This document shows positions 1-64,000 of a stretch of DNA of 64,000 nucleotides, piece after piece (position 1 is the first letter of the stretch; the number at the start of each line of letters is the position of its first letter). Location: the NCBI GenBank assembly GCA_025059995.1, contig JANXCF010000002.1, positions 310,001 through 374,000 on the forward strand, written 5' to 3'. This DNA is from Leptospiraceae bacterium (lineage in GTDB: Bacteria > Spirochaetota > Leptospiria > Leptospirales > Leptonemataceae). The notes beneath the pieces were generated by a model, which saw only the letters and a list, made by a program, of their open reading frames with translations, did not search any database and had not been told where the DNA came from. The translations under genes were made by a program, and so were the position numbers.

Positions 1-48
1 AAGGATTCCGTTATCATTTATTCGAGAATTTTCTTCTTTCATATGTAG
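1..48 (+). CDS. C-terminal tail of an upstream gene (partial)
   Basis: Frame 1 is open from the window edge to a TAG at 46-48 and encodes about 15 residues. The TAG overlaps the GTG start of the next gene (TAGTG), which is typical of translational coupling between co-transcribed genes. Too little remains to suggest a function. The open frame is short enough that it could be chance. Confidence 0.35.
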   Translation, partial: KDSVIIYSRIFFFHM

Positions 49-1163
49 TGGAGTTGCTCCTTTTGATTCCTTTGCCATTTTTGTTTTTGACATTTTTGAA
101 AGTTTTACTAAATACAAGGCTTACGTTTTTTTATCGCTTTGTTGGATATTTTTCTCTTTTCTTGTTCGTAATTACTTTAGTTTCATCTTTAGTGCCTCAT
201 ACTTACAAAACTTTGGTTCTATACGCTATCACTTATATAAATCTGATTAACTTGATGGTAGCTGTTGTCGAAGTTCTAAGACTTTTCTTACAAATAGAAA
301 TTCGAAAAAAATTGGCATATATTTGGTTCGGGATATTGAGTATGATTCCTTTTATCGCAATGGATATTTTGATTACGATTGAACTTCTTTCCTTTCCAAA
401 AACATTTGTATTTGGATATTCTGTTTTTCTTGTTAGTTTTGCTATTCAATTATCAAAGCGAGCTACTCAGCTAAAAGAACTTTATCATCAACAGGAGGTA
501 AGAATCAAACAATCAGAAAAACAAAAACTCAATATTATTTATAATGTTTCCAGTAAATTTCATTCAATGTTTGCCGAGCTGGAAGAAAATATAAAACAAA
601 AAAAGGATCCTGAATCTTCTATATTGAAGACTCAGGTTTTTTTAGAAAGTCTGCAAATCTTAACTTCTCTTGAACAGAAAAAATATATCCCACAACCAGC
701 AAAAATTAACCTAAAAGAAGAGATAGAAAAAATCATACAACTAGTTTTAAGAACTACTAAACAAAAAAAGCATCGAATTCAAGCAGAAATACCATCAGCT
801 TTTTTCTGGATGGATATAAATTTGTTTAAGTTTATTTTATATCATTTGCTAGAAAATGCATTGCTTTACTCTAAAGATGTTGTTGGATGTAATGTGGAAA
901 TCGGAAGTTCTGAAAACCAATATGAAGATATATTGATTCTTAAAATCACTGATAATGGAATAGGGATTGCGAAAGATCAAGTTGATAAAATATTCACTAA
1001 GTATTATCGAGGGCATGACCATTCTATTCCTGGTGCTGGAATTGGTCTTACTTTAGTAAAAGAAGCTGTGGAATTTTTACATGGCACCGTTTCTGTTGAC
1101 TCAAAGCCGTTTTTTTATACGATTTTTGAAGTTCAAATTCCATCACTGAGAGAAGTTCAATGA
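48..1163 (+). CDS. Membrane sensor histidine kinase-like protein
   Basis: 371 aa with a GTG start. The first ~135 residues are strongly hydrophobic, with about five membrane segments. A helical linker follows, then a C-terminal HATPase_c domain with a clear N box (LLENALLYS, N270), G1 box (TDNGIGIA, about 301-308) and G2 box (GAGIGLTLVKEA, about 329-340). The dimerisation helix has no canonical H-E-L-x-x-P motif; only H172 (SSKFHSM) sits near the expected place. ATP binding therefore looks intact, but autophosphorylation on a standard H box is uncertain. The next gene starts inside its stop (ATGA overlap), so the two sensor-like proteins are probably made together. No response regulator is adjacent. 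Confidence 0.8.
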   Translation: MELLLLIPLPFLFLTFLKVLLNTRLTFFYRFVGYFSLFLFVITLVSSLVPHTYKTLVLYAITYINLINLMVAVVEVLRLFLQIEIRKKLAYIWFGILSMIPFIAMDILITIELLSFPKTFVFGYSVFLVSFAIQLSKRATQLKELYHQQEVRIKQSEKQKLNIIYNVSSKFHSMFAELEENIKQKKDPESSILKTQVFLESLQILTSLEQKKYIPQPAKINLKEEIEKIIQLVLRTTKQKKHRIQAEIPSAFFWMDINLFKFILYHLLENALLYSKDVVGCNVEIGSSENQYEDILILKITDNGIGIAKDQVDKIFTKYYRGHDHSIPGAGIGLTLVKEAVEFLHGTVSVDSKPFFYTIFEVQIPSLREVQ

Positions 1164-3064
1164 AATTCAAAAATTTTCTCTTTTTTTTCTTCGTTTTTCT
1201 TTCTTCTACAAATGCCGAAGAATGGAAAATCAGTTTAAAAGATGATAAAGAAAATATAGAACTTCAATCAAAGACGAATTGGAGTGAAATTCAGATACCA
1301 ATTAATTTTGATGAATTCATTACAACAAAATCAAGAGTTGTTTGGTTAAGAAAAGAATTTACGATTGATAAAAATTCCCAATATGCCTTTTTAATTACAC
1401 GTATCAACGTTCCAGTTGAGATCTATTTTAATGAAGTTTTAATCTATGACTCGAATAAACAACATCAAGAAGAAAATATTTTTATATCTTTACCCATGAA
1501 TCTCTATCGAACAGATAACAATGTGATTGCTATGCGCATTTTTCTTGTCCATCCAATAGCAAGTGGTATATATGGCACAACTGAAATAAACGAATTTTCA
1601 AAACTGTATCCAAAATACTTATTTTTTTATACTGAATATTTCATTTTTGCAATTTTAATGATTGGTGTAGGTTTGTTTCTATTGGGGTTTTTTGTTCATA
1701 GCCGGAATGAGATTTTTTCAATATATCTTTCACTTTATAACATTATAATAGGATTTAGCATATTGGGAAGTAGTGAGTTATTATTAAGAGAAGTTCCTTT
1801 TCCAAAATTAATACAATCCTTTGCTTTTTCTCTGTTGATATTTGTTCCTTTTCTTTATCGAAGGTTTTTTCTAAGATACTTATATCAAGAAATTGAAGCT
1901 AAACATTATGATATTGTTATATCTGTATTTTTATTTTTCTTTCTATTCACCATCAATCTTATGGGAGCTGAAAAACTAAAGATTTTAAACTACCTTTGGG
2001 CACCATTATTAGGAATTATTTTTTTGAGTTTTATTTATAAGAAATACTTGAAGATAATTTGGGATTTTCACATAAAGGATTTTGTTTTTTTTGCTTATTG
2101 GTTAATATTTATTTTGTATTTAGTCATTAAAATCTATACCTATGAGTTTTTTGAAACTAACTATTCTCTTTTCGATGAAGTAGGAATGGTATTATTCTTT
2201 TTTCCCTCATTACTTATAGCAATAAATTTTTTAAAGACTCATAGGGAAATCAAAGAGAAAAATCAGAAGCTATTACTATTGGATGTTTTTCAAACGAACA
2301 TCTTTCAATATATTTTGACACTTCTAAAAAAGCCTATTTTGGATTTTTTAACAAATTTACAATCAATGTCTATAAAAGAATCTTCTCCAAATCAAATTCA
2401 AGCCATGATACATAAGCTAAAAGACATGGAAAATCGTCTTAATGATATCCTAGAATTGAGTAGACTTGAAACTATCAAAGAACCAGAGTCTTATGAAGAA
2501 GTTGAATTAAAAGAGTTTTTAGTAGAAATCTTAGGAAAAAAAGAAATTTTTTATACCATCAAAATTGACAAGGATATAAAAATAGAAACCAGTTTAGAAT
2601 TAGTAAACTCGTTACTAGTAAGGTTTTTTGAATTTCCAGGTTTCCAAGGGATAAAGAATAAAAATTTAGTTGTGATAAATGATGAACAAAAAGTATATTT
2701 TCGTTTTTTCTTTCATAGTGAGAATTATAAGATTATAAGTAGAGTTTATAATGTCTTTAAAGAAAAATTGATTGATAATGAGGGTTGGTGGATCTTAGGA
2801 AAAATCATCAAAGAAAATTTGAGAATTTTAGGTGGGGATTTCAATTTAAGGTCAATCCAAAAACACTACTTATTAATTGAGTTTTCTTTTAGGTTCAAAA
2901 ACCAAGAAATCGGAAAAGCCTATTCTTCTCAGAAAAAAAGAAAGAGAGAAGTTCCTTTGGTTTATAGTCTTGCAGAAACAAAACAAAAGATGCTAAAAGA
3001 TCATCAAAGTGAAGATATGCTTTTGCAAAGAATTAAAAACCTATTTAAAAAAAGGATTGCATAA
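1160..3064 (+). CDS. 7TMR-DISM-type sensor with degenerate kinase tail
   Basis: 634 aa. A signal peptide (residues 1-19) is followed by a ~130-residue extracytoplasmic beta-rich domain resembling the 7TMR-DISM extracellular fold, about seven membrane segments (roughly 160-355), and a cytoplasmic tail. The tail looks like a histidine kinase that has lost its chemistry. The position of the H box reads LLKKPILDF, with no His. The N-box equivalent reads NSLLVRFFEF, and the last helix/G-box region (ILGKIIKENLRILGG) lacks the glycine pattern. It overlaps the upstream kinase by 4 bases (ATGA). I infer a receptor that signals by partnering with the upstream protein rather than by its own phosphorylation. 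Confidence 0.65.
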   Translation: MKFKNFLFFFFVFLSSTNAEEWKISLKDDKENIELQSKTNWSEIQIPINFDEFITTKSRVVWLRKEFTIDKNSQYAFLITRINVPVEIYFNEVLIYDSNKQHQEENIFISLPMNLYRTDNNVIAMRIFLVHPIASGIYGTTEINEFSKLYPKYLFFYTEYFIFAILMIGVGLFLLGFFVHSRNEIFSIYLSLYNIIIGFSILGSSELLLREVPFPKLIQSFAFSLLIFVPFLYRRFFLRYLYQEIEAKHYDIVISVFLFFFLFTINLMGAEKLKILNYLWAPLLGIIFLSFIYKKYLKIIWDFHIKDFVFFAYWLIFILYLVIKIYTYEFFETNYSLFDEVGMVLFFFPSLLIAINFLKTHREIKEKNQKLLLLDVFQTNIFQYILTLLKKPILDFLTNLQSMSIKESSPNQIQAMIHKLKDMENRLNDILELSRLETIKEPESYEEVELKEFLVEILGKKEIFYTIKIDKDIKIETSLELVNSLLVRFFEFPGFQGIKNKNLVVINDEQKVYFRFFFHSENYKIISRVYNVFKEKLIDNEGWWILGKIIKENLRILGGDFNLRSIQKHYLLIEFSFRFKNQEIGKAYSSQKKRKREVPLVYSLAETKQKMLKDHQSEDMLLQRIKNLFKKRIA

Positions 3065-3090
3065 AAAGAAAGAAAGGAAAAAACTTTAAC

Positions 3091-4392
3091 ATGGATTATG
3101 CAGAAATTAAAATCAATGGTAAGTTCATTAGATTGCCTTTAATTAAAGGTTCAGACGGAAAACAAGCTATAGATATTCGTTTTTTTAATCAAGAGAATAA
3201 TATCACAACTTTTGATACAGCATTAAATAGCACATCCATTGCCAAAAGCCAAATTAGTTATATTGACTCTAAAAATGGAAAGCTTTACTATCGTGGATAT
3301 GATGTAGAGGAACTTGTTGAAAAATCTACATTTGTAGAAGTGGCATTTTTATTGATTTATGGTCATTTACCTACTAAGGAGGAAATGAAGAAGTTCTCTT
3401 TGGAATTAAGTAAGCACTCTATGATACATGAATCCATGAGGCTTTTCTTCGATGCTTTCCCTGGCACAGCACATCCGTTAGCAATCTTGGCTACATTAGT
3501 AACAGCTCTCTCTGCGTATTATCCTTTGTCATTTGAAGAAAACATGAAAAAAGGCATTGATATACGAATCAGATTATTAGCCAAAGTTCGGACATTAGCT
3601 GCTTGGGCATACAAGAAAAGTGTTGGACAACCTATCATATATCCTCGTGATGAATTACCCTACTGCACGAATTTTCTAAATATGATGTTTGCTACGCCTG
3701 CTGAACCTTATCAAGTAGATCCAATAGATGATCGGATACTCAATCAAGTTCTTATACTCTATGCTGATCATGAGATGAATGCTACAACAACAACAGTGCG
3801 GATTGTAGCAAGTGGAAGGGCAAATTTATTTGCATGTATAAATGCTGGTATTTGTTCTCTTTGGGGATCGAGGGAATCTGACGCAAATGTCCCACCAATT
3901 GTGATGCTAGAAGAAATGATTAACAAAAACTTAACTCCAGAAGTATACTTTCGAGATTTTCTCTACGGTAAGAGGCAATTGAAACTCAACAGTTTAGGAC
4001 ATCCAGCTTATGAAACGGAAGATCCTCGTGCCAGAGTCAGCCGAAGGTTGTTTAAAGACTATTATCAATTGAAGTTACAAAAGGATCCCACAATTGCGAA
4101 TGACCCTATTATCAAAAAAGCTTTAGAAGTCGAAGATTATGTTTCTAATCATCCCCTCTTCAAGGAAATGAACTTGTATTTGAATGTAGAGTTTTATTCA
4201 GCGTTGATCTTTAAGCTCTTGGGAATTCCTCCAAAAATGAATAATGTTATCCGAACAATTGGTAAATTACCAGGATGGTTAGCTCATTGGTCTGAGCAAC
4301 GAGAAGATCCGGATCGAAAATCCTATCGTCCAAGGCAAGTTTACGTAGGGAATTTAAACAAAAAGTATATTCCTATTGATGAACGAACATAA
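3091..4392 (+). CDS. Citrate synthase-family protein with altered active site
   Basis: 433 aa, the usual length of a type II citrate synthase, and recognisable from end to end: AKSQISYIDSKNGKLYYRGY near residue 51, LILYADHEMNATTTTVR at 221-237, LGHPAYETEDPRARV at 302-316, LPGWLAHWSEQREDPD near the end. The catalytic positions are abnormal. The family motif WGPxHGGAN reads WGSRESDAN, placing Glu262 where E. coli His264 belongs. The family N-V-D-F-Y reads NVEFYS, placing Glu367 where Asp362 belongs. His304 (E. coli His305) is kept, but the following Arg is Pro. Normal condensation of oxaloacetate and acetyl-CoA seems unlikely. It may be a paralogue with altered chemistry or a regulatory role. 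Start ATG follows AAAGGAAA. Confidence 0.8.
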   Translation: MDYAEIKINGKFIRLPLIKGSDGKQAIDIRFFNQENNITTFDTALNSTSIAKSQISYIDSKNGKLYYRGYDVEELVEKSTFVEVAFLLIYGHLPTKEEMKKFSLELSKHSMIHESMRLFFDAFPGTAHPLAILATLVTALSAYYPLSFEENMKKGIDIRIRLLAKVRTLAAWAYKKSVGQPIIYPRDELPYCTNFLNMMFATPAEPYQVDPIDDRILNQVLILYADHEMNATTTTVRIVASGRANLFACINAGICSLWGSRESDANVPPIVMLEEMINKNLTPEVYFRDFLYGKRQLKLNSLGHPAYETEDPRARVSRRLFKDYYQLKLQKDPTIANDPIIKKALEVEDYVSNHPLFKEMNLYLNVEFYSALIFKLLGIPPKMNNVIRTIGKLPGWLAHWSEQREDPDRKSYRPRQVYVGNLNKKYIPIDERT

Positions 4393-4395
4393 AAA

Positions 4396-5769
4396 TCAAA
4401 TGGTTTTCGAATAAATGGGCTTTTGATCTTTCTTGTTTTCCAAGAAAGCATCAAAAGCCATAGCTACGTTTCTGATTAGAGGTCTTCCATTGGGTAAAAT
4501 CTTTAATTGGTGGTTTTCAATTTCTATAAGCCCATCTTCAATGAGGGGTTTTAATTTTTGAATTGAATTATGGAAATATTCATAAAATTTTATACGATAT
4601 GTTTCTTCAATCTCACTGAAATCTACGTATAAATTACACATAATTTTCAGGATTACGTCCCTTCGAAGGATATCATCGAAGTTCATCTGATAACCATCAT
4701 GAATCGGAAGTTTGTTAAGATCCAGAGTTTTTCGGTATTCTTCTAATCCTTTTTTGTTACGAATATATAAGTTTTGGAATTGTCCTATGGCTGTAATCCC
4801 AAAGGCAATCACATCCATAGAATCTAAAACAGTGTATCCTTGAAAGTTTCGATGAAGTTTTTTTTGCAAAAATGCTTTGGATAATTCATCCTCAGGTTTT
4901 GCAAAATGATCAAGTCCGATATAAATATAACCATTCTCAGTAAGGGTTTCTACGATATTTTTAAAGATTTGGATTTTTTCTAATGGAGAGGGGAGTTTCT
5001 CCAAAGGAATTAATTTTTGGTGCTTCTTTATCCATGGAACGTGAGCATAACTAAAAAACGCCAATCGATCTGGCTTCCATTCTAATATCTTTATTAGATT
5101 GTTTTCATATGAACTTTTAGTTTGATAGGGAAGACCATAGATAAAATCCATATTGATAGAATCAAATCCCAAATCTCGGGCAGAGTAGTATAATTCTTCT
5201 ATGAGTTCAACTGGTTGTATTCGATGGACACTAACTTGAACTTCGTCGTTTATATCCTGAACACCAAAACTTATGCGGTTAAATCCTAAGTTCTTGAGTA
5301 ATTGTAATTGTTCTTTTTTCGTAGTTCGGGGATCAAGTTCTATACTGATTTCAGCGTGAGGATCAATAACAAAGTGCTCTTTGATGAATAAAAAAAGATC
5401 TTCGATTTGATTGAGAGACAAAAAATTTGGGGTTCCACCGCCCCAGTGGAGTTGATGAACCACATGATCACTTTTCAAATAAGACAAAACCAATTCTACT
5501 TCTTTTTTTAAGTATTTCAGATATCGCTCAATGATTTCTTGGTTTTGAGTTATTACAACATTACATCCACAATAATAACATAAGCTCTTACAAAACGGAA
5601 TGTGAAAGTATAACGAAATCTTTGGAGTTACTTTATGAGAACTCAAATATTCAATATACTCTTTTTCTCCAACATCTGAAGAAAAATTCGGAACAGGAGG
5701 ATAACTTGTATACCTCGGACCTGAAACATTATGTTTTTGAACAATCTCTGGATGAATTTCGATCTTCAT
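4396..5769 (-). CDS. hemN: Oxygen-independent coproporphyrinogen III oxidase
   Basis: 457 aa, the same length as E. coli HemN. This radical-SAM enzyme oxidatively decarboxylates coproporphyrinogen III to protoporphyrinogen IX in haem synthesis without oxygen. Seen: RYTSYPPVPNF near the N-terminus, HIPFCKSLCYYCGCN with the CxxxCxxC cluster ligands, the WGGGTPNFL glycine motif, and the C-terminal HemN domain with LHRNFQGYT. The start codon follows the leuA stop with no gap (TAG ATG), so it is translated from the leuA transcript. The haem product fits the cytochrome-dependent respiratory genes at 43-49 kb. Confidence 0.93.
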   Translation of the reverse strand: MKIEIHPEIVQKHNVSGPRYTSYPPVPNFSSDVGEKEYIEYLSSHKVTPKISLYFHIPFCKSLCYYCGCNVVITQNQEIIERYLKYLKKEVELVLSYLKSDHVVHQLHWGGGTPNFLSLNQIEDLFLFIKEHFVIDPHAEISIELDPRTTKKEQLQLLKNLGFNRISFGVQDINDEVQVSVHRIQPVELIEELYYSARDLGFDSINMDFIYGLPYQTKSSYENNLIKILEWKPDRLAFFSYAHVPWIKKHQKLIPLEKLPSPLEKIQIFKNIVETLTENGYIYIGLDHFAKPEDELSKAFLQKKLHRNFQGYTVLDSMDVIAFGITAIGQFQNLYIRNKKGLEEYRKTLDLNKLPIHDGYQMNFDDILRRDVILKIMCNLYVDFSEIEETYRIKFYEYFHNSIQKLKPLIEDGLIEIENHQLKILPNGRPLIRNVAMAFDAFLENKKDQKPIYSKTI

Positions 5770-7392
5770 CTACACGGTATCTCCCTCTTGGGGAAACTGC
5801 ACATGACTCATCTCGCTGGAGGAGTATCTATTTACAGCTTCTAAATATGCATAGGCAGAAGCTTCTAAAATATCTGTGGATGTTGCTCTTCCAGCATAGA
5901 GTTTATTTTTGATCTGAACGAGCACACTTACTTGAGCTTGTGCGTCTGTTCCTTCGCTGATAGGTTGGAGGCGATAGCTTTTGATTTTCGTTTGGATTCC
6001 CGTGATACGGTCAATCGCATTGCAAATAGCTTCGACGGGACCGTCTCCCGTTGCGGCTTCAGTCAATACGATTGGATCTCCATTTTCGTCTTTTAACTCA
6101 TTGTCTTTTAACTTCACTGTGGCTGTAGGAGTAGTTCCTTTCCCAGTGAAAATATGGAGTTTTATGATTTCATAGCGATTCCCTAATCTTTTTCGTGTGG
6201 CGTCATCAACAATGGCTAAAATATCTTCGTCGTAGACTTCTTTCTTTTTATCTGCAAGTTCAGTGAATTTCTGAAAGATTTCTTCAAATTGTTTTTCATC
6301 AAAGGTATAACCCAATCGAGTGAGTTTATCTTTAAGAGCATGTCTTCCACTGTGTCTTCCCAAAACAATCCGATTAGAGGGAAGTCCCACAGACTCTGGA
6401 GTCATGATTTCGTATGTTAGAGGATTTTTCAACACTCCATCTTGATGTATCCCTGACTCATGAGCAAACGCATTATCTCCCACAATGGCTTTGTTGGGTT
6501 GAACCACCATTCCCGTTACTGTTCGAACCAAGAGACTTGTCTTCATGATTTCTTGGGTCTTTATGTTGGTTCGTACTTTGAAGTATTCACCACGAGTATA
6601 GATTGCCATGACAACTTCTTCTAAGGCGGTATTTCCTGCGCGTTCCCCGATACCATTGATGGTGCATTCGATTTGTCTTGCTCCAGCTCGGACTGCCGCC
6701 AAGCTATTCGCTGTTGCCATCCCTAAATCATTATGACAATGTGCACTGAAAATGACTTTATCAGCATGATCACACTTTTGGATTAAATAACGAAAAAGTT
6801 CGTAATACTCGTCGGGAGTGGTATAACCTACGGTATCGGGGATGTTGATAACAGTGGCACCAGCTTCAATCACTCGAGAAATGAGCTCTACTAAAAACTC
6901 TTTTTCACTTCGAGTAGCATCTTCAGGGGAAAATTCCACATCATGAGTGTAGTCTTTTGCCCACTTGACAGCTTCCACGGCTTTTTCTATCACTTTGTTG
7001 GGTTCAAGTCCAAGTTTGTATTTCATGTGAATGGGGCTTGAGGCAATAAAAGTATGAATTCTTTTTCTTCTGGCGTCCTTGAGGGCTTCTGCGGCAACTT
7101 CTATGTCTTTTCGTACAGCTCTTGCTAAGGCGGCAATGATGGGACCTTCGATTTCTCTAGCAATCCTTTGGACGGCGCGAAACTGCACTGGGCTCGAGAT
7201 GGGAAAGCCCGCTTCAATGATATCAACTCCCAGGGCTTCTAATCGGTGGGCAACCTCTACTTTTTGTTCTTCTGTCATTGCCGCACCTGGACATTGCTCT
7301 CCATCCCTCAACGTGGTGTCAAAAATATAAACCAAATCTTTTTCACTTTTTTCAATTGTTCTTTGAATTGCTTGTTCTGTTTGAGTATTCAT
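5770..7392 (-). CDS. leuA: 2-isopropylmalate synthase
   Basis: 540 aa. It condenses acetyl-CoA with 2-oxoisovalerate, the committed step of leucine synthesis. N-terminal HMGL-like TIM barrel with FDTTLRDGEQCPG, the metal-binding HCHNDLGMA, and NGIGERAGNTALEE. The C-terminal ~150 residues form the LeuA regulatory domain, so leucine feedback is expected from family knowledge. The close relatives citramalate synthase and homocitrate synthase are the main alternatives; the overall length, RRKRIHTFIASSPIHMKYKL and VGDNAFAHESGIHQDG favour LeuA. First gene of a pair with hemN. Confidence 0.9.
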   Translation of the reverse strand: MNTQTEQAIQRTIEKSEKDLVYIFDTTLRDGEQCPGAAMTEEQKVEVAHRLEALGVDIIEAGFPISSPVQFRAVQRIAREIEGPIIAALARAVRKDIEVAAEALKDARRKRIHTFIASSPIHMKYKLGLEPNKVIEKAVEAVKWAKDYTHDVEFSPEDATRSEKEFLVELISRVIEAGATVINIPDTVGYTTPDEYYELFRYLIQKCDHADKVIFSAHCHNDLGMATANSLAAVRAGARQIECTINGIGERAGNTALEEVVMAIYTRGEYFKVRTNIKTQEIMKTSLLVRTVTGMVVQPNKAIVGDNAFAHESGIHQDGVLKNPLTYEIMTPESVGLPSNRIVLGRHSGRHALKDKLTRLGYTFDEKQFEEIFQKFTELADKKKEVYDEDILAIVDDATRKRLGNRYEIIKLHIFTGKGTTPTATVKLKDNELKDENGDPIVLTEAATGDGPVEAICNAIDRITGIQTKIKSYRLQPISEGTDAQAQVSVLVQIKNKLYAGRATSTDILEASAYAYLEAVNRYSSSEMSHVQFPQEGDTV

Positions 7393-7423
7393 AGTTTTCT
7401 TGAGATTACTTCTACAATATATT

Positions 7424-8302
7424 TTAAGACTCGATTTCGAAAAGAATTTTTTTTGCTTGTTCTTTCTCTGGGGACTCGGGAAGAATTTTGATGGTTCTTT
7501 TGAGTTCTTCCAAAAACTTTTTTTGTTCGTCAGGTTTTAAGGAGTAAAACAATTCTTTGTGATCCTGACGTTGGGTGTAGTTTTTATATAGAAAACTGAT
7601 TGTTTTGTAATACATTCCTAAGGGAAAATCAGGATCATCTCTTTTTAACCAAGCAAGATAAGCATTCCAGTAACTATAAGCTTTTTTGTAGTCCCTTTTT
7701 TTTGTTTGAATCACAGCTAAATTGTATAAAAGATTTTTTCTGTTTTGGTAATAATTTTGATCATTTGGAGATAGCACTTGATGAGCTTTTAAGATATATT
7801 CTTCTGATTTTTCCAAATCATTGATTTGAAAGTAATAAGAACCTAATTGAAAGTAATAGTAATAATTTTTTGATTCTTTTTGAGTGTTAGCTATGAGTTC
7901 TTCATGATAAGTAGCTCTTTTTAGAATTGAATTTACTCGATCTATGTATATGGGTTTGGAAAAATACCCTTCAATTCGACCAAGTTCATAAAGATTGGAA
8001 TCAAATATAATCACAGTGGGATATCCATGAACATGGAATCTATCCGGTATCTCTGGGTGTTTGTCTCCATCAATAAGAACAAATACAAATCGATTTAAAA
8101 ACTTCTGAAATTCTTTTGAATGATAGATTTCTTTTTCTATGACTTTGCAGTAATGACATGTTTTGGAATAAAAATCCACAAAAATGGGTTTTTTTTCTTT
8201 TTGTGCTAATTCTTTCGCTTTTTCTAGGTCCGAAATCCAATTTGGTTTTGCTAATAGAGTAGAAGTTAGAAAAAATATTAAATACAATTTATAAAATTTC
8301 AT
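7424..8302 (-). CDS. Exported thioredoxin-fold protein with TPR tail
   Basis: 292 aa. A Sec signal peptide (residues 1-18, ending LLA-KP) leads into a thioredoxin-like domain of the DUF255/Thioredoxin_7 kind, with the redox motif C49-H-Y-C52 and a cis-Pro segment VHGYPTVII. From about residue 145 there are tetratricopeptide-like helices with many Tyr and Lys residues. It probably acts in the periplasm as a thiol reductase or disulfide-handling protein that docks partners through the TPR part. Its start overlaps the end of the J-domain gene upstream by 14 bases, so the two are co-translated; a link to protein folding is plausible but inferred. Confidence 0.75.
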   Translation of the reverse strand: MKFYKLYLIFFLTSTLLAKPNWISDLEKAKELAQKEKKPIFVDFYSKTCHYCKVIEKEIYHSKEFQKFLNRFVFVLIDGDKHPEIPDRFHVHGYPTVIIFDSNLYELGRIEGYFSKPIYIDRVNSILKRATYHEELIANTQKESKNYYYYFQLGSYYFQINDLEKSEEYILKAHQVLSPNDQNYYQNRKNLLYNLAVIQTKKRDYKKAYSYWNAYLAWLKRDDPDFPLGMYYKTISFLYKNYTQRQDHKELFYSLKPDEQKKFLEELKRTIKILPESPEKEQAKKILFEIES

Positions 8303-9122
8303 AATATTTTTGCAAAATGTTTGTATATGCCAAAATGATTTCTTTAGTTTTTTCTAAGCCATTAGGATTTTTGTCAGGATGATATTTTTTCAGTAAATTA
8401 TGATAAATTTGTTTTAATTCTTCTTTGGTTTTTGGAAGTTCTGAGATTTCTAAGATTTTTAAATATTCGTTTTGTTCTTTGGTTTTGGATTTTTGAAATT
8501 TTTCGTCATTTGGTATCCATTGATTTTGTAAGCAAATTCTTTTTAGTTTTTCGAAGAAATTATGATATAAATTTTTTTCGGAGATGATTTTTCGTTCAAA
8601 ACAATCTTGGATGTATTGATTGAGGATATACAAATTAAAATCGTTGGGTTTGATGTTTTTTTTCGAAAGAAAGATTTCAGCAGCTTTTCGAAAAAATAAT
8701 TCTTCTTCGAAATTCAAGTTAAAATAAAACATCAAGCCTTCATATACATCAGTGCAAGCAGAAACACTCGTTTGCAAACTTTCATATCGAACTTCATGAT
8801 TTTCTAAAAATGCTAATGTGATGGAAATATAGTATTCTAACCAGTCCCATAGTTCTTCTTGAGAAAAGAAAAAGCCTAAACTTTTTAAATGATTCAATAA
8901 ATTTTGTTTTTTGTTATATTTCAATATTTCAATCAAAAGATCAAAATTTTCTTTGTCAAAGTAATCGGGAGGTTGATAAATAGAAAATTCTCGATAGAGA
9001 AAAGAAACATACTCTTCGTATTTAAAATTCAATTCCTCGAGGACGTAATGATAGGGAATTCGGTGATAAATGTTATTAGCAAATTCCAAGAACTCATCAT
9101 AAAGAATCGATGTTTTTTTCAT
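8289..9122 (-). CDS. Protein with C-terminal J domain
   Basis: 277 aa from the chosen start. Residues to about 215 are a Phe/Tyr/Glu-rich helical region I do not recognise. The last ~55 residues are a J domain with the HPD tripeptide (LLKKYHPDKNPNG). J domains stimulate the ATPase of DnaK-type Hsp70s; with no Gly/Phe or zinc domain this is a specialised co-chaperone, not DnaJ itself. An open frame extends to 9167 inside ilvH, but the ATG at 9122 follows the ilvH stop by one base (TGA TATG), so I place the start there. The J domain at the C-terminus is the less common arrangement. Confidence 0.75.
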   Translation of the reverse strand: MKKTSILYDEFLEFANNIYHRIPYHYVLEELNFKYEEYVSFLYREFSIYQPPDYFDKENFDLLIEILKYNKKQNLLNHLKSLGFFFSQEELWDWLEYYISITLAFLENHEVRYESLQTSVSACTDVYEGLMFYFNLNFEEELFFRKAAEIFLSKKNIKPNDFNLYILNQYIQDCFERKIISEKNLYHNFFEKLKRICLQNQWIPNDEKFQKSKTKEQNEYLKILEISELPKTKEELKQIYHNLLKKYHPDKNPNGLEKTKEIILAYTNILQKYYEIL

Positions 9123-9123
9123 A

Positions 9124-9603
9124 TCATTCTGTATACATGGGAAGAGCGATTTGACCTGTTCTTGCAATCTCTAAAATTTCGTATTCGCTCAAAACTTTGA
9201 ATAAACTATTGATTTGACGTGGATTGCCTTGGACTTCAATTAGAATCGTGTTTTCGTGGATTTCGTGGATTTTTCCATTGAAAATCTCAATGATTCCAAA
9301 AAACTCACTTCTTTTATCAGGCATTACTTTGATACGCAGTAGGATCAATTCTCGTATTACGGCTTGAGAATAATTCAATATTCGCACATCTAAAACATCC
9401 GCTAATTTGAGTAGCTGCCCCTTGAGTTGATTGGCGGTATTTTCGTCCCCCATCATAACAATAGTGATAACAGAAATTTCGGGATTAGGTGTTTCTCCCA
9501 CAGCAATACTATCAATATTGAATCCACGACGTGTGAAAAGACCAGAAACATGACTCATCACTCCTGGTTTGTTCCGAACTGTGATAGATAAGATATGCTT
9601 CAT
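9124..9603 (-). CDS. ilvH: Acetolactate synthase small (regulatory) subunit
   Basis: 159 aa. The N-terminal ACT domain is clear (HILSITVRNKPGVMSHVSGL, then RRGFNIDSIAVG), followed by the C-terminal ALS_ss domain. The protein activates the IlvB/IlvI catalytic subunit and mediates valine feedback. The large subunit is not in this window. A good Shine-Dalgarno (GGAGGAATGA) precedes the ATG. It heads a minus-strand run with the J-domain and thioredoxin genes. Confidence 0.93.
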   Translation of the reverse strand: MKHILSITVRNKPGVMSHVSGLFTRRGFNIDSIAVGETPNPEISVITIVMMGDENTANQLKGQLLKLADVLDVRILNYSQAVIRELILLRIKVMPDKRSEFFGIIEIFNGKIHEIHENTILIEVQGNPRQINSLFKVLSEYEILEIARTGQIALPMYTE

Positions 9604-9717
9604 TCATTCCTCCAGAGTTGAAATTAGGTTTTTTATAAGTAATATTAAGTCAAATCATTTCAATTAGATGACATCAAAAATACTTTAAATTCTTTGTTTT
9701 GATGAATTTTTGGCAAT

Positions 9718-11514
9718 ATGCTTCGGATTTTGTTCTATTTGATTCTTTTCCCCTTTAGGTTGGTTTTTTTTGTCTATTATAAATCAAGATATCTCTTGAT
9801 GAAAGAACGTGATTTGTATCTTCAAATCCCAACGAGTTTTTCTTTTTATCATAAAGCAGGACTCTTGCGTTTCTTTTTTGACAAAAAAGAAATCAATTAT
9901 TTTTTCTTTTTGGTTCTTTTAGAAAAGGTTTCGAAAGAAAAAAAAATCAAAAATGTGTTAATAGAAATCCCATCAATTGAGGATTTATCATTCACTCAAG
10001 TCGAAGATATTGTCCATTTATTAGAAAAAATCAAAAATAGCGGAAAGACACTTTATGCCTATATCGAAGAAGGGGGGATTAAAACCCTTTTGGTGGCTTC
10101 GGTTTGTCATTATCGCTATGCGGGTGATTGGGCACAGTTTTCCGTTCTACTTCCTAAACTTGATCAATTTTACTTAGGAGATTTTTTAAGGTCCTTTGGC
10201 ATACGTTTAGAAGTCTACGCAATGGGGAAATATAAAAGTGCTGGAGAAATCTACACGCGAAACAAGATCTCACCTTATGCAAAAGAAAATTTTATAGAAC
10301 TTATACAAGATCAAAGAAAAATCATACAAGACATGTTGTTTCGTTCTCATGGATTGTCTCAAGAACAAAAAGAAAAACTATGGAATTTATTTCTCAAACA
10401 ATCCATCATCAATGCAAAAGAGCTACAATCTCTTGGTTTTATCCATGATTTGGTGGATAAAGTTCAATTTCGAGAATTCGTTCAAAGTCAGAGTAATCCC
10501 ACCATACCCAACGAAATCCAACATTCCATTCAAGGACAAGGAGACATTTTACCTAAAGAAACCAACGAAACTTCCATGAAAAAACCAACAAGAAAATTAA
10601 TGGAGTTTGAACAGTTCTACAAAGTTCAAAGAAGAAAAGAAATCACTTTGTTTCCACAAATTCGAAAAAAGCAATTAGCGATTGTTGTGATGGATGGTAT
10701 CATTCTAAGAGGAGATGAAGAAGACGAACCCAGATCAAATGCCATCAACTCCAAAGGATACGCGAAAATTTTACAAGAATTAAGGGAATCACCGGAATCA
10801 GCCGTGTTAATTTATCTCAATAGTCCTGGGGGGATGAGCGATGCCAGTGAATTACTCTTTCAAGAAATACGAAAGTTATCTCGAATCAAACCAGTTTATG
10901 TGCTACAAGCAGATGTTTCTGCTTCTGGGGGATATTATATTTCTTGTGGGGGGAACAAAGTCTTTTCGTATCGTTCTACCATTACGGGTTCTATTGGTGT
11001 TTTGCGTATGCGCCCCAACTTAAAAGAACTCTACAAAAAGCTAAAGATTCAAAAATCCAAACTCATGTTTGATAAAACCTCTGAGATTTTTTCAGAAGCT
11101 ATGGATCTAACAGAAGAAGGAAAAAAACTATTAGAAAACTCCACGAGAGAAATTTATTCAGTATTTTTAGATCGGGTAGCCAGAGGACGTGGAAAAGATA
11201 TTTCCTATGTGAAAAAGTTTGCAGAAGGTAGAGTATATTCTGCAACGCGTTTTAAAGAAGCGGGATTAATAGATGAAATCACTACTTTTAACGAAACGAT
11301 TGCCATGATTAAAAAGGACCTAAAACTTACAGAAAAACAGCCTTTGTTTTTGAATTTATATCCAATGGTGAAGATTGATTTCCGAGAAATCTTAAGAATT
11401 CGAAAGTTATTTTCCCAAAACATGTTCTTTGATCTCAAAAAGATTTTTTTTATTATGAAAACACCACTACTTATTTCAATTGAAGGGTTAGAATGCTACT
11501 CCAAAAGACATTAA
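9718..11514 (+). CDS. sppA: Signal peptide peptidase SppA, two-domain type
   Basis: 598 aa, similar to the long (67K) SppA class. An N-terminal membrane anchor (about 1-25) is followed by two tandem S49 domains. The N-terminal repeat supplies the general-base Lys in MGKYKSAGEIYTRNKIS. The C-terminal repeat supplies the nucleophile Ser in ADVSASGGYYISCG after NSPGGMSDASE. Both catalytic residues are present, so it should be an active membrane-bound serine protease clearing cleaved signal peptides. The next gene starts 22 bases before its end. Confidence 0.88.
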   Translation: MLRILFYLILFPFRLVFFVYYKSRYLLMKERDLYLQIPTSFSFYHKAGLLRFFFDKKEINYFFFLVLLEKVSKEKKIKNVLIEIPSIEDLSFTQVEDIVHLLEKIKNSGKTLYAYIEEGGIKTLLVASVCHYRYAGDWAQFSVLLPKLDQFYLGDFLRSFGIRLEVYAMGKYKSAGEIYTRNKISPYAKENFIELIQDQRKIIQDMLFRSHGLSQEQKEKLWNLFLKQSIINAKELQSLGFIHDLVDKVQFREFVQSQSNPTIPNEIQHSIQGQGDILPKETNETSMKKPTRKLMEFEQFYKVQRRKEITLFPQIRKKQLAIVVMDGIILRGDEEDEPRSNAINSKGYAKILQELRESPESAVLIYLNSPGGMSDASELLFQEIRKLSRIKPVYVLQADVSASGGYYISCGGNKVFSYRSTITGSIGVLRMRPNLKELYKKLKIQKSKLMFDKTSEIFSEAMDLTEEGKKLLENSTREIYSVFLDRVARGRGKDISYVKKFAEGRVYSATRFKEAGLIDEITTFNETIAMIKKDLKLTEKQPLFLNLYPMVKIDFREILRIRKLFSQNMFFDLKKIFFIMKTPLLISIEGLECYSKRH

Positions 11515-12395
11515 TTCTTTTGATTGGGGTATTGATTTTCTCGTGCAGGAGTTCATCGGAAATTCAATATCTTCAAAAACAGGATTGGGTTTATGGAACA
11601 ACCTTCACAGTGGTCATAGAAATAGAAAAAAAAGAAAATCAACAGTTCAACGAAGAAGAACTATTAAAAAAAATCTATGCAATCCTCAAGGAAATCAATC
11701 ATGCCTTTTCTCTGTATGAGTCTCAAAGCAAAATCAATCGTTTGAATCGAAACCAAGAAGCTCATTTTACAAAAAAAGAAATGGAATTATTTGTTTTAGC
11801 AAAAGAAATTTGCAAGCTCACTGGTGGTTATTTTTTCCCCTACAGTAGATTAACTATAAATCAACTAAAAACAAAAAAGCTTCTTGTGAAAGGAAAACAT
11901 AATGACTTCTGTGATATGTTTTCAGTCGAACAGGAAAGTAATTTCTACAAAATCAAGAAACGATTTCCTTTTGTGGAATTTGATTTTAATGCCATTGCCA
12001 AAGGCTATGCAGTGGATGAAATCAAAGCGTATTTATTATCAAAGAATTTGACTACTTTTTTGGTGGAATGGGGTGGAGAAGTTTGTGTGGGTAGAGCTCC
12101 CAAAAAAAGCCCTAAAGGTTGGAGGGTAGGGATTGAGTCTCCAAAATCGGATCTACTAAAAAAAGAAATTGATGAGTTTTTGTTTCTTCAAAATACGTGT
12201 TTGGCTTCTTCGGGTAATTATGCAAAAAAGCATATTTGGAATCCTTTTGGTGAGATTTCTCAAGAATCAGAGGCTATGACGATAAGTGTTTTTGGTCCTT
12301 CCTGCACGATTGCTGATGCCTATGCTACGGCATTGGTGGTAAACCCAAATTTGAGTTTGTATACCGATCAGTATAAACTAAAAATCACACGTTGA
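11493..12395 (+). CDS. ApbE-like FAD:protein FMN transferase, lipoprotein
   Basis: 300 aa. A lipoprotein-like signal (residues 1-18, LIFSC) precedes an ApbE domain. Seen: YGTTFTVVIEIE at the N-terminus, FDFNAIAKGYAVDEIK, VEWGGEVCVG, CLASSGNYAKKH, and TIADAYATALVV near the C-terminus with the metal-binding Asp. Family members covalently attach FMN to Thr in periplasmic or membrane-facing flavoproteins such as RnfG/NqrC. No such target gene is visible here. It overlaps sppA and lies just upstream of lspA, the enzyme that would process its own lipoprotein signal. Confidence 0.85.
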   Translation: MLLQKTLILLIGVLIFSCRSSSEIQYLQKQDWVYGTTFTVVIEIEKKENQQFNEEELLKKIYAILKEINHAFSLYESQSKINRLNRNQEAHFTKKEMELFVLAKEICKLTGGYFFPYSRLTINQLKTKKLLVKGKHNDFCDMFSVEQESNFYKIKKRFPFVEFDFNAIAKGYAVDEIKAYLLSKNLTTFLVEWGGEVCVGRAPKKSPKGWRVGIESPKSDLLKKEIDEFLFLQNTCLASSGNYAKKHIWNPFGEISQESEAMTISVFGPSCTIADAYATALVVNPNLSLYTDQYKLKITR

Positions 12396-12417
12396 TTTTC
12401 TTGTTTGACGAAGCATC

Positions 12418-13143
12418 TTGTATTATATAATGAGGCAAGAAATGAAACAAATTCAAAGTTTTTGGAAAAAGCATTTCGAAAAGCCCTTATTGGAAGTTTA
12501 TCCTCCATGGTGGATTTTAGGAATGATTTTGATTGTGATGATGGATCTTTTTTCAAAAAAATGGATGACTGATCATCTCGTTTTTCATTTAACTTATCAT
12601 CAGTTAGAAAATGTAAAGAATAGTTCTTTTCATGCTTTGCTGAATGGAATCCCTTACATTCCAATCTTAGGGGAAGATGGAAAATACATCAAATTTCGCT
12701 TGGTTTTTAATGATCGATTTATATTTGGTTTGGGACCTTCTGTTCCAACATTGGGAATATTTTTGACGTTTTCTGCAATTGTGTTTTTGTTTTTCTATCG
12801 TTGGAAACACTACCAATTTGGGAATGGGTTTTCTTGGATGCTAATTTTTTCTGGTGCATTGGGGAATTTCATTGATAAGCTTTTTATCAAGTCTGTTGAT
12901 ACAAGGGAATGGGTATTTTCTATTTTTCCTAAAAAAGGTTATGTTAGTGGGGTAGTAGATTTTGTTGAGTGTATTTGGTTTGGGTGGGAAAGTTTTTCGG
13001 ATATTCCTGTTTTGTCCTTTCTTGCTTGGGATACCTGGCCTACTTTTAACCTTGCTGATAGCGTGATTGTTGTTGGAATTAGCTTACTATTGATTGAGGG
13101 TTTTGTGATAGAGTTTTTAAAAGAAAAAAAAATTAACTATTGA
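12418..13143 (+). CDS. lspA: Lipoprotein signal peptidase (signal peptidase II)
   Basis: 241 aa, well above the usual ~160. The membrane aspartyl protease core is present: MMDLFSKKWM in TM1, SGALGNFIDK, GVVDFVEC with the first catalytic Asp, and WPTFNLADS with the second. Extra length comes from an N-terminal extension (~30 residues), a segment between TM1 and TM2, and inserts of about 20 residues before and after GVVDF. A second ATG at 12430 could be the true start. It cleaves prolipoproteins after diacylglyceryl addition, and pairs functionally with lnt at 49896. Confidence 0.88.
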   Translation: MYYIMRQEMKQIQSFWKKHFEKPLLEVYPPWWILGMILIVMMDLFSKKWMTDHLVFHLTYHQLENVKNSSFHALLNGIPYIPILGEDGKYIKFRLVFNDRFIFGLGPSVPTLGIFLTFSAIVFLFFYRWKHYQFGNGFSWMLIFSGALGNFIDKLFIKSVDTREWVFSIFPKKGYVSGVVDFVECIWFGWESFSDIPVLSFLAWDTWPTFNLADSVIVVGISLLLIEGFVIEFLKEKKINY

Positions 13144-13177
13144 CGAAAAAAAAGAATTTTTTTTTGCTATCTAAACA

Positions 13178-13804
13178 ATGGAGAGGCTATGGAAATATTC
13201 GTTAGAAGAAGAATTTAGATTGATTGATGAAATCATCCAAAGTCAGCTTCTGAAAGAAAAGAGTCAAAAATTCGAAAAACTCATAAAACCTTATTATAAT
13301 GATCTTTTTGCTGTTGCATTTTCGATTTTGAAAAATCAAAATGATGCTAAAGAAGCATTGCAGGAAGCCCTAATTTCTGCGTATTTGAATTTACATAAGT
13401 TCAAAAAAAATTCCTCAATAAAAACATGGCTTTATAAAATTGTTCGGAACAAATCGATTGATCATCAAAAGAGATTACTCAAAAAATCTCAAAGCCTAGA
13501 CTCTGATATTTTCTTTGAACTAATTACGAAAGAAGACATAGAAAAATATACATTTGAGCAAGAACAAAAGGAATTGTTAGAAAGTCTAAATAAAATGATA
13601 GAAAAACTAGACGACGAAGAAAAGGAACTGATTATGATGAGGTATTATAACGACATGAGTTATGAAGAAATTTCAGAAGTGAAAAAAATCAAATTAGGAA
13701 CTGTCAAAAGCAGACTTCACCATGTGAAAGAGAAATTAAAAAAAATGATACAAAAACAAAAAGATTATTTTCTTCTGAAGATCATCATGCTTTTAGTTTT
13801 GTAG
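13178..13804 (+). CDS. ECF-type RNA polymerase sigma factor
   Basis: 208 aa. Sigma-70 region 2 (YYNDLFAVAFSILKNQNDAK, then SSIKTWLYKIVRNKSIDHQKR) and region 4 (MRYYNDMSYEEISEVKKIKL, GTVKSRLHHVKEKLKKM) are both present with no region 3, as in ECF factors. The ~25-residue N-terminal extension is charged. The adjacent downstream gene, only 3 bases away, encodes a single-pass membrane protein that is the likely anti-sigma factor. Target promoters are unknown. Confidence 0.9.
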   Translation: MERLWKYSLEEEFRLIDEIIQSQLLKEKSQKFEKLIKPYYNDLFAVAFSILKNQNDAKEALQEALISAYLNLHKFKKNSSIKTWLYKIVRNKSIDHQKRLLKKSQSLDSDIFFELITKEDIEKYTFEQEQKELLESLNKMIEKLDDEEKELIMMRYYNDMSYEEISEVKKIKLGTVKSRLHHVKEKLKKMIQKQKDYFLLKIIMLLVL

Positions 13805-13807
13805 CCT

Positions 13808-14317
13808 ATGGAGAAGAAAGAACTTTTGATCAATGATGATGAGCTTGAAAGAGCTCTTAATGAATTGGGTTATATTTTTCGAAAAAAAGTAGAAGAAAAT
13901 CTTCCTGATGAGGAAGAATTTTTTCGTAAATTGAACCAAGCCATTGAGAGAGAAGAAAATCAAGTTTATTTTAAAAAAGAAAATGTTGAAACATTAAGTT
14001 CCCATCGATGGAAATTTTTCTCACAAAAATGGTTTTATGCTGCTGCATTGATGGTGTTTGTTGTTTTTAGTGTTGTTTATTTTTTTGATGATTTGATGCA
14101 AAAACAACAACCTATCATTGAAAACCAGAAGATGGGGGTTGGTTCTCCCATGGTGATACCAGAAGCCGAAACAGAACAAGAACGAGAGCTGCTACAAAAA
14201 CTTTTTGAAGAAGAAGATCCTGAGAAAAAACAAAAATACTTAGATGAATTACTAAAATACTATAAACAAACGAATCAAGAAGAAAAAATCAAAAAGTTAA
14301 TCGAAGCATACGATTAG
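13808..14317 (+). CDS. Putative membrane anti-sigma factor
   Basis: 169 aa. A very acidic cytoplasmic N-terminus (about 1-74, rich in Glu/Lys), one transmembrane helix (about 75-95, FYAAALMVFVVFSVVYFF) and an extracytoplasmic Glu/Gln/Lys-rich tail. There is no HxxxCxxC zinc motif. I recognise no domain from sequence; the role is inferred from its position directly behind the sigma gene and from its topology, the common arrangement for ECF sigma/anti-sigma pairs. Confidence 0.6.
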   Translation: MEKKELLINDDELERALNELGYIFRKKVEENLPDEEEFFRKLNQAIEREENQVYFKKENVETLSSHRWKFFSQKWFYAAALMVFVVFSVVYFFDDLMQKQQPIIENQKMGVGSPMVIPEAETEQERELLQKLFEEEDPEKKQKYLDELLKYYKQTNQEEKIKKLIEAYD

Positions 14318-14392
14318 TAAATTTTCTTTACAAAAGTAGTGCTCTTTTTTTATTTCAATTATCACTTTTTATCACTTTAAAAGGGGAGATCA

Positions 14393-15781
14393 ATGGACTC
14401 AGTGCTTAAGGAAATAGAAAAAGAAAATCTATTTTTTTTATCTCAAAAAGAAATGCCAGATGTTTGGTACAATATCCAAGCGGACTTAAAATCACCATTA
14501 AAGCCGCCTTTACATCCTGCAACGAAACAACCCATCACCTTTGATGATATGTTGCCATTATTCCCAGTAGCATTGATTGAGCAAGAGATGAGCAAACAAA
14601 AATGGATTTCAATTCCAGGCGAAGTGATGGATATATATCGCTTATGGAGACCTGCACCCCTCATTCGTGCAGCTCGTTGGGAAAAATACTTACAAACACC
14701 AGCAAAGATCTTTTTTAAGTATGAGGGGGTGTCTCCTACGGGTTCCCATAAACCAAATACGGCAGTGCCTCAGGCTTACTACAACAAAAAAGAAGGGGTA
14801 AAAAAAATTACCACCGAAACAGGGGCAGGTCAATGGGGTTCCTCCTTAGCTTTTGCTTGTTCCTTGTTCGATTTGGAATGTGAAATTTACATGGTGAAAG
14901 TATCCTATCATCAAAAGCCATATAGAAAAACCATCATGCAAATGTATGGCGCTAAAGTAATTCCTTCGCCATCGGATTTGACAGAATCAGGAAGAAAAAT
15001 CTTAAGTGAGCAACCTGATTCACCGGGTTCTCTGGGAATTGCCATTTCCGAAGCAATTGAAGTAGCCATTAAGAATCCAAATACAAAGTATTCTCTTGGT
15101 TCTGTTTTGAATCATGTTTTGATGCATCAAACCATCATTGGACTTGAGGCAAAAATCCAACTCGAAAAATTAGGAATAAAACCGGATGTTTTGATTGGAT
15201 CCGTTGGTGGTGGATCGAATTTTGCGGGTTTTACCTTTCCTTTCATTGAGGACATTCTTGCGGGGAAACACAAAATAAAGGTGATTGCTGTTGAACCTGC
15301 CGCCTGTCCTACCCTTACGAGAGGGAAGTTTACTTACGATTTTGGCGATACTGTTGGCTTAACGCCATTGATCCCTATGTTTACGTTAGGACACAAATTT
15401 GTTCCAACTCCGATACATGCAGGTGGTTTACGTTATCATGGAGCAGCGCCTTTAGTAAGTCAATTGGTATTGGATGGAATCATCACACCCATAGCATATC
15501 ATCAAAGAGAATGTTTTCAATCAGCTGTTGAATTCGCTAAAACTCAAGGAATTATTCCAGCTCCCGAATCTACTCATGCCGTTCACGCAGCAATGGTAGA
15601 AGCAATCCGTTGTAGAGAAGAAAATCAAGAGAAAGTAATAATTTTTAACCTTTCAGGTCATGGACATTTAGATCTTTCTGCGTATGAATCTTATCTTGAA
15701 GGAAAAATGATGGATTATTCTTTAGAACAAGATATCATTGATAAGAACCTTGCTTTGGTAGAAAATCTATCATCCCTGTAA
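14393..15781 (+). CDS. trpB: Tryptophan synthase beta-like protein, TrpB2 type
   Basis: 462 aa, the length of the TrpB2 subfamily. PLP-dependent fold type II enzyme with the Schiff-base Lys in [27 protein letters not shown], the phosphate loop [12 protein letters not shown] and a C-terminal [10 protein letters not shown]. The N-terminal ~90-residue extension (LRPLx-like [12 protein letters not shown] follows it) is characteristic of TrpB2. No trpA is adjacent. TrpB2 proteins make tryptophan from indole and serine, often acting as indole salvage enzymes. The ATG has a strong SD (AAGGGGAG). Confidence 0.9.
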
Positions 15782-15792
15782 AAAGGGATGAT
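15769..15792. terminator. Hairpin between convergent trpB and DUF1858 gene
   Basis: Perfect 9-bp inverted repeat, ATCATCCCT / AGGGATGAT, with a 6-base loop GTAAAA. It spans the trpB stop codon. On the minus strand it is followed by AGATTTTC, a weak U-rich tail; on the plus strand there is no T run. It could act as a terminator for the leftward gene or as an mRNA 3' stabiliser. Confidence 0.45.
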
Positions 15793-15795
15793 GTA

Positions 15796-16023
15796 TTAAT
15801 CTTCTAACAAATTATTCAAGCTATCTAAGAATTGTTCTAAAGGAACACCATATCCTATGCAAACTTGTTCAATGGTTTCGAACTCGTTGATGGAACAATG
15901 GGAGCAGCCTCCTAAGTGATAGCTTGCAAATACGAGTGCTGCATCCGGGTGTAAGGACAAAGCTTCTCCAACAGTCATATCAGATGTGAAATATTTTTTT
16001 CCTTGTGTACTGACTTCTTTCAT
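15796..16023 (-). CDS. DUF1858-type small protein
   Basis: 75 aa. Matches the short DUF1858 pattern: a DMTVGEALSLHPDAALVF helix followed by a GGCSHCS cysteine motif and ETIEQVCIGYGVPLEQFLDSL. Family members are often fused or adjacent to redox enzymes, and the CxxC suggests a redox or metal-binding role, but no function is established here. Stand-alone gene between convergent trpB and upstream acyP. Confidence 0.8.
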   Translation of the reverse strand: MKEVSTQGKKYFTSDMTVGEALSLHPDAALVFASYHLGGCSHCSINEFETIEQVCIGYGVPLEQFLDSLNNLLED

Positions 16024-16079
16024 AGAATAACTCCTATTCTATTTTTTACAAAATAATCTAATCTTTTTTTTTATGGCAA

Positions 16080-16358
16080 TCAATAAATGATTTCAAAACC
16101 TGCTGGAATCAATTTTGGTGGTACTGACTCTGTTTCGAGTTTGCTAACTTTTGATAAGGGTGGTCCTTTTTTGAGGGCTTGAAGGAATTTTTCTAAGTTT
16201 TCTTTCGTTCCTTTAGCAAAACATTCTACACTTCCATCTGAGAGATTTTTTACGGTCCCTTCGATATTGTATTGTCTAGCCATCATTACAGCAAATTGTC
16301 GATATCCTACTCCCTGCACTCTTCCATATACTTTGATTTTCATCCCCAAAATTTCCAT
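16080..16358 (-). CDS. acyP: Acylphosphatase
   Basis: 92 aa, full length. The catalytic Arg lies in GRVQGVGYRQF and the catalytic Asn in GTVKNLSDGSVE, both canonical. It hydrolyses acyl phosphates such as acetyl or carbamoyl phosphate in the cytoplasm. Stand-alone gene, divergent from the small lipoprotein gene at 16429. Confidence 0.92.
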   Translation of the reverse strand: MEILGMKIKVYGRVQGVGYRQFAVMMARQYNIEGTVKNLSDGSVECFAKGTKENLEKFLQALKKGPPLSKVSKLETESVPPKLIPAGFEIIY

Positions 16359-16428
16359 AAATACAAGTATTTTTAAATTTTTTTGTTGTCGATTTTATTT
16401 AGGTTTAGAATAATTTTGTAGTTTTAGA

Positions 16429-16803
16429 ATGAAGGTTTTTAAGATTTTTTTAATTTTCTTAGGATTGTTTGGAACTTGTAAAACCTTAGATGAAATTCCT
16501 TCTCCCCAAAAAGGAAGTTATGAAAATCCCATAAAGTTTCGTTCTCAACAAGAAGTGATTGCATGCCTCAAACAATGGGAAAAACAAACAGATTTGAAAA
16601 TTCACTACCAAGAATCAGTGATTGGTATCAACTTTCAATTTTTAGATAAATTTGGTTTCCCCTATAAGCGATTTATCATGAAGTTTCACAATAAAAAAGA
16701 GTCATTATTTGGTATTCCTGATGTTCTTTATTTTTATGTAGATACACATCATAATATAAATGAGTGTGAAAAACAAAGTTTAACAGAGATATTGAGATTT
16801 TAG
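16429..16803 (+). CDS. Small putative lipoprotein, unknown
   Basis: 124 aa. A hydrophobic N-terminus ends LGLFGTC-KT at residue 17, which could be a relaxed spirochaete-type lipobox. The rest is a small mixed domain with two further Cys (EVIACLKQW and NINECEKQS) that may form a disulfide. I recognise no family. The ATG has no clear Shine-Dalgarno but the reading frame has the same codon style as its neighbours. Confidence 0.6.
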   Translation: MKVFKIFLIFLGLFGTCKTLDEIPSPQKGSYENPIKFRSQQEVIACLKQWEKQTDLKIHYQESVIGINFQFLDKFGFPYKRFIMKFHNKKESLFGIPDVLYFYVDTHHNINECEKQSLTEILRF

Positions 16804-16954
16804 GAATGTTTCCTTGATTTTACTTAGATTTTACTTAACTTGACTTGGATTGAAAAAAATTGTATTCGAAACTCAGAAATATTAGTTTAATGACTTAGAT
16901 TTGAAAATTTTAGAAAACGATTGTCAATGTTTTGTATTTGCTTTTCTTTACATC

Positions 16955-18022
16955 ATGAATTTGCATCAAATCGAAGAGATTGTGAAAAATTCCCTAAAGA
17001 AAGTAGAACATCCAACCTACAAAATGACATTATTCGAGTTAGGAATGTTTGACAAAATCGAAGAAGAAGGAGGAACTTTAAAAATCCATCTAAAATCCCC
17101 TGATGATGATCGAAAAGCTCAAATCCAAATTGAAGCCCAACTACGAGGGATACTTAATCAAGCAGGTCTTCCCAAGGGATACAAAATTCGATTCACTTTG
17201 GATGAAAGTATCAAACCTGAGGAATTAGAAAATACAATACAAAACGTAAAGAACATTGTTCTGATAGGTTCAGGAAAGGGCGGAGTAGGTAAGTCTACCG
17301 TTACTGCGAATTTAGCTATAGCTCTTATGAATCAAGGGTATGATGTTGGGATTTTAGATGCTGATATCTATGGTCCTTCGATTGGAAAAATGTTTGGCTA
17401 CGAAGGAAGAGTTCCTTTATACGGAGATGGAAAATCAAAAGTATATCCTGTTGTGAAATATAGTGTTAAGATCATGTCCTTTTCTTTCCTTTTGGAACCC
17501 GGTCAGGCTGTAATTTGGCGAGGTCCTATGTTAGGTAAAGCAATGGAACAATTATTATTCGAAGTGGACTGGGGCGCATTAGATTTTCTATTGATTGATC
17601 TTCCTCCTGGAACAGGTGACGTGCAACTATCTTTAGCTCAATATGTGGAGGTGGATGGTGCAATTGTGGTAACAACTCCTCAAACCGTAGCCATTCAAGA
17701 TGCCAAACGGGCGATTGGAATGTTTCAAAAAGTGAATATACCCGTATTAGGCATTATCGAAAATATGTCAGAGTTTGTTTGTCCTCATTGCGGAATGACT
17801 TCTTATATCTTTTCAAAAAATGGTGGGAAGCATTTTGCAGAAGAATACGAAGTTCCCTTTTTGGGTTCTATTCCCTTAGAAACAACCATCATGGAATCAG
17901 GAGAAATAGGAAAACCAATTTTATTGAATTTAGATGCCAATAAAAGAATAGTAGAGGCTTATAATGAGATAGCTACAAAAGTAGCTACGGAAGTTCAACG
18001 CTATAAAGTGAATACAAACTAA
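16955..18022 (+). CDS. mrp: Mrp/ApbC-family Fe-S cluster carrier ATPase
   Basis: 355 aa from the ATG at 16955; the frame opens 18 codons earlier with a TTG that I judge unlikely. An N-terminal MIP18/DUF59-like domain (about 1-85) precedes the P-loop ATPase: deviant Walker A GSGKGGVGKSTVTAN, LDADIYGPSIGKMFG, and LLIDLPPGTGDVQLSL. The CPHC motif at VCPHCGMTSY binds the bridging cluster. It assembles and transfers Fe-S clusters, which fits the Fe-S enzymes nearby (HemN, SdhB, the Fe-S oxidoreductase). Confidence 0.9.
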   Translation: MNLHQIEEIVKNSLKKVEHPTYKMTLFELGMFDKIEEEGGTLKIHLKSPDDDRKAQIQIEAQLRGILNQAGLPKGYKIRFTLDESIKPEELENTIQNVKNIVLIGSGKGGVGKSTVTANLAIALMNQGYDVGILDADIYGPSIGKMFGYEGRVPLYGDGKSKVYPVVKYSVKIMSFSFLLEPGQAVIWRGPMLGKAMEQLLFEVDWGALDFLLIDLPPGTGDVQLSLAQYVEVDGAIVVTTPQTVAIQDAKRAIGMFQKVNIPVLGIIENMSEFVCPHCGMTSYIFSKNGGKHFAEEYEVPFLGSIPLETTIMESGEIGKPILLNLDANKRIVEAYNEIATKVATEVQRYKVNTN

Positions 18023-18336
18023 TCTTTTTTGTTTTGTTGGTTTCGGATATCTTGAAGTAATGTGTGAGAAAAATCGTATAGGTTTTCTGCGACTTTTCTT
18101 AATACTTCATCCGTATCATAAAATCCTGACTTCAATCTTTCTTTGACTTCTTGGATTTTTTGGGTATCAACGCTTTTCGCTTGTTCTTTTACGATGTTGA
18201 TTAGATGTTGGATTCTTGCTTCTTCGGAAATCTGAATGGTATCTTTTTTCGCTGTGACTGGCTCAATACTGTTTGTTTTACCAGCCTTCTTAGGTTCATA
18301 AATAGGACTAATACCACTAACTTTATCAATGTTCAT
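18019..18336 (-). CDS. flgM: FlgM-like anti-sigma (flagellar) protein
   Basis: 105 aa from the ATG at 18336, preceded by TTGAGGT; a TTG five codons upstream is less likely. N-terminus MNIDKVSGISPIYEPKKAGK is unstructured and Lys/Pro-rich. A C-terminal helical part (QISEEARIQHLINIVKEQAK, then KERLKSGFYDTDEVLRKVAE) resembles the FlgM sigma-28-binding helices. FlgM holds FliA inactive until the hook is complete, then is exported. No flagellar gene is adjacent, so the call rests on the sequence pattern alone. Confidence 0.6.
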   Translation of the reverse strand: MNIDKVSGISPIYEPKKAGKTNSIEPVTAKKDTIQISEEARIQHLINIVKEQAKSVDTQKIQEVKERLKSGFYDTDEVLRKVAENLYDFSHTLLQDIRNQQNKKD

Positions 18337-18391
18337 ATTTCTATACCTCAAACTTAGTATCGGTTAGTTGAAAAATTTTATAAAGCATTTT

Positions 18392-19093
18392 TTAGGGACT
18401 ACTTTTTTTTTCTTTACTAGGTGCAATCAAAATTGTAAACTCTCCTTTTGGGGGGATCATGCTTTTATCGAGCTGATAGGGGGGAAACAAGTAAAAGTTT
18501 TCAAACTTTTTTGTCATTTCTCTGCCAATCAGGATTTCTCTTTCTGGGAAAACTTCCCTTACTTCCTCTAAAAGTTCAAAGACGCGATGTACTGATTCAA
18601 ATATCACAATACAGCCTTCAAAGGCTTTGTATTCTAAAAGAGTTTGTTTTCGTCTTGTTTTTTTTGAACTCAAAAAACCAAGAAATAGTGTAGGATTGGT
18701 TTGCCAGCCAGAAACACTCAAAATTGTAGATAATGCCGATGGACCGGGAATGGGAATTATGGGAACTTCAGGCAGATTTTCTCGAACAAAACGAACTAAA
18801 TGAGACACGGGATCAGAAATCCCCGGTGTTCCCGCATCGGTGATAAACCCCACAGCTTTTTTTTCTGTGAGTTTGTTTTTGGCAAATTCTATATCCGAAC
18901 GGATTTGATGAATACGAAAGGATTTGAGGGGAGAATCAATTTTATAAGTTTGGAATAGGATTTTGGCTTTTCTTGTATCTTCTGCTAAGACGACATCACA
19001 TTCTTGTAAAGTTTCAAGAGCTCGCAAGGTGATGTCTTTTAAATTACCAATCGGTGTAGAAATGATGTATAAGCCAGGTTTTTGTAAGCTCAT
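18392..19093 (-). CDS. rsmI: 16S rRNA (cytidine1402-2'-O)-methyltransferase
   Basis: 233 aa. Tetrapyrrole-methylase fold with GLYIISTPIGNLKDITLRAL, ECDVVLAEDTRKAKILF, ITDAGTPGISDP and PGPSALSTILSVSG, all hallmarks of RsmI. It methylates the ribose of C1402 in the ribosomal P site. Slightly shorter than the E. coli protein because it lacks the C-terminal extension. Its start lies within four bases of the upstream lipoprotein stop. Confidence 0.94.
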   Translation of the reverse strand: MSLQKPGLYIISTPIGNLKDITLRALETLQECDVVLAEDTRKAKILFQTYKIDSPLKSFRIHQIRSDIEFAKNKLTEKKAVGFITDAGTPGISDPVSHLVRFVRENLPEVPIIPIPGPSALSTILSVSGWQTNPTLFLGFLSSKKTRRKQTLLEYKAFEGCIVIFESVHRVFELLEEVREVFPEREILIGREMTKKFENFYLFPPYQLDKSMIPPKGEFTILIAPSKEKKSSP

Positions 19094-19644
19094 GGTTCAT
19101 AACAAGCAGTTTCTTTCGGACAAGGTAGAAAACTACTCTTTGCACAAGCGGATATCTCAGGACCCGGGGAAGATAAAATCCCAGTTCGAAGAACAGCTCT
19201 CAAGCGAAAGTAGTATCGCTCACAGATTTGGAAGGGGATTTCTGAGGGATGGGGTTTTAAGTTCGGGACACGTTTCTTCTGGATTTTTGATGATTCCACA
19301 CTGACTTCGTCTTTGGTGTGAAAAAAAGTAGGTTCATAGCCTTGAGGCAAATAAGGAGAGATTCCAATACCAGCTTGAATTAAATCAGGTGATATGGTCG
19401 ATGTGGAGATGTATAAATTATAGCCTACAAATTCATCTTCAGTATTAGTCACATAATAATATATATCGAATTCTATTCTTATTTGGTTGTTCTGTTGTAT
19501 TTCAACAGGTTTTACATCCACTATGGCAGGAGAGTTTACAGGATAAAACGTGTAGATGGGAAATACTGGCGTGCTTGTGTTGGTCCCACAGGCAAAAAGA
19601 AAAACTAAAAAAACAAACTCAATTTTGAGTTGTTTGATTTTCAT
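19090..19644 (-). CDS. Putative lipoprotein with FN3-like fold
   Basis: 184 aa from the ATG at 19644, which gives a clean lipoprotein signal: KIKQLK, a hydrophobic stretch, then VFLFAC-G. The frame extends upstream to 19695 inside yidD, but those residues would disrupt the signal. The mature part is beta-rich (VKPVEIQQNNQIRIEFDIYY, YNLYISTS, YYFRLRAVLRTGILSSPG), reminiscent of a fibronectin type III domain, with a Cys-rich end (CAKSSFLPCPKETACYEP). Function unknown. Overlaps yidD and rsmI, so it is part of that minus-strand run. Confidence 0.65.
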   Translation of the reverse strand: MKIKQLKIEFVFLVFLFACGTNTSTPVFPIYTFYPVNSPAIVDVKPVEIQQNNQIRIEFDIYYYVTNTEDEFVGYNLYISTSTISPDLIQAGIGISPYLPQGYEPTFFHTKDEVSVESSKIQKKRVPNLKPHPSEIPFQICERYYFRLRAVLRTGILSSPGPEISACAKSSFLPCPKETACYEP

Positions 19645-19942
19645 AGAAGTGTTTAGCATGGAAGTTGTATTCTCTGTTTCCAATATGAAGGACAAACTTT
19701 TGAGGTAAAGGATCTTCTCCTCCTTCGTTAAAGGGATGACAACTCAAGACTCTCTTAATCGATAAATACAGAGCTATCAAAAAAGGATAGTTCTTAAATG
19801 CCAAGTAAGAGTATTCAGAACAAGAAGGGGTATAACGACAAACAGGACCAAATAAAAACGTAATCATTGGAGAAATAAAAAACTGATAAAATCGGATGAT
19901 CAATCTAACACCAAAATTAATGATTTCATCAATGATAAACAT
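19619..19942 (-). CDS. yidD: Membrane protein insertion efficiency factor YidD
   Basis: 107 aa. Diagnostic YidD features: amphipathic N-terminal helix (RLIIRFYQFFISPMITFLFG), then C-R-Y-x-P-S-C-S-E-Y (CRYTPSCSEYSYLAFKNY) and KRVLSCHPFNEGGEDPLP. In other bacteria it sits between rnpA and yidC and aids YidC-dependent insertion. Here it is separated from them and heads a run with a lipoprotein and rsmI. Confidence 0.92.
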   Translation of the reverse strand: MFIIDEIINFGVRLIIRFYQFFISPMITFLFGPVCRYTPSCSEYSYLAFKNYPFLIALYLSIKRVLSCHPFNEGGEDPLPQKFVLHIGNREYNFHAKHFYENQTTQN

Positions 19943-19983
19943 AGAATCACGATATAAAAGAAATTTAAGTCATCAATTAGATT

Positions 19984-21147
19984 TTATTCAGAAGGGATAA
20001 AAATTTCCACTCGCCGATTTTTAGCACGATTTTCTGGAGTATCATTAGGATACAAAGGCTTTTGAGATCCCATTCCTTTATAAGATATTCTTTCTGGAGG
20101 AATTCCTTTATCTTTCAAAAAATCAGCAATGGCTTTTGCACGTTTTTCGGATAGCTCTAAGTTGTAATCTTCATCCCCGATGTTGTCGGTATGACCGTAA
20201 ATTTGAATTTCTCTTTCGGGAAGTTTTTTTAGAACCTCAGAGATTTTTTCTAAAACTGGATAAGCGTCCGGTTTAATTTTATAAGAATCAAAATCAAAAA
20301 GAATATTTCCTAAGTTGATTTCCACTCCATTTTCTTTGGGTTCAATCGGAATAGAGAAGTCCTCGAGTTCTTTTTCAACTCGTTTTGCTAATTCTTCTTT
20401 TTTGAGTTTTTTGATTTTTCGATATGTGCTTTCGATTTCAATAAATTCTCTAAGAACTTGTTGGTTTTTTAAATGGAATTCATAGTAGAGTTTTTGTTCA
20501 TCGAAAATGGGGATTTGATATTTTTCTGAAAAATACAAAATTCCTTCGGAGCTCCCCATGATTTTTGCAATCGGACCGATTGCTGGCACCACTCGATGAT
20601 GGATTCGGTAGTGAAATTTGATTTTATGAGCGTGAGTTTTTTCTCCAAAGTATTCTTTCTCTTCTATCCCTTCATAATGGTAATGAACTTCAAAGGGAAT
20701 AGTGATTTTTAAATTCCACTCGGGAAGCCAAAGGATTTCATAGGCGGGTTTTTTCCATTCTTTGGGTAATGGATTTTTCTTCTCTGGAAAAGTTGGGATG
20801 CCTAGGTAATTTGGATACTTTACATTTCTTTCAACTTGATAACTTCCATTGGAATAAAGAATAAATCTAGATGGGTATTCTTCTTCTTTCTTATAGGTTT
20901 CTTCTTTATGTGGATTTCGACTGTAGGTAGTAAAAGTTCCTGATAGGGTAAAGGATTGATTTTGGATGTTTTCAACACTTAAATAAATTTTATGTTTTTC
21001 CTGTTTGGTTTGAAGTGGGCTTTGGATTTTATGCTGTTTTTCTATGATATAAATATCATCAGACTCAAAATGAAATTCAAAAGCGAAAATGGGAAAGACG
21101 ATAAAAAAAGCAATTATTAAGTAATTAAAATGATTTTGCTTCTTCAT
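19984..21147 (-). CDS. OmpA-family cell-envelope protein
   Basis: 387 aa. An N-terminal signal segment (about 1-22) is followed by a ~230-residue beta-rich domain of unknown type, full of Tyr/His/Lys. The C-terminal ~110 residues are an OmpA peptidoglycan-binding domain: ILFDFDSYKIKPDAYPVLEK, IQIYGHTDNIGDEDYNLELS, SEKRAKAIADFLKDKGI, and NRAKNRRVEIFI with the diaminopimelate-binding Asp and Arg. It probably bridges the outer membrane or periplasm to peptidoglycan. Confidence 0.88.
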   Translation of the reverse strand: MKKQNHFNYLIIAFFIVFPIFAFEFHFESDDIYIIEKQHKIQSPLQTKQEKHKIYLSVENIQNQSFTLSGTFTTYSRNPHKEETYKKEEEYPSRFILYSNGSYQVERNVKYPNYLGIPTFPEKKNPLPKEWKKPAYEILWLPEWNLKITIPFEVHYHYEGIEEKEYFGEKTHAHKIKFHYRIHHRVVPAIGPIAKIMGSSEGILYFSEKYQIPIFDEQKLYYEFHLKNQQVLREFIEIESTYRKIKKLKKEELAKRVEKELEDFSIPIEPKENGVEINLGNILFDFDSYKIKPDAYPVLEKISEVLKKLPEREIQIYGHTDNIGDEDYNLELSEKRAKAIADFLKDKGIPPERISYKGMGSQKPLYPNDTPENRAKNRRVEIFIPSE

Positions 21148-21206
21148 TGGGATGCTTTTCGACGTTTTAAAAAAATTCTTAATAAAGATTGAAAAAATAA
21201 TTTCAA

Positions 21207-21590
21207 ATGAATTTATGTCTATCTATGATAGTTATAGAAAATTTTGACCATATAAGCTTAGGAACTGCTAATCTAAAGAAGGCAGTTGAGTTTTATCGAG
21301 AAATCCTCGATTGTGATGTGTTAGAACAAAACGACAAATACGCATTGTTAGAAATCGATAGAATCATCATAAAGTTCAATTATATTCCAAATTATAAGTT
21401 TCCTATAAATAATCCTGCTGGGTTTACCATTTCCTTTAGTTTGGATGTGGATGATTTCACAGATGCCATCATCGAATTAGAGAAAAATAGCATTCCTATT
21501 GTTCACGGACCGATTCCTATCGAAGGGGGTGAGTCACTACTCATCAAGGATCCAGACGGACATTGGATTGAACTTCTCTATAAAGAATGA
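21207..21590 (+). CDS. VOC (glyoxalase/bleomycin-resistance) family protein
   Basis: 127 aa. One VOC unit: FDHISLGTANLKKAVEFYRE at the N-terminus and GGESLLIKDPDGHWIELLYK at the C-terminus, with the His and Glu metal ligands. The family includes lyases, dioxygenases and resistance proteins, so the substrate cannot be assigned. An internal ATG at 21225 is an equally likely start. Confidence 0.8.
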   Translation: MNLCLSMIVIENFDHISLGTANLKKAVEFYREILDCDVLEQNDKYALLEIDRIIIKFNYIPNYKFPINNPAGFTISFSLDVDDFTDAIIELEKNSIPIVHGPIPIEGGESLLIKDPDGHWIELLYKE

Positions 21591-21812
21591 TCAAGCTTGA
21601 ATGTCAATCACAGCTCCTTTGACACGAAATGTCTCAGCTGCTTGGTTCGGCAGGACTGCATTTGATGCCATTTGGATTCGTCTTTCTTGTTTGGTTTCCA
21701 TCATTTCGCCTGGTATGGGGGCTTCTTTTCTGACGGGTGGTTCACCTTGATTCAAAGGTCGAAAATATGATACATTTTTCAATCCCAACTCAGGTGATAT
21801 TCTTGTTTCCAT
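21591..21812 (-). CDS. Small conserved-looking protein, unknown
   Basis: 73 aa, no signal peptide or membrane segment, Pro/Glu/Met/Gln-rich and probably disordered (RPLNQGEPPVRKEAPIPGEM). Not recognised. It ends one base after the VOC gene, on the opposite strand. Kept as a gene because it fills its interval, has an ATG start and is not a shadow of another gene. Confidence 0.5.
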   Translation of the reverse strand: METRISPELGLKNVSYFRPLNQGEPPVRKEAPIPGEMMETKQERRIQMASNAVLPNQAAETFRVKGAVIDIQA

Positions 21813-21913
21813 AAGAAAAAGAAAGAAGAAAATCTTACGTTGTCAATGAAAATCATTTTTTAAAGATGGGAACTTATTGACAAAATCAATGATAAGCTTT
21901 GCTTTATAAACAA

Positions 21914-22564
21914 ATGAAAAAGTTTTCTCTTCCCCCACCTTGGAGATTAAAGGGTAGGGGATATATTTTGCTTTATCGGTTTTCAGAGAAGTTTGTTCAA
22001 ACCCATTGTGTATTACCCAAGGATATATCTTTTTTTGGTGGATTTGGAAGTGTTATGATAGTTCAGTATCATTACTCTAATGCTGGTCCATATGATGAAT
22101 TGTTATTTATTCCTGGGAAAGTAGAGCTAACAAAAATGGTTTTCAACTCCATCGGACATACCATTTCAAAAATCTACGTATCCACTGAAATAAGTAAAAT
22201 CAGTGGAAGAGAAAATTGGGGTATCCCCAAAGAATTAGCACATTTCTATTGGGAAAGGGTATCTTCAAAAAGAGAAATCATCAAAATTGGAGTAAACAAA
22301 TCTATTTTTTTTGAAATTGATATTTCTCATCAAACTTGGTTTTTCCCTATCTCCATGGATTTCCTTCCCTTCAGATTGATGCAATACAAAGATAATCAAG
22401 TATTCATCACGAAGTTTGAAGGTTTTGGCAAAGCTACCTTAGCAAGTGTGAAGATGATTGATGTCATACCAGAATATTTTCCTCCCGTAAGAAAGCCTTT
22501 GATAGCGTTTTATATTGATTCTTTCGAACTCCAATTCCCACAACCTATCATAAAAAATCTTTAG
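21914..22564 (+). CDS. Acetoacetate decarboxylase-like protein
   Basis: 216 aa from ATG 21914 (a TTG at 21899 opens the frame). The fold signature is present: SLPPPWRLKGRGYILLYRF, NAGPYDELLFIPGKVEL, and ISGRENWGIPKELAHFYW. The last contains the single Lys that aligns with the first of the paired Lys in classical acetoacetate decarboxylase; the second is Glu. Several ADC-superfamily members with this pattern are not decarboxylases, so the substrate is open. Stands alone, convergent with the next gene. Confidence 0.75.
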   Translation: MKKFSLPPPWRLKGRGYILLYRFSEKFVQTHCVLPKDISFFGGFGSVMIVQYHYSNAGPYDELLFIPGKVELTKMVFNSIGHTISKIYVSTEISKISGRENWGIPKELAHFYWERVSSKREIIKIGVNKSIFFEIDISHQTWFFPISMDFLPFRLMQYKDNQVFITKFEGFGKATLASVKMIDVIPEYFPPVRKPLIAFYIDSFELQFPQPIIKNL

Positions 22565-22566
22565 AA

Positions 22567-23382
22567 TCACTCTTTAGGTATGGGAGTAATGTGAAAGACA
22601 CGTTGATTTTTCTCCCAGATGACGTATAAAACATTTTCTTTTTGCATGCGCAGTAATGTTTCAGCTAAAATGGCAGTGAATTGTCGTCTTAGGTTTCCTC
22701 CCATCAAATAACCTAACTCAACAATATCTTTTTTGCAAAGTTCTTGTATAAACCTTGAATAGTTTTCACAAAGAAAACTAAAATCGACATAGAATTCATC
22801 ATAAAAAATATCAATACTGATACCATAGGCATGAGTTGAATTTTCTATTGCATTCGGGTTTTTAAGTTTTAAAAGTTTTTGGTAATCAGCAGGTCTGAGA
22901 GCTGAAGAAATCGCCAACTTCACTTTTATAGGGTATGATTGAAAATTCAGAGTTTTTTGAAACTCTTCACCAATAAGAATGAGCACAGGATAGAATTTCC
23001 TATGAAAATAACGAAATTCATTAGGAACATTATAAAAAAAGTAATAGGTTCTTATGTCAGGATTTTCTAATGATTTAAAGTTATTTTGATTTAGTTCCTT
23101 GCTCGATCTGATGGAAGTAAGTTGATAATGATTTGCTAATTCGATATGATAAGGATAAAGATAAGTTCTTAAGGATTTCTTTTTTTCCTCATCAAGCCAG
23201 TCCTCAAAAATAGGAAAGTTTTGATATATGAATTGGTAAAACTCTTTGATAGCTAAATTTTTTGTTTTTGTGTAGCTACGGAGTTCTCTTTGTAATTTTA
23301 GTTTGGAATATAAGAGATATGCAATGACAATCGTTAAAATTGTGATAACAATCAAAAGAAAAAAGTTTTTTAAATTCTTCAT
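22567..23382 (-). CDS. Membrane-anchored M15-like (DUF5715-like) protein
   Basis: 271 aa. One N-terminal membrane helix (about 5-27) and an extracytoplasmic domain. The segment VKLAISSALRPADYQKLLK ... NSTHAYGISIDIFYDEF follows the SxHxxGxxxD metal-binding pattern of M15/VanY-type D-Ala-D-Ala peptidases and DUF5715. Peptidoglycan trimming is the best guess but unproven. Its ATG overlaps the stop of the sensor gene upstream by four bases (ATGA), so the two are translationally coupled. Confidence 0.6.
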   Translation of the reverse strand: MKNLKNFFLLIVITILTIVIAYLLYSKLKLQRELRSYTKTKNLAIKEFYQFIYQNFPIFEDWLDEEKKKSLRTYLYPYHIELANHYQLTSIRSSKELNQNNFKSLENPDIRTYYFFYNVPNEFRYFHRKFYPVLILIGEEFQKTLNFQSYPIKVKLAISSALRPADYQKLLKLKNPNAIENSTHAYGISIDIFYDEFYVDFSFLCENYSRFIQELCKKDIVELGYLMGGNLRRQFTAILAETLLRMQKENVLYVIWEKNQRVFHITPIPKE

Positions 23383-25613
23383 ATAGTTTTAGAAATTTTT
23401 TTTATGAGAGTGACAGAATTTCCTTTGCTATTGTAAACAATTCTATCAAAAGCATTCTTTGCAATGAAAATCCCACGACCATGAAGAGAGTCTAAATGGA
23501 TGTTCTTCTTTTCTAAGTATTTTTTTACATCAAAGCCATTCCCTTCATCGGTGATTTTATAGGCTACTTCTTTTGGGGTAAAACGATATTCCACAATCAC
23601 TTTTTTATTTTGATAATGAGGATCTCTTAATTTGTTTCTTAAATATTCATGATAGTTGCCTTTTTCTAAATATTTTTTCTTATCTTCGTAGGTAATTTCT
23701 AAGTTTCCATGTTCTATTGCATTGATTAAAATTTCTCGTAGTCCTACACGAATCATGCTTAGTTCTAATTCATCAATGAGTTCACTTAGTTCTTCTGTAA
23801 GCTTAGCTATGATATTATCTATCAAATAAATGTCTGTATTAAAAACAAAACTTGAATATTCCTTTGTTAAATATTGAAAGATTGGGTCTTTTTTAACTAA
23901 GGTTGCTCGAGCAAAAATTTCATCTACCTTGTTATTTCTAAAAATTTTTTCTAAGACAATATCAAATAACTTAAAGGGTATGTCATCATAAGACTTCAAA
24001 GGAACCTGGATTTTTAGAGTTTTACCATTTTCTATAAAGTTTTGGATTCTTTCAGTGTATAGATCAAGAACTTTACTTCTTTGGACGTCCTGATATATCA
24101 AAGAAAAAAAGCTTTTTTCTGTAAATTCATATTTTGGGATTTTTAGAATTTTCTCAAAACTATCACTTATTTCTATGATGTTTCCCTTTGGATCTAGGAT
24201 AAATAAAATATCAGATGTTTGATTGAAAATAAGCTTATACTTTTTTTCCGATAGTTTTATGATTTCATTGGCTTTTCTGAGTTTATTGATTTTTGCTTGA
24301 AGTTTTTTGTTCAAATTGGTAAGCTGATTGTTGAAGTCTAATAAATGAAAGATAACACGAATACCTGAGTGTATCATTAGCAGCGTAAATCCTATTTCCA
24401 TGTATTTGGGTCTTTGTAATTTTGTGATATACAAGATAATATCAAATATTGCAGGAATAAAAAGAAGTAATACATTAATTAAATGTGTAAAGCTTTCAGT
24501 AGAAATAGAAAATCGGAGCTTTGATAGAAAGTTTTCTTTTTTTGTTTGGTTTATTTCTTCTATAAGACTAATTGTATTAGAAATCGAAAGGACAGCCATT
24601 ATAATAGGAATAGTAGAAAGCCATAAAAGTTGTAAATCAAACAATGTATTATCAGGCAAAATTAAAATAAAAAAGAAAAATACGGTTCCGTGATAAAAAG
24701 AAATATCAAAAATCCACTTTTTCCAACTTTTTATTTTTTTTATTGAATGTTGGTAAGTTTTCACAAGCAAAGGGATGAGTAAATATAAAGTTAAAGATCG
24801 TATTCGAAAAACCAGATTATAATCAGAGATGACTTCAAGTTCATCAAAAAGGGAGGATCGTATAAAAAAGAAAATGGCAATAACAATAGAGAATAAACTG
24901 AAGTAAAGATGTTTTTTTTTTTCTTTACGTTTCAAGAAAATAGTTAAATAAAAAATCCCAATCAAAATAGAAAGATTAATAAAGAAAACTTGTAAATAAA
25001 TACGTTTTTGCTTAAAAAGGTCAATGAACTCATCGAAAAGATAGGGATTCCCAAAAAAAAAGCCTGTTTCTCGAGATAAAGGATCCCCTTTGATGTGAAT
25101 ACATAAAGTATTAGTTCCGATTTTGATTAAAGTCTTAGGGATTGGGATTATAACATCTTTGATATTAACTTGTTTTTCTTTGGATCTATCTACAATGAGT
25201 TCTTGATTCCAATAGATGGCATAATACTCTCCAATCTTAGCAAACAATATAGCAGGAGATTTCATTTTATCGTAATCACTTTCAGAAACGGGAACGTAAA
25301 AAAGAAAAGTGAAATCAAGAGGTGGAAGACTTCGAAGTTCGAAAAAATTTCTCTTTGGAATGTCCAAAACATCAGAAAAGTCTGGCACATGAATTTTTCG
25401 ATTCCCTACATTTGCTTCGATTTTGTAGAAACCTTGTGAAACTGCTTCTTCTTCACTCAATGTGCAATTTTCAATATGAAAACCTTTTTTGATATAAACA
25501 GGAAGTCCCGTAAGGTCAACAGGATAGGACATTAAACTTTTAGTTTTGTATATAACAAAAAAGACAATTAAAATAAATATTACTTTTGGATTAGTAAAAC
25601 TACTGTGCAGCAT
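23379..25613 (-). CDS. 7TMR-DISM sensor with PAS and RsbW-type kinase domain
   Basis: 744 aa. Signal segment, an extracytoplasmic 7TMR-DISM-like domain (about 35-200), seven membrane helices (about 205-425), a coiled-coil, a PAS domain (about 455-580; LIFNQTSDILFILDPKGNII) and a C-terminal HATPase. The HATPase is the serine-kinase/anti-sigma kind: N box VGLREILINAIEHGNLEI, then ITDEGNGFDVKKY and LHGRGIFIAKNAFDRI, with no histidine phosphorylation helix. It probably phosphorylates or binds a STAS partner in response to an envelope signal. The start overlaps ispF by 34 bases; an M15-like gene is coupled downstream. Confidence 0.8.
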   Translation of the reverse strand: MLHSSFTNPKVIFILIVFFVIYKTKSLMSYPVDLTGLPVYIKKGFHIENCTLSEEEAVSQGFYKIEANVGNRKIHVPDFSDVLDIPKRNFFELRSLPPLDFTFLFYVPVSESDYDKMKSPAILFAKIGEYYAIYWNQELIVDRSKEKQVNIKDVIIPIPKTLIKIGTNTLCIHIKGDPLSRETGFFFGNPYLFDEFIDLFKQKRIYLQVFFINLSILIGIFYLTIFLKRKEKKKHLYFSLFSIVIAIFFFIRSSLFDELEVISDYNLVFRIRSLTLYLLIPLLVKTYQHSIKKIKSWKKWIFDISFYHGTVFFFFILILPDNTLFDLQLLWLSTIPIIMAVLSISNTISLIEEINQTKKENFLSKLRFSISTESFTHLINVLLLFIPAIFDIILYITKLQRPKYMEIGFTLLMIHSGIRVIFHLLDFNNQLTNLNKKLQAKINKLRKANEIIKLSEKKYKLIFNQTSDILFILDPKGNIIEISDSFEKILKIPKYEFTEKSFFSLIYQDVQRSKVLDLYTERIQNFIENGKTLKIQVPLKSYDDIPFKLFDIVLEKIFRNNKVDEIFARATLVKKDPIFQYLTKEYSSFVFNTDIYLIDNIIAKLTEELSELIDELELSMIRVGLREILINAIEHGNLEITYEDKKKYLEKGNYHEYLRNKLRDPHYQNKKVIVEYRFTPKEVAYKITDEGNGFDVKKYLEKKNIHLDSLHGRGIFIAKNAFDRIVYNSKGNSVTLIKKISKTI

Positions 25614-26077
25614 GCTATTCCCTCACTTCTTCCTATAAAACCTAATTTTTCTGTGGTTGTTGCTTTTATAGCTATTTGACTTTTTGGGATTTGACAAAGT
25701 TCTGAAATTTTCTCGATGATTTTTTCTCTGAATGGTTTGATTTTAGGTTTCTCAGCCAGTAAAGTGATGTCTATGTTTCCGATCTCGAAGTTTTTTTCTT
25801 TCATAAGCTGTAGAGCGTGTTTTAAGATTATTTTCGAGTCTAGGTTTTTATTTTTCGAGTCGGTATCAGGAAAATGGATCCCTATATCAGTTTCCCCAAT
25901 AGCTCCCAAAATGGCATCAGAAAGAGAATGAAGAAGAATATCCCCATCGGAATGGGCAATGATACGATATTCAGAAGGAATTTCCACTCCTCCCAGACGT
26001 ATGAAATCAACTTGATTTGTTTTTTCTATTCGATGAACGTCAATCCCTTGTCCTATCCGAATTTGCATTAAATTCAA
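25580..26077 (-). CDS. ispF: 2-C-methyl-D-erythritol 2,4-cyclodiphosphate synthase
   Basis: 165 aa, full length. MEP (non-mevalonate) isoprenoid pathway enzyme. Metal ligands in GQGIDVHRI and IAHSDGDILLHSLSDAILGA, then GDIGIHFPDTD-like TDIGIHFPDTDSKNK, and the C-terminal KATTTEKLGFIGRSEGIA. First gene of a run with the sensor and M15-like genes. Confidence 0.96.
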   Translation of the reverse strand: MNLMQIRIGQGIDVHRIEKTNQVDFIRLGGVEIPSEYRIIAHSDGDILLHSLSDAILGAIGETDIGIHFPDTDSKNKNLDSKIILKHALQLMKEKNFEIGNIDITLLAEKPKIKPFREKIIEKISELCQIPKSQIAIKATTTEKLGFIGRSEGIACCTVVLLIQK

Positions 26078-26149
26078 ATCTTTTTTTATTCATTGTGTAT
26101 AAAACAATTTTTTTTATAAAATCAAAATCTATCTTATTTTTAATTTTCA

Positions 26150-27613
26150 TCAGAATGAGACTATCCAGCCATCTTTTTCGAAAGTTTTAGAAAGTCGAAA
26201 GATACGGTTTTCTTCGAAGTGCGGAGCATGGATTTGTAGTCCAATCGGAAGTCCTGTCTCTGTTTTTGCGATGGGAACATTCATCGCAGGTATTCCAGCC
26301 AAGTTGACGGAGATTGTCAAAATATCGCTTTTATACATGGCTATCGGATCGTTTGTTTTCTCTCCGATTTTAAAGGGAACCGTTGGACTTGTGGGAGATA
26401 AAATAAAATCAACTTCTTTGAAGAATTGTTTGTATTCTTCCCGTATCATTTTTCTTGCTTTTTGAGCCTTGTGATAAAAGGCTTCGTAATATCCAGAAGA
26501 AAGAACATAAGTTCCTAAAAGGATTCTTCGTTTTACCTCAGGACCAAATCCTTCAGTTCGAGAACGAATGAAAACATCAAATACATTTTTTGCATTTGGA
26601 GAACGATATCCATACCGAACACCATCATACCTTGCTAAGTTACTTGATGCTTCTGCTGTTGCTAAAATATAATATACAGCTATGGAATATTTCCAAAGTT
26701 GAGATTGAATTTCTTGAATTTGATAACCTTCTTTTATAAGTTTTTCTTTGAGCTCTTGGAATGCTTTTATGACGTCATCATCAAAACCTTCTTCCCCAGG
26801 TTGTGGGAAATACAAACCTAATTTGACTTTTTTCTTTTCTGTTTTTGTGTAGGCTTTGGGTTTTGTATCAATAGGGATTTGATCGGACTTGGGGTGAGAA
26901 GTGGAGTCATAGCGATCATAACCTTGTATGATGGAAAGCACCAAAGCAATATCGTTGGTATTTCTTGCAAAAGGTCCGATTTGATCTAAACTAGAAGCAA
27001 ACGCCACCAAACCATAACGGGAAACCCTGCCATAAGTGGGTTTAAGTCCATAGACCCCACAAAAAGAAGCTGGCTGACGGATAGAACCTCCCGTGTCCGA
27101 ACCTAGTGATGCGGGAACGATCTTTGCCGCTACACTTGCCGCTGAACCACCCGAAGATCCGCCGGGAACCCTTTCTGGATCAAGGGGATTTTTCGTGATA
27201 CCAAAAGCAGAGTTTTCAGTGGATGAACCCATGGCAAATTCATCCATGTTGGTTCTTCCAAACAAAATAGCACCACTATCTTTGAGTTTTTTTATCACTG
27301 TAGCAGAGTAGGGAGCTATGAAGTTATATAAAATTTTTGATGCACATGTAGTTTGTTCTCCTTCCTCACAGATATTGTCTTTGATGGAAATAGGTATCCC
27401 TTCCAAAGGTCTTGGTTTTTTCTTATCGTAATAACTCTGTGATACTTCTGCTTGCTTGAGGATTTTTTCTGGATCTAACTTCAAAAAAATAAAATAGTCC
27501 TTTGTCTTTTCAGCTTTCTCGAGGGAGGCTTGCATGAGCTCTTTTACAGAATAAACTTTCTTTTTTAGGTTTTTTATATGTTCTTCAATGGAGTGATTTA
27601 AAATTTCATTCAT
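26150..27613 (-). CDS. gatA: Asp-tRNA(Asn)/Glu-tRNA(Gln) amidotransferase subunit A
   Basis: 487 aa, full length. Amidase-signature enzyme with the Ser-cisSer-Lys triad: Lys in GIPISIKDNICEEG, the glycine/serine-rich PGGSSGGSAASVAAK, and the nucleophile region SDTGGSIRQPASFCG. It releases ammonia from glutamine for GatB to amidate mischarged tRNA. gatC lies 8 bases upstream; gatB is not in the window. The genome therefore probably uses transamidation for Asn-tRNA and/or Gln-tRNA. Confidence 0.96.
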   Translation of the reverse strand: MNEILNHSIEEHIKNLKKKVYSVKELMQASLEKAEKTKDYFIFLKLDPEKILKQAEVSQSYYDKKKPRPLEGIPISIKDNICEEGEQTTCASKILYNFIAPYSATVIKKLKDSGAILFGRTNMDEFAMGSSTENSAFGITKNPLDPERVPGGSSGGSAASVAAKIVPASLGSDTGGSIRQPASFCGVYGLKPTYGRVSRYGLVAFASSLDQIGPFARNTNDIALVLSIIQGYDRYDSTSHPKSDQIPIDTKPKAYTKTEKKKVKLGLYFPQPGEEGFDDDVIKAFQELKEKLIKEGYQIQEIQSQLWKYSIAVYYILATAEASSNLARYDGVRYGYRSPNAKNVFDVFIRSRTEGFGPEVKRRILLGTYVLSSGYYEAFYHKAQKARKMIREEYKQFFKEVDFILSPTSPTVPFKIGEKTNDPIAMYKSDILTISVNLAGIPAMNVPIAKTETGLPIGLQIHAPHFEENRIFRLSKTFEKDGWIVSF

Positions 27614-27621
27614 ACGAACCT

Positions 27622-27909
27622 CTAATTTTCTTGTTCAATAATTCCGGGAACTACGAAATGTCCTGATTCCCAATCGGGAGCATTTTGGGCAATAGCGTTC
27701 AAGCTCAACGTAGCTTCTGGAATGTCTTTTCGAAAGATATTCATAGTGTCTTCTTGGGTATAGTCTTCGGTGATTGAAGAGGTGTCAATTTCTTCGATTT
27801 GCTTAACGTATTCTAAGATCTTTAGAAAATCCTTTTCGAGATTCTTAAGACTTTCATCATTTGGATCCAAGCGAGCAAGAAAGCATAGTTCTTTGAATTC
27901 TTCTGTCAT
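27622..27909 (-). CDS. gatC: Amidotransferase subunit C
   Basis: 95 aa. FKELCFLARLDPNDESLKNL and FLKILEYVKQIEEIDTSSI match the GatC belt subunit, and the adjacency to gatA settles the call. It stabilises the GatA-GatB complex. Confidence 0.93.
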   Translation of the reverse strand: MTEEFKELCFLARLDPNDESLKNLEKDFLKILEYVKQIEEIDTSSITEDYTQEDTMNIFRKDIPEATLSLNAIAQNAPDWESGHFVVPGIIEQEN

Positions 27910-28025
27910 GATAGCAAAATGTTTAGATTAAGTTTCTTCGTCAAATCTAATGAATAAAAAATTTGCTTGTATTTTTAAAGTAGTAGAATAATTACTCAAC
28001 TTTAATACATAGAACAAAAAAAGAC

Positions 28026-28053
28026 TTGTCAAGTAATGGCTTTTTTGTAAAAT
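28026..28053 (+). promoter_or_regulatory. Predicted sigma-70 promoter of the PDO gene
   Basis: TTGTCA (28026-28031), 16-base spacer, TAAAAT (28048-28053), about 39 bases before the ATG. A strong ribosome site GGAGG follows at 28081-28085. The region is very AT-rich, so chance matches are common. Confidence 0.4.
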
Positions 28054-28091
28054 ATACCTATACCATGTATTGGTAAAATTGGAGGTTTATC

Positions 28092-28733
28092 ATGAGATTA
28101 CTGAATCATGAAGCTCAAGAAGAAACAAGAAAGATCCTGTCGGAAATGAGAGATGATGTAAAAATGATTCTTTTTGTTTCTGATGATGGTTGCATGTATT
28201 GTGAAGATACAAAGCAATTAATATCAGAAGTTGCTGAGTTATCCCCCAAGCTTCAATTCGAAGTTTACAATTTTGATTTTAGTCGAGAAAAAGCAGAATA
28301 TTATCAAGTAGATAAAGTTCCTGCTCTCATTTTAGAGAACAAACGAGATTATGGGATTCGTTTTTATGGTATTCCCTCAGGTTATGAATTTGGAACTTTA
28401 CTTCAAGATTTGATTTATGTATCCAACCTAAAAACTGATCTTTCACCAAAAACTCTTGACTTCATACGAAACCACATTAAACAACCTATTCATATTCAAG
28501 TGTTTGTGACTCCCACTTGTCCGTATTGTCCAAGAGCTGTTCTTTTAGCGCATTCCTTTGCTTTGGAAAGTGAATATGTGCGAGCAGACATGATAGAAGC
28601 AACCGAATTTCCTGACTTATCAAGAAAATATAGAGTCTTTGGTGTTCCCAAGACTGTGATTAATGATCGGATTCATATAGAAGGAGCAGTTCCAGAATCA
28701 GTCTTCATCAAGAAACTTCAAGAAATCCTCTAA
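28092..28733 (+). CDS. Glutaredoxin-like protein disulfide oxidoreductase (PDO)
   Basis: 213 aa, the length of PfPDO-type proteins. Two thioredoxin-fold units: the first with C34-M-Y-C37 (DDGCMYCEDT) and cis-Pro in DKVPALI, the second with C143-P-Y-C146 (TPTCPYCPRAV) and cis-Pro in FGVPKTV. In characterised homologues the C-terminal CPYC site is the main redox centre, forming or shuffling protein disulfides in the cytoplasm. No signal peptide. This family is concentrated in thermophiles with intracellular disulfides. Own promoter and strong RBS; flanked by minus-strand genes. Confidence 0.88.
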   Translation: MRLLNHEAQEETRKILSEMRDDVKMILFVSDDGCMYCEDTKQLISEVAELSPKLQFEVYNFDFSREKAEYYQVDKVPALILENKRDYGIRFYGIPSGYEFGTLLQDLIYVSNLKTDLSPKTLDFIRNHIKQPIHIQVFVTPTCPYCPRAVLLAHSFALESEYVRADMIEATEFPDLSRKYRVFGVPKTVINDRIHIEGAVPESVFIKKLQEIL

Positions 28734-28742
28734 AAGCGATTT

Positions 28743-29369
28743 TTAGTTTTGAAGAGCATTCATTATTTTTTCTACTACAAGATGGAGGTTTTCTTTTTTG
28801 AGGGAGGATACTGCAATACTTTTTTCAAAAATAAGAGGTTCTAATTTCCATCGTGCGATGCGATCAATACGTTCATTATGTTTTAATTTATCCCATTTAC
28901 TTCGTATGACAAAAAAAGGCTTTTGATGGTCAAGGCAGTAATCAATGATTGATAGTTCTTCCTCTTGAAACTCTCTTCGAACATCTACAATCAACAAAAG
29001 AATTTTTAAATGAGGATTTTTGGCAATATACTGGTCTATCATCACGCGTAGGTTTTGGATTTCGGTTTTTGTTGCTTCCGAATATCCATACCCCGGCAAG
29101 TCTACTAAAAAGAATTCTTTGTATAAGTTTTTGTAAGAAGGAATGTAATAATAATTGATAGTTCTTGTTTTTCCGGGTTTTGATGAGGTTTTTGCAAGGT
29201 CTTTATGATTGCACAGAGCATTAATCAGACTAGATTTTCCTGAGTTGGATCTTCCAGTGATAGCAACAACGGGGATGGGTGGGATCTTCGCTTGGTTTAT
29301 CGCTTCTATATGAGAAAAAGCCCTATAAAACCTTGCGTTTGGAAAATATGAAATCTTACTCATACCCAA
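28743..29369 (-). CDS. engB: Ribosome biogenesis GTPase EngB/YsxC
   Basis: 208 aa. Walker A AITGRSNSGKSSLINAL, switch region SSKPGKTRTINYYYI, G3 VDLPGYGYSEATK and G4-like RSKWDKLKHNE are all in order. Family members are needed for 50S assembly and cell-cycle progression. The start overlaps the end of the GDPD gene by 14 bases. Confidence 0.95.
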   Translation of the reverse strand: MGMSKISYFPNARFYRAFSHIEAINQAKIPPIPVVAITGRSNSGKSSLINALCNHKDLAKTSSKPGKTRTINYYYIPSYKNLYKEFFLVDLPGYGYSEATKTEIQNLRVMIDQYIAKNPHLKILLLIVDVRREFQEEELSIIDYCLDHQKPFFVIRSKWDKLKHNERIDRIARWKLEPLIFEKSIAVSSLKKENLHLVVEKIMNALQN

Positions 29370-30393
29370 GAGAAGTTAAGATCTTGGGTATTGATATTTC
29401 TTTGTATGTTTCGGGGTAAAAGAATTCAAGTGCCATCTCGGCTTTATCGGTGAAAATCCCACTACTACCAAACCAATGAAGAAGAATCATTTGAAAAGGC
29501 TGATTGATGGTATAATGATGAACTAAAATCCCTTCTTTCAGAGCTCGGTATTGATTCCAAGGATAACCCAGATAACCAGAAGCTCCCAAGTGGGCACCCA
29601 GTTCCTTTGTGATACGAATTAGGTTTGCAAAACCCTGATGTTCTTTTTCTGCCTCTTCATCTACGAGAAACACACGAGGTACTTTGGGTGCGTATTTCTT
29701 GAACTGCTTTACGCTTTCAATCTCAAAGGATTGTAAAATCACTTTTGCGTACTTTGCGGACTGGGAGGGCTGGCTTTTGCTTTGGATGGGAGGATTCCCC
29801 AGAGCTTCAAGATCAACTTCCTCAGGAGAAATCCATCCAGTTTCTAAAAGAAGTAAAATCATTTCTTTTTCTATCCCAGGGTATTTGTGTGCCAATTTTG
29901 TTTCTAAGTAAAGTCCAAGGATGGGTTTTTGCTTCGCAATCTGAGCTAATTCTTTTAAAGTCAGAATCTTCGTATTTTTAAAAGAACTTCTGGCTCGATC
30001 GGGAAACTTTTCGTTAAACCAGCTTCCTGCATCCAGTTCCATTAATTCTTTATAAGTGAAATTTCCAATTTCTTCTTCAACGCGATCAGGAAAAACATCT
30101 TTTATGTTTGTAGTTCGTTTTAAGTCTTTGTCATGAAAACATATCAACACACCATCCTTTGTTCGTTGGATGTCAGCCTCTAAGTACAAATCCTTCCCTA
30201 ATTCCATCGCTGCCAAGTAAGCAGGTAATGTTTCTTCAGGAGCATAAAAAGAAAGTCCTCGATGTGCCATTACCACAGGATAAGGAATTCGATTTTTCTC
30301 TGCAATTTCTTGATTCATGCTCTTTAATTGAAACCAAAAGACACCAACACCAAAAATCAAAAGAAGTAAAATGACAAAAATTGCTCTATACAT
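29356..30393 (-). CDS. Glycerophosphodiester phosphodiesterase
   Basis: 345 aa. One N-terminal membrane helix (about 3-18) and a GDPD TIM barrel: VMAHRGLSFYAPEETLPAY, EADIQRTKDGVLICFHD, then LTLKELAQIA and LYLETKLAHKYPG. Catalytic His and metal-ligand Glu/Asp are all present. It hydrolyses glycerophosphodiesters to glycerol 3-phosphate and an alcohol on the outer face of the inner membrane. Lies between panC and engB on the same strand with very short gaps. Confidence 0.92.
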   Translation of the reverse strand: MYRAIFVILLLLIFGVGVFWFQLKSMNQEIAEKNRIPYPVVMAHRGLSFYAPEETLPAYLAAMELGKDLYLEADIQRTKDGVLICFHDKDLKRTTNIKDVFPDRVEEEIGNFTYKELMELDAGSWFNEKFPDRARSSFKNTKILTLKELAQIAKQKPILGLYLETKLAHKYPGIEKEMILLLLETGWISPEEVDLEALGNPPIQSKSQPSQSAKYAKVILQSFEIESVKQFKKYAPKVPRVFLVDEEAEKEHQGFANLIRITKELGAHLGASGYLGYPWNQYRALKEGILVHHYTINQPFQMILLHWFGSSGIFTDKAEMALEFFYPETYKEISIPKILTSLGYE

Positions 30394-30398
30394 AATGC

Positions 30399-31256
30399 TT
30401 AATCTTTTTTTAACTCTATATTATCAATCAATCTTACATTTTCCGTATAAACGGCTACTGCAATAAGATCGTTTTCTCGGACCTTTTCCACACTTTCCAG
30501 AGTGATGGGATCTACAATTTCCACATATTCTACACGATTTAAACTTCCAGTTTCGATGATGTCTTTGATGATTTCTTTCAATACGTTGGGTTGAGTTTCT
30601 CCTTTCATCCACTCATTTTTGGCTATACGCAAAGCCCGAGAAATTAAAACAGCATCGTTGTAGCTTTTTTCAGAAAGACGAACATTTCTAGAGCTCATTG
30701 CTAATCCTGATTCTTCTCGCACAAGTGGACAACCAACAATTTCTATATCTAAGTTGAGTTCTTCCACCATTTTTTGAATGATACGATATTGTTGGTAATC
30801 CTTTTTCCCAAAGTAAGCTTTATTTGGTTCCACCAAATGAAAAAGTTTTAGAACCACCAGCAATACGCCTTGAAAGTGCCCTGGTCGATACAAACCACAT
30901 AGTTTATTCGTCAAACTGGGTATGTCTAAAGTGATCGTGGGTTTTGTGGGATAAATTTCTTCCAATTCAGGAGCAAAAACCAAATCCACGTTTTCTTGTT
31001 GTAAAAGACGTAAATCTCTTTCCAAATCCCTTGGATAATTTTTCAAATCCTCTTCTGAATTGAATTGAATCGGATTTACGAAAATGCTTACCACAATAAA
31101 ATCACACTCTTTTTGAGCCTCTCTTACTAAAGAAAGATGCCCTTCATGTAAATAACCCATTGTTGGTATAAAACCAATGGTTTTATTATCTCTTTTTGCC
31201 TGATGGATTTCTTCTTTTAGGTTCTTAATTTTTTTTACTAATTTTAGCGTTTTCAT
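30399..31256 (-). CDS. panC: Pantothenate synthetase
   Basis: 285 aa. ATP-dependent condensation of pantoate and beta-alanine. FIPTMGYLHEGHLSLVREA holds the HIGH-type nucleotide motif. FVNPIQFNSEEDLKNYPRD, YFGKKDYQQYRI and AMSSRNVRLS are diagnostic. Pantothenate feeds CoA and the phosphopantetheine arm used by the ACP at 60653. The start lies 32 bases inside the ogt gene, a normal overlap for this genome. Confidence 0.96.
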   Translation of the reverse strand: MKTLKLVKKIKNLKEEIHQAKRDNKTIGFIPTMGYLHEGHLSLVREAQKECDFIVVSIFVNPIQFNSEEDLKNYPRDLERDLRLLQQENVDLVFAPELEEIYPTKPTITLDIPSLTNKLCGLYRPGHFQGVLLVVLKLFHLVEPNKAYFGKKDYQQYRIIQKMVEELNLDIEIVGCPLVREESGLAMSSRNVRLSEKSYNDAVLISRALRIAKNEWMKGETQPNVLKEIIKDIIETGSLNRVEYVEIVDPITLESVEKVRENDLIAVAVYTENVRLIDNIELKKD

Positions 31257-31719
31257 GTTTCAATAACCATTTTTTTATTTCAATTCCTCCGGCAAATCCA
31301 ACTAAGGATTCATTTTTTCCTATCACCCTATGACAAGGAATGAGGATGGGGATAGGGTTTTTTCTACAAGCTTGACCAACAGCTCTCGCATAGGATTTGG
31401 AAAATCCTGCACGGACAGCTAATTCCTCGTAAGACACGACTTCTCCCATAGGAATTTTGTTCAGTTCTTTCCAAACCTGAATTTGAAACTCCGTTCCTTC
31501 TAAAATGAAGTTTGGTTTGTTTTTGAGGGGTAGGTGATGAAAATAGTTATGGAAGTATTCTACTACTACTTTTATGAATTTTTTTTGGTGTTGGTCTAGG
31601 GGATTTGTCTGAATTTCTTTGGTTTCTTTTAAAAACCGAATTTTTTTGATAAAGTATTCGTTTTGGTATGCAATTTCTATTTCTAAAAAAACAGGTGGAT
31701 GATGGTAATGATAAATCAT
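31225..31719 (-). CDS. ogt: Methylated-DNA--protein-cysteine methyltransferase
   Basis: 164 aa. The C-terminal catalytic domain is intact with the acceptor Cys in PILIPCHRVIGKNE and the DNA-recognition helix VSYEELAVRAGFSKSYARAVG. It repairs O6-alkylguanine by suicidal transfer. The N-terminal ribonuclease-like domain is present but short, as in Ogt. Overlaps the phosphatase gene upstream by four bases and panC downstream. Confidence 0.93.
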   Translation of the reverse strand: MIYHYHHPPVFLEIEIAYQNEYFIKKIRFLKETKEIQTNPLDQHQKKFIKVVVEYFHNYFHHLPLKNKPNFILEGTEFQIQVWKELNKIPMGEVVSYEELAVRAGFSKSYARAVGQACRKNPIPILIPCHRVIGKNESLVGFAGGIEIKKWLLKHENAKISKKN

Positions 31720-32219
31720 TTTTTGAGTTCTCGTTCAAGGATAAAGTTCAATAGGTTTTCAGAAGTTCTTAAAATGATTTTTTGAACCTCCACAAATTTG
31801 GAATAACCACTATAATAGGGATCAGGAACGTCTGGGACGTGATGGGAATTTATCACTTCGGGATCGAATTCCCGAAAAAGAAAAACTTTCTTTTGATGAT
31901 CATTATTGTTTCCTAATTTCAAAATATCTGAATAATTATAATGATCCATTGCAATGATATAGTCAAAATCATCAAGGTCCTTATAGGTTAATTGCCTTGC
32001 TTTGTGTTGGATAGTGATCCCCATTTCTAACCCCGCTTTTATGGTATTGGGATGAGGAGATTCTCCTATGTGATAAGCACTAACCCCAGCTGCATCAACA
32101 TGAAAATACTCTTCTAACTTTTTATCTCTAATGAGTTTGATAAAAGTTCCTTTAGCGGCAGGAGAACGACAAATGTTTCCATGACATACAAAAAGAACCC
32201 GAATTTTCTTTTTCTCCAT
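31716..32219 (-). CDS. Low-molecular-weight protein-tyrosine phosphatase
   Basis: 167 aa. The P loop CHGNICRSPAAKG (C-x5-R-S) near the N-terminus and the DVPDPYYSG general-acid loop near the C-terminus are canonical. Substrates are unknown; family members dephosphorylate phosphotyrosine proteins or, in the ArsC branch, reduce arsenate. The DPDPYYSG form favours phosphatase. First gene of the ogt-panC-GDPD-engB run. Confidence 0.92.
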   Translation of the reverse strand: MEKKKIRVLFVCHGNICRSPAAKGTFIKLIRDKKLEEYFHVDAAGVSAYHIGESPHPNTIKAGLEMGITIQHKARQLTYKDLDDFDYIIAMDHYNYSDILKLGNNNDHQKKVFLFREFDPEVINSHHVPDVPDPYYSGYSKFVEVQKIILRTSENLLNFILERELKK

Positions 32220-32341
32220 CTTTTGAAGTTTCTAAAAACTTTTCTTTTTTGTCAAATCAAAACACCAGAATTTATGTTATACATTTTTTTACTAAGAAAA
32301 ATTTATAAAAAATAAATATTTTTCAATTTTCAGCGAAACAC

Positions 32342-33784
32342 TCATATTGGAAGAATTATCACAAAAATAGCACCGCCTTCAGGATTATCTTTGATAAAAA
32401 CTGATCCTTTGTGGATTCTTACGATTTGCCTTACAATTGATAAACCCAAACCAGTGCCACCTTCTTTACGAGAGCGATCCTTATCAATTCGAAAAAACCT
32501 TTCGAAGATTTTTTCTTTATACTCATCTGGTATACCAGGACCATAATCCTTCACAGAAATCGATACTTTACCGTGATTGAACTTTTCTACAATGATTTCG
32601 ATTTTATCATTTTCTTTTGAATATCTCGCAGCATTACTAACTAAGTTTAAGATCAGATGTTCCAGCAAAAGTGGATCAGCGTAAATCTTAGGGACATTTC
32701 CAAGAAATTTATAAATTATCTTTAGATTTTTCGTTTTTAAAATACCTTCAATGATATAGTTTAATTCTGAAAAAAATTGCCTTAAATCCAACTCAATCGG
32801 ATGGAAAGGATATGATTTTGATTCTAAAGACGAAATCATCACCATATCATTAATGATCCTTTCCATTCTTTCTGCATTTCTTAAAATGCCTTCTAAAAAA
32901 GTAGTTATCAGTTTGTCTTTGGCATTAAGTTCTATCCGATCCAGTAAAGTTTCTGTGTAGCCTTTGATACTCGTGATGGGGGTTTTTAACTCATGACTTG
33001 CATTTTGTAAGAAATCTTCTCGCAATCGCTTGACGTTTTGTTCCTGAGTTATATCATTGATTATGAACAAATAAAGCTTTTCATTTTCTTGAGGTGAATT
33101 TAAGCCTTGGAACGATATAGGATAATAGCGAAGTTGATAGTAATGATCTTTATTAGAGAACTCAAAGATATTCTGATCAATCTTGTATCCACCAAAAACA
33201 TATTCAGAATTTTTCCCGTATAAAACTTTATAAATTATATCCAAGATAGTAGAATTTTTAATCACTTCGAAATAATTACTGCCAATAAGCTCATTGGTTT
33301 TATTATATCTTTCTTCTATGGTATAGCAAAATTTTTCCTGAACAAATTCATTAATGTATAGAATTTTTCCATCATGATGTAGGCACAAAACCCCTTCTTT
33401 CAGGTTGTTTAAAAGGGCATTCAAAAGACTTTTTTCTAAATTGAGTTCCTCTAAGTGCTTTGAGAATCGATTCAAAAAATCATGAGTATAATTTTTTAAT
33501 AATTGGATTTCCGAAATCTTTGTTTGGATGCTATCGAAGTTATCAACCTTGGGGAATTTTTCAAATTGTAGGAGAATTTGCTTAATAGGAATTACAATGT
33601 AATTGCTAGTTCTAATGATCAAATAAATCGTAAACAAATACAAACCAAGAGTAACAGGAATAAAGACAAAGATTCTCTGAAAAAAAATGGTATTATCTTT
33701 TAGATAAACAACGAAAAACGAAAAAAGAAAAATTACGTAAAAAGCAGTTACTATAAGAATAAGCCGATAGAGAATACCTTTCAT
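32342..33784 (-). CDS. PhoR-like membrane sensor histidine kinase
   Basis: 480 aa. Two N-terminal membrane helices (about 5-30 and 38-60), a linker, a PAS domain (about 115-240; LNNLKEGVLCLHHDGKILYI), then a complete kinase core: H box ASHELKTPITSIKGYTE, N box LILNLVSNAARYSKEND, G1 VKDYGPGIPDEYKE, F box ERFFRIDKDRSRKEGG and G2 GTGLGLSIVRQIVRIHKG. All motifs are canonical, unlike the kinase pair at the left edge. The response regulator gene is 24 bases upstream, so they form a two-component system. Confidence 0.93.
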   Translation of the reverse strand: MKGILYRLILIVTAFYVIFLFSFFVVYLKDNTIFFQRIFVFIPVTLGLYLFTIYLIIRTSNYIVIPIKQILLQFEKFPKVDNFDSIQTKISEIQLLKNYTHDFLNRFSKHLEELNLEKSLLNALLNNLKEGVLCLHHDGKILYINEFVQEKFCYTIEERYNKTNELIGSNYFEVIKNSTILDIIYKVLYGKNSEYVFGGYKIDQNIFEFSNKDHYYQLRYYPISFQGLNSPQENEKLYLFIINDITQEQNVKRLREDFLQNASHELKTPITSIKGYTETLLDRIELNAKDKLITTFLEGILRNAERMERIINDMVMISSLESKSYPFHPIELDLRQFFSELNYIIEGILKTKNLKIIYKFLGNVPKIYADPLLLEHLILNLVSNAARYSKENDKIEIIVEKFNHGKVSISVKDYGPGIPDEYKEKIFERFFRIDKDRSRKEGGTGLGLSIVRQIVRIHKGSVFIKDNPEGGAIFVIILPI

Positions 33785-33808
33785 TCCAAAGGAAAAAGAA
33801 AAATCAAA

Positions 33809-34546
33809 TCAATTCCCTCGGAAACGATAGCCAACTCCGCGTATGGTTTCTAATCGATGTTTCTCTTCTCCTAATTTCTCTCGAAGTCGCTTGATATTCA
33901 CGTCCACAGTTCGGTCGGAAACATAAACTTCTCTACCCCATACTCTATCTAAAAGTTTATCTCTTGTAAAAGCGATGTCGGGATTTTCCATGAATAACTT
34001 CAAAAGTTTAAATTCAATTAAAGTTAAGTCCACTTCTCGTCCATTGATGGTAACTCTATGAGCAGTTTTGTTCATGTGGATTCCACCGATTGTAATGGAA
34101 CCTTCTTGTAGTTCTTCATCACCTCTATGTCTGCGAAGAACCGCTTTTACTCTTGCAATCAATTCCCTCGGACTAAAGGGTTTTCTAATATAATCATCTG
34201 CTCCAATCTCTAACCCTAAGATTGCATCCAACTCTCCTGATTTCGCTGTTACCATAATCACGGGAACATTGTAATGGGATTTAATTTTTTTACATAAATC
34301 TAAGCCATTGATTCCAGGTATCATGATGTCCAACAAAATGATATCAGGAAGGTTCTTTTGAATTTTGTTCCATGCATCAATTCCATTGTCAGTTTTTGAG
34401 ACAATGAATCCTTCCGCTTCTAAGTTATAAGCTAAAATGTTTTGGATATCTTCTTCGTCTTCTACAATAAGAGCTCTAAGCCCTTGCATTTCACTTTTAT
34501 CTTTTGAGTTGGTTTTTTGTTGTGAGATTTGTGTGGAATTATTCAT
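33809..34546 (-). CDS. OmpR/PhoB-family response regulator
   Basis: 245 aa. A ~20-residue Ser/Gln/Lys tail is followed by a receiver domain (ALIVEDEEDIQNILAYNLEA, phospho-Asp in DIILLDIMIPGINGLDL, conserved Thr/Lys in VTAKSGE and YIRKPFS) and a winged-helix domain (DLTLIEFKLLKLFMENPDIA, SDRTVDVNIKRLREKLG, ETIRGVGYRF). It pairs with the downstream PhoR-like kinase. Phosphate control is a guess by resemblance; no pst or phoU gene is present. Confidence 0.93.
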   Translation of the reverse strand: MNNSTQISQQKTNSKDKSEMQGLRALIVEDEEDIQNILAYNLEAEGFIVSKTDNGIDAWNKIQKNLPDIILLDIMIPGINGLDLCKKIKSHYNVPVIMVTAKSGELDAILGLEIGADDYIRKPFSPRELIARVKAVLRRHRGDEELQEGSITIGGIHMNKTAHRVTINGREVDLTLIEFKLLKLFMENPDIAFTRDKLLDRVWGREVYVSDRTVDVNIKRLREKLGEEKHRLETIRGVGYRFRGN

Positions 34547-34611
34547 GAATGCGAGATTATCAATTATTTTTTACAAGAAGATTTCAAATCCATTAATAAT
34601 GATAATGACTC

Positions 34612-34682
34612 AGCGGGTGAGGGGACTCGAACCCCCTCCAAAAGCTTGGAAGGCTTTTGTGCTGCCGTTACACCACACCCGC
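34612..34682 (-). tRNA. tRNA-Gly (TCC anticodon)
   Basis: On the minus strand it starts GCGGGTG and ends CACCCGC plus discriminator T. Anticodon arm AAAGC-CTTCCAA-GCTTT gives anticodon TCC, and the T arm contains GGTTCGAGTCC. The acceptor stem pairs fully. 71 bases without CCA. Confidence 0.96.
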
Positions 34683-34750
34683 AGGTAATCTACAATTTTT
34701 CATTACCTATCATTTCGTCAATTCAAAATCAGAGCAAATTTTAAGTTTGT

Positions 34751-36205
34751 TTAAATATATTGTATGATGTTTTTGCCAGCTTGCTTTGCCAGAAGAAGAA
34801 GAGCATCAGCGGATCTTAACAACTGATGGTGATCGTTAACATCTTCTGGATATGAAGCAATTCCCATAGAAAATTGGATTTTTATGATGTTATGGGAATC
34901 TATCATGATTTCTTTTTGGTTGATAACTTCTTTTAGTTGTTTTGAGAAGGCAATTGCTTTATCTTTTGACGTGTTAGGCATAAGGATGATAAACTCATCA
35001 CCGCCGTAACGAAAAACGTAGAAATTATGATTGTATGATCTTAGAATTTCCGAAAATTCCCATAATACTTTATCACCAACTTCATGTCCATATTGATCAT
35101 TGATTTGCTTAAAATTATCTAAATCTAACAGCAATAGGGACAAGGAATTATTGGTTTTTTTTGATTCTTTGAATTTATTCTGAACTATGAATCGAAAATA
35201 TCGAATGTTATAAAGTTCTGTCAAAGGATCTTTAATCGCCATCATCTCAATATTTTTATAGTATTCCCTTACTCCATAGGCAGACCAGAGAAATAGAGCG
35301 AAAGGAATCAAACTTATGAAACTTAAAATAAAAAAATTCCTGAAAGCTGCATTCTTTTTTTCTTTTAGGTAAAATAAAATCTCGTCATGATGATACTGGT
35401 AAAAATCAAGTAAAGATTGAATGTTCTCATTATAAATTTTTTGGATTTCCTTGTCTCTATAAATAATAGGTTGCATTCCATTGATTATCATTTGGTTACG
35501 TATGTTTTGGATGATATTATTGTTTTTGATTTTAATAAGTTTTTCTCTAAATTTCTCTGGTGAAATGTTGATCATACCTATGGTATACAATTTTTGTAGT
35601 TCAACTGCCTCTAAGAATTCCTTGAATAATCTCTGTTTGATTTCTGGTGGAATTTGAACAAAGTTTAATAGAAATAAAATTTCTTTTTCTTTATAAGCAT
35701 TTTCCAGAATAATGAAGAAAATGGTTTTTCCTAATAGAAAACGATAGAGCTCTATGTCACTTATTTTGTATTTATAATAAATTTTTGTTTCTCTGATGAT
35801 GTTGCTGATACTATCGGTATAGGTTCTATAAACTTCATATAAGGAAATACCATCCTTTGGATTGTTTCGAATATAATTGATCTTTTGGAGTAATTCCTCA
35901 GTTAATAGTAATTCTTGTTCATTTAAATTTCTATTTCCATAGATATTCTTTTTGATTTCATTAAAGAGAGATTGATTTGAGATAGTCGTATGTAAAAGAA
36001 ACTCTCGTTCTTTTTGTAAATCCATTGTCAGAACAATACGTTTATTGAGATCAAAAACAGAATACTCAGATTTGTAAACTTCCTTTAAAGGTTGAATTGC
36101 CAGAATATAAAACAGAAAACTAGCAGAGAAAAATAATAAAACCAACGGTGAAAATAAAACTATAATCAGTTTGGTTTTTTGCAATTTCTGCGATATCATT
36201 TTCAT
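34751..36205 (-). CDS. Membrane diguanylate cyclase (GGDEF)
   Basis: 484 aa. An N-terminal helix (about 10-35), a ~240-residue extracytoplasmic helical sensor region, a second membrane helix (about 292-312), and a C-terminal GGDEF domain (about 325-484). The active-site motif is RYGGDEFIILMP and the metal/substrate residues are LLLDLDNFKQINDQYGHEVG. It should make cyclic di-GMP. No RxxD inhibitory site is obvious at the expected position. Upstream of tRNA-Gly and the two-component genes on the same strand. Confidence 0.93.
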   Translation of the reverse strand: MKMISQKLQKTKLIIVLFSPLVLLFFSASFLFYILAIQPLKEVYKSEYSVFDLNKRIVLTMDLQKEREFLLHTTISNQSLFNEIKKNIYGNRNLNEQELLLTEELLQKINYIRNNPKDGISLYEVYRTYTDSISNIIRETKIYYKYKISDIELYRFLLGKTIFFIILENAYKEKEILFLLNFVQIPPEIKQRLFKEFLEAVELQKLYTIGMINISPEKFREKLIKIKNNNIIQNIRNQMIINGMQPIIYRDKEIQKIYNENIQSLLDFYQYHHDEILFYLKEKKNAAFRNFFILSFISLIPFALFLWSAYGVREYYKNIEMMAIKDPLTELYNIRYFRFIVQNKFKESKKTNNSLSLLLLDLDNFKQINDQYGHEVGDKVLWEFSEILRSYNHNFYVFRYGGDEFIILMPNTSKDKAIAFSKQLKEVINQKEIMIDSHNIIKIQFSMGIASYPEDVNDHHQLLRSADALLLLAKQAGKNIIQYI

Positions 36206-36287
36206 ACTTTATTCTAAATATATGCTCGTAACTGCAATGATTTTTTAAGAAATTAATTTTTTTTTATCTTTATACGAAACCAAAAAA

Positions 36288-38747
36288 TTATTTTAGTTTG
36301 TAAATATGGATTTTCAATTTTTGAGGAAAGCCAATAAAAAAAATTTGGTTCCTAATGATTTTATGAGAGATATGGGGTTCCATTTGGATTTTGAAGTTTT
36401 TTATTTCCTCCTTAAAGGGAAGATTGATGATGAATTCTTTTTCTTGAAACTCCTGTCCTAAAGGCAAATTCCAATCGAACAAAATTTCGCTATCGAACTG
36501 ACTAAAATGTCCCTTGATGGTTAATTTATTCCTCAACAAGGGGAAAGGACCAAACAAAAACTGAGAATTCCACAAATCCTTTTTTCGTATTCCTTTAAAG
36601 ATAAAGATTTTATCTTTGGTTTCACTGATGACTAATTCTCGAAAAAGCAAAATCAACTCAGAAGAAGCCCAGCCATGGAAGCCATCCCCCATCACTCCTC
36701 CTTCTGTCGTGGGGTGTATGGCTTCGGGATATGCCCAGAACTTTCCTCTTTTCTTTAGGACATTTTTTAGAATTTTTCTTGCTATTTTAACTTGGTTTAA
36801 CTTCAAAAAGCTATGAGCCACTTGCAAACTAAGATAAATATTAAATCCCGAGTGAATAATAGGATGAAAAAACAAATTATCAATAAAGTAATTTTTATAC
36901 AGTGTTCTTAGTGTATTTTGGATTTCTTGATGTGAAAGCAAATTCAGTTGTAAAGGATATAAATCCACAATGCTACCAATTATTCCAGGATCAATATCTC
37001 GATTGGGAGCAGCTGTTAATACGCCATACTTTTCCCTTTCATAACGAGAGATTTCCAAAAAATCTTTTGCATAAATTTCCATTTGTTTTTGGAAGTATTT
37101 GTGGTGTTCTTTAAACTCAGGGAATAATGAACATGCATAAGCGGCATCTCGAAGCCCAGCAATAGACCAAAGATTATCCCAATAGTAATAATCAGCAGGT
37201 CCGAGATGTTCTGCACTAAAACCTGAAGGAAGTAATTTCTTTTGATAACCTTTTCTTCTTTTTTTGATAATCCAATGAGCTCCTTTTATGATGGAAGGAA
37301 GGGTTTCTTTTAATAATTCAAGGTCGCCTGATTTTTTGTAATAGTCAATGATAGTCCAAATCGCTTGTCCTGTTGAGTCCCACTCACCTTCGTGGGATTT
37401 GAAAAAACCATCACTTTCTTGACGCTTTGGGTAGGTTTCTAGTACTTTTCTCGTTTCTTCTAAAAAATTCCAACTTGATAGAGCAGAAAGCATAAAAGCA
37501 GAGTCCCGGAACCAAAACTGCCGATAGGTATAAACTCCCGGTGTGATTTTCTTTTCTGTTTGTAATTCAAAGACAATGTTGCTATGAACATCAGCAGCTT
37601 CGTTCCAAATCTTTTTGGCTGTAATAAAAGAACTTTTCTTTGAAACGGATTCTTTCCATTGGGATTTAGAATCTTCAATCTCTTGATAAAAACGTTGTTG
37701 GTTTTTGTAAATATTCGTAATAGGTTCATAACAACGTAGAATATAATTTGTTTTAATTTTCTTATTGCTTTCTACGTCTTTTGCTTTTGTTTTACGTTTT
37801 TCCGTAATGTCTCCTATGGAATCAAAAGGGTCTAATTGAGCCGGAGCAAGTTGTTCATAGGTTCGAACATAAAACAAAATGGGATGACTTAAACTCGGAG
37901 ATAATCGATAAATAAGAGCCCCTGTGGAAACTCCATGAGGACAATTGATTTCTTTATTGTTGGTTCTTTCTAAGTACGCATCTCCTGTTTCTAAATTTGA
38001 AAGATGCACCTCATCAGGTTTGGTTAGAAATATGATTTCTTTTTCGTGATTCACATAAACGCTTGCAAAGTTTTCTTCTTCTTCGTAGAGTAAATGATTG
38101 ATGATAGTTCCTCCTTCTGTATTGAAAGGACGAATGCCTATGATTAAATCCCAATTCGAATCCAAAACTCTGTATTCGATCAAGCTTAAGATTGTTGTAT
38201 TGGTGGTTTTATCTCCTATGAGCTTCCATTTTAGTTGTAAATCGTTTTTGGTGTAAGTTATAATGGGGATTGGTAGGTTCTCCTCGAGTTCAATTTTGAT
38301 ATTTACGTCATTACGATTGGGAGTAAAAAACTGATATTTGTGTCGGAAAGCCAGTTCAATTGTGTAATAACCTATAACGGGGGAGAACGCTCCAGCAGGA
38401 TCAATAATAGAAAAGCTACTTGAATTCGGACCTCGAAACCCAAACCAATTACGATGGGTTAAGTTCAAGCTCAGCATGGAGCTCGCTCGAGGGATAAAGG
38501 AAGGATCCTTAGGATTGTATTGTCTTTCTACCCAATAAGGTCCAATAAAATTTCGATAAAACTGAAAAAAACAGTAATTCCACATCCCAGAGGCAATCAC
38601 CCGAGATGCTAAAGGCAAATTCTCAGAAGGGAATTCTGCTTTTTTCGGATTTGTAAGAGAAAAGCCACTTCGAACTAAATCAAAGAATTCAGGATGAACA
38701 TTAAAAAAATGAATGAATTGGTAGAGAAATTTTTTAAAAAGAAACAT
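36288..38747 (-). CDS. Six-hairpin glycosidase-like protein
   Basis: 819 aa, no signal peptide. The N-terminal half is a beta-rich domain with many aromatic residues. The central-to-C-terminal part looks like an (alpha/alpha)6 barrel: YTYRQFWFRDSAFMLSALSS, HEGEWDSTGQAIWTIIDYYK, YYWDNLWSIAGLRDAAY, VMGDGFHGWASSELILL. The paired acidic residues (RDSA, EWDSTG) resemble those of amylo-alpha-1,6-glucosidase, GH15 and GH63-type enzymes, so an alpha-glucan or oligosaccharide substrate is plausible. It starts two bases after the STAS gene stop and is the last gene of that unit. Confidence 0.65.
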   Translation of the reverse strand: MFLFKKFLYQFIHFFNVHPEFFDLVRSGFSLTNPKKAEFPSENLPLASRVIASGMWNYCFFQFYRNFIGPYWVERQYNPKDPSFIPRASSMLSLNLTHRNWFGFRGPNSSSFSIIDPAGAFSPVIGYYTIELAFRHKYQFFTPNRNDVNIKIELEENLPIPIITYTKNDLQLKWKLIGDKTTNTTILSLIEYRVLDSNWDLIIGIRPFNTEGGTIINHLLYEEEENFASVYVNHEKEIIFLTKPDEVHLSNLETGDAYLERTNNKEINCPHGVSTGALIYRLSPSLSHPILFYVRTYEQLAPAQLDPFDSIGDITEKRKTKAKDVESNKKIKTNYILRCYEPITNIYKNQQRFYQEIEDSKSQWKESVSKKSSFITAKKIWNEAADVHSNIVFELQTEKKITPGVYTYRQFWFRDSAFMLSALSSWNFLEETRKVLETYPKRQESDGFFKSHEGEWDSTGQAIWTIIDYYKKSGDLELLKETLPSIIKGAHWIIKKRRKGYQKKLLPSGFSAEHLGPADYYYWDNLWSIAGLRDAAYACSLFPEFKEHHKYFQKQMEIYAKDFLEISRYEREKYGVLTAAPNRDIDPGIIGSIVDLYPLQLNLLSHQEIQNTLRTLYKNYFIDNLFFHPIIHSGFNIYLSLQVAHSFLKLNQVKIARKILKNVLKKRGKFWAYPEAIHPTTEGGVMGDGFHGWASSELILLFRELVISETKDKIFIFKGIRKKDLWNSQFLFGPFPLLRNKLTIKGHFSQFDSEILFDWNLPLGQEFQEKEFIINLPFKEEIKNFKIQMEPHISHKIIRNQIFFIGFPQKLKIHIYKLK

Positions 38748-38748
38748 G

Positions 38749-39078
38749 TTATGCTATTGCGTCAGCTTCGTCTTCATAAATATGAAACATATCCATGAGC
38801 TCTACTACTTCAAATACTCGTTTGACCGGCAAAGATAAATTGGTAAGTTTTAGCTGGCGATTTTTCTCTTTTAGTTGCCTCATTACGGAAACAAACACCC
38901 TTAATCCAGAAGAAGACATATACTCAACATCGCTCAAATTTAAAACTAAATTTTTTGTTGGGTGCTTTTCAATCAAATCATTTAAATAAGCTTCTAATTC
39001 TGTAGCCATATGCACATCAATCCTTCCATGCAAGGCAACAATGATATGATTGTTCTTTTCAGAAGTCTCAAAATTCAT
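38749..39078 (-). CDS. STAS-domain anti-sigma factor antagonist
   Basis: 109 aa, a stand-alone STAS domain. The phosphorylatable Ser lies in SDVEYMSSSGLRVFVSVM, as in RsbV/SpoIIAA. In its unphosphorylated form it would sequester an RsbW-type protein; phosphorylation releases it. The natural partner is the 898-aa protein encoded just upstream, which contains both a PP2C phosphatase and an RsbW-like domain. Good SD (AGGAGAT). Confidence 0.92.
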   Translation of the reverse strand: MNFETSEKNNHIIVALHGRIDVHMATELEAYLNDLIEKHPTKNLVLNLSDVEYMSSSGLRVFVSVMRQLKEKNRQLKLTNLSLPVKRVFEVVELMDMFHIYEDEADAIA

Positions 39079-39159
39079 AAAGGATCTCCTAGCATAGAGT
39101 TATATTCTTAATTTTAAGTTTGAATAAGAATTCAACAACTATTTTGATTTATGATTTTA

Positions 39160-41856
39160 TTAAATTTGCTTGATGATGGTTAAGAAGTTTACTCCATCTT
39201 TGTGCACATAACGAACTTTGTCCATTAAAGTGTGAATTAAGTATATACCGAAACCACCCACTTTTTCGCCCAAAAGATTTTTTTGGATATCAGGCTTTTG
39301 TAGATTGTAAAAGTTATATTCTTTTCCTTTATCGATGAAGGTGATAATAATTTTTTTATTTTGGTATCGGATTTTACATTTGAAGATAGGTTTATGTACG
39401 TTTAGTCCTTTATAGGCGTAAGAAACAATATTCGTAGCGATTTCATCGCATGCCAAAAGAATATCGTTGAGTATATCTTCTGATGTTTGGAATCTTCGTA
39501 AGATTCGATAAATTTCATTAATCAATTTAGGGACGCTTTCAACTTTTGCAGGTAAGATCAGCGAGAAAGAATTCTTTTTGAACCTCAAGGAAAACTTGCA
39601 AATGAGCAAAGTAAAATCATCATCTAAAATATCTTTATTAGTATAATGCACTACATCATCATAAATTTTCTTTATGATTTCCTCTGACTTTAGATGACGA
39701 TGTTCTATTACTTTTCGAACTAATCTTTCAATGCCATATTCTTGATTTTCATTATCAGTAGACTCTGTTACTCCATCTGTGTAGAGCACAAGGATATCTC
39801 CATCTTTCAAAGGAATGGTTTTTTTATCGTAATGAATTTCTGTTGATTTCAAAACTCCTAAAGGAAAACCTTTTGCATTGAGTAAATCATAACTTCCATC
39901 TTCGTGAACCAAAATCATATGATTATGACCTGCAGTGGCATATTCTAAAATCCCTTCCTTTGAGTTATATTTCGCCAAAAAAACTGTGACAAACATTCCT
40001 GATTCTGACTCTTCAAAAAGTAATTCATTCGAATGGAGTAAGATCTTCGAGGGATCATGTTCTTTTCTCATCACAGTTCTCAAAATAGAACTTGCTACTG
40101 CCATAAAAATGGCTGCTGGTAAAGATTTCCCAGAAACATCGGCAATGACAAAATAGGCATCGCCATAAGGGGACTCAATGTAATAATCAAAAAAATCGCC
40201 ACCAGTTGTTTTGGCTGGAATGGTATTTGCAAAAAACTCTAATTCGTGATGTTTAGATATATCTGTGGGAAGAATATTTTTTTGTATCCTTGCAGTGATT
40301 TCTATTTCTTTTTGAATTCCTGCATACTCAATACTTTCATATGTTTTCGATACTTGAGAACCTATTGTAAGCAGGATACGAAAATCATCATTTTCAAAAT
40401 GAAGTTTGCCATGAGGTTCTGTGGCACACAGAACTGCAAAAGGACTTCCATTACTTTTGATTAAAGGAATCAAAATCGCTGATTTTGATTGATACCTCTC
40501 AGGAGTGATATAAGGTTGGAGTTCAGGAATGTCATCAAAGTTTCTTATGTAGAACGGGATCTTTTTTTCAAATACAAATTGGATAAGTTTTGGTGAAATC
40601 TCCCAATCATGGATTTGGAATCCAATATTTGCTAAAATATGAAACTTTTTGAAGTTGTAATCATATACCACAAAAGAAAGACGATTGATTTTTAGCTCAT
40701 TTTGGATTGTATTTAAAACATTTCTTGCAATAACTTGAATATCTTGGTTTTCCACTAAAATTTGGGCTATTTTATGAAGGGTTGTTAATTCTCGAACCTT
40801 TTGTTCTAATTGGATATTGGTTCTTTCAATCTCATCCATGAGTTTTCTTCTTTGTAGTGCGATAGCTACGGAGTCCGAGAAACTACGGAATAGCTCTAAA
40901 TCTTCTTGGGAAAACTCTGAGCGATCCAGTGTGTTGATGACTTCAATCACTCCAATCACTTCGTTATGAACCACCAAAGGACATGCTATTAAATTTCTTG
41001 TTGTAGTATGACTGATTTTATCTACATCCTGATAAAAATCAGGATTGCTCCTAACATCATTCACAATAAAAGATTTTTGGGTCTCAGCGCATTTCCCTGC
41101 AATTCCTTTTCCTTTGGGAATACGAATACCTTTTAAGTTGCTTTTCCCTGTGATAATGTCAAAAACCAAATCTCCTGTTTGCTTATCGATCAAAAATAAA
41201 CTCGCACTCTCAGCTCGTAATACCTTCGCTGCACTTTCTAACACATTTTGTATCATTTCTTCCAACTTTTTGGAAGAGTTAATAATATTCGATACCTCAA
41301 GCAGAGAATAAAACTTTTTTTGTAAATCCTGATTGATATAGTTCAGCCTTGAGTTTTCCATCAACATGAAAAGAGAATTTTGTAAGGGAATATAAATCTG
41401 ACCATCTTTATATAGACCATTTTTGACGGTTTTTACGAATATATCAAAAACATTTTTGATGGTTTGTAGGTCCGTATCGTAAAAAAGGTTGTTTGGCTTA
41501 GCTCTGAGGAAGAGTACTCCTAATGGGATTTGATTTGAATTTTCATTAATAGCAAGGTTGAAAATCAAGATTGAATTTTTTAGTTCATGCAGCTTTGCTA
41601 TTTCGCTATTGTAATTGATTAAAATATTTTCCTGCCTGCGAAAAAATTCATTAATCAGTGTCCATTCACTATCTTCTACATCTTTTTGGTTATTCAATAA
41701 AAATAACTCATTTTCGTTATTGATTAAAAATAAAATTGCACTTTCGATATTTAATGCTAAAGAAAGTTCTTTTTTGAAAAATTCGATTATGTCTATAAAA
41801 TGTTCAGAAACTAAAATTTCTTTCAATGAGATTTGAGTTTGTTTTTCCAATTCCAT
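39160..41856 (-). CDS. GAF-PP2C phosphatase with C-terminal RsbW-type kinase domain
   Basis: 898 aa, cytoplasmic. A degenerate N-terminal GAF-like region (1-165), two GAF domains (about 195-340 and 365-510; SLFLIDKQTGDLVFDI, NLIACPLVVHNEVIGVIEVI), a coiled-coil linker, a PP2C/SpoIIE phosphatase domain (about 530-745; TTGGDFFDYY, FVIADVSGKSLPAAIFMAVA, DGDILVLYTDGVTES, DDDFTLL) and a C-terminal HATPase of the RsbW class (about 770-895; LACDEIATNIVSYAY, GGFGIYLIHTLMDKV). One chain thus has both the phosphatase and kinase of a partner switch. It lies four bases downstream of the TPR gene and 81 bases before the STAS gene. Confidence 0.88.
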   Translation of the reverse strand: MELEKQTQISLKEILVSEHFIDIIEFFKKELSLALNIESAILFLINNENELFLLNNQKDVEDSEWTLINEFFRRQENILINYNSEIAKLHELKNSILIFNLAINENSNQIPLGVLFLRAKPNNLFYDTDLQTIKNVFDIFVKTVKNGLYKDGQIYIPLQNSLFMLMENSRLNYINQDLQKKFYSLLEVSNIINSSKKLEEMIQNVLESAAKVLRAESASLFLIDKQTGDLVFDIITGKSNLKGIRIPKGKGIAGKCAETQKSFIVNDVRSNPDFYQDVDKISHTTTRNLIACPLVVHNEVIGVIEVINTLDRSEFSQEDLELFRSFSDSVAIALQRRKLMDEIERTNIQLEQKVRELTTLHKIAQILVENQDIQVIARNVLNTIQNELKINRLSFVVYDYNFKKFHILANIGFQIHDWEISPKLIQFVFEKKIPFYIRNFDDIPELQPYITPERYQSKSAILIPLIKSNGSPFAVLCATEPHGKLHFENDDFRILLTIGSQVSKTYESIEYAGIQKEIEITARIQKNILPTDISKHHELEFFANTIPAKTTGGDFFDYYIESPYGDAYFVIADVSGKSLPAAIFMAVASSILRTVMRKEHDPSKILLHSNELLFEESESGMFVTVFLAKYNSKEGILEYATAGHNHMILVHEDGSYDLLNAKGFPLGVLKSTEIHYDKKTIPLKDGDILVLYTDGVTESTDNENQEYGIERLVRKVIEHRHLKSEEIIKKIYDDVVHYTNKDILDDDFTLLICKFSLRFKKNSFSLILPAKVESVPKLINEIYRILRRFQTSEDILNDILLACDEIATNIVSYAYKGLNVHKPIFKCKIRYQNKKIIITFIDKGKEYNFYNLQKPDIQKNLLGEKVGGFGIYLIHTLMDKVRYVHKDGVNFLTIIKQI

Positions 41857-41859
41857 TTC

Positions 41860-43254
41860 TTAAACTTTGTTTTCGAAAAGTTTTGTAATTGAATTTGCAT
41901 TGTAAAGATCAATCGGGCGATTTGAGCAATATTCAATGGCTTTGGGATGAAAATCAGAAACGCACATATAGATCCCTTTGTAGGCATTTTCCATTTTCAT
42001 GGCTTCATGGAATTCTCTTACTTGTGATTCTGATACGGGTTTCATTTCTCTGTATAATCGAATAAGGATGCTATTGGTTTTATACTGAGGATTTGCATAA
42101 TTAGAACAAACTGCTGTTATAGTCGAGTCACTATCAACATTGAGAGATAAGGCTTTATAATTGAGTTTCTCTATAATTTTGCGAAACAAAGTTTCAAATT
42201 GAACTCTGTTTGAGGTTAGAATATCTTTTATGATGTCGCTTGTTTTAAAATCAGAATATTGTTTGAGTTTGGCTTTTACATCTTTGTAATCTGGCTGAGT
42301 ACTATGGATGTATTCCCAATGTTCAAGGGCTTTTTCGATATTTTTGAGTTTTTCTGCCGCTAGAGCAATGTAATAATGTGTAAGTAAATTCTCTTGAGTT
42401 CCTTTGGGGAACATACCGCTTGCTTTTTCTAATTCCATTATGCCTTGAGAAAAGGATTCTGTATCAATCAAAATAATTCCTTTCAAAAGTAATGCCCTTG
42501 ACTTTAACTTGCTGTCTTTTTCAACAATATCCAAATATTGTATAGCTTTTTGAAATTCTCCAAGATATCTAAGGGTTTGGGCTAAATAATAAAGGTTTTC
42601 TGAATCATGGGGATTGATTTCTTTTGCTTTTTCTAAATAATTCTTCGCTTCAGTATAAAATTTCAAATGAAAACACGCTTTTCCTAAGGTGGTTAGAGTT
42701 GGAAAATGTTTTGAGTTAAGTTGGAGTCCTTGTTTTAAAACATTCATTGAGTTTTGATATAATTTTGCTCGGTAAAGTAAGCGCCCAGCATTATAAAAGT
42801 GTTCTATGTTGGTAGGTTCAATAGTAGTAAGAATAAGAAATTCATTTTTTGCTTCATTGAAATTTCCATTTTTTTCTAAAGAATGTGCCAGATGGGTTCG
42901 AACAACAATTTCATTTACATTTTGGTTGTATCTTCCGAACTTTAAGATTCTTCGTGCATACAAAATAGCATTGGAGTGATCCCCTAATTTTTCGTAAGCT
43001 TGAGCCAAAAGGAAGTTTACGTTAGGATCCCGCTCATCTTTTTCCAATTGCTTTTCTAAAAGAACAATGGCGTCTTTGTAGTGTCCTTTTTGGATCAAGC
43101 TTTGAGCTTCGTCTAAATCCCCCGCCGAAGTCAAGTATTTATAAATCCAAACAACACCAATCAAAGAAACAAAGATCAAAACTCCAATGGAGATGTAGAC
43201 TAAGTTTTCCACAAGTGGTATGTTTCCAAAAGAAACTAAAAAAATCAAGTTCAA
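41860..43254 (-). CDS. Membrane TPR protein with C-terminal Mrr-like domain
   Basis: 464 aa. One N-terminal membrane helix (about 17-40), then about eight TPR units (70-345; for example DPNVNFLLAQAYEKLGDHSN, NPHDSENLYYLAQTLRYLGE). The C-terminal ~115 residues resemble the Mrr/restriction-endonuclease fold: VSESQVREFHEAMKMENAYK then GIYMCVSDFHPKAIEYC and PIDLYNANSITKLFENK. The Q-x-K of active Mrr enzymes is replaced (IRLYREMK), so cleavage is unlikely. First gene of the PP2C-STAS unit, divergent from the Fe-S oxidoreductase. Confidence 0.7.
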   Translation of the reverse strand: MNLIFLVSFGNIPLVENLVYISIGVLIFVSLIGVVWIYKYLTSAGDLDEAQSLIQKGHYKDAIVLLEKQLEKDERDPNVNFLLAQAYEKLGDHSNAILYARRILKFGRYNQNVNEIVVRTHLAHSLEKNGNFNEAKNEFLILTTIEPTNIEHFYNAGRLLYRAKLYQNSMNVLKQGLQLNSKHFPTLTTLGKACFHLKFYTEAKNYLEKAKEINPHDSENLYYLAQTLRYLGEFQKAIQYLDIVEKDSKLKSRALLLKGIILIDTESFSQGIMELEKASGMFPKGTQENLLTHYYIALAAEKLKNIEKALEHWEYIHSTQPDYKDVKAKLKQYSDFKTSDIIKDILTSNRVQFETLFRKIIEKLNYKALSLNVDSDSTITAVCSNYANPQYKTNSILIRLYREMKPVSESQVREFHEAMKMENAYKGIYMCVSDFHPKAIEYCSNRPIDLYNANSITKLFENKV

Positions 43255-43360
43255 ATCAAGAACAATTTTATGAGTCTCAGCTAAGCGACATGGCTTTTAA
43301 AAGAGATAGACACACAATACTTCAAAAAATAATTGAATAACATTTAAAAAAGGAGTTTCT

Positions 43361-45610
43361 ATGGAACTTCGAGATATACTTATCAACCTTTTTCATTTTG
43401 TAGTTTTTTTTGGTTCCCTGATGGCTTTCGTTTACGCGATTGTATATCGCGTTCGTATCATGAATAAGTCCCAACCTGTAAAAGACCTTGCTTCGTGGGA
43501 TGCACGGATTCGTTCTTTTCTTTTTAATGTTTTGTTCCAACAAAAGCTCTATAAAAACCCTCTTCGAGGTATCATGCATGCATTTATCTTTTATGGATTT
43601 ATTGTTTATATTTTTCACACAACAAGCCAAATGATTGCGGGGAATCTCTGGTCAATCTTTCAATTACTTGGGATTGATCCTTATTTGTTTACGATATCTA
43701 GATACATTCAAATCTTTTCTTTGAATGAATTCTCCGCATTAGCAATCATTGTTGGTTTAATAATTCTAATGGTTTTGACGTATCAGCTCTACGTTCACCT
43801 CGATGGGAAAAATAATTATGATCCCAATCGAAATGTTTCTTTGCAATGGAAGATACTATCACTTCTTGGGATAAAATTTTTGGCTTTACTTTTGGTCGTG
43901 GTTGCTTCTGGTGAGCACGTTTATGAAGCAATTGTTCTTAATTTTTCTATTCTGGTTTTGGTAGGTCTTTTGTTTTTTGCTTATCGTCGTTGGATTTTGA
44001 AGGCAAAAGGTTTGGATATTCCTTCACCTCAATCTGCCATTGTGATTGGTTTGATTTCTGTGTTGATGGTTTCTACAATTGTGGGTTTAACCGCTAAAGC
44101 CTATTTGGAAAACCATGCCTTCTCTTGGGTAAATACTTTGATGTTTCCTTTACTGGAGTTTTTGGGAATGGATCAGCCTTTTGAGGCAAGGTCTCTATTA
44201 GAGTTCGCATGGTGGCTTCATTTAGCTACTGTGTATGCTTTTATGATTTACATACCCAATTCTAAGCACTCTCATTTACTATATGCTCCTGCAAATTTCT
44301 TTTTGATACGGGAAAAGCCACGTGGTGCTATGGATTACATCGACATTGAAAATTCACAAGTATGGGGAGCAGCAAACATAACAGAATTCAAATGGACCAC
44401 TCTTTTAGATAGTTTATCCTGTATTGAATGTGGAAGATGCACAGTGGAATGTCCTGCAAATCGAACTGGTAAACCCCTCAATCCCAAAAAGATCATGGTG
44501 GATATTAAGCATGCCATGATGGATTACGCCAATGAGATTCTATCAAACACAGAATCAGCCAACTCAAGAGTGATTGGAGAACCTTATATCACAGAAGAAG
44601 AACTTTGGTCCTGCACTACTTGTTATGCTTGTGTGGAAACCTGTCCTGTTGGAGATAACCAATTAGATGCTATTTTGGAAATGAGAAGGTATTTGGTTTT
44701 GGGAGAAAGTAACTTTCCTTCTCAGCTCCAGTTGGCATTCACCAACATGGAAAAAAACGCAAATCCATGGGGAATAGGGGCTCACACAAGAGCTGATTGG
44801 GCAGAAGGCTTAGGAGTGAAAACTTTAGCAGAAGATCCCAATGTAGAGGTCCTGTATTGGGTAGGGTGTGCAGCATCTTTTGATGAAAGGAATCGAAAAG
44901 TAGCGAGAACTTTAGTAGAAATTTTTCGGAGCGCAGGAGTCTCTTTTGGAATTCTAGGCACGGAAGAAAATTGCTCGGGAGACAGCGCAAGACGTGGAGG
45001 AAATGAATACTTATACCAAATGTTAGCTCAAACCAACGTAAATACATTAAATCAGTATAATGTAAAGACTATTGTCACAGCATGTCCTCATTGCTATAAC
45101 ACAATAAAAAACGAATATCCACAGTTTGGTGGAAACTATGAAGTCTATCATCACACTCAGTTTCTTGATAAACTCATAAAAGAAGGAAAAATCACTTTGG
45201 ATCCAGAAAAAAAAGAAAAGCTAAAATCCATAAGTATTACCTACCATGACTCATGCTATTTGGGAAGATACAACAGTATCTATGATGAACCAAGAAACTT
45301 ACTTGAGCAGTCAACCAGTACTTCTATTATTGAGGCAGAAGATCACAGAAAAAAAGGTCTATGTTGTGGGGCAGGGGGAGCTCAAATGTGGATGGAAGAA
45401 AAATACGAACGTGTCAACATCAAACGAACTGAACAGTTGCTCAAAACTGGAGCCAATATGATAGGTGTTGCTTGTCCATTTTGCATGATAATGATTACCG
45501 ACGGCGTTAAAGCAAAAGGAAAGCAAGAAGAAGTAAAAGTTATGGATGTATCGGAAGTTTTACTATCAGCAATCAAAAAACAAGATAAAATATCTTCAAT
45601 CCATGCATAA
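43361..45610 (+). CDS. Membrane-bound Fe-S oxidoreductase (NarI/HdrD-like, EMO family)
   Basis: 749 aa. The N-terminal ~310 residues contain about six membrane helices in the NarI/DUF224 style with His residues that could hold haem b (KNPLRGIMHAFIFYGFIVYI, FAWWLHLATVYAFMIYI). Then two [4Fe-4S] motifs, SCIECGRCTVECPANR and SCTTCYACVETCPVG, and two CCG domains (VEVLYWVGCAASFDER..., CCGAGGAQMWMEEKYE). This is the layout of EMO, which passes electrons from ETF to menaquinone during fatty acid oxidation in other bacteria. No etf genes are in view, so that role is inferred. SD AAAGGAG precedes the ATG. Confidence 0.8.
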   Translation: MELRDILINLFHFVVFFGSLMAFVYAIVYRVRIMNKSQPVKDLASWDARIRSFLFNVLFQQKLYKNPLRGIMHAFIFYGFIVYIFHTTSQMIAGNLWSIFQLLGIDPYLFTISRYIQIFSLNEFSALAIIVGLIILMVLTYQLYVHLDGKNNYDPNRNVSLQWKILSLLGIKFLALLLVVVASGEHVYEAIVLNFSILVLVGLLFFAYRRWILKAKGLDIPSPQSAIVIGLISVLMVSTIVGLTAKAYLENHAFSWVNTLMFPLLEFLGMDQPFEARSLLEFAWWLHLATVYAFMIYIPNSKHSHLLYAPANFFLIREKPRGAMDYIDIENSQVWGAANITEFKWTTLLDSLSCIECGRCTVECPANRTGKPLNPKKIMVDIKHAMMDYANEILSNTESANSRVIGEPYITEEELWSCTTCYACVETCPVGDNQLDAILEMRRYLVLGESNFPSQLQLAFTNMEKNANPWGIGAHTRADWAEGLGVKTLAEDPNVEVLYWVGCAASFDERNRKVARTLVEIFRSAGVSFGILGTEENCSGDSARRGGNEYLYQMLAQTNVNTLNQYNVKTIVTACPHCYNTIKNEYPQFGGNYEVYHHTQFLDKLIKEGKITLDPEKKEKLKSISITYHDSCYLGRYNSIYDEPRNLLEQSTSTSIIEAEDHRKKGLCCGAGGAQMWMEEKYERVNIKRTEQLLKTGANMIGVACPFCMIMITDGVKAKGKQEEVKVMDVSEVLLSAIKKQDKISSIHA

Positions 45611-45655
45611 AAATAAAGATTGACATCAAGATAAATTTCTGTGTTTTTGTTTTTA

Positions 45656-45729
<74 letters not shown>

Positions 45730-45843
45730 ATTTTTTACTTCGAAAAGCAATCAAAATTAAACTTTACCTACAATGAATTAAGTTCCACACAAAAAATCAT
45801 TAATTTTGTATAGAATACATAATTTTCAATTTACAACAAAGTT

Positions 45844-45882
45844 GAATTATAAAAAGTGATATATAAAAACACTTTATAATTC
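45844..45882. repeat. Inverted repeat in the sdh leader
   Basis: GAATTATAAAAAGTG (45844-45858) and CACTTTATAATTC (45870-45882) pair over 13 bases with a two-base bulge and an 11-base AT loop. It ends three bases before the ribosome site AAGGAG (45885-45890) of sdhC. It could be a weak mRNA hairpin that affects translation, or an operator overlapping the promoter. Confidence 0.5.
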
Positions 45883-45898
45883 CTAAGGAGTTCCCTCA

Positions 45899-46579
45899 AT
45901 GATCGTCAAACGCTTATTCACCACGTCTGTTGGAAGAAAAACCATTGTAGCTATCACAGGGATTCTTTTAATCCTTTTTATCATCGCCCACATGTTAGGA
46001 AACTGGAATATGTTTTTAGGTCCGGATGCCATGAACTCTTATGCTCAGGCTTTGCATGACCTAGGCGGACTTTTGTGGGTAGCAAGAATTGGACTACTTG
46101 TTGTGTTTGTTCTTCATGTTTTTTTTACTATTCAGTTGAATATTGAAAACAAAATGGCGCGACCAGTCCCCTACTACAAAAAAGAATACATCAAGGCTAG
46201 TTTGTCTTCTCGAACTATGGTTCTTTCTGGATTGGTTGTATTTTCATTTGTAGTTTATCATTTGCTTCATTACACATTTGGTGTGATACAACCCGAAACC
46301 TATAAAGGAAATCTTACTGACTCCATGGGAAGACCCGATGTGTATTCAATGGTAATCTTTAGTTTTCGAAATCCTTTGATTTCTTTGAGCTATATCATCG
46401 CTATGTTACTTTTAGCTATGCATTTGGATCATGCTTTTCAAAGCGCATTTCAAACCTTAGGTTTTGCAAACAAAAGAAATTTCCCAAAGTTAATCCAGTT
46501 TTCAAGGGCTTTTGCTATATTTGTATTTTTAGGATATTCCGTCATTCCATTGTCAGTGTTATTAGGTATTATTAATTAA
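45899..46579 (+). CDS. sdhC: Succinate dehydrogenase cytochrome b subunit (type B)
   Basis: 226 aa, five membrane helices, the single large anchor subunit typical of type-B (SdhCAB) enzymes, so no sdhD is expected. TSVGRKTIVAITGILLILFI is the signature start; His residues in IIAHMLGNWNM, VLHVFF, VVYHLLHYTFG and LLAMHLDHAFQ are candidates for haem b ligation. It passes electrons from SdhB to the menaquinone pool. Strong SD AAGGAG. Confidence 0.93.
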   Translation: MIVKRLFTTSVGRKTIVAITGILLILFIIAHMLGNWNMFLGPDAMNSYAQALHDLGGLLWVARIGLLVVFVLHVFFTIQLNIENKMARPVPYYKKEYIKASLSSRTMVLSGLVVFSFVVYHLLHYTFGVIQPETYKGNLTDSMGRPDVYSMVIFSFRNPLISLSYIIAMLLLAMHLDHAFQSAFQTLGFANKRNFPKLIQFSRAFAIFVFLGYSVIPLSVLLGIIN

Positions 46580-46602
46580 AATAATTTATAGAAGGAGTTC
46601 CT

Positions 46603-48522
46603 ATGAGTTTAGATGGAAAAGTTCCCACAGGTCCGATTGAACAAAAATGGAGTAAACATCGTTTTGAACTAAAATTAGTTAACCCAGCAAATAAAAGAAA
46701 ATACGATATAATAGTGGTTGGAACAGGTTTAGCTGGAGCCTCAGCAGCGGCTACCTTAGGTGGTTTGGGTTATAATGTGAAAGTGTTTACTTTTCATGAT
46801 ACCCCAAGAAGAGCTCATAGCATTGCTGCGCAAGGTGGAATTAACGCTGCAAAAAACTATCAGGGTGATGGGGATAGTATTTTCAGACTCTTCTATGATA
46901 CCATCAAGGGGGGAGATTTCCGATCAAGAGAAGCAAACGTCTATCGCTTAGCAGAAGTGAGTGTGAATATCATCGATCAAGCCGTTGCTCAAGGGGTTCC
47001 TTTTGCTCGTGAGTATGGTGGGTATTTGGCAAATCGTTCTTTTGGTGGAGCTCAAGTATCAAGAACTTTCTACGCTCGTGGACAGACCGGACAACAATTA
47101 CTTCTTGGTGCTTATCAGGCTTTGATGCAACAAGTTGATGCAGGGAATGTCAAGCTATATCCTCGACATGAAATGTTAGATGTGGTGATTGTAAATGGAC
47201 ATGCAAGAGGTATCATCACAAGAGACTTGGTCTCTGGAAAGATCACTAAACACAGTGCTCATGCTGTTGTTTTAGCTACGGGTGGTTATAGTAATGTTTA
47301 CTTCTGGTCCACGAATGCAAAGAATTGTAATGTGACTGCTACGTATCGGGCATACAAACGAGGAGCTTACTTTGCGAATCCATGCTTTACACAAACCCAT
47401 CCAACTTGTATACCCGCATCCGGAGATTATCAATCAAAATTGACCCTCATGTCTGAATCACTTCGAAACGATGGAAGAGTTTGGGTGCCAAAAAAAATAG
47501 GGGACAAGCGCCATCCCAACGAAATCCCCGAAGAAGAACGAGATTATTACCTTGAGCGAAAATACCCAAGTTTCGGGAATTTGGTTCCACGAGACATTGC
47601 TTCCAGAGCGGCAAAATATGTTTGTGATGAAGGAAGGGGAGTAGGACCAGGAGAAAAACCTTATGCTGTGTATTTAGACTTTAAAGATGCCATTCAAAGA
47701 TTGGGAAAAGAAAAGATTGCTGAACGATATGGAAACCTTTTTGAAATGTATCAAAAAATCACGAATGAAAATCCCTATGAGGTCCCCATGAGGATTTATC
47801 CAGCTCCTCACTATACCATGGGAGGTTTGTGGGTAGATTATAACCTTATGAGCAATATTCCTGGTTTGTTTGTGATAGGGGAAGCGAATTTTTCCGATCA
47901 TGGGGCAAATCGCTTGGGAGCAAGTGCTTTGATGCAAGGTCTTGCGGATGGTTATTTCATTTTGCCGTATACCATCGGTGGTTATTTAGCAACCGTAAGT
48001 TGGGATAAGGTTTCTTCGGATTTACCAGAATTTAATGATGCAGCCAAAGAAGTAGAAAAACACATCAAAAGGCTTCTTTCCGTGAATGGTTCGAAGTCTC
48101 CCGATTATTTTCACATGGAATTAGGAAGATTGATGTTGGATAAAGTTGGTATGTCTCGAAATCGACAAGGTCTCGAGGAAGCACTAAAGAAAATCCCCGA
48201 AATTCGAGAACGCTTTTGGAAAGAAGTACGAGTATCAGGTAATGGTGAGTCTATCAACCAAACCTTAGAAAAAGCGGGTCGAGTTGCGGACTTTTTGGAG
48301 TTTGCAGAACTTATGGCATATGATGCTTTACATCGAGAAGAATCCTGTGGAGGACACTTCCGAGAAGAATATCAAACCCCTGATGGAGAAGCCGTGCGTA
48401 ATGATGAAAAATTTGCTTATGTGGCTGCATGGGAATATACAGGAGTAGGTAATACTCCCATATTACACAAAGAAGAACTAAAATTTGAAGTTGTAAAACC
48501 ATCAATAAGGAGTTATAAATAA
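46603..48522 (+). CDS. sdhA: Succinate dehydrogenase flavoprotein subunit
   Basis: 639 aa. Rossmann FAD motif [20 protein letters not shown], covalent-FAD His in [16 protein letters not shown], substrate residues in [34 protein letters not shown] and [17 protein letters not shown]. Length and the conserved [17 protein letters not shown]-terminal region fit the type-B family. Oxidises succinate to fumarate. Between sdhC and sdhB, each preceded by an almost identical AAGGAGT ribosome site. Confidence 0.95.
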
Positions 48523-48532
48523 GGAGTTTTTT

Positions 48533-49318
48533 ATGAAAATCACGTTATATATATGGAGACAATCAGGTCCCAACGATGAAGGAAAATTTGTTCGCTATGA
48601 TGTAGAAAAAGTGAGTCCACATTGGTCTTTTCTTGAACTTTTAGATGTTTTGAATAACCAGCTAATTGAAAAAGGAGAAGAACCAGTAGCTTTTGAACAT
48701 GATTGTCGAGAAGGCATTTGTGGTAGCTGTGGTTTCATGATCAATGGCGTAGCTCATGGAAGACAATATGCTCCTGAGGGACGAACTACTGTTTGTCAAC
48801 TTCACATGTTTCGTTTCAAAGATGGAGATGAGTTATATCTCGAGCCTTTCCGTGCAAAAGCCTTTCCCGTCTTAAAGGACTTAATGGTGGATCGGAGCGC
48901 TTTTGATAAAATCATTGAGGCGGGTGGATATATCACGGTTCATGCAGGGAACGCTCCTGATGGTAATACTATATTGATTCAAAAAGACATAGCCAACGAG
49001 GCAATGAACGCTGCCGAATGCATTGGCTGTGGAGCTTGTGTAGCTTCTTGTAAAAATGCTTCGGCAATGTTATTTGTGTCAGCCAAAATTTCTCATTTAG
49101 GTTTATTACCTCAAGGACAACCAGAAAGAAAGCGTAGAGCTCAACGAATGATTGCTAAAATGGATGAATTAGGGTTTGGAAACTGCACCAATCAATATGA
49201 ATGCGAAGCCGTCTGCCCTAAAGGTATCCGAAAGGACTTCATAGGAAGGATGAATCGGGATTTTCTCTTTTCTGTTAACACGGAAACAGAAAGTAAGGAT
49301 TTCGTAGGAGCTATTTAA
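48533..49318 (+). CDS. sdhB: Succinate dehydrogenase iron-sulfur subunit
   Basis: 261 aa. [2Fe-2S] ligands in [19 protein letters not shown] and TTVCQLHM, [4Fe-4S] in [14 protein letters not shown], and [3Fe-4S]-type [13 protein letters not shown] with preceding Cys in NCTNQ. All three clusters have their ligands. Last gene of the sdhCAB operon and convergent with pyrE three bases later. Confidence 0.95.
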
Positions 49319-49320
49319 AT

Positions 49321-49893
49321 TCAAAAAGATTCGACCTTCACAAAGTCGGATTTTTTCCATAAGCTATGCAAATAAATTCCCTCCTGAAGGAGGGCTTCCT
49401 TCCCTCCTTCTTCTCGATCGATGATACATACTACATGTTGAACTTTTAGGTTCATTTCTCGAAAAGCTGATATAGCCTTCAAAGTCGAAGAGGCTGTGGT
49501 GATCACATCATCAACCACTAAAACTTCATCTAAATTTTCAATCAAACCTTCGATACGTTTTTTCGTTCCATGTTCTTTTGTTTCTTTGCGAACAATTAGA
49601 GGATAACAAATTACACCCTTTTGGAAGTAATAAAAAGAAATCCCATAGGCTATTGGATCAGCTCCTAAGGTCATCCCCCCCACTGCTTTGGGGACAGGGA
49701 TTTGATTTTTCGGTAGTAGTTCTTCACATATCGCTTTAGAGAGCTCCCATAAATATTCAGGATGTAATGTGATCTTTTTACAGTTGAAATAATGATGGGA
49801 TAATTTCCCAGAAGAAAGTTGAAAGGGCTTTTCATTATACTCATAAATAAAATGATGAGTTTTGTCAAAGAGAGCCTTAGCCAAAGGATGCAT
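49321..49893 (-). CDS. pyrE: Orotate phosphoribosyltransferase
   Basis: 190 aa. PRPP-binding loop VLVVDDVITTASSTLKAI, flexible catalytic loop VRKETKEHGTKKRIEG, and FQLSSGKLSHHYFNCKKITL near the N-terminus. Makes OMP from orotate and PRPP. The usual TTGGS of the PRPP loop reads TTASS, a mild variation. Its start codon lies two bases from that of the divergent lnt gene. Confidence 0.94.
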   Translation of the reverse strand: MHPLAKALFDKTHHFIYEYNEKPFQLSSGKLSHHYFNCKKITLHPEYLWELSKAICEELLPKNQIPVPKAVGGMTLGADPIAYGISFYYFQKGVICYPLIVRKETKEHGTKKRIEGLIENLDEVLVVDDVITTASSTLKAISAFREMNLKVQHVVCIIDREEGGKEALLQEGIYLHSLWKKSDFVKVESF

Positions 49894-49895
49894 TT

Positions 49896-51656
49896 ATGAA
49901 GAAGAATCTTCTTTTAGTGGGATTGTCGATTCTTTTTGGAATTATCGGGACCTTGTCATTGGAGCCTTTTCGTGTTCCTGTTTTACGATGGATGGTTCCG
50001 TGGGTTTTATTTTACGTAGGGGATGTTTTAAAACATCAATCCATCAAAAAGATTCTTTTGTATTCGTTTCTGATTGCTTTGAGTGGATGTGTCTTCGCTT
50101 TTCATTGGATTATTCATCTTTTTGTTGAATATGGAGGAATCCCTTTATATGCTTCTCTTTTGTTGTTTATTCCCTATTCTTTTTTGCTGAATACAAAAAT
50201 CCCTTTGATACTTCTTTTTCTTTCGAAACTAAAACCAAAATTTCGTATTTTTTCAAAATATACTCTTTTGGGGATCCCTCTAATAATTACCTTACTTGAT
50301 ATTTTTACACCCCAAGTCTTCAACTGGTATTGGGGGAATTTAGTAACTCAAAATCTATATTTTTCTCAAATAGCAGATATTGTTGGGATACATGGAATCA
50401 CGTTCTTTTATATTTTGTTTTCCTATGTGTTTTATCGATTGTTTAAAATTTTTATAAAAAATTATAAATTACTTTTGAAAGTTAAACTGATTAAAATATA
50501 TGCTGTTTTTCTTTTTCTTTTTGTTTTAATTCATGTTTATGGTTTTTTTCAGATCAATTATTACGATAATTTGTCCCAAAATGTGCCAAAAATTCGCGTA
50601 GCTCTCATCCAGCCCAATGCTCCCTTAGAGAAATATGGTGAAAATAAAGTAACAGAAAATGTCTTGATTGAACTCATGTCAAAGACCATACCCAGACTTG
50701 TAGAAGAAGCCATCTTGAAGAGTGAAGGTAAATTAGACTTAGTAGTTTTACCAGAGTCAGCGATTCCATACTATACCACTCAAAAAGAATTTATCACTTT
50801 AAGGCTCAATGTTTACCATCCTAATTTTGAGTATTTGATACATTCCATCAATGGAAAATACAATGTGGATGTTTTTTTTAATGAGTTGGGCTATGGTTTG
50901 AAGGGTAATAGAATTCAAGTTTACAATTCGTCAGCTCTGTTTTCTCGCTTAGGGAAAAAAGATGCCATTTATCATAAACGAAGATTGATAGCTTTTGGTG
51001 AACAAATTCCCTATGCAGAATTTTTGGACTCAACAGGCTTAATCCAGTTCGTTCCCGAGTCGGTTCGTTATAGCAGATTTCAGCCCGGAACTGATTTTAC
51101 TTTGATACCTTATTCTTTACAAAATTATCAAAATCCTATTAATGAACAAAAAGAATTCCCTTTTCAAGTTGTTGATGAGATACTCTCAGAAGAAAAAATC
51201 AAAAAATATTTCGAAAATCGAAAGTGGGAAGTATTTGGATACTTTATGCCTTTGATCTGTTATGAAGTAATTCAGCCGGATTATGTTTTAGAATTTTTTC
51301 GAAACTCAAGATCTTCAATTGATTTTATAGTAAATATTACTCAAGATAAATGGTATGGGAAAACTATCCAAAGTTATCAACACTTAGAGTTAGCAAGAAT
51401 TCGTTCCATAGAGTTTCGAAAATCTTTGGTTCGATCTACAAATAGTGGAGTAAGTACATCAGTTGATCCCATAGGAAGATATATTCATCCAATTTACGGA
51501 AATCTTTTGACTTCGCAGGAGACCGAAGAGGTTCAAGTTGTTGATATTCCCATCATTAGGGATGTCTCGACTATCTATACTAAGATTGGTATTGGATGGC
51601 TTTGGTTCTTGGGATTTTTGTATATTTTCTTGTTGGTTTTAATGAAACTCAAATAG
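49896..51656 (+). CDS. lnt: Apolipoprotein N-acyltransferase
   Basis: 586 aa. About seven membrane helices, then the nitrilase domain with the Glu-Lys-Cys triad: Glu in LVVLPESAIPYY, Lys in AIYHKRRLIAFGEQIPYAEF, Cys in FMPLICYEVIQPDYV. It adds the third acyl chain to lipoproteins in the inner membrane, completing LspA's work. About 70 residues longer than E. coli Lnt, with inserts in the nitrilase domain. SD AAAGGA lies inside pyrE. Confidence 0.93.
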   Translation: MKKNLLLVGLSILFGIIGTLSLEPFRVPVLRWMVPWVLFYVGDVLKHQSIKKILLYSFLIALSGCVFAFHWIIHLFVEYGGIPLYASLLLFIPYSFLLNTKIPLILLFLSKLKPKFRIFSKYTLLGIPLIITLLDIFTPQVFNWYWGNLVTQNLYFSQIADIVGIHGITFFYILFSYVFYRLFKIFIKNYKLLLKVKLIKIYAVFLFLFVLIHVYGFFQINYYDNLSQNVPKIRVALIQPNAPLEKYGENKVTENVLIELMSKTIPRLVEEAILKSEGKLDLVVLPESAIPYYTTQKEFITLRLNVYHPNFEYLIHSINGKYNVDVFFNELGYGLKGNRIQVYNSSALFSRLGKKDAIYHKRRLIAFGEQIPYAEFLDSTGLIQFVPESVRYSRFQPGTDFTLIPYSLQNYQNPINEQKEFPFQVVDEILSEEKIKKYFENRKWEVFGYFMPLICYEVIQPDYVLEFFRNSRSSIDFIVNITQDKWYGKTIQSYQHLELARIRSIEFRKSLVRSTNSGVSTSVDPIGRYIHPIYGNLLTSQETEEVQVVDIPIIRDVSTIYTKIGIGWLWFLGFLYIFLLVLMKLK

Positions 51657-53064
51657 CTTCTTCTTCAAAATTACGAAATTCTGTTTTGGGAGTTTTGTGG
51701 TATAAAGAAACAATCTTTGCATCTTCGGGTGGTTTGATACGAGGACCAATTTCCCATATTAAAGCTTTTTGTAGAAGTTCTTCATCTTCAAGAGCTAAAG
51801 CATAAATTTTAAAGACCATGAATGACTCAAAAAAGTATTTCTTTTCTTTAAAGTCCAATAATTTTTGTTTGCTTATCGTTTTTTCATCTTTATCAATGGA
51901 AGAAATCTGCCTTTGAGCAATGAAAATCTGAGAAATCCTTTCCTGATCTTTCCCTGCAATCGATAAATGCTGAAAATATGGGGAAATTTGTTTCTTTACG
52001 TATTGATCTATGGTTTCATTCTTTTGTTTCCACTTTTCTGGGTGAAAAACCTCATGCACTAAATCAGCAAATATGAGAGCCATGTAAATGTTGTAGGTTA
52101 AATCCTCTCTTTCCACCAACATCCTATCTGCAATTTGTAATCTACGGTAAATGAGAGTTTCCGCAAAAGAAATCTTTTTCTTTTTAAAATTGAATGTTTT
52201 GTTTGTTAAGGGTATGCTATGTTCGATCAAATTTGGAAATAAAACATCAAACAACCCATACTGATGCATCATTTCCATGGTTTTAGCACAAGATCCCGTT
52301 TTAAAAATTTTCATGAATTCTTCTTGCAGTCTACTTTTGTTTACTTTTAGTATTTCATCTTTGTATTTTAGAATAGCTTTTGAGCTCTTTTTTTCTATTT
52401 GAAAATCCAATAAAATCGAAAATTTTATGGCTCGTATCATACGAACTGGATCTTCTTTAAATGAGATTTCTGGAGGCCCAATCACTCTAATCAGTCGATT
52501 TTTGATGTCTTCAACTCCACCCGTATAATCAATCAAAACCTCTTTTATGGGATCGAAAAACAAAGCGTTGATAGTGAAATCTCTTCGGGAAGCATCTTCT
52601 TTCGAATTTCCATATATGTTATCTCTTTTGAGGAGAGAATGATCAATTTCTTGAATATTAGGATTCAATCGATGTTGGGGAATTTTACGAAAAGTCGAAA
52701 CCTCAATGATTTTTATATCTTCGGGACGTTTTTTGGATTTAAAATAAACATGAACAATCTTAAATCGCTTTCCTATGATTCGGCTATTTGTAAATAATCG
52801 TTTTATTTCTTTTGGTGTAGCATTCGTAACTATATCAAAATCTTTTGGAGTGCGTTGTAGCAATAAATCCCGTATACAACCTCCAACAAAATAAGCTTTG
52901 TATTTATTTTTGACTAATCTACGGATGATTTTCATTCCTTCTTTGTCCATCATGTGACTTCTAAGGAAATGAAATTCTCGATAGATTCTTTTTCCCTCAG
53001 GATATTTAAGAAACGAATCAATGGTTCTTTTTTTAGTGAAGAATTCCTTGATCTTTTTAAGCAT
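51649..53064 (-). CDS. pcnB: Poly(A) polymerase / CCA-adding-type nucleotidyltransferase
   Basis: 471 aa. Class II nucleotidyltransferase core: YFVGGCIRDLLLQRTPKDFD with the catalytic DFD, then KEDASRRDFTINALFFDP and FKEDPVRMIRAIKFSI, then an RNA-binding helical region. The GNSKEDASRRDFTINAL form is typical of PcnB, but CCA-adding enzymes are very close; if no separate cca gene exists, this could serve that role. Its end overlaps the lnt end by eight bases (convergent). Confidence 0.88.
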   Translation of the reverse strand: MLKKIKEFFTKKRTIDSFLKYPEGKRIYREFHFLRSHMMDKEGMKIIRRLVKNKYKAYFVGGCIRDLLLQRTPKDFDIVTNATPKEIKRLFTNSRIIGKRFKIVHVYFKSKKRPEDIKIIEVSTFRKIPQHRLNPNIQEIDHSLLKRDNIYGNSKEDASRRDFTINALFFDPIKEVLIDYTGGVEDIKNRLIRVIGPPEISFKEDPVRMIRAIKFSILLDFQIEKKSSKAILKYKDEILKVNKSRLQEEFMKIFKTGSCAKTMEMMHQYGLFDVLFPNLIEHSIPLTNKTFNFKKKKISFAETLIYRRLQIADRMLVEREDLTYNIYMALIFADLVHEVFHPEKWKQKNETIDQYVKKQISPYFQHLSIAGKDQERISQIFIAQRQISSIDKDEKTISKQKLLDFKEKKYFFESFMVFKIYALALEDEELLQKALIWEIGPRIKPPEDAKIVSLYHKTPKTEFRNFEEEAI

Positions 53065-53170
53065 AACTAAAAAGTTTTCTTTGGATGTTTTGATTATAGT
53101 TTTGATTATAAAAAAAAACTATTTTTGTTGCTTTTAAAATCAAGTATTTTACCAATAGGGTAAGAAAAAT

Positions 53171-54124
53171 ATGGAGTTTAGCAACATTAACTACGTAAAA
53201 TATAGATACCTCATACGTAAGTTACAAAAATTTATTAATTGGGGTTGGGGTGGGGTTACGATCATGATCTACACAGACATAAGGAATGACCCCAAAAAGC
53301 TAAGACTCAATCTTTTTTCAATCTTATTTTTTATAGTATTGTTATACATAATGATTTTTTTAGTATTCACATTTTGGATCGATAAATATCAAGATGAGGT
53401 TTTTACAGAAAAATTGAAAACTAAGCAATATCTAATAATCAATCTATATTATTCTTTACAAATCAAAAACCATTACTTTCACAAAATAGAAAAGAACTTA
53501 AAAAAACTTTATGAATACTCGAAGTGGGATGAGTTTCTTGATCAGTATCTGAAAAAACAAAAAAACCACCAAATCCAACAAAGAACAACCAAAATCGAAG
53601 AAGAAATTGATTTAGCAAACAAACTAAAAGAACAAATAAATCATGAGTTTTTTACCAAGACCAAATTTCTTTTAGAACAGCTATGGCATAAAACTCATAT
53701 CTATGCGGTTATTCCCAAAGGAACTCCAATGTTTTTGGGAACTTTTTATATCACATCAGGATTTGGAGTACGAGAGGATCCTTTTAACGATGTGATAGGG
53801 AATTTTCATACAGGTGTTGATTTTGCATCAGCAGAAAATACCCCAATCATTGCTGTGAATGATGGAAAAGTTGTAAAGGTCTCTTTTCTACCCAATAACA
53901 GTGGTTATGGAAATTATGTAATCATACATCATGGATTAGGTTTTCAAACCCTCTATGCTCATTGTAGCCGGATAACAGTTCAAGAACAAAGTTGGGTTTC
54001 GGCAGATCAAATCATAGCCTATGTAGGAAGGACAGGAAGAGCTACTGGAAATCACCTGCATTACGAAGTTCGTGTTGGTTTTGAAAATCCTATAGATCCA
54101 GATTTGTTTCTAAAGCTGAAATAG
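53171..54124 (+). CDS. Membrane-anchored M23 (LytM-type) peptidase
   Basis: 317 aa. One membrane helix (about 48-72), a coiled-coil-like stretch (about 85-175), and a C-terminal M23 domain with zinc ligands in FHTGVDFASAEN and GNHLHYEVRVG, plus YAHCSRI. All three ligands are present, so it should be active on peptidoglycan cross-bridges. An internal ATG at 53264 (MIYTDIRNDPKK) is a plausible alternative start, giving a more compact protein. Overlaps topA convergently by 35 bases. Confidence 0.88.
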   Translation: MEFSNINYVKYRYLIRKLQKFINWGWGGVTIMIYTDIRNDPKKLRLNLFSILFFIVLLYIMIFLVFTFWIDKYQDEVFTEKLKTKQYLIINLYYSLQIKNHYFHKIEKNLKKLYEYSKWDEFLDQYLKKQKNHQIQQRTTKIEEEIDLANKLKEQINHEFFTKTKFLLEQLWHKTHIYAVIPKGTPMFLGTFYITSGFGVREDPFNDVIGNFHTGVDFASAENTPIIAVNDGKVVKVSFLPNNSGYGNYVIIHHGLGFQTLYAHCSRITVQEQSWVSADQIIAYVGRTGRATGNHLHYEVRVGFENPIDPDLFLKLK

Positions 54125-56258
54125 TTTGAGCTTCTTCGGGTATCTCTATGTATGTGCAGGAAGAACAAGCAATATACTTTCCTTTTTGTTTTTCTGTTTT
54201 TTCTAACAGTAATTTTCCACAAAGAGGACATGATCGATTTTCTACAGGTTTGTCCCAAGTGGTGAATTCACAATCCGGGTAACGTGAACATCCGTAGAAA
54301 ACACGCCCCTTCTGTTTTTTTAGAGTTTTTGCGATAATATCTCCCTCTTCGCACTTGGGGCATTTTCCTAGGGGAATAGGCTTGGCATTTGTGCATTCAG
54401 GAAAGCCTGAGCAAGCCAAGAAATACCCATTCCTTCCAATCTTTTTTACCATTGGTCTTCCACATTTATCACATTTTACATCAGTTGGTTCTTCTAAAAA
54501 AGATCTCATCGATTGCATGTGCGCCTGAGCATGCTCTACTTTTTTCATAAAAGGATCATAAAATTTTTTCAACATATCTACCCAATGCATCTCCGAATTT
54601 GCAATTTGATCCAATTCTTCTTCCATTTTCGCAGTGAATTGGATGTCGACTAACTCAGGAAAATACTCAACAAGCATTTTGTTAACCAAGATGCCTAATT
54701 CTGTAGTTTTTAAAGCCCTTTGTTGCCTAACAACATAATATCTTTTTAGTAAGGTTTGTATTGTAGGAGCGTAAGTCGAAGGTCTTCCTACACCACTTTC
54801 TTCTAAGACTTTGACTAACGTTGCATCGGTATATCTAGGAGGAGGTTGAGTAAAATGTTGCTTCGGGATGACTTTTAAAAGTTTTGCGGAGCTCCCTTCT
54901 TGGAGTAGGAGTTCTTTGCCTGTTTCTTCGTCATCTTCTTCTTGATATATCAAAGTGAATCCTTTGAACTTTACTTTTTTGAAGTTTGCTCGAAATACAA
55001 ATTCTTCTTGCTGATCGCTTATTCCTAATATGTCAATGGATGTGGTTTCAGAGATCTCTTCTGCCATTTGAGAAGCAACAAACTTTTGCCAAATCAATTG
55101 GTATAAACGGAATTGATCCCTATCAAGATAGGGCTGGACCCTCTCTGGTGTAAATTCAACGTTAGTAGGACGAATAGCTTCGTGGGCTTCTTGAGCATTC
55201 TTTGAAGCTTTAGAAAAAACCCTTACTTCTGAGCTGAGATACTCTTTTCCAATCTTTTCTTGGATGTAGTTCCTTACCATCTGAATGGCTTCTTCACTTA
55301 CTCGAGTGCTGTCTGTTCTCATGTAGGTGATGAGTCCTACGGGAGTTCCCTCTACTTCTACTCCTTCATATAGTTGTTGAGCAATCATCATTGTTTTTTG
55401 AGAGGTGAATCCCAATCGGTTGGAAGCATCTTGTTGGAGCTTGGAGGTTGTATAGGGAGCTGTTGGCTGTCGTTTTCTTTCTTTGGTTTTGATGGAGTGA
55501 ATAATATAATTCGAGATTGATGGGAGTTTTTTTTGTATTTCTTCTGCTTGTTCTTGATTTTTGATTTCGGGTTTTTTCCCTTGGATTTGTATTAGTTCGG
55601 TTTTGAGTTTCTTCTTGTCGATGGAGAACTCAGCTTCTATGGTCCAGTATTCTTCGGGTATAAAGTTTTGAATCTCTTCTTCTCGTTCGCAAATCAAACG
55701 TAAAGCAACTGATTGAACACGTCCAGCTGAAAGCCCCTTCTTGATTTTCTTCCATAGGATGGGAGAGATGTTATATCCCACTAAACGATCCAATATCCTT
55801 CGGGCTTGTTGGGAGTTTACGAGATTCATATTGATATCCCGTGGTGATTGCATTGCTTTTTTAATCCCACTTTCCGTGATTTCATGGAACTCTACACGTT
55901 TTATATTCGAATTTTTTTCTTGTAGGATTTTTGCAATGTGGTATGATATTGCTTCACCTTCTCGGTCTGGGTCTGTTGCTAGAAGAACGCCTTTTGTGAG
56001 TTCTGCTATTTTTTTTAGGTGATTTAAAATTTTTGCTCGCCCACGAATAATCAGATACTCAGGTTCAAAACCATTATTTACATTCACTCCTAAACGGGAT
56101 TTGGGCAGATCCATAACATGCCCCATGCAAGCTTCGACGATATAATTTTTCCCTAAATACTTGTTTATGGTTTTGGCTTTTGCAGGTGATTCAACAACTA
56201 CTAGGGTTTTGTCCTTGAGTTCTGATGGATTTTCAATTTTTTGTTTTTTGGATTTCAT
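54090..56258 (-). CDS. topA: DNA topoisomerase I
   Basis: 722 aa. N-terminal TOPRIM (LVVVESPAKAKTINKYLG, ATDPDREGEAISYHI), catalytic domain with the active Tyr in VGLITYMRTDSTRVSEEA, and three C-terminal zinc-finger motifs (CDKCGRPMVKK, CPKCEEGDII, CPLCGKLLLEK). Relaxes negative supercoils. A full-length, well-conserved copy. It is transcribed from upstream and followed downstream by no same-strand gene within reach. Confidence 0.96.
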   Translation of the reverse strand: MKSKKQKIENPSELKDKTLVVVESPAKAKTINKYLGKNYIVEACMGHVMDLPKSRLGVNVNNGFEPEYLIIRGRAKILNHLKKIAELTKGVLLATDPDREGEAISYHIAKILQEKNSNIKRVEFHEITESGIKKAMQSPRDINMNLVNSQQARRILDRLVGYNISPILWKKIKKGLSAGRVQSVALRLICEREEEIQNFIPEEYWTIEAEFSIDKKKLKTELIQIQGKKPEIKNQEQAEEIQKKLPSISNYIIHSIKTKERKRQPTAPYTTSKLQQDASNRLGFTSQKTMMIAQQLYEGVEVEGTPVGLITYMRTDSTRVSEEAIQMVRNYIQEKIGKEYLSSEVRVFSKASKNAQEAHEAIRPTNVEFTPERVQPYLDRDQFRLYQLIWQKFVASQMAEEISETTSIDILGISDQQEEFVFRANFKKVKFKGFTLIYQEEDDEETGKELLLQEGSSAKLLKVIPKQHFTQPPPRYTDATLVKVLEESGVGRPSTYAPTIQTLLKRYYVVRQQRALKTTELGILVNKMLVEYFPELVDIQFTAKMEEELDQIANSEMHWVDMLKKFYDPFMKKVEHAQAHMQSMRSFLEEPTDVKCDKCGRPMVKKIGRNGYFLACSGFPECTNAKPIPLGKCPKCEEGDIIAKTLKKQKGRVFYGCSRYPDCEFTTWDKPVENRSCPLCGKLLLEKTEKQKGKYIACSSCTYIEIPEEAQTISALETNLDL

Positions 56259-56344
56259 AGCATAACATCATCCAACTAATTTTTGGAAGTTCTTTCTTTA
56301 AAAATCCCTATTTTTGACAACTAAGTTTAATAAATCCTATTATA

Positions 56345-57325
56345 TTATAGGTTTTCAATTTTTAATTGATGGGCACCATCACTAATTAGCATTTGATTCC
56401 CTAAATTATGTTTAGTATTTCGAAAAAGGGGATGATCAAAACAAATGATTTCTCGGTTCTCCTGAAGAGCGTATTCGGCAGTGATCAGAGCTCCACTTTT
56501 ACTCCCTGCTTGCATTATGAACAAATAATTTGAGAATCCTGCAATAATACGGTTCCTCAAAGGAAATGTATATTTCCCGGGCTTATGGGTGGGAAAAAAT
56601 TCACTGATAAAAATCATTTCTTTTTTTTCTTCTTGGGCTTTGAAGAATATTTCTTTGTTTTTTTTAGGAGAGATTTCATCAATCCCACAGCCTAAAATTC
56701 CTATGGTAGAAACACTAAAAAAAACAGAAGCTCTATGAACCCTTTCATCAACTCCCTTAGCAAATCCAGAAACAGTAGCTATCGTAGAACTTTGGTTATC
56801 TGTTTTCGTGCTTTGAGGAAACAAATCCTTATGGCTATTCCATTCTACGAGTTGAGATATTAATTTTTTAGAACTCTTTAGCAAAGAAAAAAATTCAATT
56901 AAGCGATCAACGGCAAGAAGCGAAATCGATAGAGGCTTACGAGTTCCCACGATAGAAATCATATCATATTGATTGAAATTTGTATTTTCTTTTTGAATGC
57001 TATGCTTCAAAAATAAAACCAAAGGAGGATCATAAATTTCTTTTAGTAATCTTGGATATTCTGGCTCATCGAAAAACAAAAGCGAATCAAATTCGAATTT
57101 GCTTTTCTTCTTTTCGATGTAATTCAAGGCTTTTCGTTTTCCATATTCGATCCATCTTTTACCGTAATATGTCTTAAGGATTTTCTTGTTGTTGGGTTCA
57201 TCCCATGGGTTCTCTGTGATGGAAAATTTTTTTTGGTTTTCTTTGATTCGATGTAAAAAGCCTTTTCGATAGGGTAGAGATGATAGAAAAAGAGCTGAAA
57301 TTATTCTTGCTGCTTGATTTTGCAT
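56345..57325 (-). CDS. dprA: DNA-processing protein DprA
   Basis: 326 aa. Rossmann-like DprA core: MISIVGTRKPLSISLLAVDR, VSGFAKGVDERVHRAS, IGILGCGIDEISPKK, FPLRNRIIAGFSNYL and QAGSKSGALITAEYAL. It has a ~35-residue insert between the first two motifs (around SQLVEWNSHKDLFPQ) and lacks the C-terminal winged helix. DprA loads RecA on incoming single strands during natural transformation; no other competence gene is visible. The start overlaps the TPR lipoprotein end by 25 bases. Confidence 0.9.
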   Translation of the reverse strand: MQNQAARIISALFLSSLPYRKGFLHRIKENQKKFSITENPWDEPNNKKILKTYYGKRWIEYGKRKALNYIEKKKSKFEFDSLLFFDEPEYPRLLKEIYDPPLVLFLKHSIQKENTNFNQYDMISIVGTRKPLSISLLAVDRLIEFFSLLKSSKKLISQLVEWNSHKDLFPQSTKTDNQSSTIATVSGFAKGVDERVHRASVFFSVSTIGILGCGIDEISPKKNKEIFFKAQEEKKEMIFISEFFPTHKPGKYTFPLRNRIIAGFSNYLFIMQAGSKSGALITAEYALQENREIICFDHPLFRNTKHNLGNQMLISDGAHQLKIENL

Positions 57326-58167
57326 TCTGCCTTTCTTTCAATACAAACTTGAAGTTCATTTAAGTTGTAGAGTGCTTGTTGATACTGGAGATTGTTTTGG
57401 ATATTCCCTCGCAGGATTTGGTTTTTATGCATTTCCTCAAGAGTTTTTATGATTTTTTCATAAACAAAAAAAGCTTCTTGGAATTGTCCGTCTTCTGCTA
57501 AAATGTTTGCTTTGGCAAAGTATGCTTGGATGTTATAAGGATCTGCTTGATTTACCTGATTTAAGTATTCGATTGCTTTTTCTACATCACGGAATTCATT
57601 CGTAGTTTTTCCGTAAAGGATACCCAAAACATAATAAAAACGCATATCTTTGGGTTTCAACTGGAGTCCTCTTTCTAATAAAAACACAGCCGTCTGAAAT
57701 CGTTCTTTTTCCCAGCCCAGAGCTCGAGAAGCATTCCCATAGCACAATCCCGCATCATAAAGCAAATCTGCACTAATGGGATAACGAGATAAAGCTTTTT
57801 GAAAATAGGTTATAGCTTCTTCGAATAAAGAGATATCTTGAACTTGACGTAATTCCTTTTGGACAGATTGTTTAAAAAATTCTTTGGATAACTCAAAAGA
57901 GCTTTGTTCCATCAGGGCTTTTCCTATTTTCCATGCAATTTCGCCTTGAAGTTTATTTTCTTCTGCGAATTTATGGATTAATTCGTATAAGGTTCTTGCT
58001 TTTTCTTCTGATACTTGAAGGTCCTTTTTCCATTTTTCTAAATCTTCTTCTTGGATTTCTATTCTTCGTTCTTTTCTGTGACGTTCTGCCCAATTCTGAA
58101 GGAAATGACTAATATCTGAGCAATAGCTAAAAAAAACAAAAAGACTCAAAATAAAAATTCTATTCAT
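57301..58167 (-). CDS. TPR-repeat lipoprotein
   Basis: 288 aa. Signal peptide MNRIFILSLFVFFSYC with the lipid-attachment Cys at 16. A basic/acidic helix follows, then TPR units (for example PISADLLYDAGLCYGNASRA, KPKDMRFYYVLGILYGKTTN, DPYNIQAYFAKANILAEDGQ). Probably a protein-protein scaffold on the periplasmic face; similar TPR lipoproteins are common in spirochaetes. Upstream of dprA, with overlapping ends. Confidence 0.82.
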   Translation of the reverse strand: MNRIFILSLFVFFSYCSDISHFLQNWAERHRKERRIEIQEEDLEKWKKDLQVSEEKARTLYELIHKFAEENKLQGEIAWKIGKALMEQSSFELSKEFFKQSVQKELRQVQDISLFEEAITYFQKALSRYPISADLLYDAGLCYGNASRALGWEKERFQTAVFLLERGLQLKPKDMRFYYVLGILYGKTTNEFRDVEKAIEYLNQVNQADPYNIQAYFAKANILAEDGQFQEAFFVYEKIIKTLEEMHKNQILRGNIQNNLQYQQALYNLNELQVCIERKAECKIKQQE

Positions 58168-58195
58168 GTGATTCTCCTGATGAAAAATTTATTGT

Positions 58196-58702
58196 TTGAT
58201 GAATTTCACATTTTTACATTCTCAAGCCATAAAAATGCATAAAATTTTAAGTCAAATTTTTGAGATTGAAAACCTTTGCTTCGAAAAACCATACACTTTA
58301 AATCAACTACAATCTCTTTGGGAAAAACCATTTTATTGTTTTTATTTGCTTTTGGAAAATCGAACTATCTTTTCGTTTGAACATGATTATACAAATGAGA
58401 AACAAATCACCCTCAAACCAATCATTGGGTATTCCGTTTTTTTAGAAAGTATTGATGAACTTGAGCTGTTGCGATTTGCCATACATCCCTCCTATCAGAA
58501 TCAAGGTCTTGGAACTTGGTTTTTATCTTCTATTATAGATATGTATAAAACGAAAGGAATTTTTAAAAAAATTTTCTTAGAAGTCTCAGAGAAAAATCAA
58601 ATAGCCATAAGACTTTATGAAAATTTAGGATTTCGTTTAGTTGCCAAAAGAAAAAACTATTATGAAAGTTCACATGCACTCATAATGTATTTAGAATTAT
58701 GA
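58196..58702 (+). CDS. GNAT-family N-acetyltransferase (RimI-like)
   Basis: 168 aa. The acetyl-CoA loop LRFAIHPSYQNQGLGTWFLS (Q-x-x-G-x-G), then IFLEVSEKNQIAIRLYENLG and FRLVAKRKNYYE are the RimI-like pattern. The N-terminus is longer than RimI. RimI proteins acetylate ribosomal protein S18, but a broader target is possible. Stand-alone gene before tRNA-Leu. Confidence 0.82.
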   Translation: MMNFTFLHSQAIKMHKILSQIFEIENLCFEKPYTLNQLQSLWEKPFYCFYLLLENRTIFSFEHDYTNEKQITLKPIIGYSVFLESIDELELLRFAIHPSYQNQGLGTWFLSSIIDMYKTKGIFKKIFLEVSEKNQIAIRLYENLGFRLVAKRKNYYESSHALIMYLEL

Positions 58703-58823
58703 GAGGATGTTATTTTTGATTTTCTAGGGTCTTGAAATTTCATGATTTTAGTCAATAAACAATCACAAAAATTTCAATTTTTTTGTTTACAAATCGCTTA
58801 TTTTCAAAAATTCGTATTTTTAA

Positions 58824-58908
58824 GCCGAAGTGGCGGAACTGGTAGACGCAGTAGACTCAAAATCTACCGGGCATTACGCTCGTGTGGGTTCGAATCCCAC
58901 CTTCGGCA
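58824..58908 (+). tRNA. tRNA-Leu (CAA anticodon)
   Basis: Class II tRNA with a variable arm (CGGGCATTACGCTCG). Acceptor GCCGAAG/CTTCGGC pairs fully. Anticodon arm GTAGA-CTCAAAA-TCTAC with anticodon CAA, T arm GTGGG-TTCGAAT-CCCAC, discriminator A. 85 bases without CCA. Reads TTG codons. Confidence 0.97.
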
Positions 58909-59082
58909 TTAAACCAAGTTATAAATACAGTTTTCCTTATGTTTCTTTTGATTTCGTAAATCACAATTACACTTATATATAATTCTTAATTTTTCTTTTG
59001 TTTTTTTGCCTTCTTTGTCCTTTGTTGAAGTTTTTGAATCTGATATTGTTTCTAGAATTGAAATTTCCACAGAAACCTCCAT
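58909..59082 (-). CDS. Small Cys/Lys-rich ORF, uncertain
   Basis: 57 aa, 60 bases downstream of the reconstructed PPTase and ending exactly at the tRNA-Leu 3' end. ATG at 59082 has an AAGGAAGGA ribosome site about ten bases upstream. The product is Lys-rich in the middle with Cys residues in YKCNC and ENCIYNLV near the C-terminus. No family recognised. It may be chance in an AT-rich gap, but the ribosome site is better than random. Confidence 0.3.
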   Translation of the reverse strand: MEVSVEISILETISDSKTSTKDKEGKKTKEKLRIIYKCNCDLRNQKKHKENCIYNLV

Positions 59083-59141
59083 GTTTTTGTGATCCTTCCT
59101 TGAGGTATCGAATTTAGTTTCGGTAAATGAAAGTTAAATGT

Positions 59142-59890
59142 TCAGAAATTCTCGAATATAAGTAAATAATTACGATGAATTTTTATTTGATTTTTTTTAT
59201 AAAATTTTTTTACTAATTCCATACCTTCTAGATTTAAAACTAACGAAAAGCTCAAAAATCTTCCATGATGACTCAAAGAAATAGGATATGAATTTCCTTG
59301 GTGATATAGTTTTGGTGGTAGATAAAAGTTATTCTCTGGGTCGAATTCTCTAATTACTTCAACATTTGCTTTGAATATTTCAAAAAATGTTTTTTGTATA
59401 TACTTTCTTATAAGATGGGATTGACTTTTATTTTGTTTTAATTCTGGGTCTGAAAGTTGTATGATCCATGAGCAAAAATAAATAAAGAATTCTTTTTTTT
59501 GATGTAGTTTTGATTCTGAAAGATAGTGGCTAATTGTTGTTAGAAAGTTTTTTTTTTATCGAGGTAAATGTAGTTTTTCAAAAAGAGATTTTGATATTTT
59601 GTAACTTCCATATTGGGTAAGACTTCATAATCTTTATATCGAAAACTATGTAAGTTCAATGTTCGTGATATGGCTTTGTAAGCAGACTCTTTAAGTGCCC
59701 AAATAGTCCACAAGAGAATTAATTTCTCATGTAATGGTTCAAGTGTAGAAAAAAAATGTTCTATTTCGTTTGGTGTGCCAATTTTTTGAATAAATCTTTG
59801 GTTAAGATGATCTAACGAAGTATCAGGATCTTCAAGATCAACAATATCATTACCAAACCAAACTTCATCGAGCGGAAGAAAAATATTCAT
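59142..59890 (-). pseudogene. 4'-phosphopantetheinyl transferase, frameshifted at an A10 tract
   Basis: The intact 5' part (start ATG 59890 preferred over 59911) has FGNDIVDLEDPD and LLWTIWALKESAYKAISR, the metal- and CoA-binding motifs of the Sfp/AcpS superfamily, but stops at 59540 after LDKKKTF. The stop lies just after ten A residues (minus strand, 59549-59558). Reading through with a one-base shift gives about 135 further residues ending at TGA 59144-59142. That tail contains ISLSHHGRFLSFSLVL, the expected third family motif. A full protein would be about 249 aa. The change is a sequencing or assembly indel, a real lesion, or programmed or phase-variable slippage. The enzyme would arm the ACP at 60653. 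Confidence 0.8.
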
Positions 59891-60611
59891 TTTCCATTCT
59901 GAGTAATTCATCCAAAATTTGTAGTGTTAGCTCTCTGTGGGCACGTATCCCTTTTTGTTGGGTCCTTGGTTCTAATAATTTGTATTGAATATAAAATTTT
60001 TGATCTTTTTCTGGAAATACTGATTTTTCTTTTTGTTTTTCACCTCGTAAATAAATCACTAATACCTTAGTATTGGGAACCTCATACAAAAGTTGCCCCA
60101 CTCCATAGTGTATTTGATCCTTCAAAATGCGACCTGTTGGACTTCGGGTTCCCTCAATGAAAATACATACAGGCTCATTTTTCTTGAGTAAGTATTTAAG
60201 TTTGTTCATTACGAGTTCTTTGTGTTCTTGTGTTCCATTTCTTTCAAAAAGAATACATTTGGTGAGATAAGCTATGATGCGAAACAAAAGATTCCTTTCT
60301 ACATTCTCTTTTGCTGGAATGTTCCAAGGGAAGGTTCGGAATCTTAAGGAATAAAAAATGCTTCCACCTAATGCCCAGGCTATGATTGCTGAGTCTATAA
60401 AAGTTAAATGGTTAGGACAAATGAGAATAGGTTCTTTTTTCTTATGAACTTCTCGATAGAACTTCCTGATTTTAGCTAATTCCGATATCTTATATTTTCT
60501 CACAAATCGAAAATAAAAAACAACCAAAATTGCAAGTATGGGGAATATGATATTACCAATCAGTTTTTGGATGTATAATTCCGTTTTTGCTTTTATTGAT
60601 AGCTTCTGCAC
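59865..60611 (-). CDS. PlsC-like acyltransferase
   Basis: 248 aa. One N-terminal membrane segment (about 17-35). Acyltransferase motif I ICPNHLTFIDSAIIAW (H-x4-D), motif III IFIEGTRSPTGRI, and LVIYLRGEK. Members of this LPLAT superfamily acylate lysophosphatidate or other lipid acceptors. Its place between an ACP and a PPTase in an acyl-building operon suggests it off-loads the product onto a lipid; the acceptor is unknown. Overlaps the PPTase start. Confidence 0.88.
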   Translation of the reverse strand: MQKLSIKAKTELYIQKLIGNIIFPILAILVVFYFRFVRKYKISELAKIRKFYREVHKKKEPILICPNHLTFIDSAIIAWALGGSIFYSLRFRTFPWNIPAKENVERNLLFRIIAYLTKCILFERNGTQEHKELVMNKLKYLLKKNEPVCIFIEGTRSPTGRILKDQIHYGVGQLLYEVPNTKVLVIYLRGEKQKEKSVFPEKDQKFYIQYKLLEPRTQQKGIRAHRELTLQILDELLRMENEYFSSAR

Positions 60612-60652
60612 TTTGAAGGAAATTAAAAAAGGGACGTATGTCCCTTTTGAGA

Positions 60653-60901
60653 TCAGCCAATTTTATTTTTGATGAGATCCACAGCAGCTCCCACAGTTTG
60701 GACTTTGTCTGCTTCAGAGTCGTCGATTTCAATGTTGAATTCATCTTCGAGAGCTAAGATGATATCGACCAGACGTGAAGAATTAATCTCTAAATCTTTT
60801 AGTAAATTTGTTTCCGAGGTTGCATTATTCAAAGCTTCTTTGTTTTTAGCATAGGGTCCTAAAATTTTTAGGACTTTTTCCATTATTTCTTTGTTATCCA
60901 T
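60653..60901 (-). CDS. Divergent acyl carrier protein
   Basis: 82 aa, acidic four-helix ACP. The attachment Ser is S41 in LKDLEINSSRLVDIILALED, where housekeeping ACPs read D-S-L; here it reads N-S-S. Helix 3 region NIEIDDSEADKVQTVGAAVD is typical of carrier proteins. The unusual recognition motif suggests a carrier dedicated to this operon and served by its own PPTase. SD AAAAGGAG is strong. Confidence 0.9.
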   Translation of the reverse strand: MDNKEIMEKVLKILGPYAKNKEALNNATSETNLLKDLEINSSRLVDIILALEDEFNIEIDDSEADKVQTVGAAVDLIKNKIG

Positions 60902-60937
60902 AGGAAACTCCTTTTGAATTATTTTTTAATAATTACA

Positions 60938-62218
60938 CTATCCTTCCCATTTTTTATAAATCACACAACCATTCACGTCTCCAAAACCAAAGCTTGCTTT
61001 TGCAAAAATCCGAACATCTTTGTAAATAGTTTCTCTTACTACCCTATGTTCGAAGGGTTTGATTTTTTCATGGATATCTTCGCAGTTAATAGAAGGATGC
61101 AAAAAGCCTTGTTCTAGTTGTAAAATCACTGCTACGGACTCAATACTTCCCGCTGCTCCCAAGGTATGTCCAATCAAGGATTTCGTCGATTGTATGTAAG
61201 GGAATTTCTCAGGTGGAAGTCCCAAAGCAACTGACCAGTTATTCACTTCGATGGGATCAGCCATCGTTGCCGTCAAGTGACCATTTATGGCATCTATCTC
61301 CTCGGGTTGTATACATGCTCTTTTCACAGCTTCACGAATACAAATCTGAACGGAAGTAGGATTGGGTGCGGTCATGCTTCCCCCCATTCGATGTCCACCA
61401 CAATTAAGGTATCCACCCAGTATTTCTGCGTAAATCCTTGCTCCTCGTTTTTGGGCATGCTCTAAGCTTTCTAATACTAAGATACCTGCACCAGAGCCAG
61501 GAACAAAACCAGCTGCACTCGCACTCATTGGACGAGAAGCTCGTTCTGGTTGATCGTTGTATTTAGAACTTAAAACCCTCATGGCATCAAAAGCGCCCCA
61601 AACATACTTAGAAGATGACTCGGCGCCTCCCGCCAACATGATTTCTGCATCCCCACGTTTTATCCTTTCATAAGACAATAAAATTGCTTCAGTTCCCGTA
61701 TTACAAGCACTGCTGTTGGAAAATGTGTTATTCCCTAAAGCTAACAAACCACTCAATTTCGCAGAAAGAGAACTCATCATGATTTGTTCAACCATAGTAG
61801 AACCTAATCTTCGCACTTTTCCAGAATCAATAAAAGGGATGACCTTTTCTGCTATCGTATCAATTCCTGAAAGTCCTAACCCAATTACGCAGCCAGCATC
61901 CCAATTTACATAATCTGATTTGGGATCAGGAACTTCAAATCCTGCGTCTTTCCATGCATCAATACCCGCAATCGAAGAAAGAATCATGATTTCATTCATG
62001 GCTAGCAATTCTTCTTCAGTAAAATACTTTTTTGCTTTTTCCTCTAAGATTTCTTTATCAATCCAGCCCCCCACTTGGCATCCAAATTTGAGTTCTTCTA
62101 ATTCTTTTCGAAATCGAATACCACTTTTTCCTTGCTTCAATGCTTGAGAAAACTCTTCTTTCCCATGACCATTGGATGTGATAACGCCGATTCCTGTAAT
62201 AACAACTCTTCTTTCCAT
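60938..62218 (-). CDS. Beta-ketoacyl-ACP synthase (FabF-like)
   Basis: 426 aa. Full thiolase-fold condensing enzyme. Catalytic Cys172 in NSSACNTGTEAIL, His314 in AINGHLTATMADPIEV, His351 in KSLIGHTLGAAGSIE (with Lys346), and a C-terminal FAKASFGFGDVNGC. The first His motif reads GHLTATMAD rather than the usual GTSTPL-type loop, placing it outside the housekeeping FabF/FabB core. Elongates acyl-ACP with malonyl-ACP by two carbons. Confidence 0.9.
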   Translation of the reverse strand: MERRVVITGIGVITSNGHGKEEFSQALKQGKSGIRFRKELEELKFGCQVGGWIDKEILEEKAKKYFTEEELLAMNEIMILSSIAGIDAWKDAGFEVPDPKSDYVNWDAGCVIGLGLSGIDTIAEKVIPFIDSGKVRRLGSTMVEQIMMSSLSAKLSGLLALGNNTFSNSSACNTGTEAILLSYERIKRGDAEIMLAGGAESSSKYVWGAFDAMRVLSSKYNDQPERASRPMSASAAGFVPGSGAGILVLESLEHAQKRGARIYAEILGGYLNCGGHRMGGSMTAPNPTSVQICIREAVKRACIQPEEIDAINGHLTATMADPIEVNNWSVALGLPPEKFPYIQSTKSLIGHTLGAAGSIESVAVILQLEQGFLHPSINCEDIHEKIKPFEHRVVRETIYKDVRIFAKASFGFGDVNGCVIYKKWEG

Positions 62219-62234
62219 GATCCACCTCTCTATT

Positions 62235-62684
62235 TTATGATATTGCTACTCCTGCAAGTTCACCTACAGCAACAAGGGTTCCTTCGGTTTTTTTTACTTC
62301 GACTTTTGATTTGATTTTATTTTTTCTGTGATAAATCAAATCCCCTCTGATAAAGATAGTCTCTTCGGGTAAAACCATGTTGATGAATTCCACAGTTGCT
62401 TCGGTGAACAAAGTTATTTTATCGACCGGTCGATTCTTTAACATTTCTAAGTAAATCCCTAAAGCAACGACTCCAGTTTGAGCCATAGTCTCAAGAATAA
62501 TTACACCAGGAGTGATGGGATTGTTCGGAAAATGACCATCGTAAAAATATTCATTTTTTTTGAAGGTGTATTTCCCTACAATATGCTTATCTGAAAGTTC
62601 TATGATGTCTTCTATGAAACGAAAGGGTGGTTTTTGAGGGATAGACTCTAGAATCTTTTTTTTGATTTCGAAATCAACCACCAT
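62235..62684 (-). CDS. Beta-hydroxyacyl-ACP dehydratase (FabZ-like)
   Basis: 149 aa. Hot-dog fold. Catalytic His in YFYDGHFPNNPITPG and Glu in VIILETMAQTGVVALG, as in FabZ. Dehydrates 3-hydroxyacyl-ACP to trans-2-enoyl-ACP. Overlaps the FabG gene by 11 bases and precedes the ketosynthase. Confidence 0.9.
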   Translation of the reverse strand: MVVDFEIKKKILESIPQKPPFRFIEDIIELSDKHIVGKYTFKKNEYFYDGHFPNNPITPGVIILETMAQTGVVALGIYLEMLKNRPVDKITLFTEATVEFINMVLPEETIFIRGDLIYHRKNKIKSKVEVKKTEGTLVAVGELAGVAIS

Positions 62685-63402
62685 ACATACCTCCGTTCAC
62701 GTGAATTACCGTTCCTGTGATATAACTACCTGATGTTGCTAAAAATCCCACAACTTCTGCGATTTCTTCTGGTTTTCCCATGCGTCCTAGAGGGATCTTT
62801 TCCAAGATTTTTTTCTTGTGCTCTTCTGGTAAATCTTTGGTCATATCAGTATCGATAAATCCTGGAGCTATAGAATTTACTAAAATTCCGTATTCTGCAA
62901 ATTCCATTGCTGCTGTTTTGGTGAAGTTATCAATTGCCGCTTTGGTCATGCCATAAATGGACTGGGTGGGATTTCCAGTGCTTCCGATGATGGATGAGAT
63001 GTTGATGATTCTTCCCGAACGATTGCGTATCATGAATCGAACAAGTCTTTTAGTTAAATACCAGACTGATCTCATATTCGTTGAAATGATTTTATCAAAT
63101 TCTTCCAATGATGCATTAAATATAGGATTATCTTTTACAAATCCTGCATTATTGACTAATACTTCCAGTGTCAATTTTGAATTTTTAATTTCGTCATAAA
63201 TTTTATCACAGCCTTCAATCGTAGAGATGTCTGCTTGAATGAGTAGTCCTTCACCTAATTCTTCTTTTAGGGTTTCAGCTTCCTTTTGAGAGGTGTGATA
63301 ATGAATTCCCACGAGAAAACCTTTTTTATAGAGCTCACGTGCAATCGCACGACCAATCCCTCTACTCGCTCCTGTTACTAAAGCTAATTTTTTTTCTGAC
63401 AT
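62674..63402 (-). CDS. fabG: 3-ketoacyl-ACP reductase (FabG-like)
   Basis: 242 aa. Short-chain dehydrogenase: cofactor motif VTGASRGIGRAIARELYKKG, NNAG in VLVNNAGFVKDNP, catalytic Ser-Tyr-Lys in INISSIIGSTGNP and SIYGMTKAAIDNF, and the C-terminal ITGTVIHVNGGMYGG. NADPH-dependent reduction of 3-ketoacyl-ACP. Eleven bases downstream of the FabA-like gene. Confidence 0.92.
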   Translation of the reverse strand: MSEKKLALVTGASRGIGRAIARELYKKGFLVGIHYHTSQKEAETLKEELGEGLLIQADISTIEGCDKIYDEIKNSKLTLEVLVNNAGFVKDNPIFNASLEEFDKIISTNMRSVWYLTKRLVRFMIRNRSGRIINISSIIGSTGNPTQSIYGMTKAAIDNFTKTAAMEFAEYGILVNSIAPGFIDTDMTKDLPEEHKKKILEKIPLGRMGKPEEIAEVVGFLATSGSYITGTVIHVNGGMYGG

Positions 63403-63413
63403 AAAACCTCCTG

Positions 63414-64000
63414 TTATTTTTTCAGTATCCCACCAATAGAATGTTGGGTAGGGAAGGGGTAATCTTTGTAAGATATGTTTTTAAAAATACCTACTCTAGC
63501 TTTTTCTATGCTATAAATGGGAGTTCCATCCACAAATAACTTTCCATCTGCGATGGCGATGGCGACCCCTTGTTCTCGTAATTCACTGTAACGAAGAATT
63601 TCAATCTCATAGCGTATGATTTTATTCCATGGACGAACTTGACCCTCGAATTCAATCTTCTCAGCTCCTAATGCTCTTCCAACTCCAATTGCACCATTGG
63701 TGCAAGAGTAAAAACCGATCAATTGCCAAATGGCATCTATTCCAAAAGAACCCGGCATAACTGGATCATCTCGGAAATGAAACTGAAAAAACCACTCATC
63801 AAGAAGAATATCTTTTTCAGCTATGATTTTTCCTTTTTTTCCCATTTTTTCAATCGATACGATTCTGTCTACTAACAAAAACGGCGGAGCTGGGAGCTTT
63901 GCTAATTCTCCTGGGGGATCTTCTATCAATTTCCCTAAAGAAAAAGCAATTAACTCCACTTTATCAAAATAAGTTCTTTGCAAAAATTCGTGATATTTCA
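63414..64000 (-). CDS. FabA-like dehydratase/isomerase (5' end beyond window)
   Basis: At least 195 aa. Closely follows FabA: GELAKLPAPPFLLVDRIV, the catalytic His in FQFHFRDDPVMPGSFG and Asp in GIDAIWQLIGFYS, and GRALGAEKIEFEGQV. A TTG at 63983 is in frame, but the frame stays open to the window edge (KYHEFLQRTYF), and the last two bases are TG, so an ATG at 64001 is likely. In proteobacteria FabA dehydrates and isomerises C10 intermediates to make unsaturated fatty acids with FabB. First visible gene of the operon. Confidence 0.9.
   Translation of the reverse strand, partial: KYHEFLQRTYFDKVELIAFSLGKLIEDPPGELAKLPAPPFLLVDRIVSIEKMGKKGKIIAEKDILLDEWFFQFHFRDDPVMPGSFGIDAIWQLIGFYSCTNGAIGVGRALGAEKIEFEGQVRPWNKIIRYEIEILRYSELREQGVAIAIADGKLFVDGTPIYSIEKARVGIFKNISYKDYPFPTQHSIGGILKK

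Follow-up and report, generated by a model that had tools for sequence, protein, structure and literature searches.

Citrate synthase is among the best-studied of enzymes, and to our knowledge the three residues that carry its catalysis are regarded as nearly universal. One open reading frame in the 64,000-nucleotide stretch of Leptospiraceae DNA analysed here (the window; all positions are counted from its first letter) encodes a protein resembling this enzyme in all but its active site, which raises the question of what such a homologue does. The initial annotation, made from the window alone, read the gene as a full-length citrate synthase homologue missing two of the three catalytic residues, and proposed a new activity or a regulatory pseudoenzyme rather than decay. 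The follow-up reported here indicates that this paralogue probably senses metabolites or performs new chemistry instead of making citrate.

Fold and active site of the paralogue

The full-length, recognizable fold described in the initial annotation was supported by profile and structure searches. The protein matched PF00285 with 333.6 bits (cut-off 27) over model positions 2–357 of 357, which places it in the citrate synthase superfamily. An AlphaFold2 model built from 26 sequences had the citrate synthase fold with good confidence (mean pLDDT 86.6, pTM 0.87), and type II citrate synthases ranked top when this model was searched with Foldseek (best 7e8n, E 5.1e-33; E. coli 1nxe, E 3.2e-28). 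In length and fold the paralogue is the same as the type II GltA enzymes of E. coli, Hymenobacter (7e8n) and Acetobacter (2h12). With every NCBIfam model for citrate or methylcitrate synthase its score stayed below the curated threshold; the equivalog cut-offs of NF004126 (427.9 vs 505 bits) and TIGR01798 (386 vs 485 bits) were among those missed. With the 2-methylcitrate synthase/citrate synthase II group (PrpC, CitZ type) it has the superfamily in common, but the match is weaker (TIGR01800, 265 vs 421 bits) and the catalytic His is absent. The source genome contains two PF00285 genes, the window paralogue and a canonical GltA (C5:13232-14332, 481.2 bits). The initial annotation had asked whether another gltA exists, and this second gene rules out that the paralogue is the sole citrate synthase of the genome.

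Active-site columns were numbered after E. coli GltA (NC_000913, literature numbering), and residues were counted in 27 full-length and two partial paralogues and in 51 canonical enzymes (Table 1). The alignment bore out the placement of Glu262 at His264, of Glu367 at Asp362 and of the retained His304 at His305, with LWG-SRES-DAN in the window aligned to LWG-PAHG-GAN in GltA, and NVEFYS to NVDFYS. Of the three residues found in active GltA, the window paralogue therefore has His305 and lacks His264 and Asp362. Three further changes, H226 to Y224, R387 to K392 and F383 to R388, had been missed. Position 264 is Glu in 29/29 paralogues and His in 51/51 canonical enzymes, a difference that is not due to chance; His226, Phe383 and Arg387 are likewise kept in all 51. 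The conservation in relatives that the initial annotation proposed to check thus holds for His264, but not for Asp362: this position varies inside the paralogue clade (16 of 27 have Asp, 11 have Glu), so that Asp362-to-Glu is not a family signature and this half of the original argument is weak. Position 305 is His in 25/27 paralogues, with Asn and Gln in the other two. The alignment contained no His that was both invariant and specific to the paralogues, and structural rescue by another His appears unlikely. Judged by its residues and profile scores, the protein is a member of the citrate synthase fold that probably falls outside the active citrate synthases.

The changes are unevenly spread over the ligand-binding sites. 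We take H229, R314, R387, R407 and H226 of GltA to be oxaloacetate ligands, and H110, Y145, R163, K167 and N189 to form its NADH site. H229, R314 and R407 are present in 27/27 paralogues, that of the window included, in which R387 is Lys and H226 is Tyr. Of the NADH-site residues, H110, Y145, R163 and K167 persist, and N189 is Asp in 27/27. The canonical enzymes have 116 invariant sites. At ten of them no paralogue keeps the canonical residue, and the active-site residues H226, H264, F383 and R387 account for four of the ten. Retention is 51% for sites in the acetyl-CoA loops, compared with 73% overall, and only 0.5% of random draws gave a value as low. Phe383 touches the acetyl group edge-on (PMC11167817). 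By this pattern of residue and loop retention, most of the dicarboxylate side of the active site has been preserved, whereas the acetyl-CoA side was remodelled and has since stayed fixed. In sum, the paralogue shares H229, H305, R314, R407 and four NADH-site residues with type II GltA, and differs from it by H226Y, H264E, F383R/Q, R387K, divergent acetyl-CoA loops and an Asp or Glu at position 362.

Table 1 Features of the paralogue locus, in window positions; residue counts refer to full-length paralogues unless stated otherwise
Feature	Position	Strand	Remarks
HK1, 7TM-DISM sensor kinase	1..1163	+	First 765 nt lie before the window; intact HATPase, another residue in place of the phospho-acceptor His
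HK2, 7TM-DISM pseudo-histidine kinase	1160..3064	+	Pfam finds no kinase domain; fold of the C-terminal half resembles histidine kinases
Citrate synthase paralogue, 433 aa, type II GltA fold	3091..4392	+	ATG start; from ORF list, PF00285, AF2 and Foldseek
Tyr224 codon, at GltA His226	3760..3762	+	Tyr in 27/27 paralogues, His in 51/51 canonical enzymes
His227 codon, at GltA His229 (oxaloacetate ligand)	3769..3771	+	Kept in 27/27
Glu262 codon, at catalytic GltA His264	3874..3876	+	Glu in 27 full-length and 2 partial paralogues
His304 codon, at GltA His305	4000..4002	+	Kept in 25/27
Arg313 codon, at GltA Arg314	4027..4029	+	Kept in 27/27
Glu367 codon, at GltA Asp362	4189..4191	+	Asp 16, Glu 11
Arg388 codon, at GltA Phe383 (acetyl-group contact)	4252..4254	+	Arg 20, Gln 7
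Lys392 codon, at GltA Arg387	4264..4266	+	Lys in 26/27

Distribution and descent

The paralogue was found in 29 of 30 genomes of one spirochaete order, a family of which holds Leptonema illini and the source genome of the window, usually beside a canonical GltA; the one genome without it (G011) is 67% complete. A canonical GltA or a fragment of one was present in all genomes of the order except G012, G021 and G028, each at most 77% complete, and thus in every genome more than 78% complete. When 393 genomes of the phylum, these 30 among them, were searched with a profile, the other 363 yielded no paralogue. The two classes were well separated in this search, the lowest full-length paralogue scoring 686 bits and the best canonical enzyme 535 bits. 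Every citrate synthase retrieved from beyond the order has His264. No paralogue-level score was obtained in 398 genomes sampled from the phylum of L003 (Gammaproteobacteria) or in 395 sampled from that of L004 (Bacteroidales); plasmid matches were all below 60% identity, and a scan of genome contigs with a single paralogue protein returned distant canonical enzymes only. The literature searched yielded no paper that reports an inactive paralogue of citrate synthase, describes such a clade or connects the enzyme with 7TMR-DISM kinases, and the Leptospira papers found name single citrate synthase genes only. Elsewhere in the phylum, genome G244 carries two divergent full-length citrate synthases (on C182 and C127; L120 and L121) that keep His264 and branch separately from the remaining long forms in the tree.

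The tree was made with the eight key columns removed. In it the paralogues formed one clade (support 100) on a long stem (0.77), and the basal split of this clade matches the two families of the order, which is what vertical inheritance from the ancestor of the order would produce. A constrained clade of the paralogues and the order's own GltAs was rejected (p 0.0035), which argues against a recent duplication of the order's own GltA. When the GltAs of the rest of the class were added, the constrained clade was not rejected (p 0.205). As read from these sequences, the origin of the paralogue is old, a duplication at or before the class being compatible with the latter test. Between G002 and G003, dN/dS was about 0.067 for the paralogue (dN 0.085, dS 1.26) and 0.034 for gltA. 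Both genes are under strong purifying selection; most other pairs of genomes are saturated at synonymous sites.

An upstream pair of degenerate sensor kinases

Two sensor-kinase genes, HK1 and HK2, precede the paralogue. They overlap by 4 nt, and the HK2 stop codon lies 26 nt before the paralogue start. HK1 consists of a 7TM-DISM-like membrane part and a HATPase domain that scores over its cut-off (62 bits), and in 24 of 25 homologues another residue takes the place of the phospho-acceptor His. The exception (L141:5345-7270, in G022) is the sole HK1 homologue with an intact H-box, NVSHEF, indicating that the H-box of HK1 was aligned correctly. This intact H-box also suggests that the phospho-acceptor was lost within the order, or repeatedly in it. 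HK2 has no recognizable H-box, and its recognizable ATPase motifs are gone: none of 22 members matched a Pfam kinase domain, HATPase_c included, and 15 of the 22 matched 7TMR-DISM_7TM. The predicted C-terminal half of HK2 matches histidine kinases, among them the pseudokinase DivL (4q20). Neither HK1 nor HK2 carries the phospho-acceptor His in an H-box that marks an active histidine kinase. Both share with DivL a kinase-like architecture devoid of this residue; they differ from it in their 7TM-DISM input domains, in their paired genes and in the citrate synthase paralogue that follows them in one family.

HK2 was detected in 26 of the order's 30 genomes, and other members of the class gave no meaningful match, so that the kinase pair and the paralogue have nearly the same order-wide range. 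HK1 and HK2 stay paired in nearly every locus inspected (for example, window 1-3064; L079:9236-13065). Within the Leptonema family, the paralogue starts 15–69 nt after HK2 in 11 genomes of eight genera, distances that rest on mechanically chosen start codons. In the second family the paralogue is unlinked to HK1-HK2 and lies elsewhere, and in G010 and G013 the paralogue is present and HK2 was undetected. The link to the kinases is thus recurrent and not obligatory.

The remaining surroundings were also considered. A gene for the ribosome GTPase RsgA precedes HK1-HK2 at the window locus, and it lies directly before the pair in the Leptonema family (L079:8152-9300, L042, L048, L146 and L147); G010, where the kinases are missing, has RsgA followed 131 nt later by the paralogue. 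On the opposite strand a HemN-like radical SAM gene (4396-5769, -) converges on the paralogue with few bases between the stops. A metabolic operon was set aside as an explanation of the locus: the LeuA, HemN and acyl-CoA dehydrogenase neighbours either are encoded on the other strand or occur in only a few genomes. A scan for promoters and terminators gave nothing above chance.

Possible roles of the paralogue

The paralogue is neither a product of decay nor the genome's citrate synthase. A decaying pseudogene would explain the lost catalytic residues and nothing else; the gene is intact in 27 genomes, dN/dS is ~0.07 and the replacement residues are fixed, so that conservation and selection rule this reading out and leave it virtually no probability. 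The original judgement that the gene is not decaying was therefore sound, the gene being order-wide and its substituted active site frozen. It is very improbable that the protein still makes citrate or 2-methylcitrate with an unusual active site. The fold and the oxaloacetate residues are retained, as is His305 in 25/27, but His264, His226, Phe383 and Arg387 are lost together, and in E. coli GltA the replacement F383A alone lowers kcat by 97%, and F383M by 93% (PMC11167817). The scores below every NCBIfam cut-off and the canonical GltA in the same genome also count against this reading. Somewhat less remote, though still improbable, is a subunit without catalysis of its own that joins hexamers of canonical GltA and adjusts their activity or their response to NADH. 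The type II length and fold, the retention of most NADH-site residues (H110, Y145, R163, K167) and the presence of GltA in the same genomes would agree with such a subunit; against it stand the linkage, which is to sensor kinases and not to gltA, and the tree, in which a clade with the order's GltAs was rejected (p 0.0035), although one adding those of the class was not (p 0.205).

Two readings carry most of the weight, and they are the two between which the initial annotation had left the choice. We consider a ligand-binding regulatory citrate synthase paralogue the most likely, with a probability that we would put near even. An enzyme of new chemistry, to which we give a substantial but minority share, would employ Glu264 and the acidic residue at 362 together with His305 and the arginines that bind oxaloacetate. 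It would act on a 2-oxo acid or on an acyl-CoA other than acetyl-CoA, for example one with a polar or charged acyl group; Arg/Gln383 would then contact the new acyl group. Several features speak for such an enzyme: the replaced residues are invariant, the base position is always acidic, the ligand arginines are conserved, and F383R/Q together with H264E makes the acetyl pocket polar. Because Glu264, Tyr226 and, with one exception, Lys387 are invariant and 362 is always acidic, catalysis also fits, and this counts against the regulatory reading, as do the unlinked paralogues of the second family and the two genomes in which HK2 was undetected. The interchange of Asp and Glu at 362 and the Asn and Gln at 305 in two lineages, on the other hand, argue against precise proton transfer of the citrate synthase kind. 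No metabolic neighbour is consistent order-wide, and the recurrent operon partners are sensor kinases only; this linkage to two degenerate kinases favours the regulatory reading.

Under the regulatory reading, an ancient citrate synthase paralogue would have become fixed in one spirochaete order and lost citrate making, with canonical GltA covering the TCA job in the same genome. Its acetyl-CoA half-site has been replaced by a fixed new set of residues (Tyr226, Glu264, Arg/Gln383 and Lys387), of which the Glu264/Arg383 pair may fill the acetyl pocket, excluding acetyl-CoA and leaving the dicarboxylate site usable. The protein would then bind a dicarboxylate (oxaloacetate or citrate, for instance), perhaps along with a nucleotide in the NADH-type site that it retains, and would not process acetyl-CoA in the manner of citrate synthase. 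HK1 and HK2, which lack the phospho-acceptor His and in many genomes share an apparent operon with the paralogue, would form a membrane unit to which the paralogue, as cytosolic partner, may pass the metabolic state. Only tentatively do we extend the proposal to its full form, a unit specific to the order that includes Leptonema, in which a citrate synthase fold serves as the cytosolic metabolite-sensing part beside two dead 7TM sensor kinases.

A clade with a different fixed set of active-site residues is a natural experiment in which a core TCA enzyme was turned into something else. In genome-scale models of spirochaetes, automatic annotation will enter these paralogue genes as citrate synthase. 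If the paralogue does sense oxaloacetate or citrate, it would offer a handle on how carbon status is coupled to membrane signalling in these bacteria.

Follow-up and report, generated by a model that had tools for sequence, protein, structure and literature searches.

A 4'-phosphopantetheinyl transferase (PPTase) gene of the ACPS superfamily, 59911–59142 on the minus strand of the window (the whole 64 000-nt stretch of DNA analysed here), is a single gene with a frame break at a run of ten A's (A10). It is the last gene of a fatty-acid-type operon, the acyl carrier protein (ACP) of which, to judge from the operon, is its likely substrate (Table 1). We consider it moderately probable that the frameshift is real and lineage-specific, and that it is tolerated via slippage that would give some full-length product.

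Table 1. The split PPTase gene, its motifs and its operon, in window positions; the last row gives two loci of another genome
Feature	Position	Strand	Basis
First reading frame of PPTase gene	59540..59911	-	ORF, 123 aa before stop; Pfam ACPS 1.3e-10
A10 run on coding strand, frame break	59548..59557	-	sequence
Downstream PPTase part, -1 frame, 137 codons + stop	59142..59555	-	matches C-terminal part of intact copies
GNDIVD motif	59837..59854	-	G, N, D, D invariant in 14-row alignment
WALKESAYK motif	59675..59701	-	W, K, E, K invariant in 14-row alignment
SLSHHGRF motif	59256..59279	-	sequence; in all intact same-genus copies
PlsC-type acyltransferase, overlaps PPTase start	59865..60611	-	Pfam Acyltransferase
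Acyl carrier protein	60653..60901	-	Pfam PP-binding
Beta-ketoacyl synthase	60938..62218	-	Pfam ketoacyl-synt
FabA/FabZ-like dehydratase	62235..62684	-	Pfam FabA
FabG-like reductase	62674..63402	-	Pfam adh_short_C2
FabA-like protein, runs off window	63414..63998	-	Pfam FabA
ribD and cmoB splits of G001	L311 and L314

The interrupted frame and its intact relatives

The first frame starts with the ATG at 59911 (a further ATG is at 59890), reads through the A10 run and stops at the TAA 59542–59540. The first-pass annotation had put this stop 9 bases past the run; the end at 59540 is right, while the codon spans the sixth to eighth bases after the run. A second TAA, abutting the run, directly precedes the opening of the -1 frame at 59555, and this frame closes at the TGA 59144–59142, the two open frames overlapping only in the A10 run and a few flanking bases. 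The claim that a one-base shift opens some 135 residues, down to 59142, thus held: there are 137 codons with no further stop, and none of 20 000 base shuffles of the downstream stretch stayed open. As had also been said, the shifted frame carries SLSHHGRF, and the earlier PPTase motifs (GNDIVD and WALKESAYK) lie before the run, in a frame that scores 41.8 bits against Pfam ACPS (cut-off 25), which places it in the 4'-phosphopantetheinyl transferase superfamily.

Before SLSHHGRF the -1 frame contains no start codon; the first ATG, GTG or TTG lies inside the motif, and for this reason the C half was ruled out as a separate gene. An ordinary gene junction at the A10 run was ruled out as well.

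The downstream part alone matched no PPTase profile model, therefore the case for it rests on relatives. A search of 61 genomes found a PPTase match at E ≤0.01 in 16, including the source genome (G000). Each of three genomes of the same genus (G001, G002 and G003) has an intact single-frame PPTase of 241–252 aa, related to both halves, in the same gene order (ketoacyl synthase, ACP, acyltransferase, PPTase). Against these three proteins the -1 frame scored 187–250, compared with 31–43 for the other two frames and 68–79 for the best of 500 shuffles. Two checks named by the first-pass annotation, for an intact gene in close relatives and for a PPTase match of the shifted segment, therefore came out in favour of its claim.

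In a 14-row alignment, with the window's read-through product among the rows, 11 columns are invariant in the N part and five (R, P, H, H, G) in the C part; the interrupted copy retains all five. Its identity to the three intact copies is 53–57% before the run and 35–36% after it; among the intact copies the corresponding values are 51–62% and 28–47%. By these comparisons the downstream half is naturally less conserved, with the G000 copy in line with the intact ones. Since this half diverges no faster than the intact copies do, the break is either young or harmless.

One could argue that the gene is a young pseudogene, i.e. that a genuine break leaves the cell without full-length enzyme and another PPTase serves the operon's ACP. 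G000 does have an intact second PPTase gene, of AcpS type (C3:161023), which leaves room for plain loss and so counts against slippage; besides, the tract is private to G000, as no run of at least nine A's is present at the PPTase site in the three same-genus copies. However, neither an extra stop nor the loss of an invariant residue is seen in the 137 codons, the divergence is not accelerated, and similar breaks occur in other conserved genes (see below); we regard a young pseudogene as quite unlikely. Because it is private to G000, the PPTase tract does not count as a conserved programmed site in its own right.

Order of the PPTase halves and predicted fold

Sfp-type PPTases carry their SHS motif ahead of the DIE and KEA motifs, on the N-terminal side. 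The description of the gene as an 'Sfp-type PPTase' is correct as to PPTase; 'Sfp-type' is inexact, as the motif order here is the opposite, with the catalytic half first and SHHG last, an AcpS-like order. Of 80 loci from named genomes, KEA and SHHG share one open frame in 44, with KEA first in every case; 35 of the remaining 36 have a close variant of the SHHG motif, mostly SLSHDGRF, and one is truncated. With the AcpS equivalog model TIGR00516 the score was 18.7 bits, below the cut-off of 59.8.

The structure predicted for the intact G002 PPTase (L103 6007–6756) has a mean pLDDT of 91. Its residues 7–128 can be aligned with AcpS as well as with the half of Sfp-type enzymes that is C-terminal and catalytic, the Z score of the predicted N half against AcpS being about 13. 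The C half alone gave a weak Z of 4.5 against AcpS and 3.5 against the N-terminal half of PptAb; it had no strong fold match, the top Foldseek matches being unrelated. A sequence search of solved structures with the PPTase returned nothing convincing (AcpS at E 0.86). The key motifs and the predicted N-half fold are in common with AcpS and Sfp-type PPTases (PDB 1f7l, 7bcz, 7b4r); compared with AcpS, however, the protein is longer (about 250 aa) and has an extra C-terminal half with SLSH(H/D)GRF. The family looks like a two-half one in which the catalytic half leads, opposite to Sfp; we offer this half swap as a suggestion, because the C half is weakly matched to known folds.

By alignment, the A10 break falls in the turn between strands 106–114 and 118–125 of the G002 model. 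The final strand of the catalytic half and all of the SHHG half would be absent from the 123-aa product, which is probably inactive.

A10 runs at frame breaks in four genomes

A whole-genome pattern search for exact A10 found 47 runs in G000, 160 in G001, 41 in G002 and 36 in G003. The G001 number is well above the 36–47 of the other three; the stretches fetched from G001 have 27% GC. We classified 194 of the 284 runs (all those of G000, G002 and G003, and 70 of 160 in G001): 90 were in intact coding frames (74 with A and 16 with T on the coding strand), 86 were noncoding or close to an edge, and the script classed 18 as split; these classes are approximate, since coding was judged by a simple score of codon usage, for which a 464-kb sample served as training set. 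Upon reading, five of the 18 (L087, L307, L238, L251 and L279) were dropped as gene starts or junctions, and so was L291, an A11 run at the start of a ribosomal protein L28-like gene. The 13 retained breaks, 11 with homology support and two without, all have A on the coding strand. In the 464-kb sample 22 A9 runs were in intact frames and none was at a split; a sample of 20 × 20 kb had no A10 run against about eight expected, and the A10 census draws on the whole-genome search instead of this sample.

Breaks were retained in the PPTase, amidohydrolase and dnaX genes of G000; in ribD and cmoB of G001 (among the 70 runs classified); in a glycosyltransferase-like gene (GT), a kinase-like gene, recN and two unsupported loci (L226 and L236) of G002; and in the same GT gene, the same kinase-like gene and uppS of G003. 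No relative of L226 was found in the other three genomes.

The flanks of A10 in the amidohydrolase gene (L066 1712–2925, G000:C1, near 323505) are almost identical to those of the PPTase site, and its C part is found within intact frames of 396–419 aa in G001, G002 and G003. In dnaX (L099 1777–3263, G000:C8, near 14482) the conserved C-terminal motif lies in the -1 frame, and 0 of 1000 shuffles reached the score of the C-terminal piece against each of five relatives; the A10 site is absent from the three same-genus relatives. The two uppS pieces (L255 1147–1879, G003:C3) correspond to positions 1–111 and 111–219 of Prenyltransf. This normally essential gene has one match per genome, unbroken in G000, G001 and G002; the sole G003 match is split at A10. 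The cmoB pieces match one model at 68–115 and 117–312, the recN C part (L248) matches its model from position 173 of 563, and each end of RibD is matched by one ribD piece, weakly so by the second. For the kinase-like gene, the C part of which has no Pfam match, support comes from conservation in two species.

The shift has the same direction in nine of the 11 distinct split genes; seven of the nine homology-backed genes shift by -1, with recN and uppS opposite. Neither direction (p 0.065), strand (0.21) nor length (0.095) was significant in these statistics.

Two of the sites are shared between species. In the GT gene an exact A10 with the same -1 shift is present in G002 (L239), G003 (L252) and G001 (L297), where the upstream proteins are 45–71% identical. 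Beyond the run the frame encodes a hydrophobic tail; in G008, from another genus of the family, the protein is in one frame of 589 aa whose C-terminal tail is hydrophobic too, and the ortholog in G000 ends without an A10 run. No profile model matched the GT gene, its name being our reading of the sequence. For the single pair G002–G003, with dS above 1, dN/dS is 0.11 before the run and 0.38 after it. Also in the kinase-like gene (L249, L263) the A10 and shift are identical between G002 and G003; for this single pair (dS again above 1) dN/dS is 0.31 ahead of the run and 0.23 beyond it. Conservation of a run among homologs is taken in PMC1088944 as a mark of purposeful slippage; it is seen in the GT gene and is missing in the PPTase, of which the three same-genus copies are intact. 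A break kept across species, with a second frame that appears to be constrained, is hard to explain by sequencing error.

If the PPTase tract were of another length and had been miscalled in sequencing or assembly, the gene would be intact and nothing unusual would need explanation. The titled genomes of the genus are MAGs, an essential gene (uppS) appears broken, and the common direction in nine of 11 genes is what undercalled longer tracts would give. Against a miscall, G000 has 19 of its 47 A10 runs in intact frames (14 A-sense and five T-sense) as well as two A11 runs, so that runs of A10 and more seem to have been called correctly for the most part. Also, the GT site reads as ten A's in three separate MAGs, one of them probably a PacBio HiFi assembly, judging by its name and PMC9671151. 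We think a miscall unlikely.

Alternatively, replication slippage at A10 could toggle the PPTase between cells, the assembly having captured the off state. Poly-A is prone to replication slippage (PMC3711429); however, A10 runs are present in many genes of the genus, housekeeping genes included, and relatives have no such run at the PPTase site. Phase variation is therefore very improbable.

Slippage and known systems

What makes tolerance by slippage likelier is that other genes of the genus have A10 breaks, one of them kept in three species; the pattern is genus-wide in conserved genes, single-copy uppS included. As in poly-A slippage genes, a long A run sits at the frame junction of the PPTase. 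The interruption would then be real DNA, tolerated because A10 is slippery. The slipping enzyme would most likely be RNA polymerase, producing transcripts with a varying number of A's, of which a minority would encode the full two-half PPTase and the others the 123-aa product; the PPTase gene would be weakly productive rather than dead.

The bypass could instead be a -1 ribosomal frameshift on A_AAA_AAA. This heptamer, named in PMC3711429, is in the right phase within the PPTase run, and the -1 direction of seven of nine homology-backed genes fits. Yet neither the PPTase site nor 13 others showed a Shine-Dalgarno-like sequence near the run; L226 has one AGGA, 25 bases upstream of it. Downstream folding was unremarkable too, bar a marginal structure at the G003 GT site. 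The PPTase scan covered local elements within 25 bases upstream and 70 downstream, pseudoknots apart. Moreover, recN and uppS need the other direction. With no stimulator seen in these stretches and two genes shifting the opposite way, slippage of RNA polymerase, for which the run alone suffices, looks to us likelier than a stimulated ribosomal shift, although neither point proves it; we consider the ribosomal shift rather improbable.

Frameshifts of this kind are already known, and the PPTase is a new case. In Blochmannia and Buchnera, poly-A tract frameshifts in genes are corrected by transcriptional slippage (PMC3017870, PMC5009743), with 12–50% of transcripts corrected (PMC5009743), and in Citrobacter rodentium tssM frameshifting is 20–25% (PMC4256274). 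The endosymbionts resemble our case in being AT-rich, with single indels in long A runs of otherwise intact genes, dnaX included, some common to species; they differ as reduced insect endosymbionts with RNA evidence, whereas here the genomes are of 2.3–3.4 Mb and known from DNA alone. In tssM, too, the gene is interrupted after a poly-A run and the downstream part is in another frame, but the run is A11, the evidence includes mass spectrometry and reporters, and both products are needed. Runs of 9–10 A's are described for dnaX of Thermus thermophilus and for ten-A two-ORF dnaX genes in PMC1088944 and PMC3711429; G000 dnaX likewise has A10 at its break, though these systems concern a gene other than PPTase and the G000 dnaX site is not shared within the genus. 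Among the titles and partial texts surveyed, nothing on point came up for slippage in Leptospira or spirochetes, and titles and abstract openings gave no PPTase frameshift in a homopolymer.

New beyond the split PPTase are the genus-wide A10 breaks in conserved genes and one conserved site. One could speculate that in this genus of Leptospirae, the genomes of which have not shrunk to endosymbiont size, poly-A slippage is a permanent level of gene expression, breaks being tolerated even in essential genes, with the GT site programmed across three species to give a soluble and a membrane-tailed form, and with the PPTase break recent; we put this forward, as a whole, quite tentatively. If bypass is real, many genes of this lineage that look broken in AT-rich drafts would be functional and their annotation as pseudogenes wrong, and the phenomenon would extend beyond insect endosymbionts and take in a lineage whose genomes are of ordinary size. 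Slippage bypass can be tested directly at the conserved GT site. What bypass would mean for the PPTase is modest: a dedicated carrier-protein activator, probably at low level.

Elsewhere in the window a sensor-kinase-like frame of 748 codons (23379–25622, minus strand) stays intact across an eleven-T run (24912–24922), which reads A11 on its coding strand.
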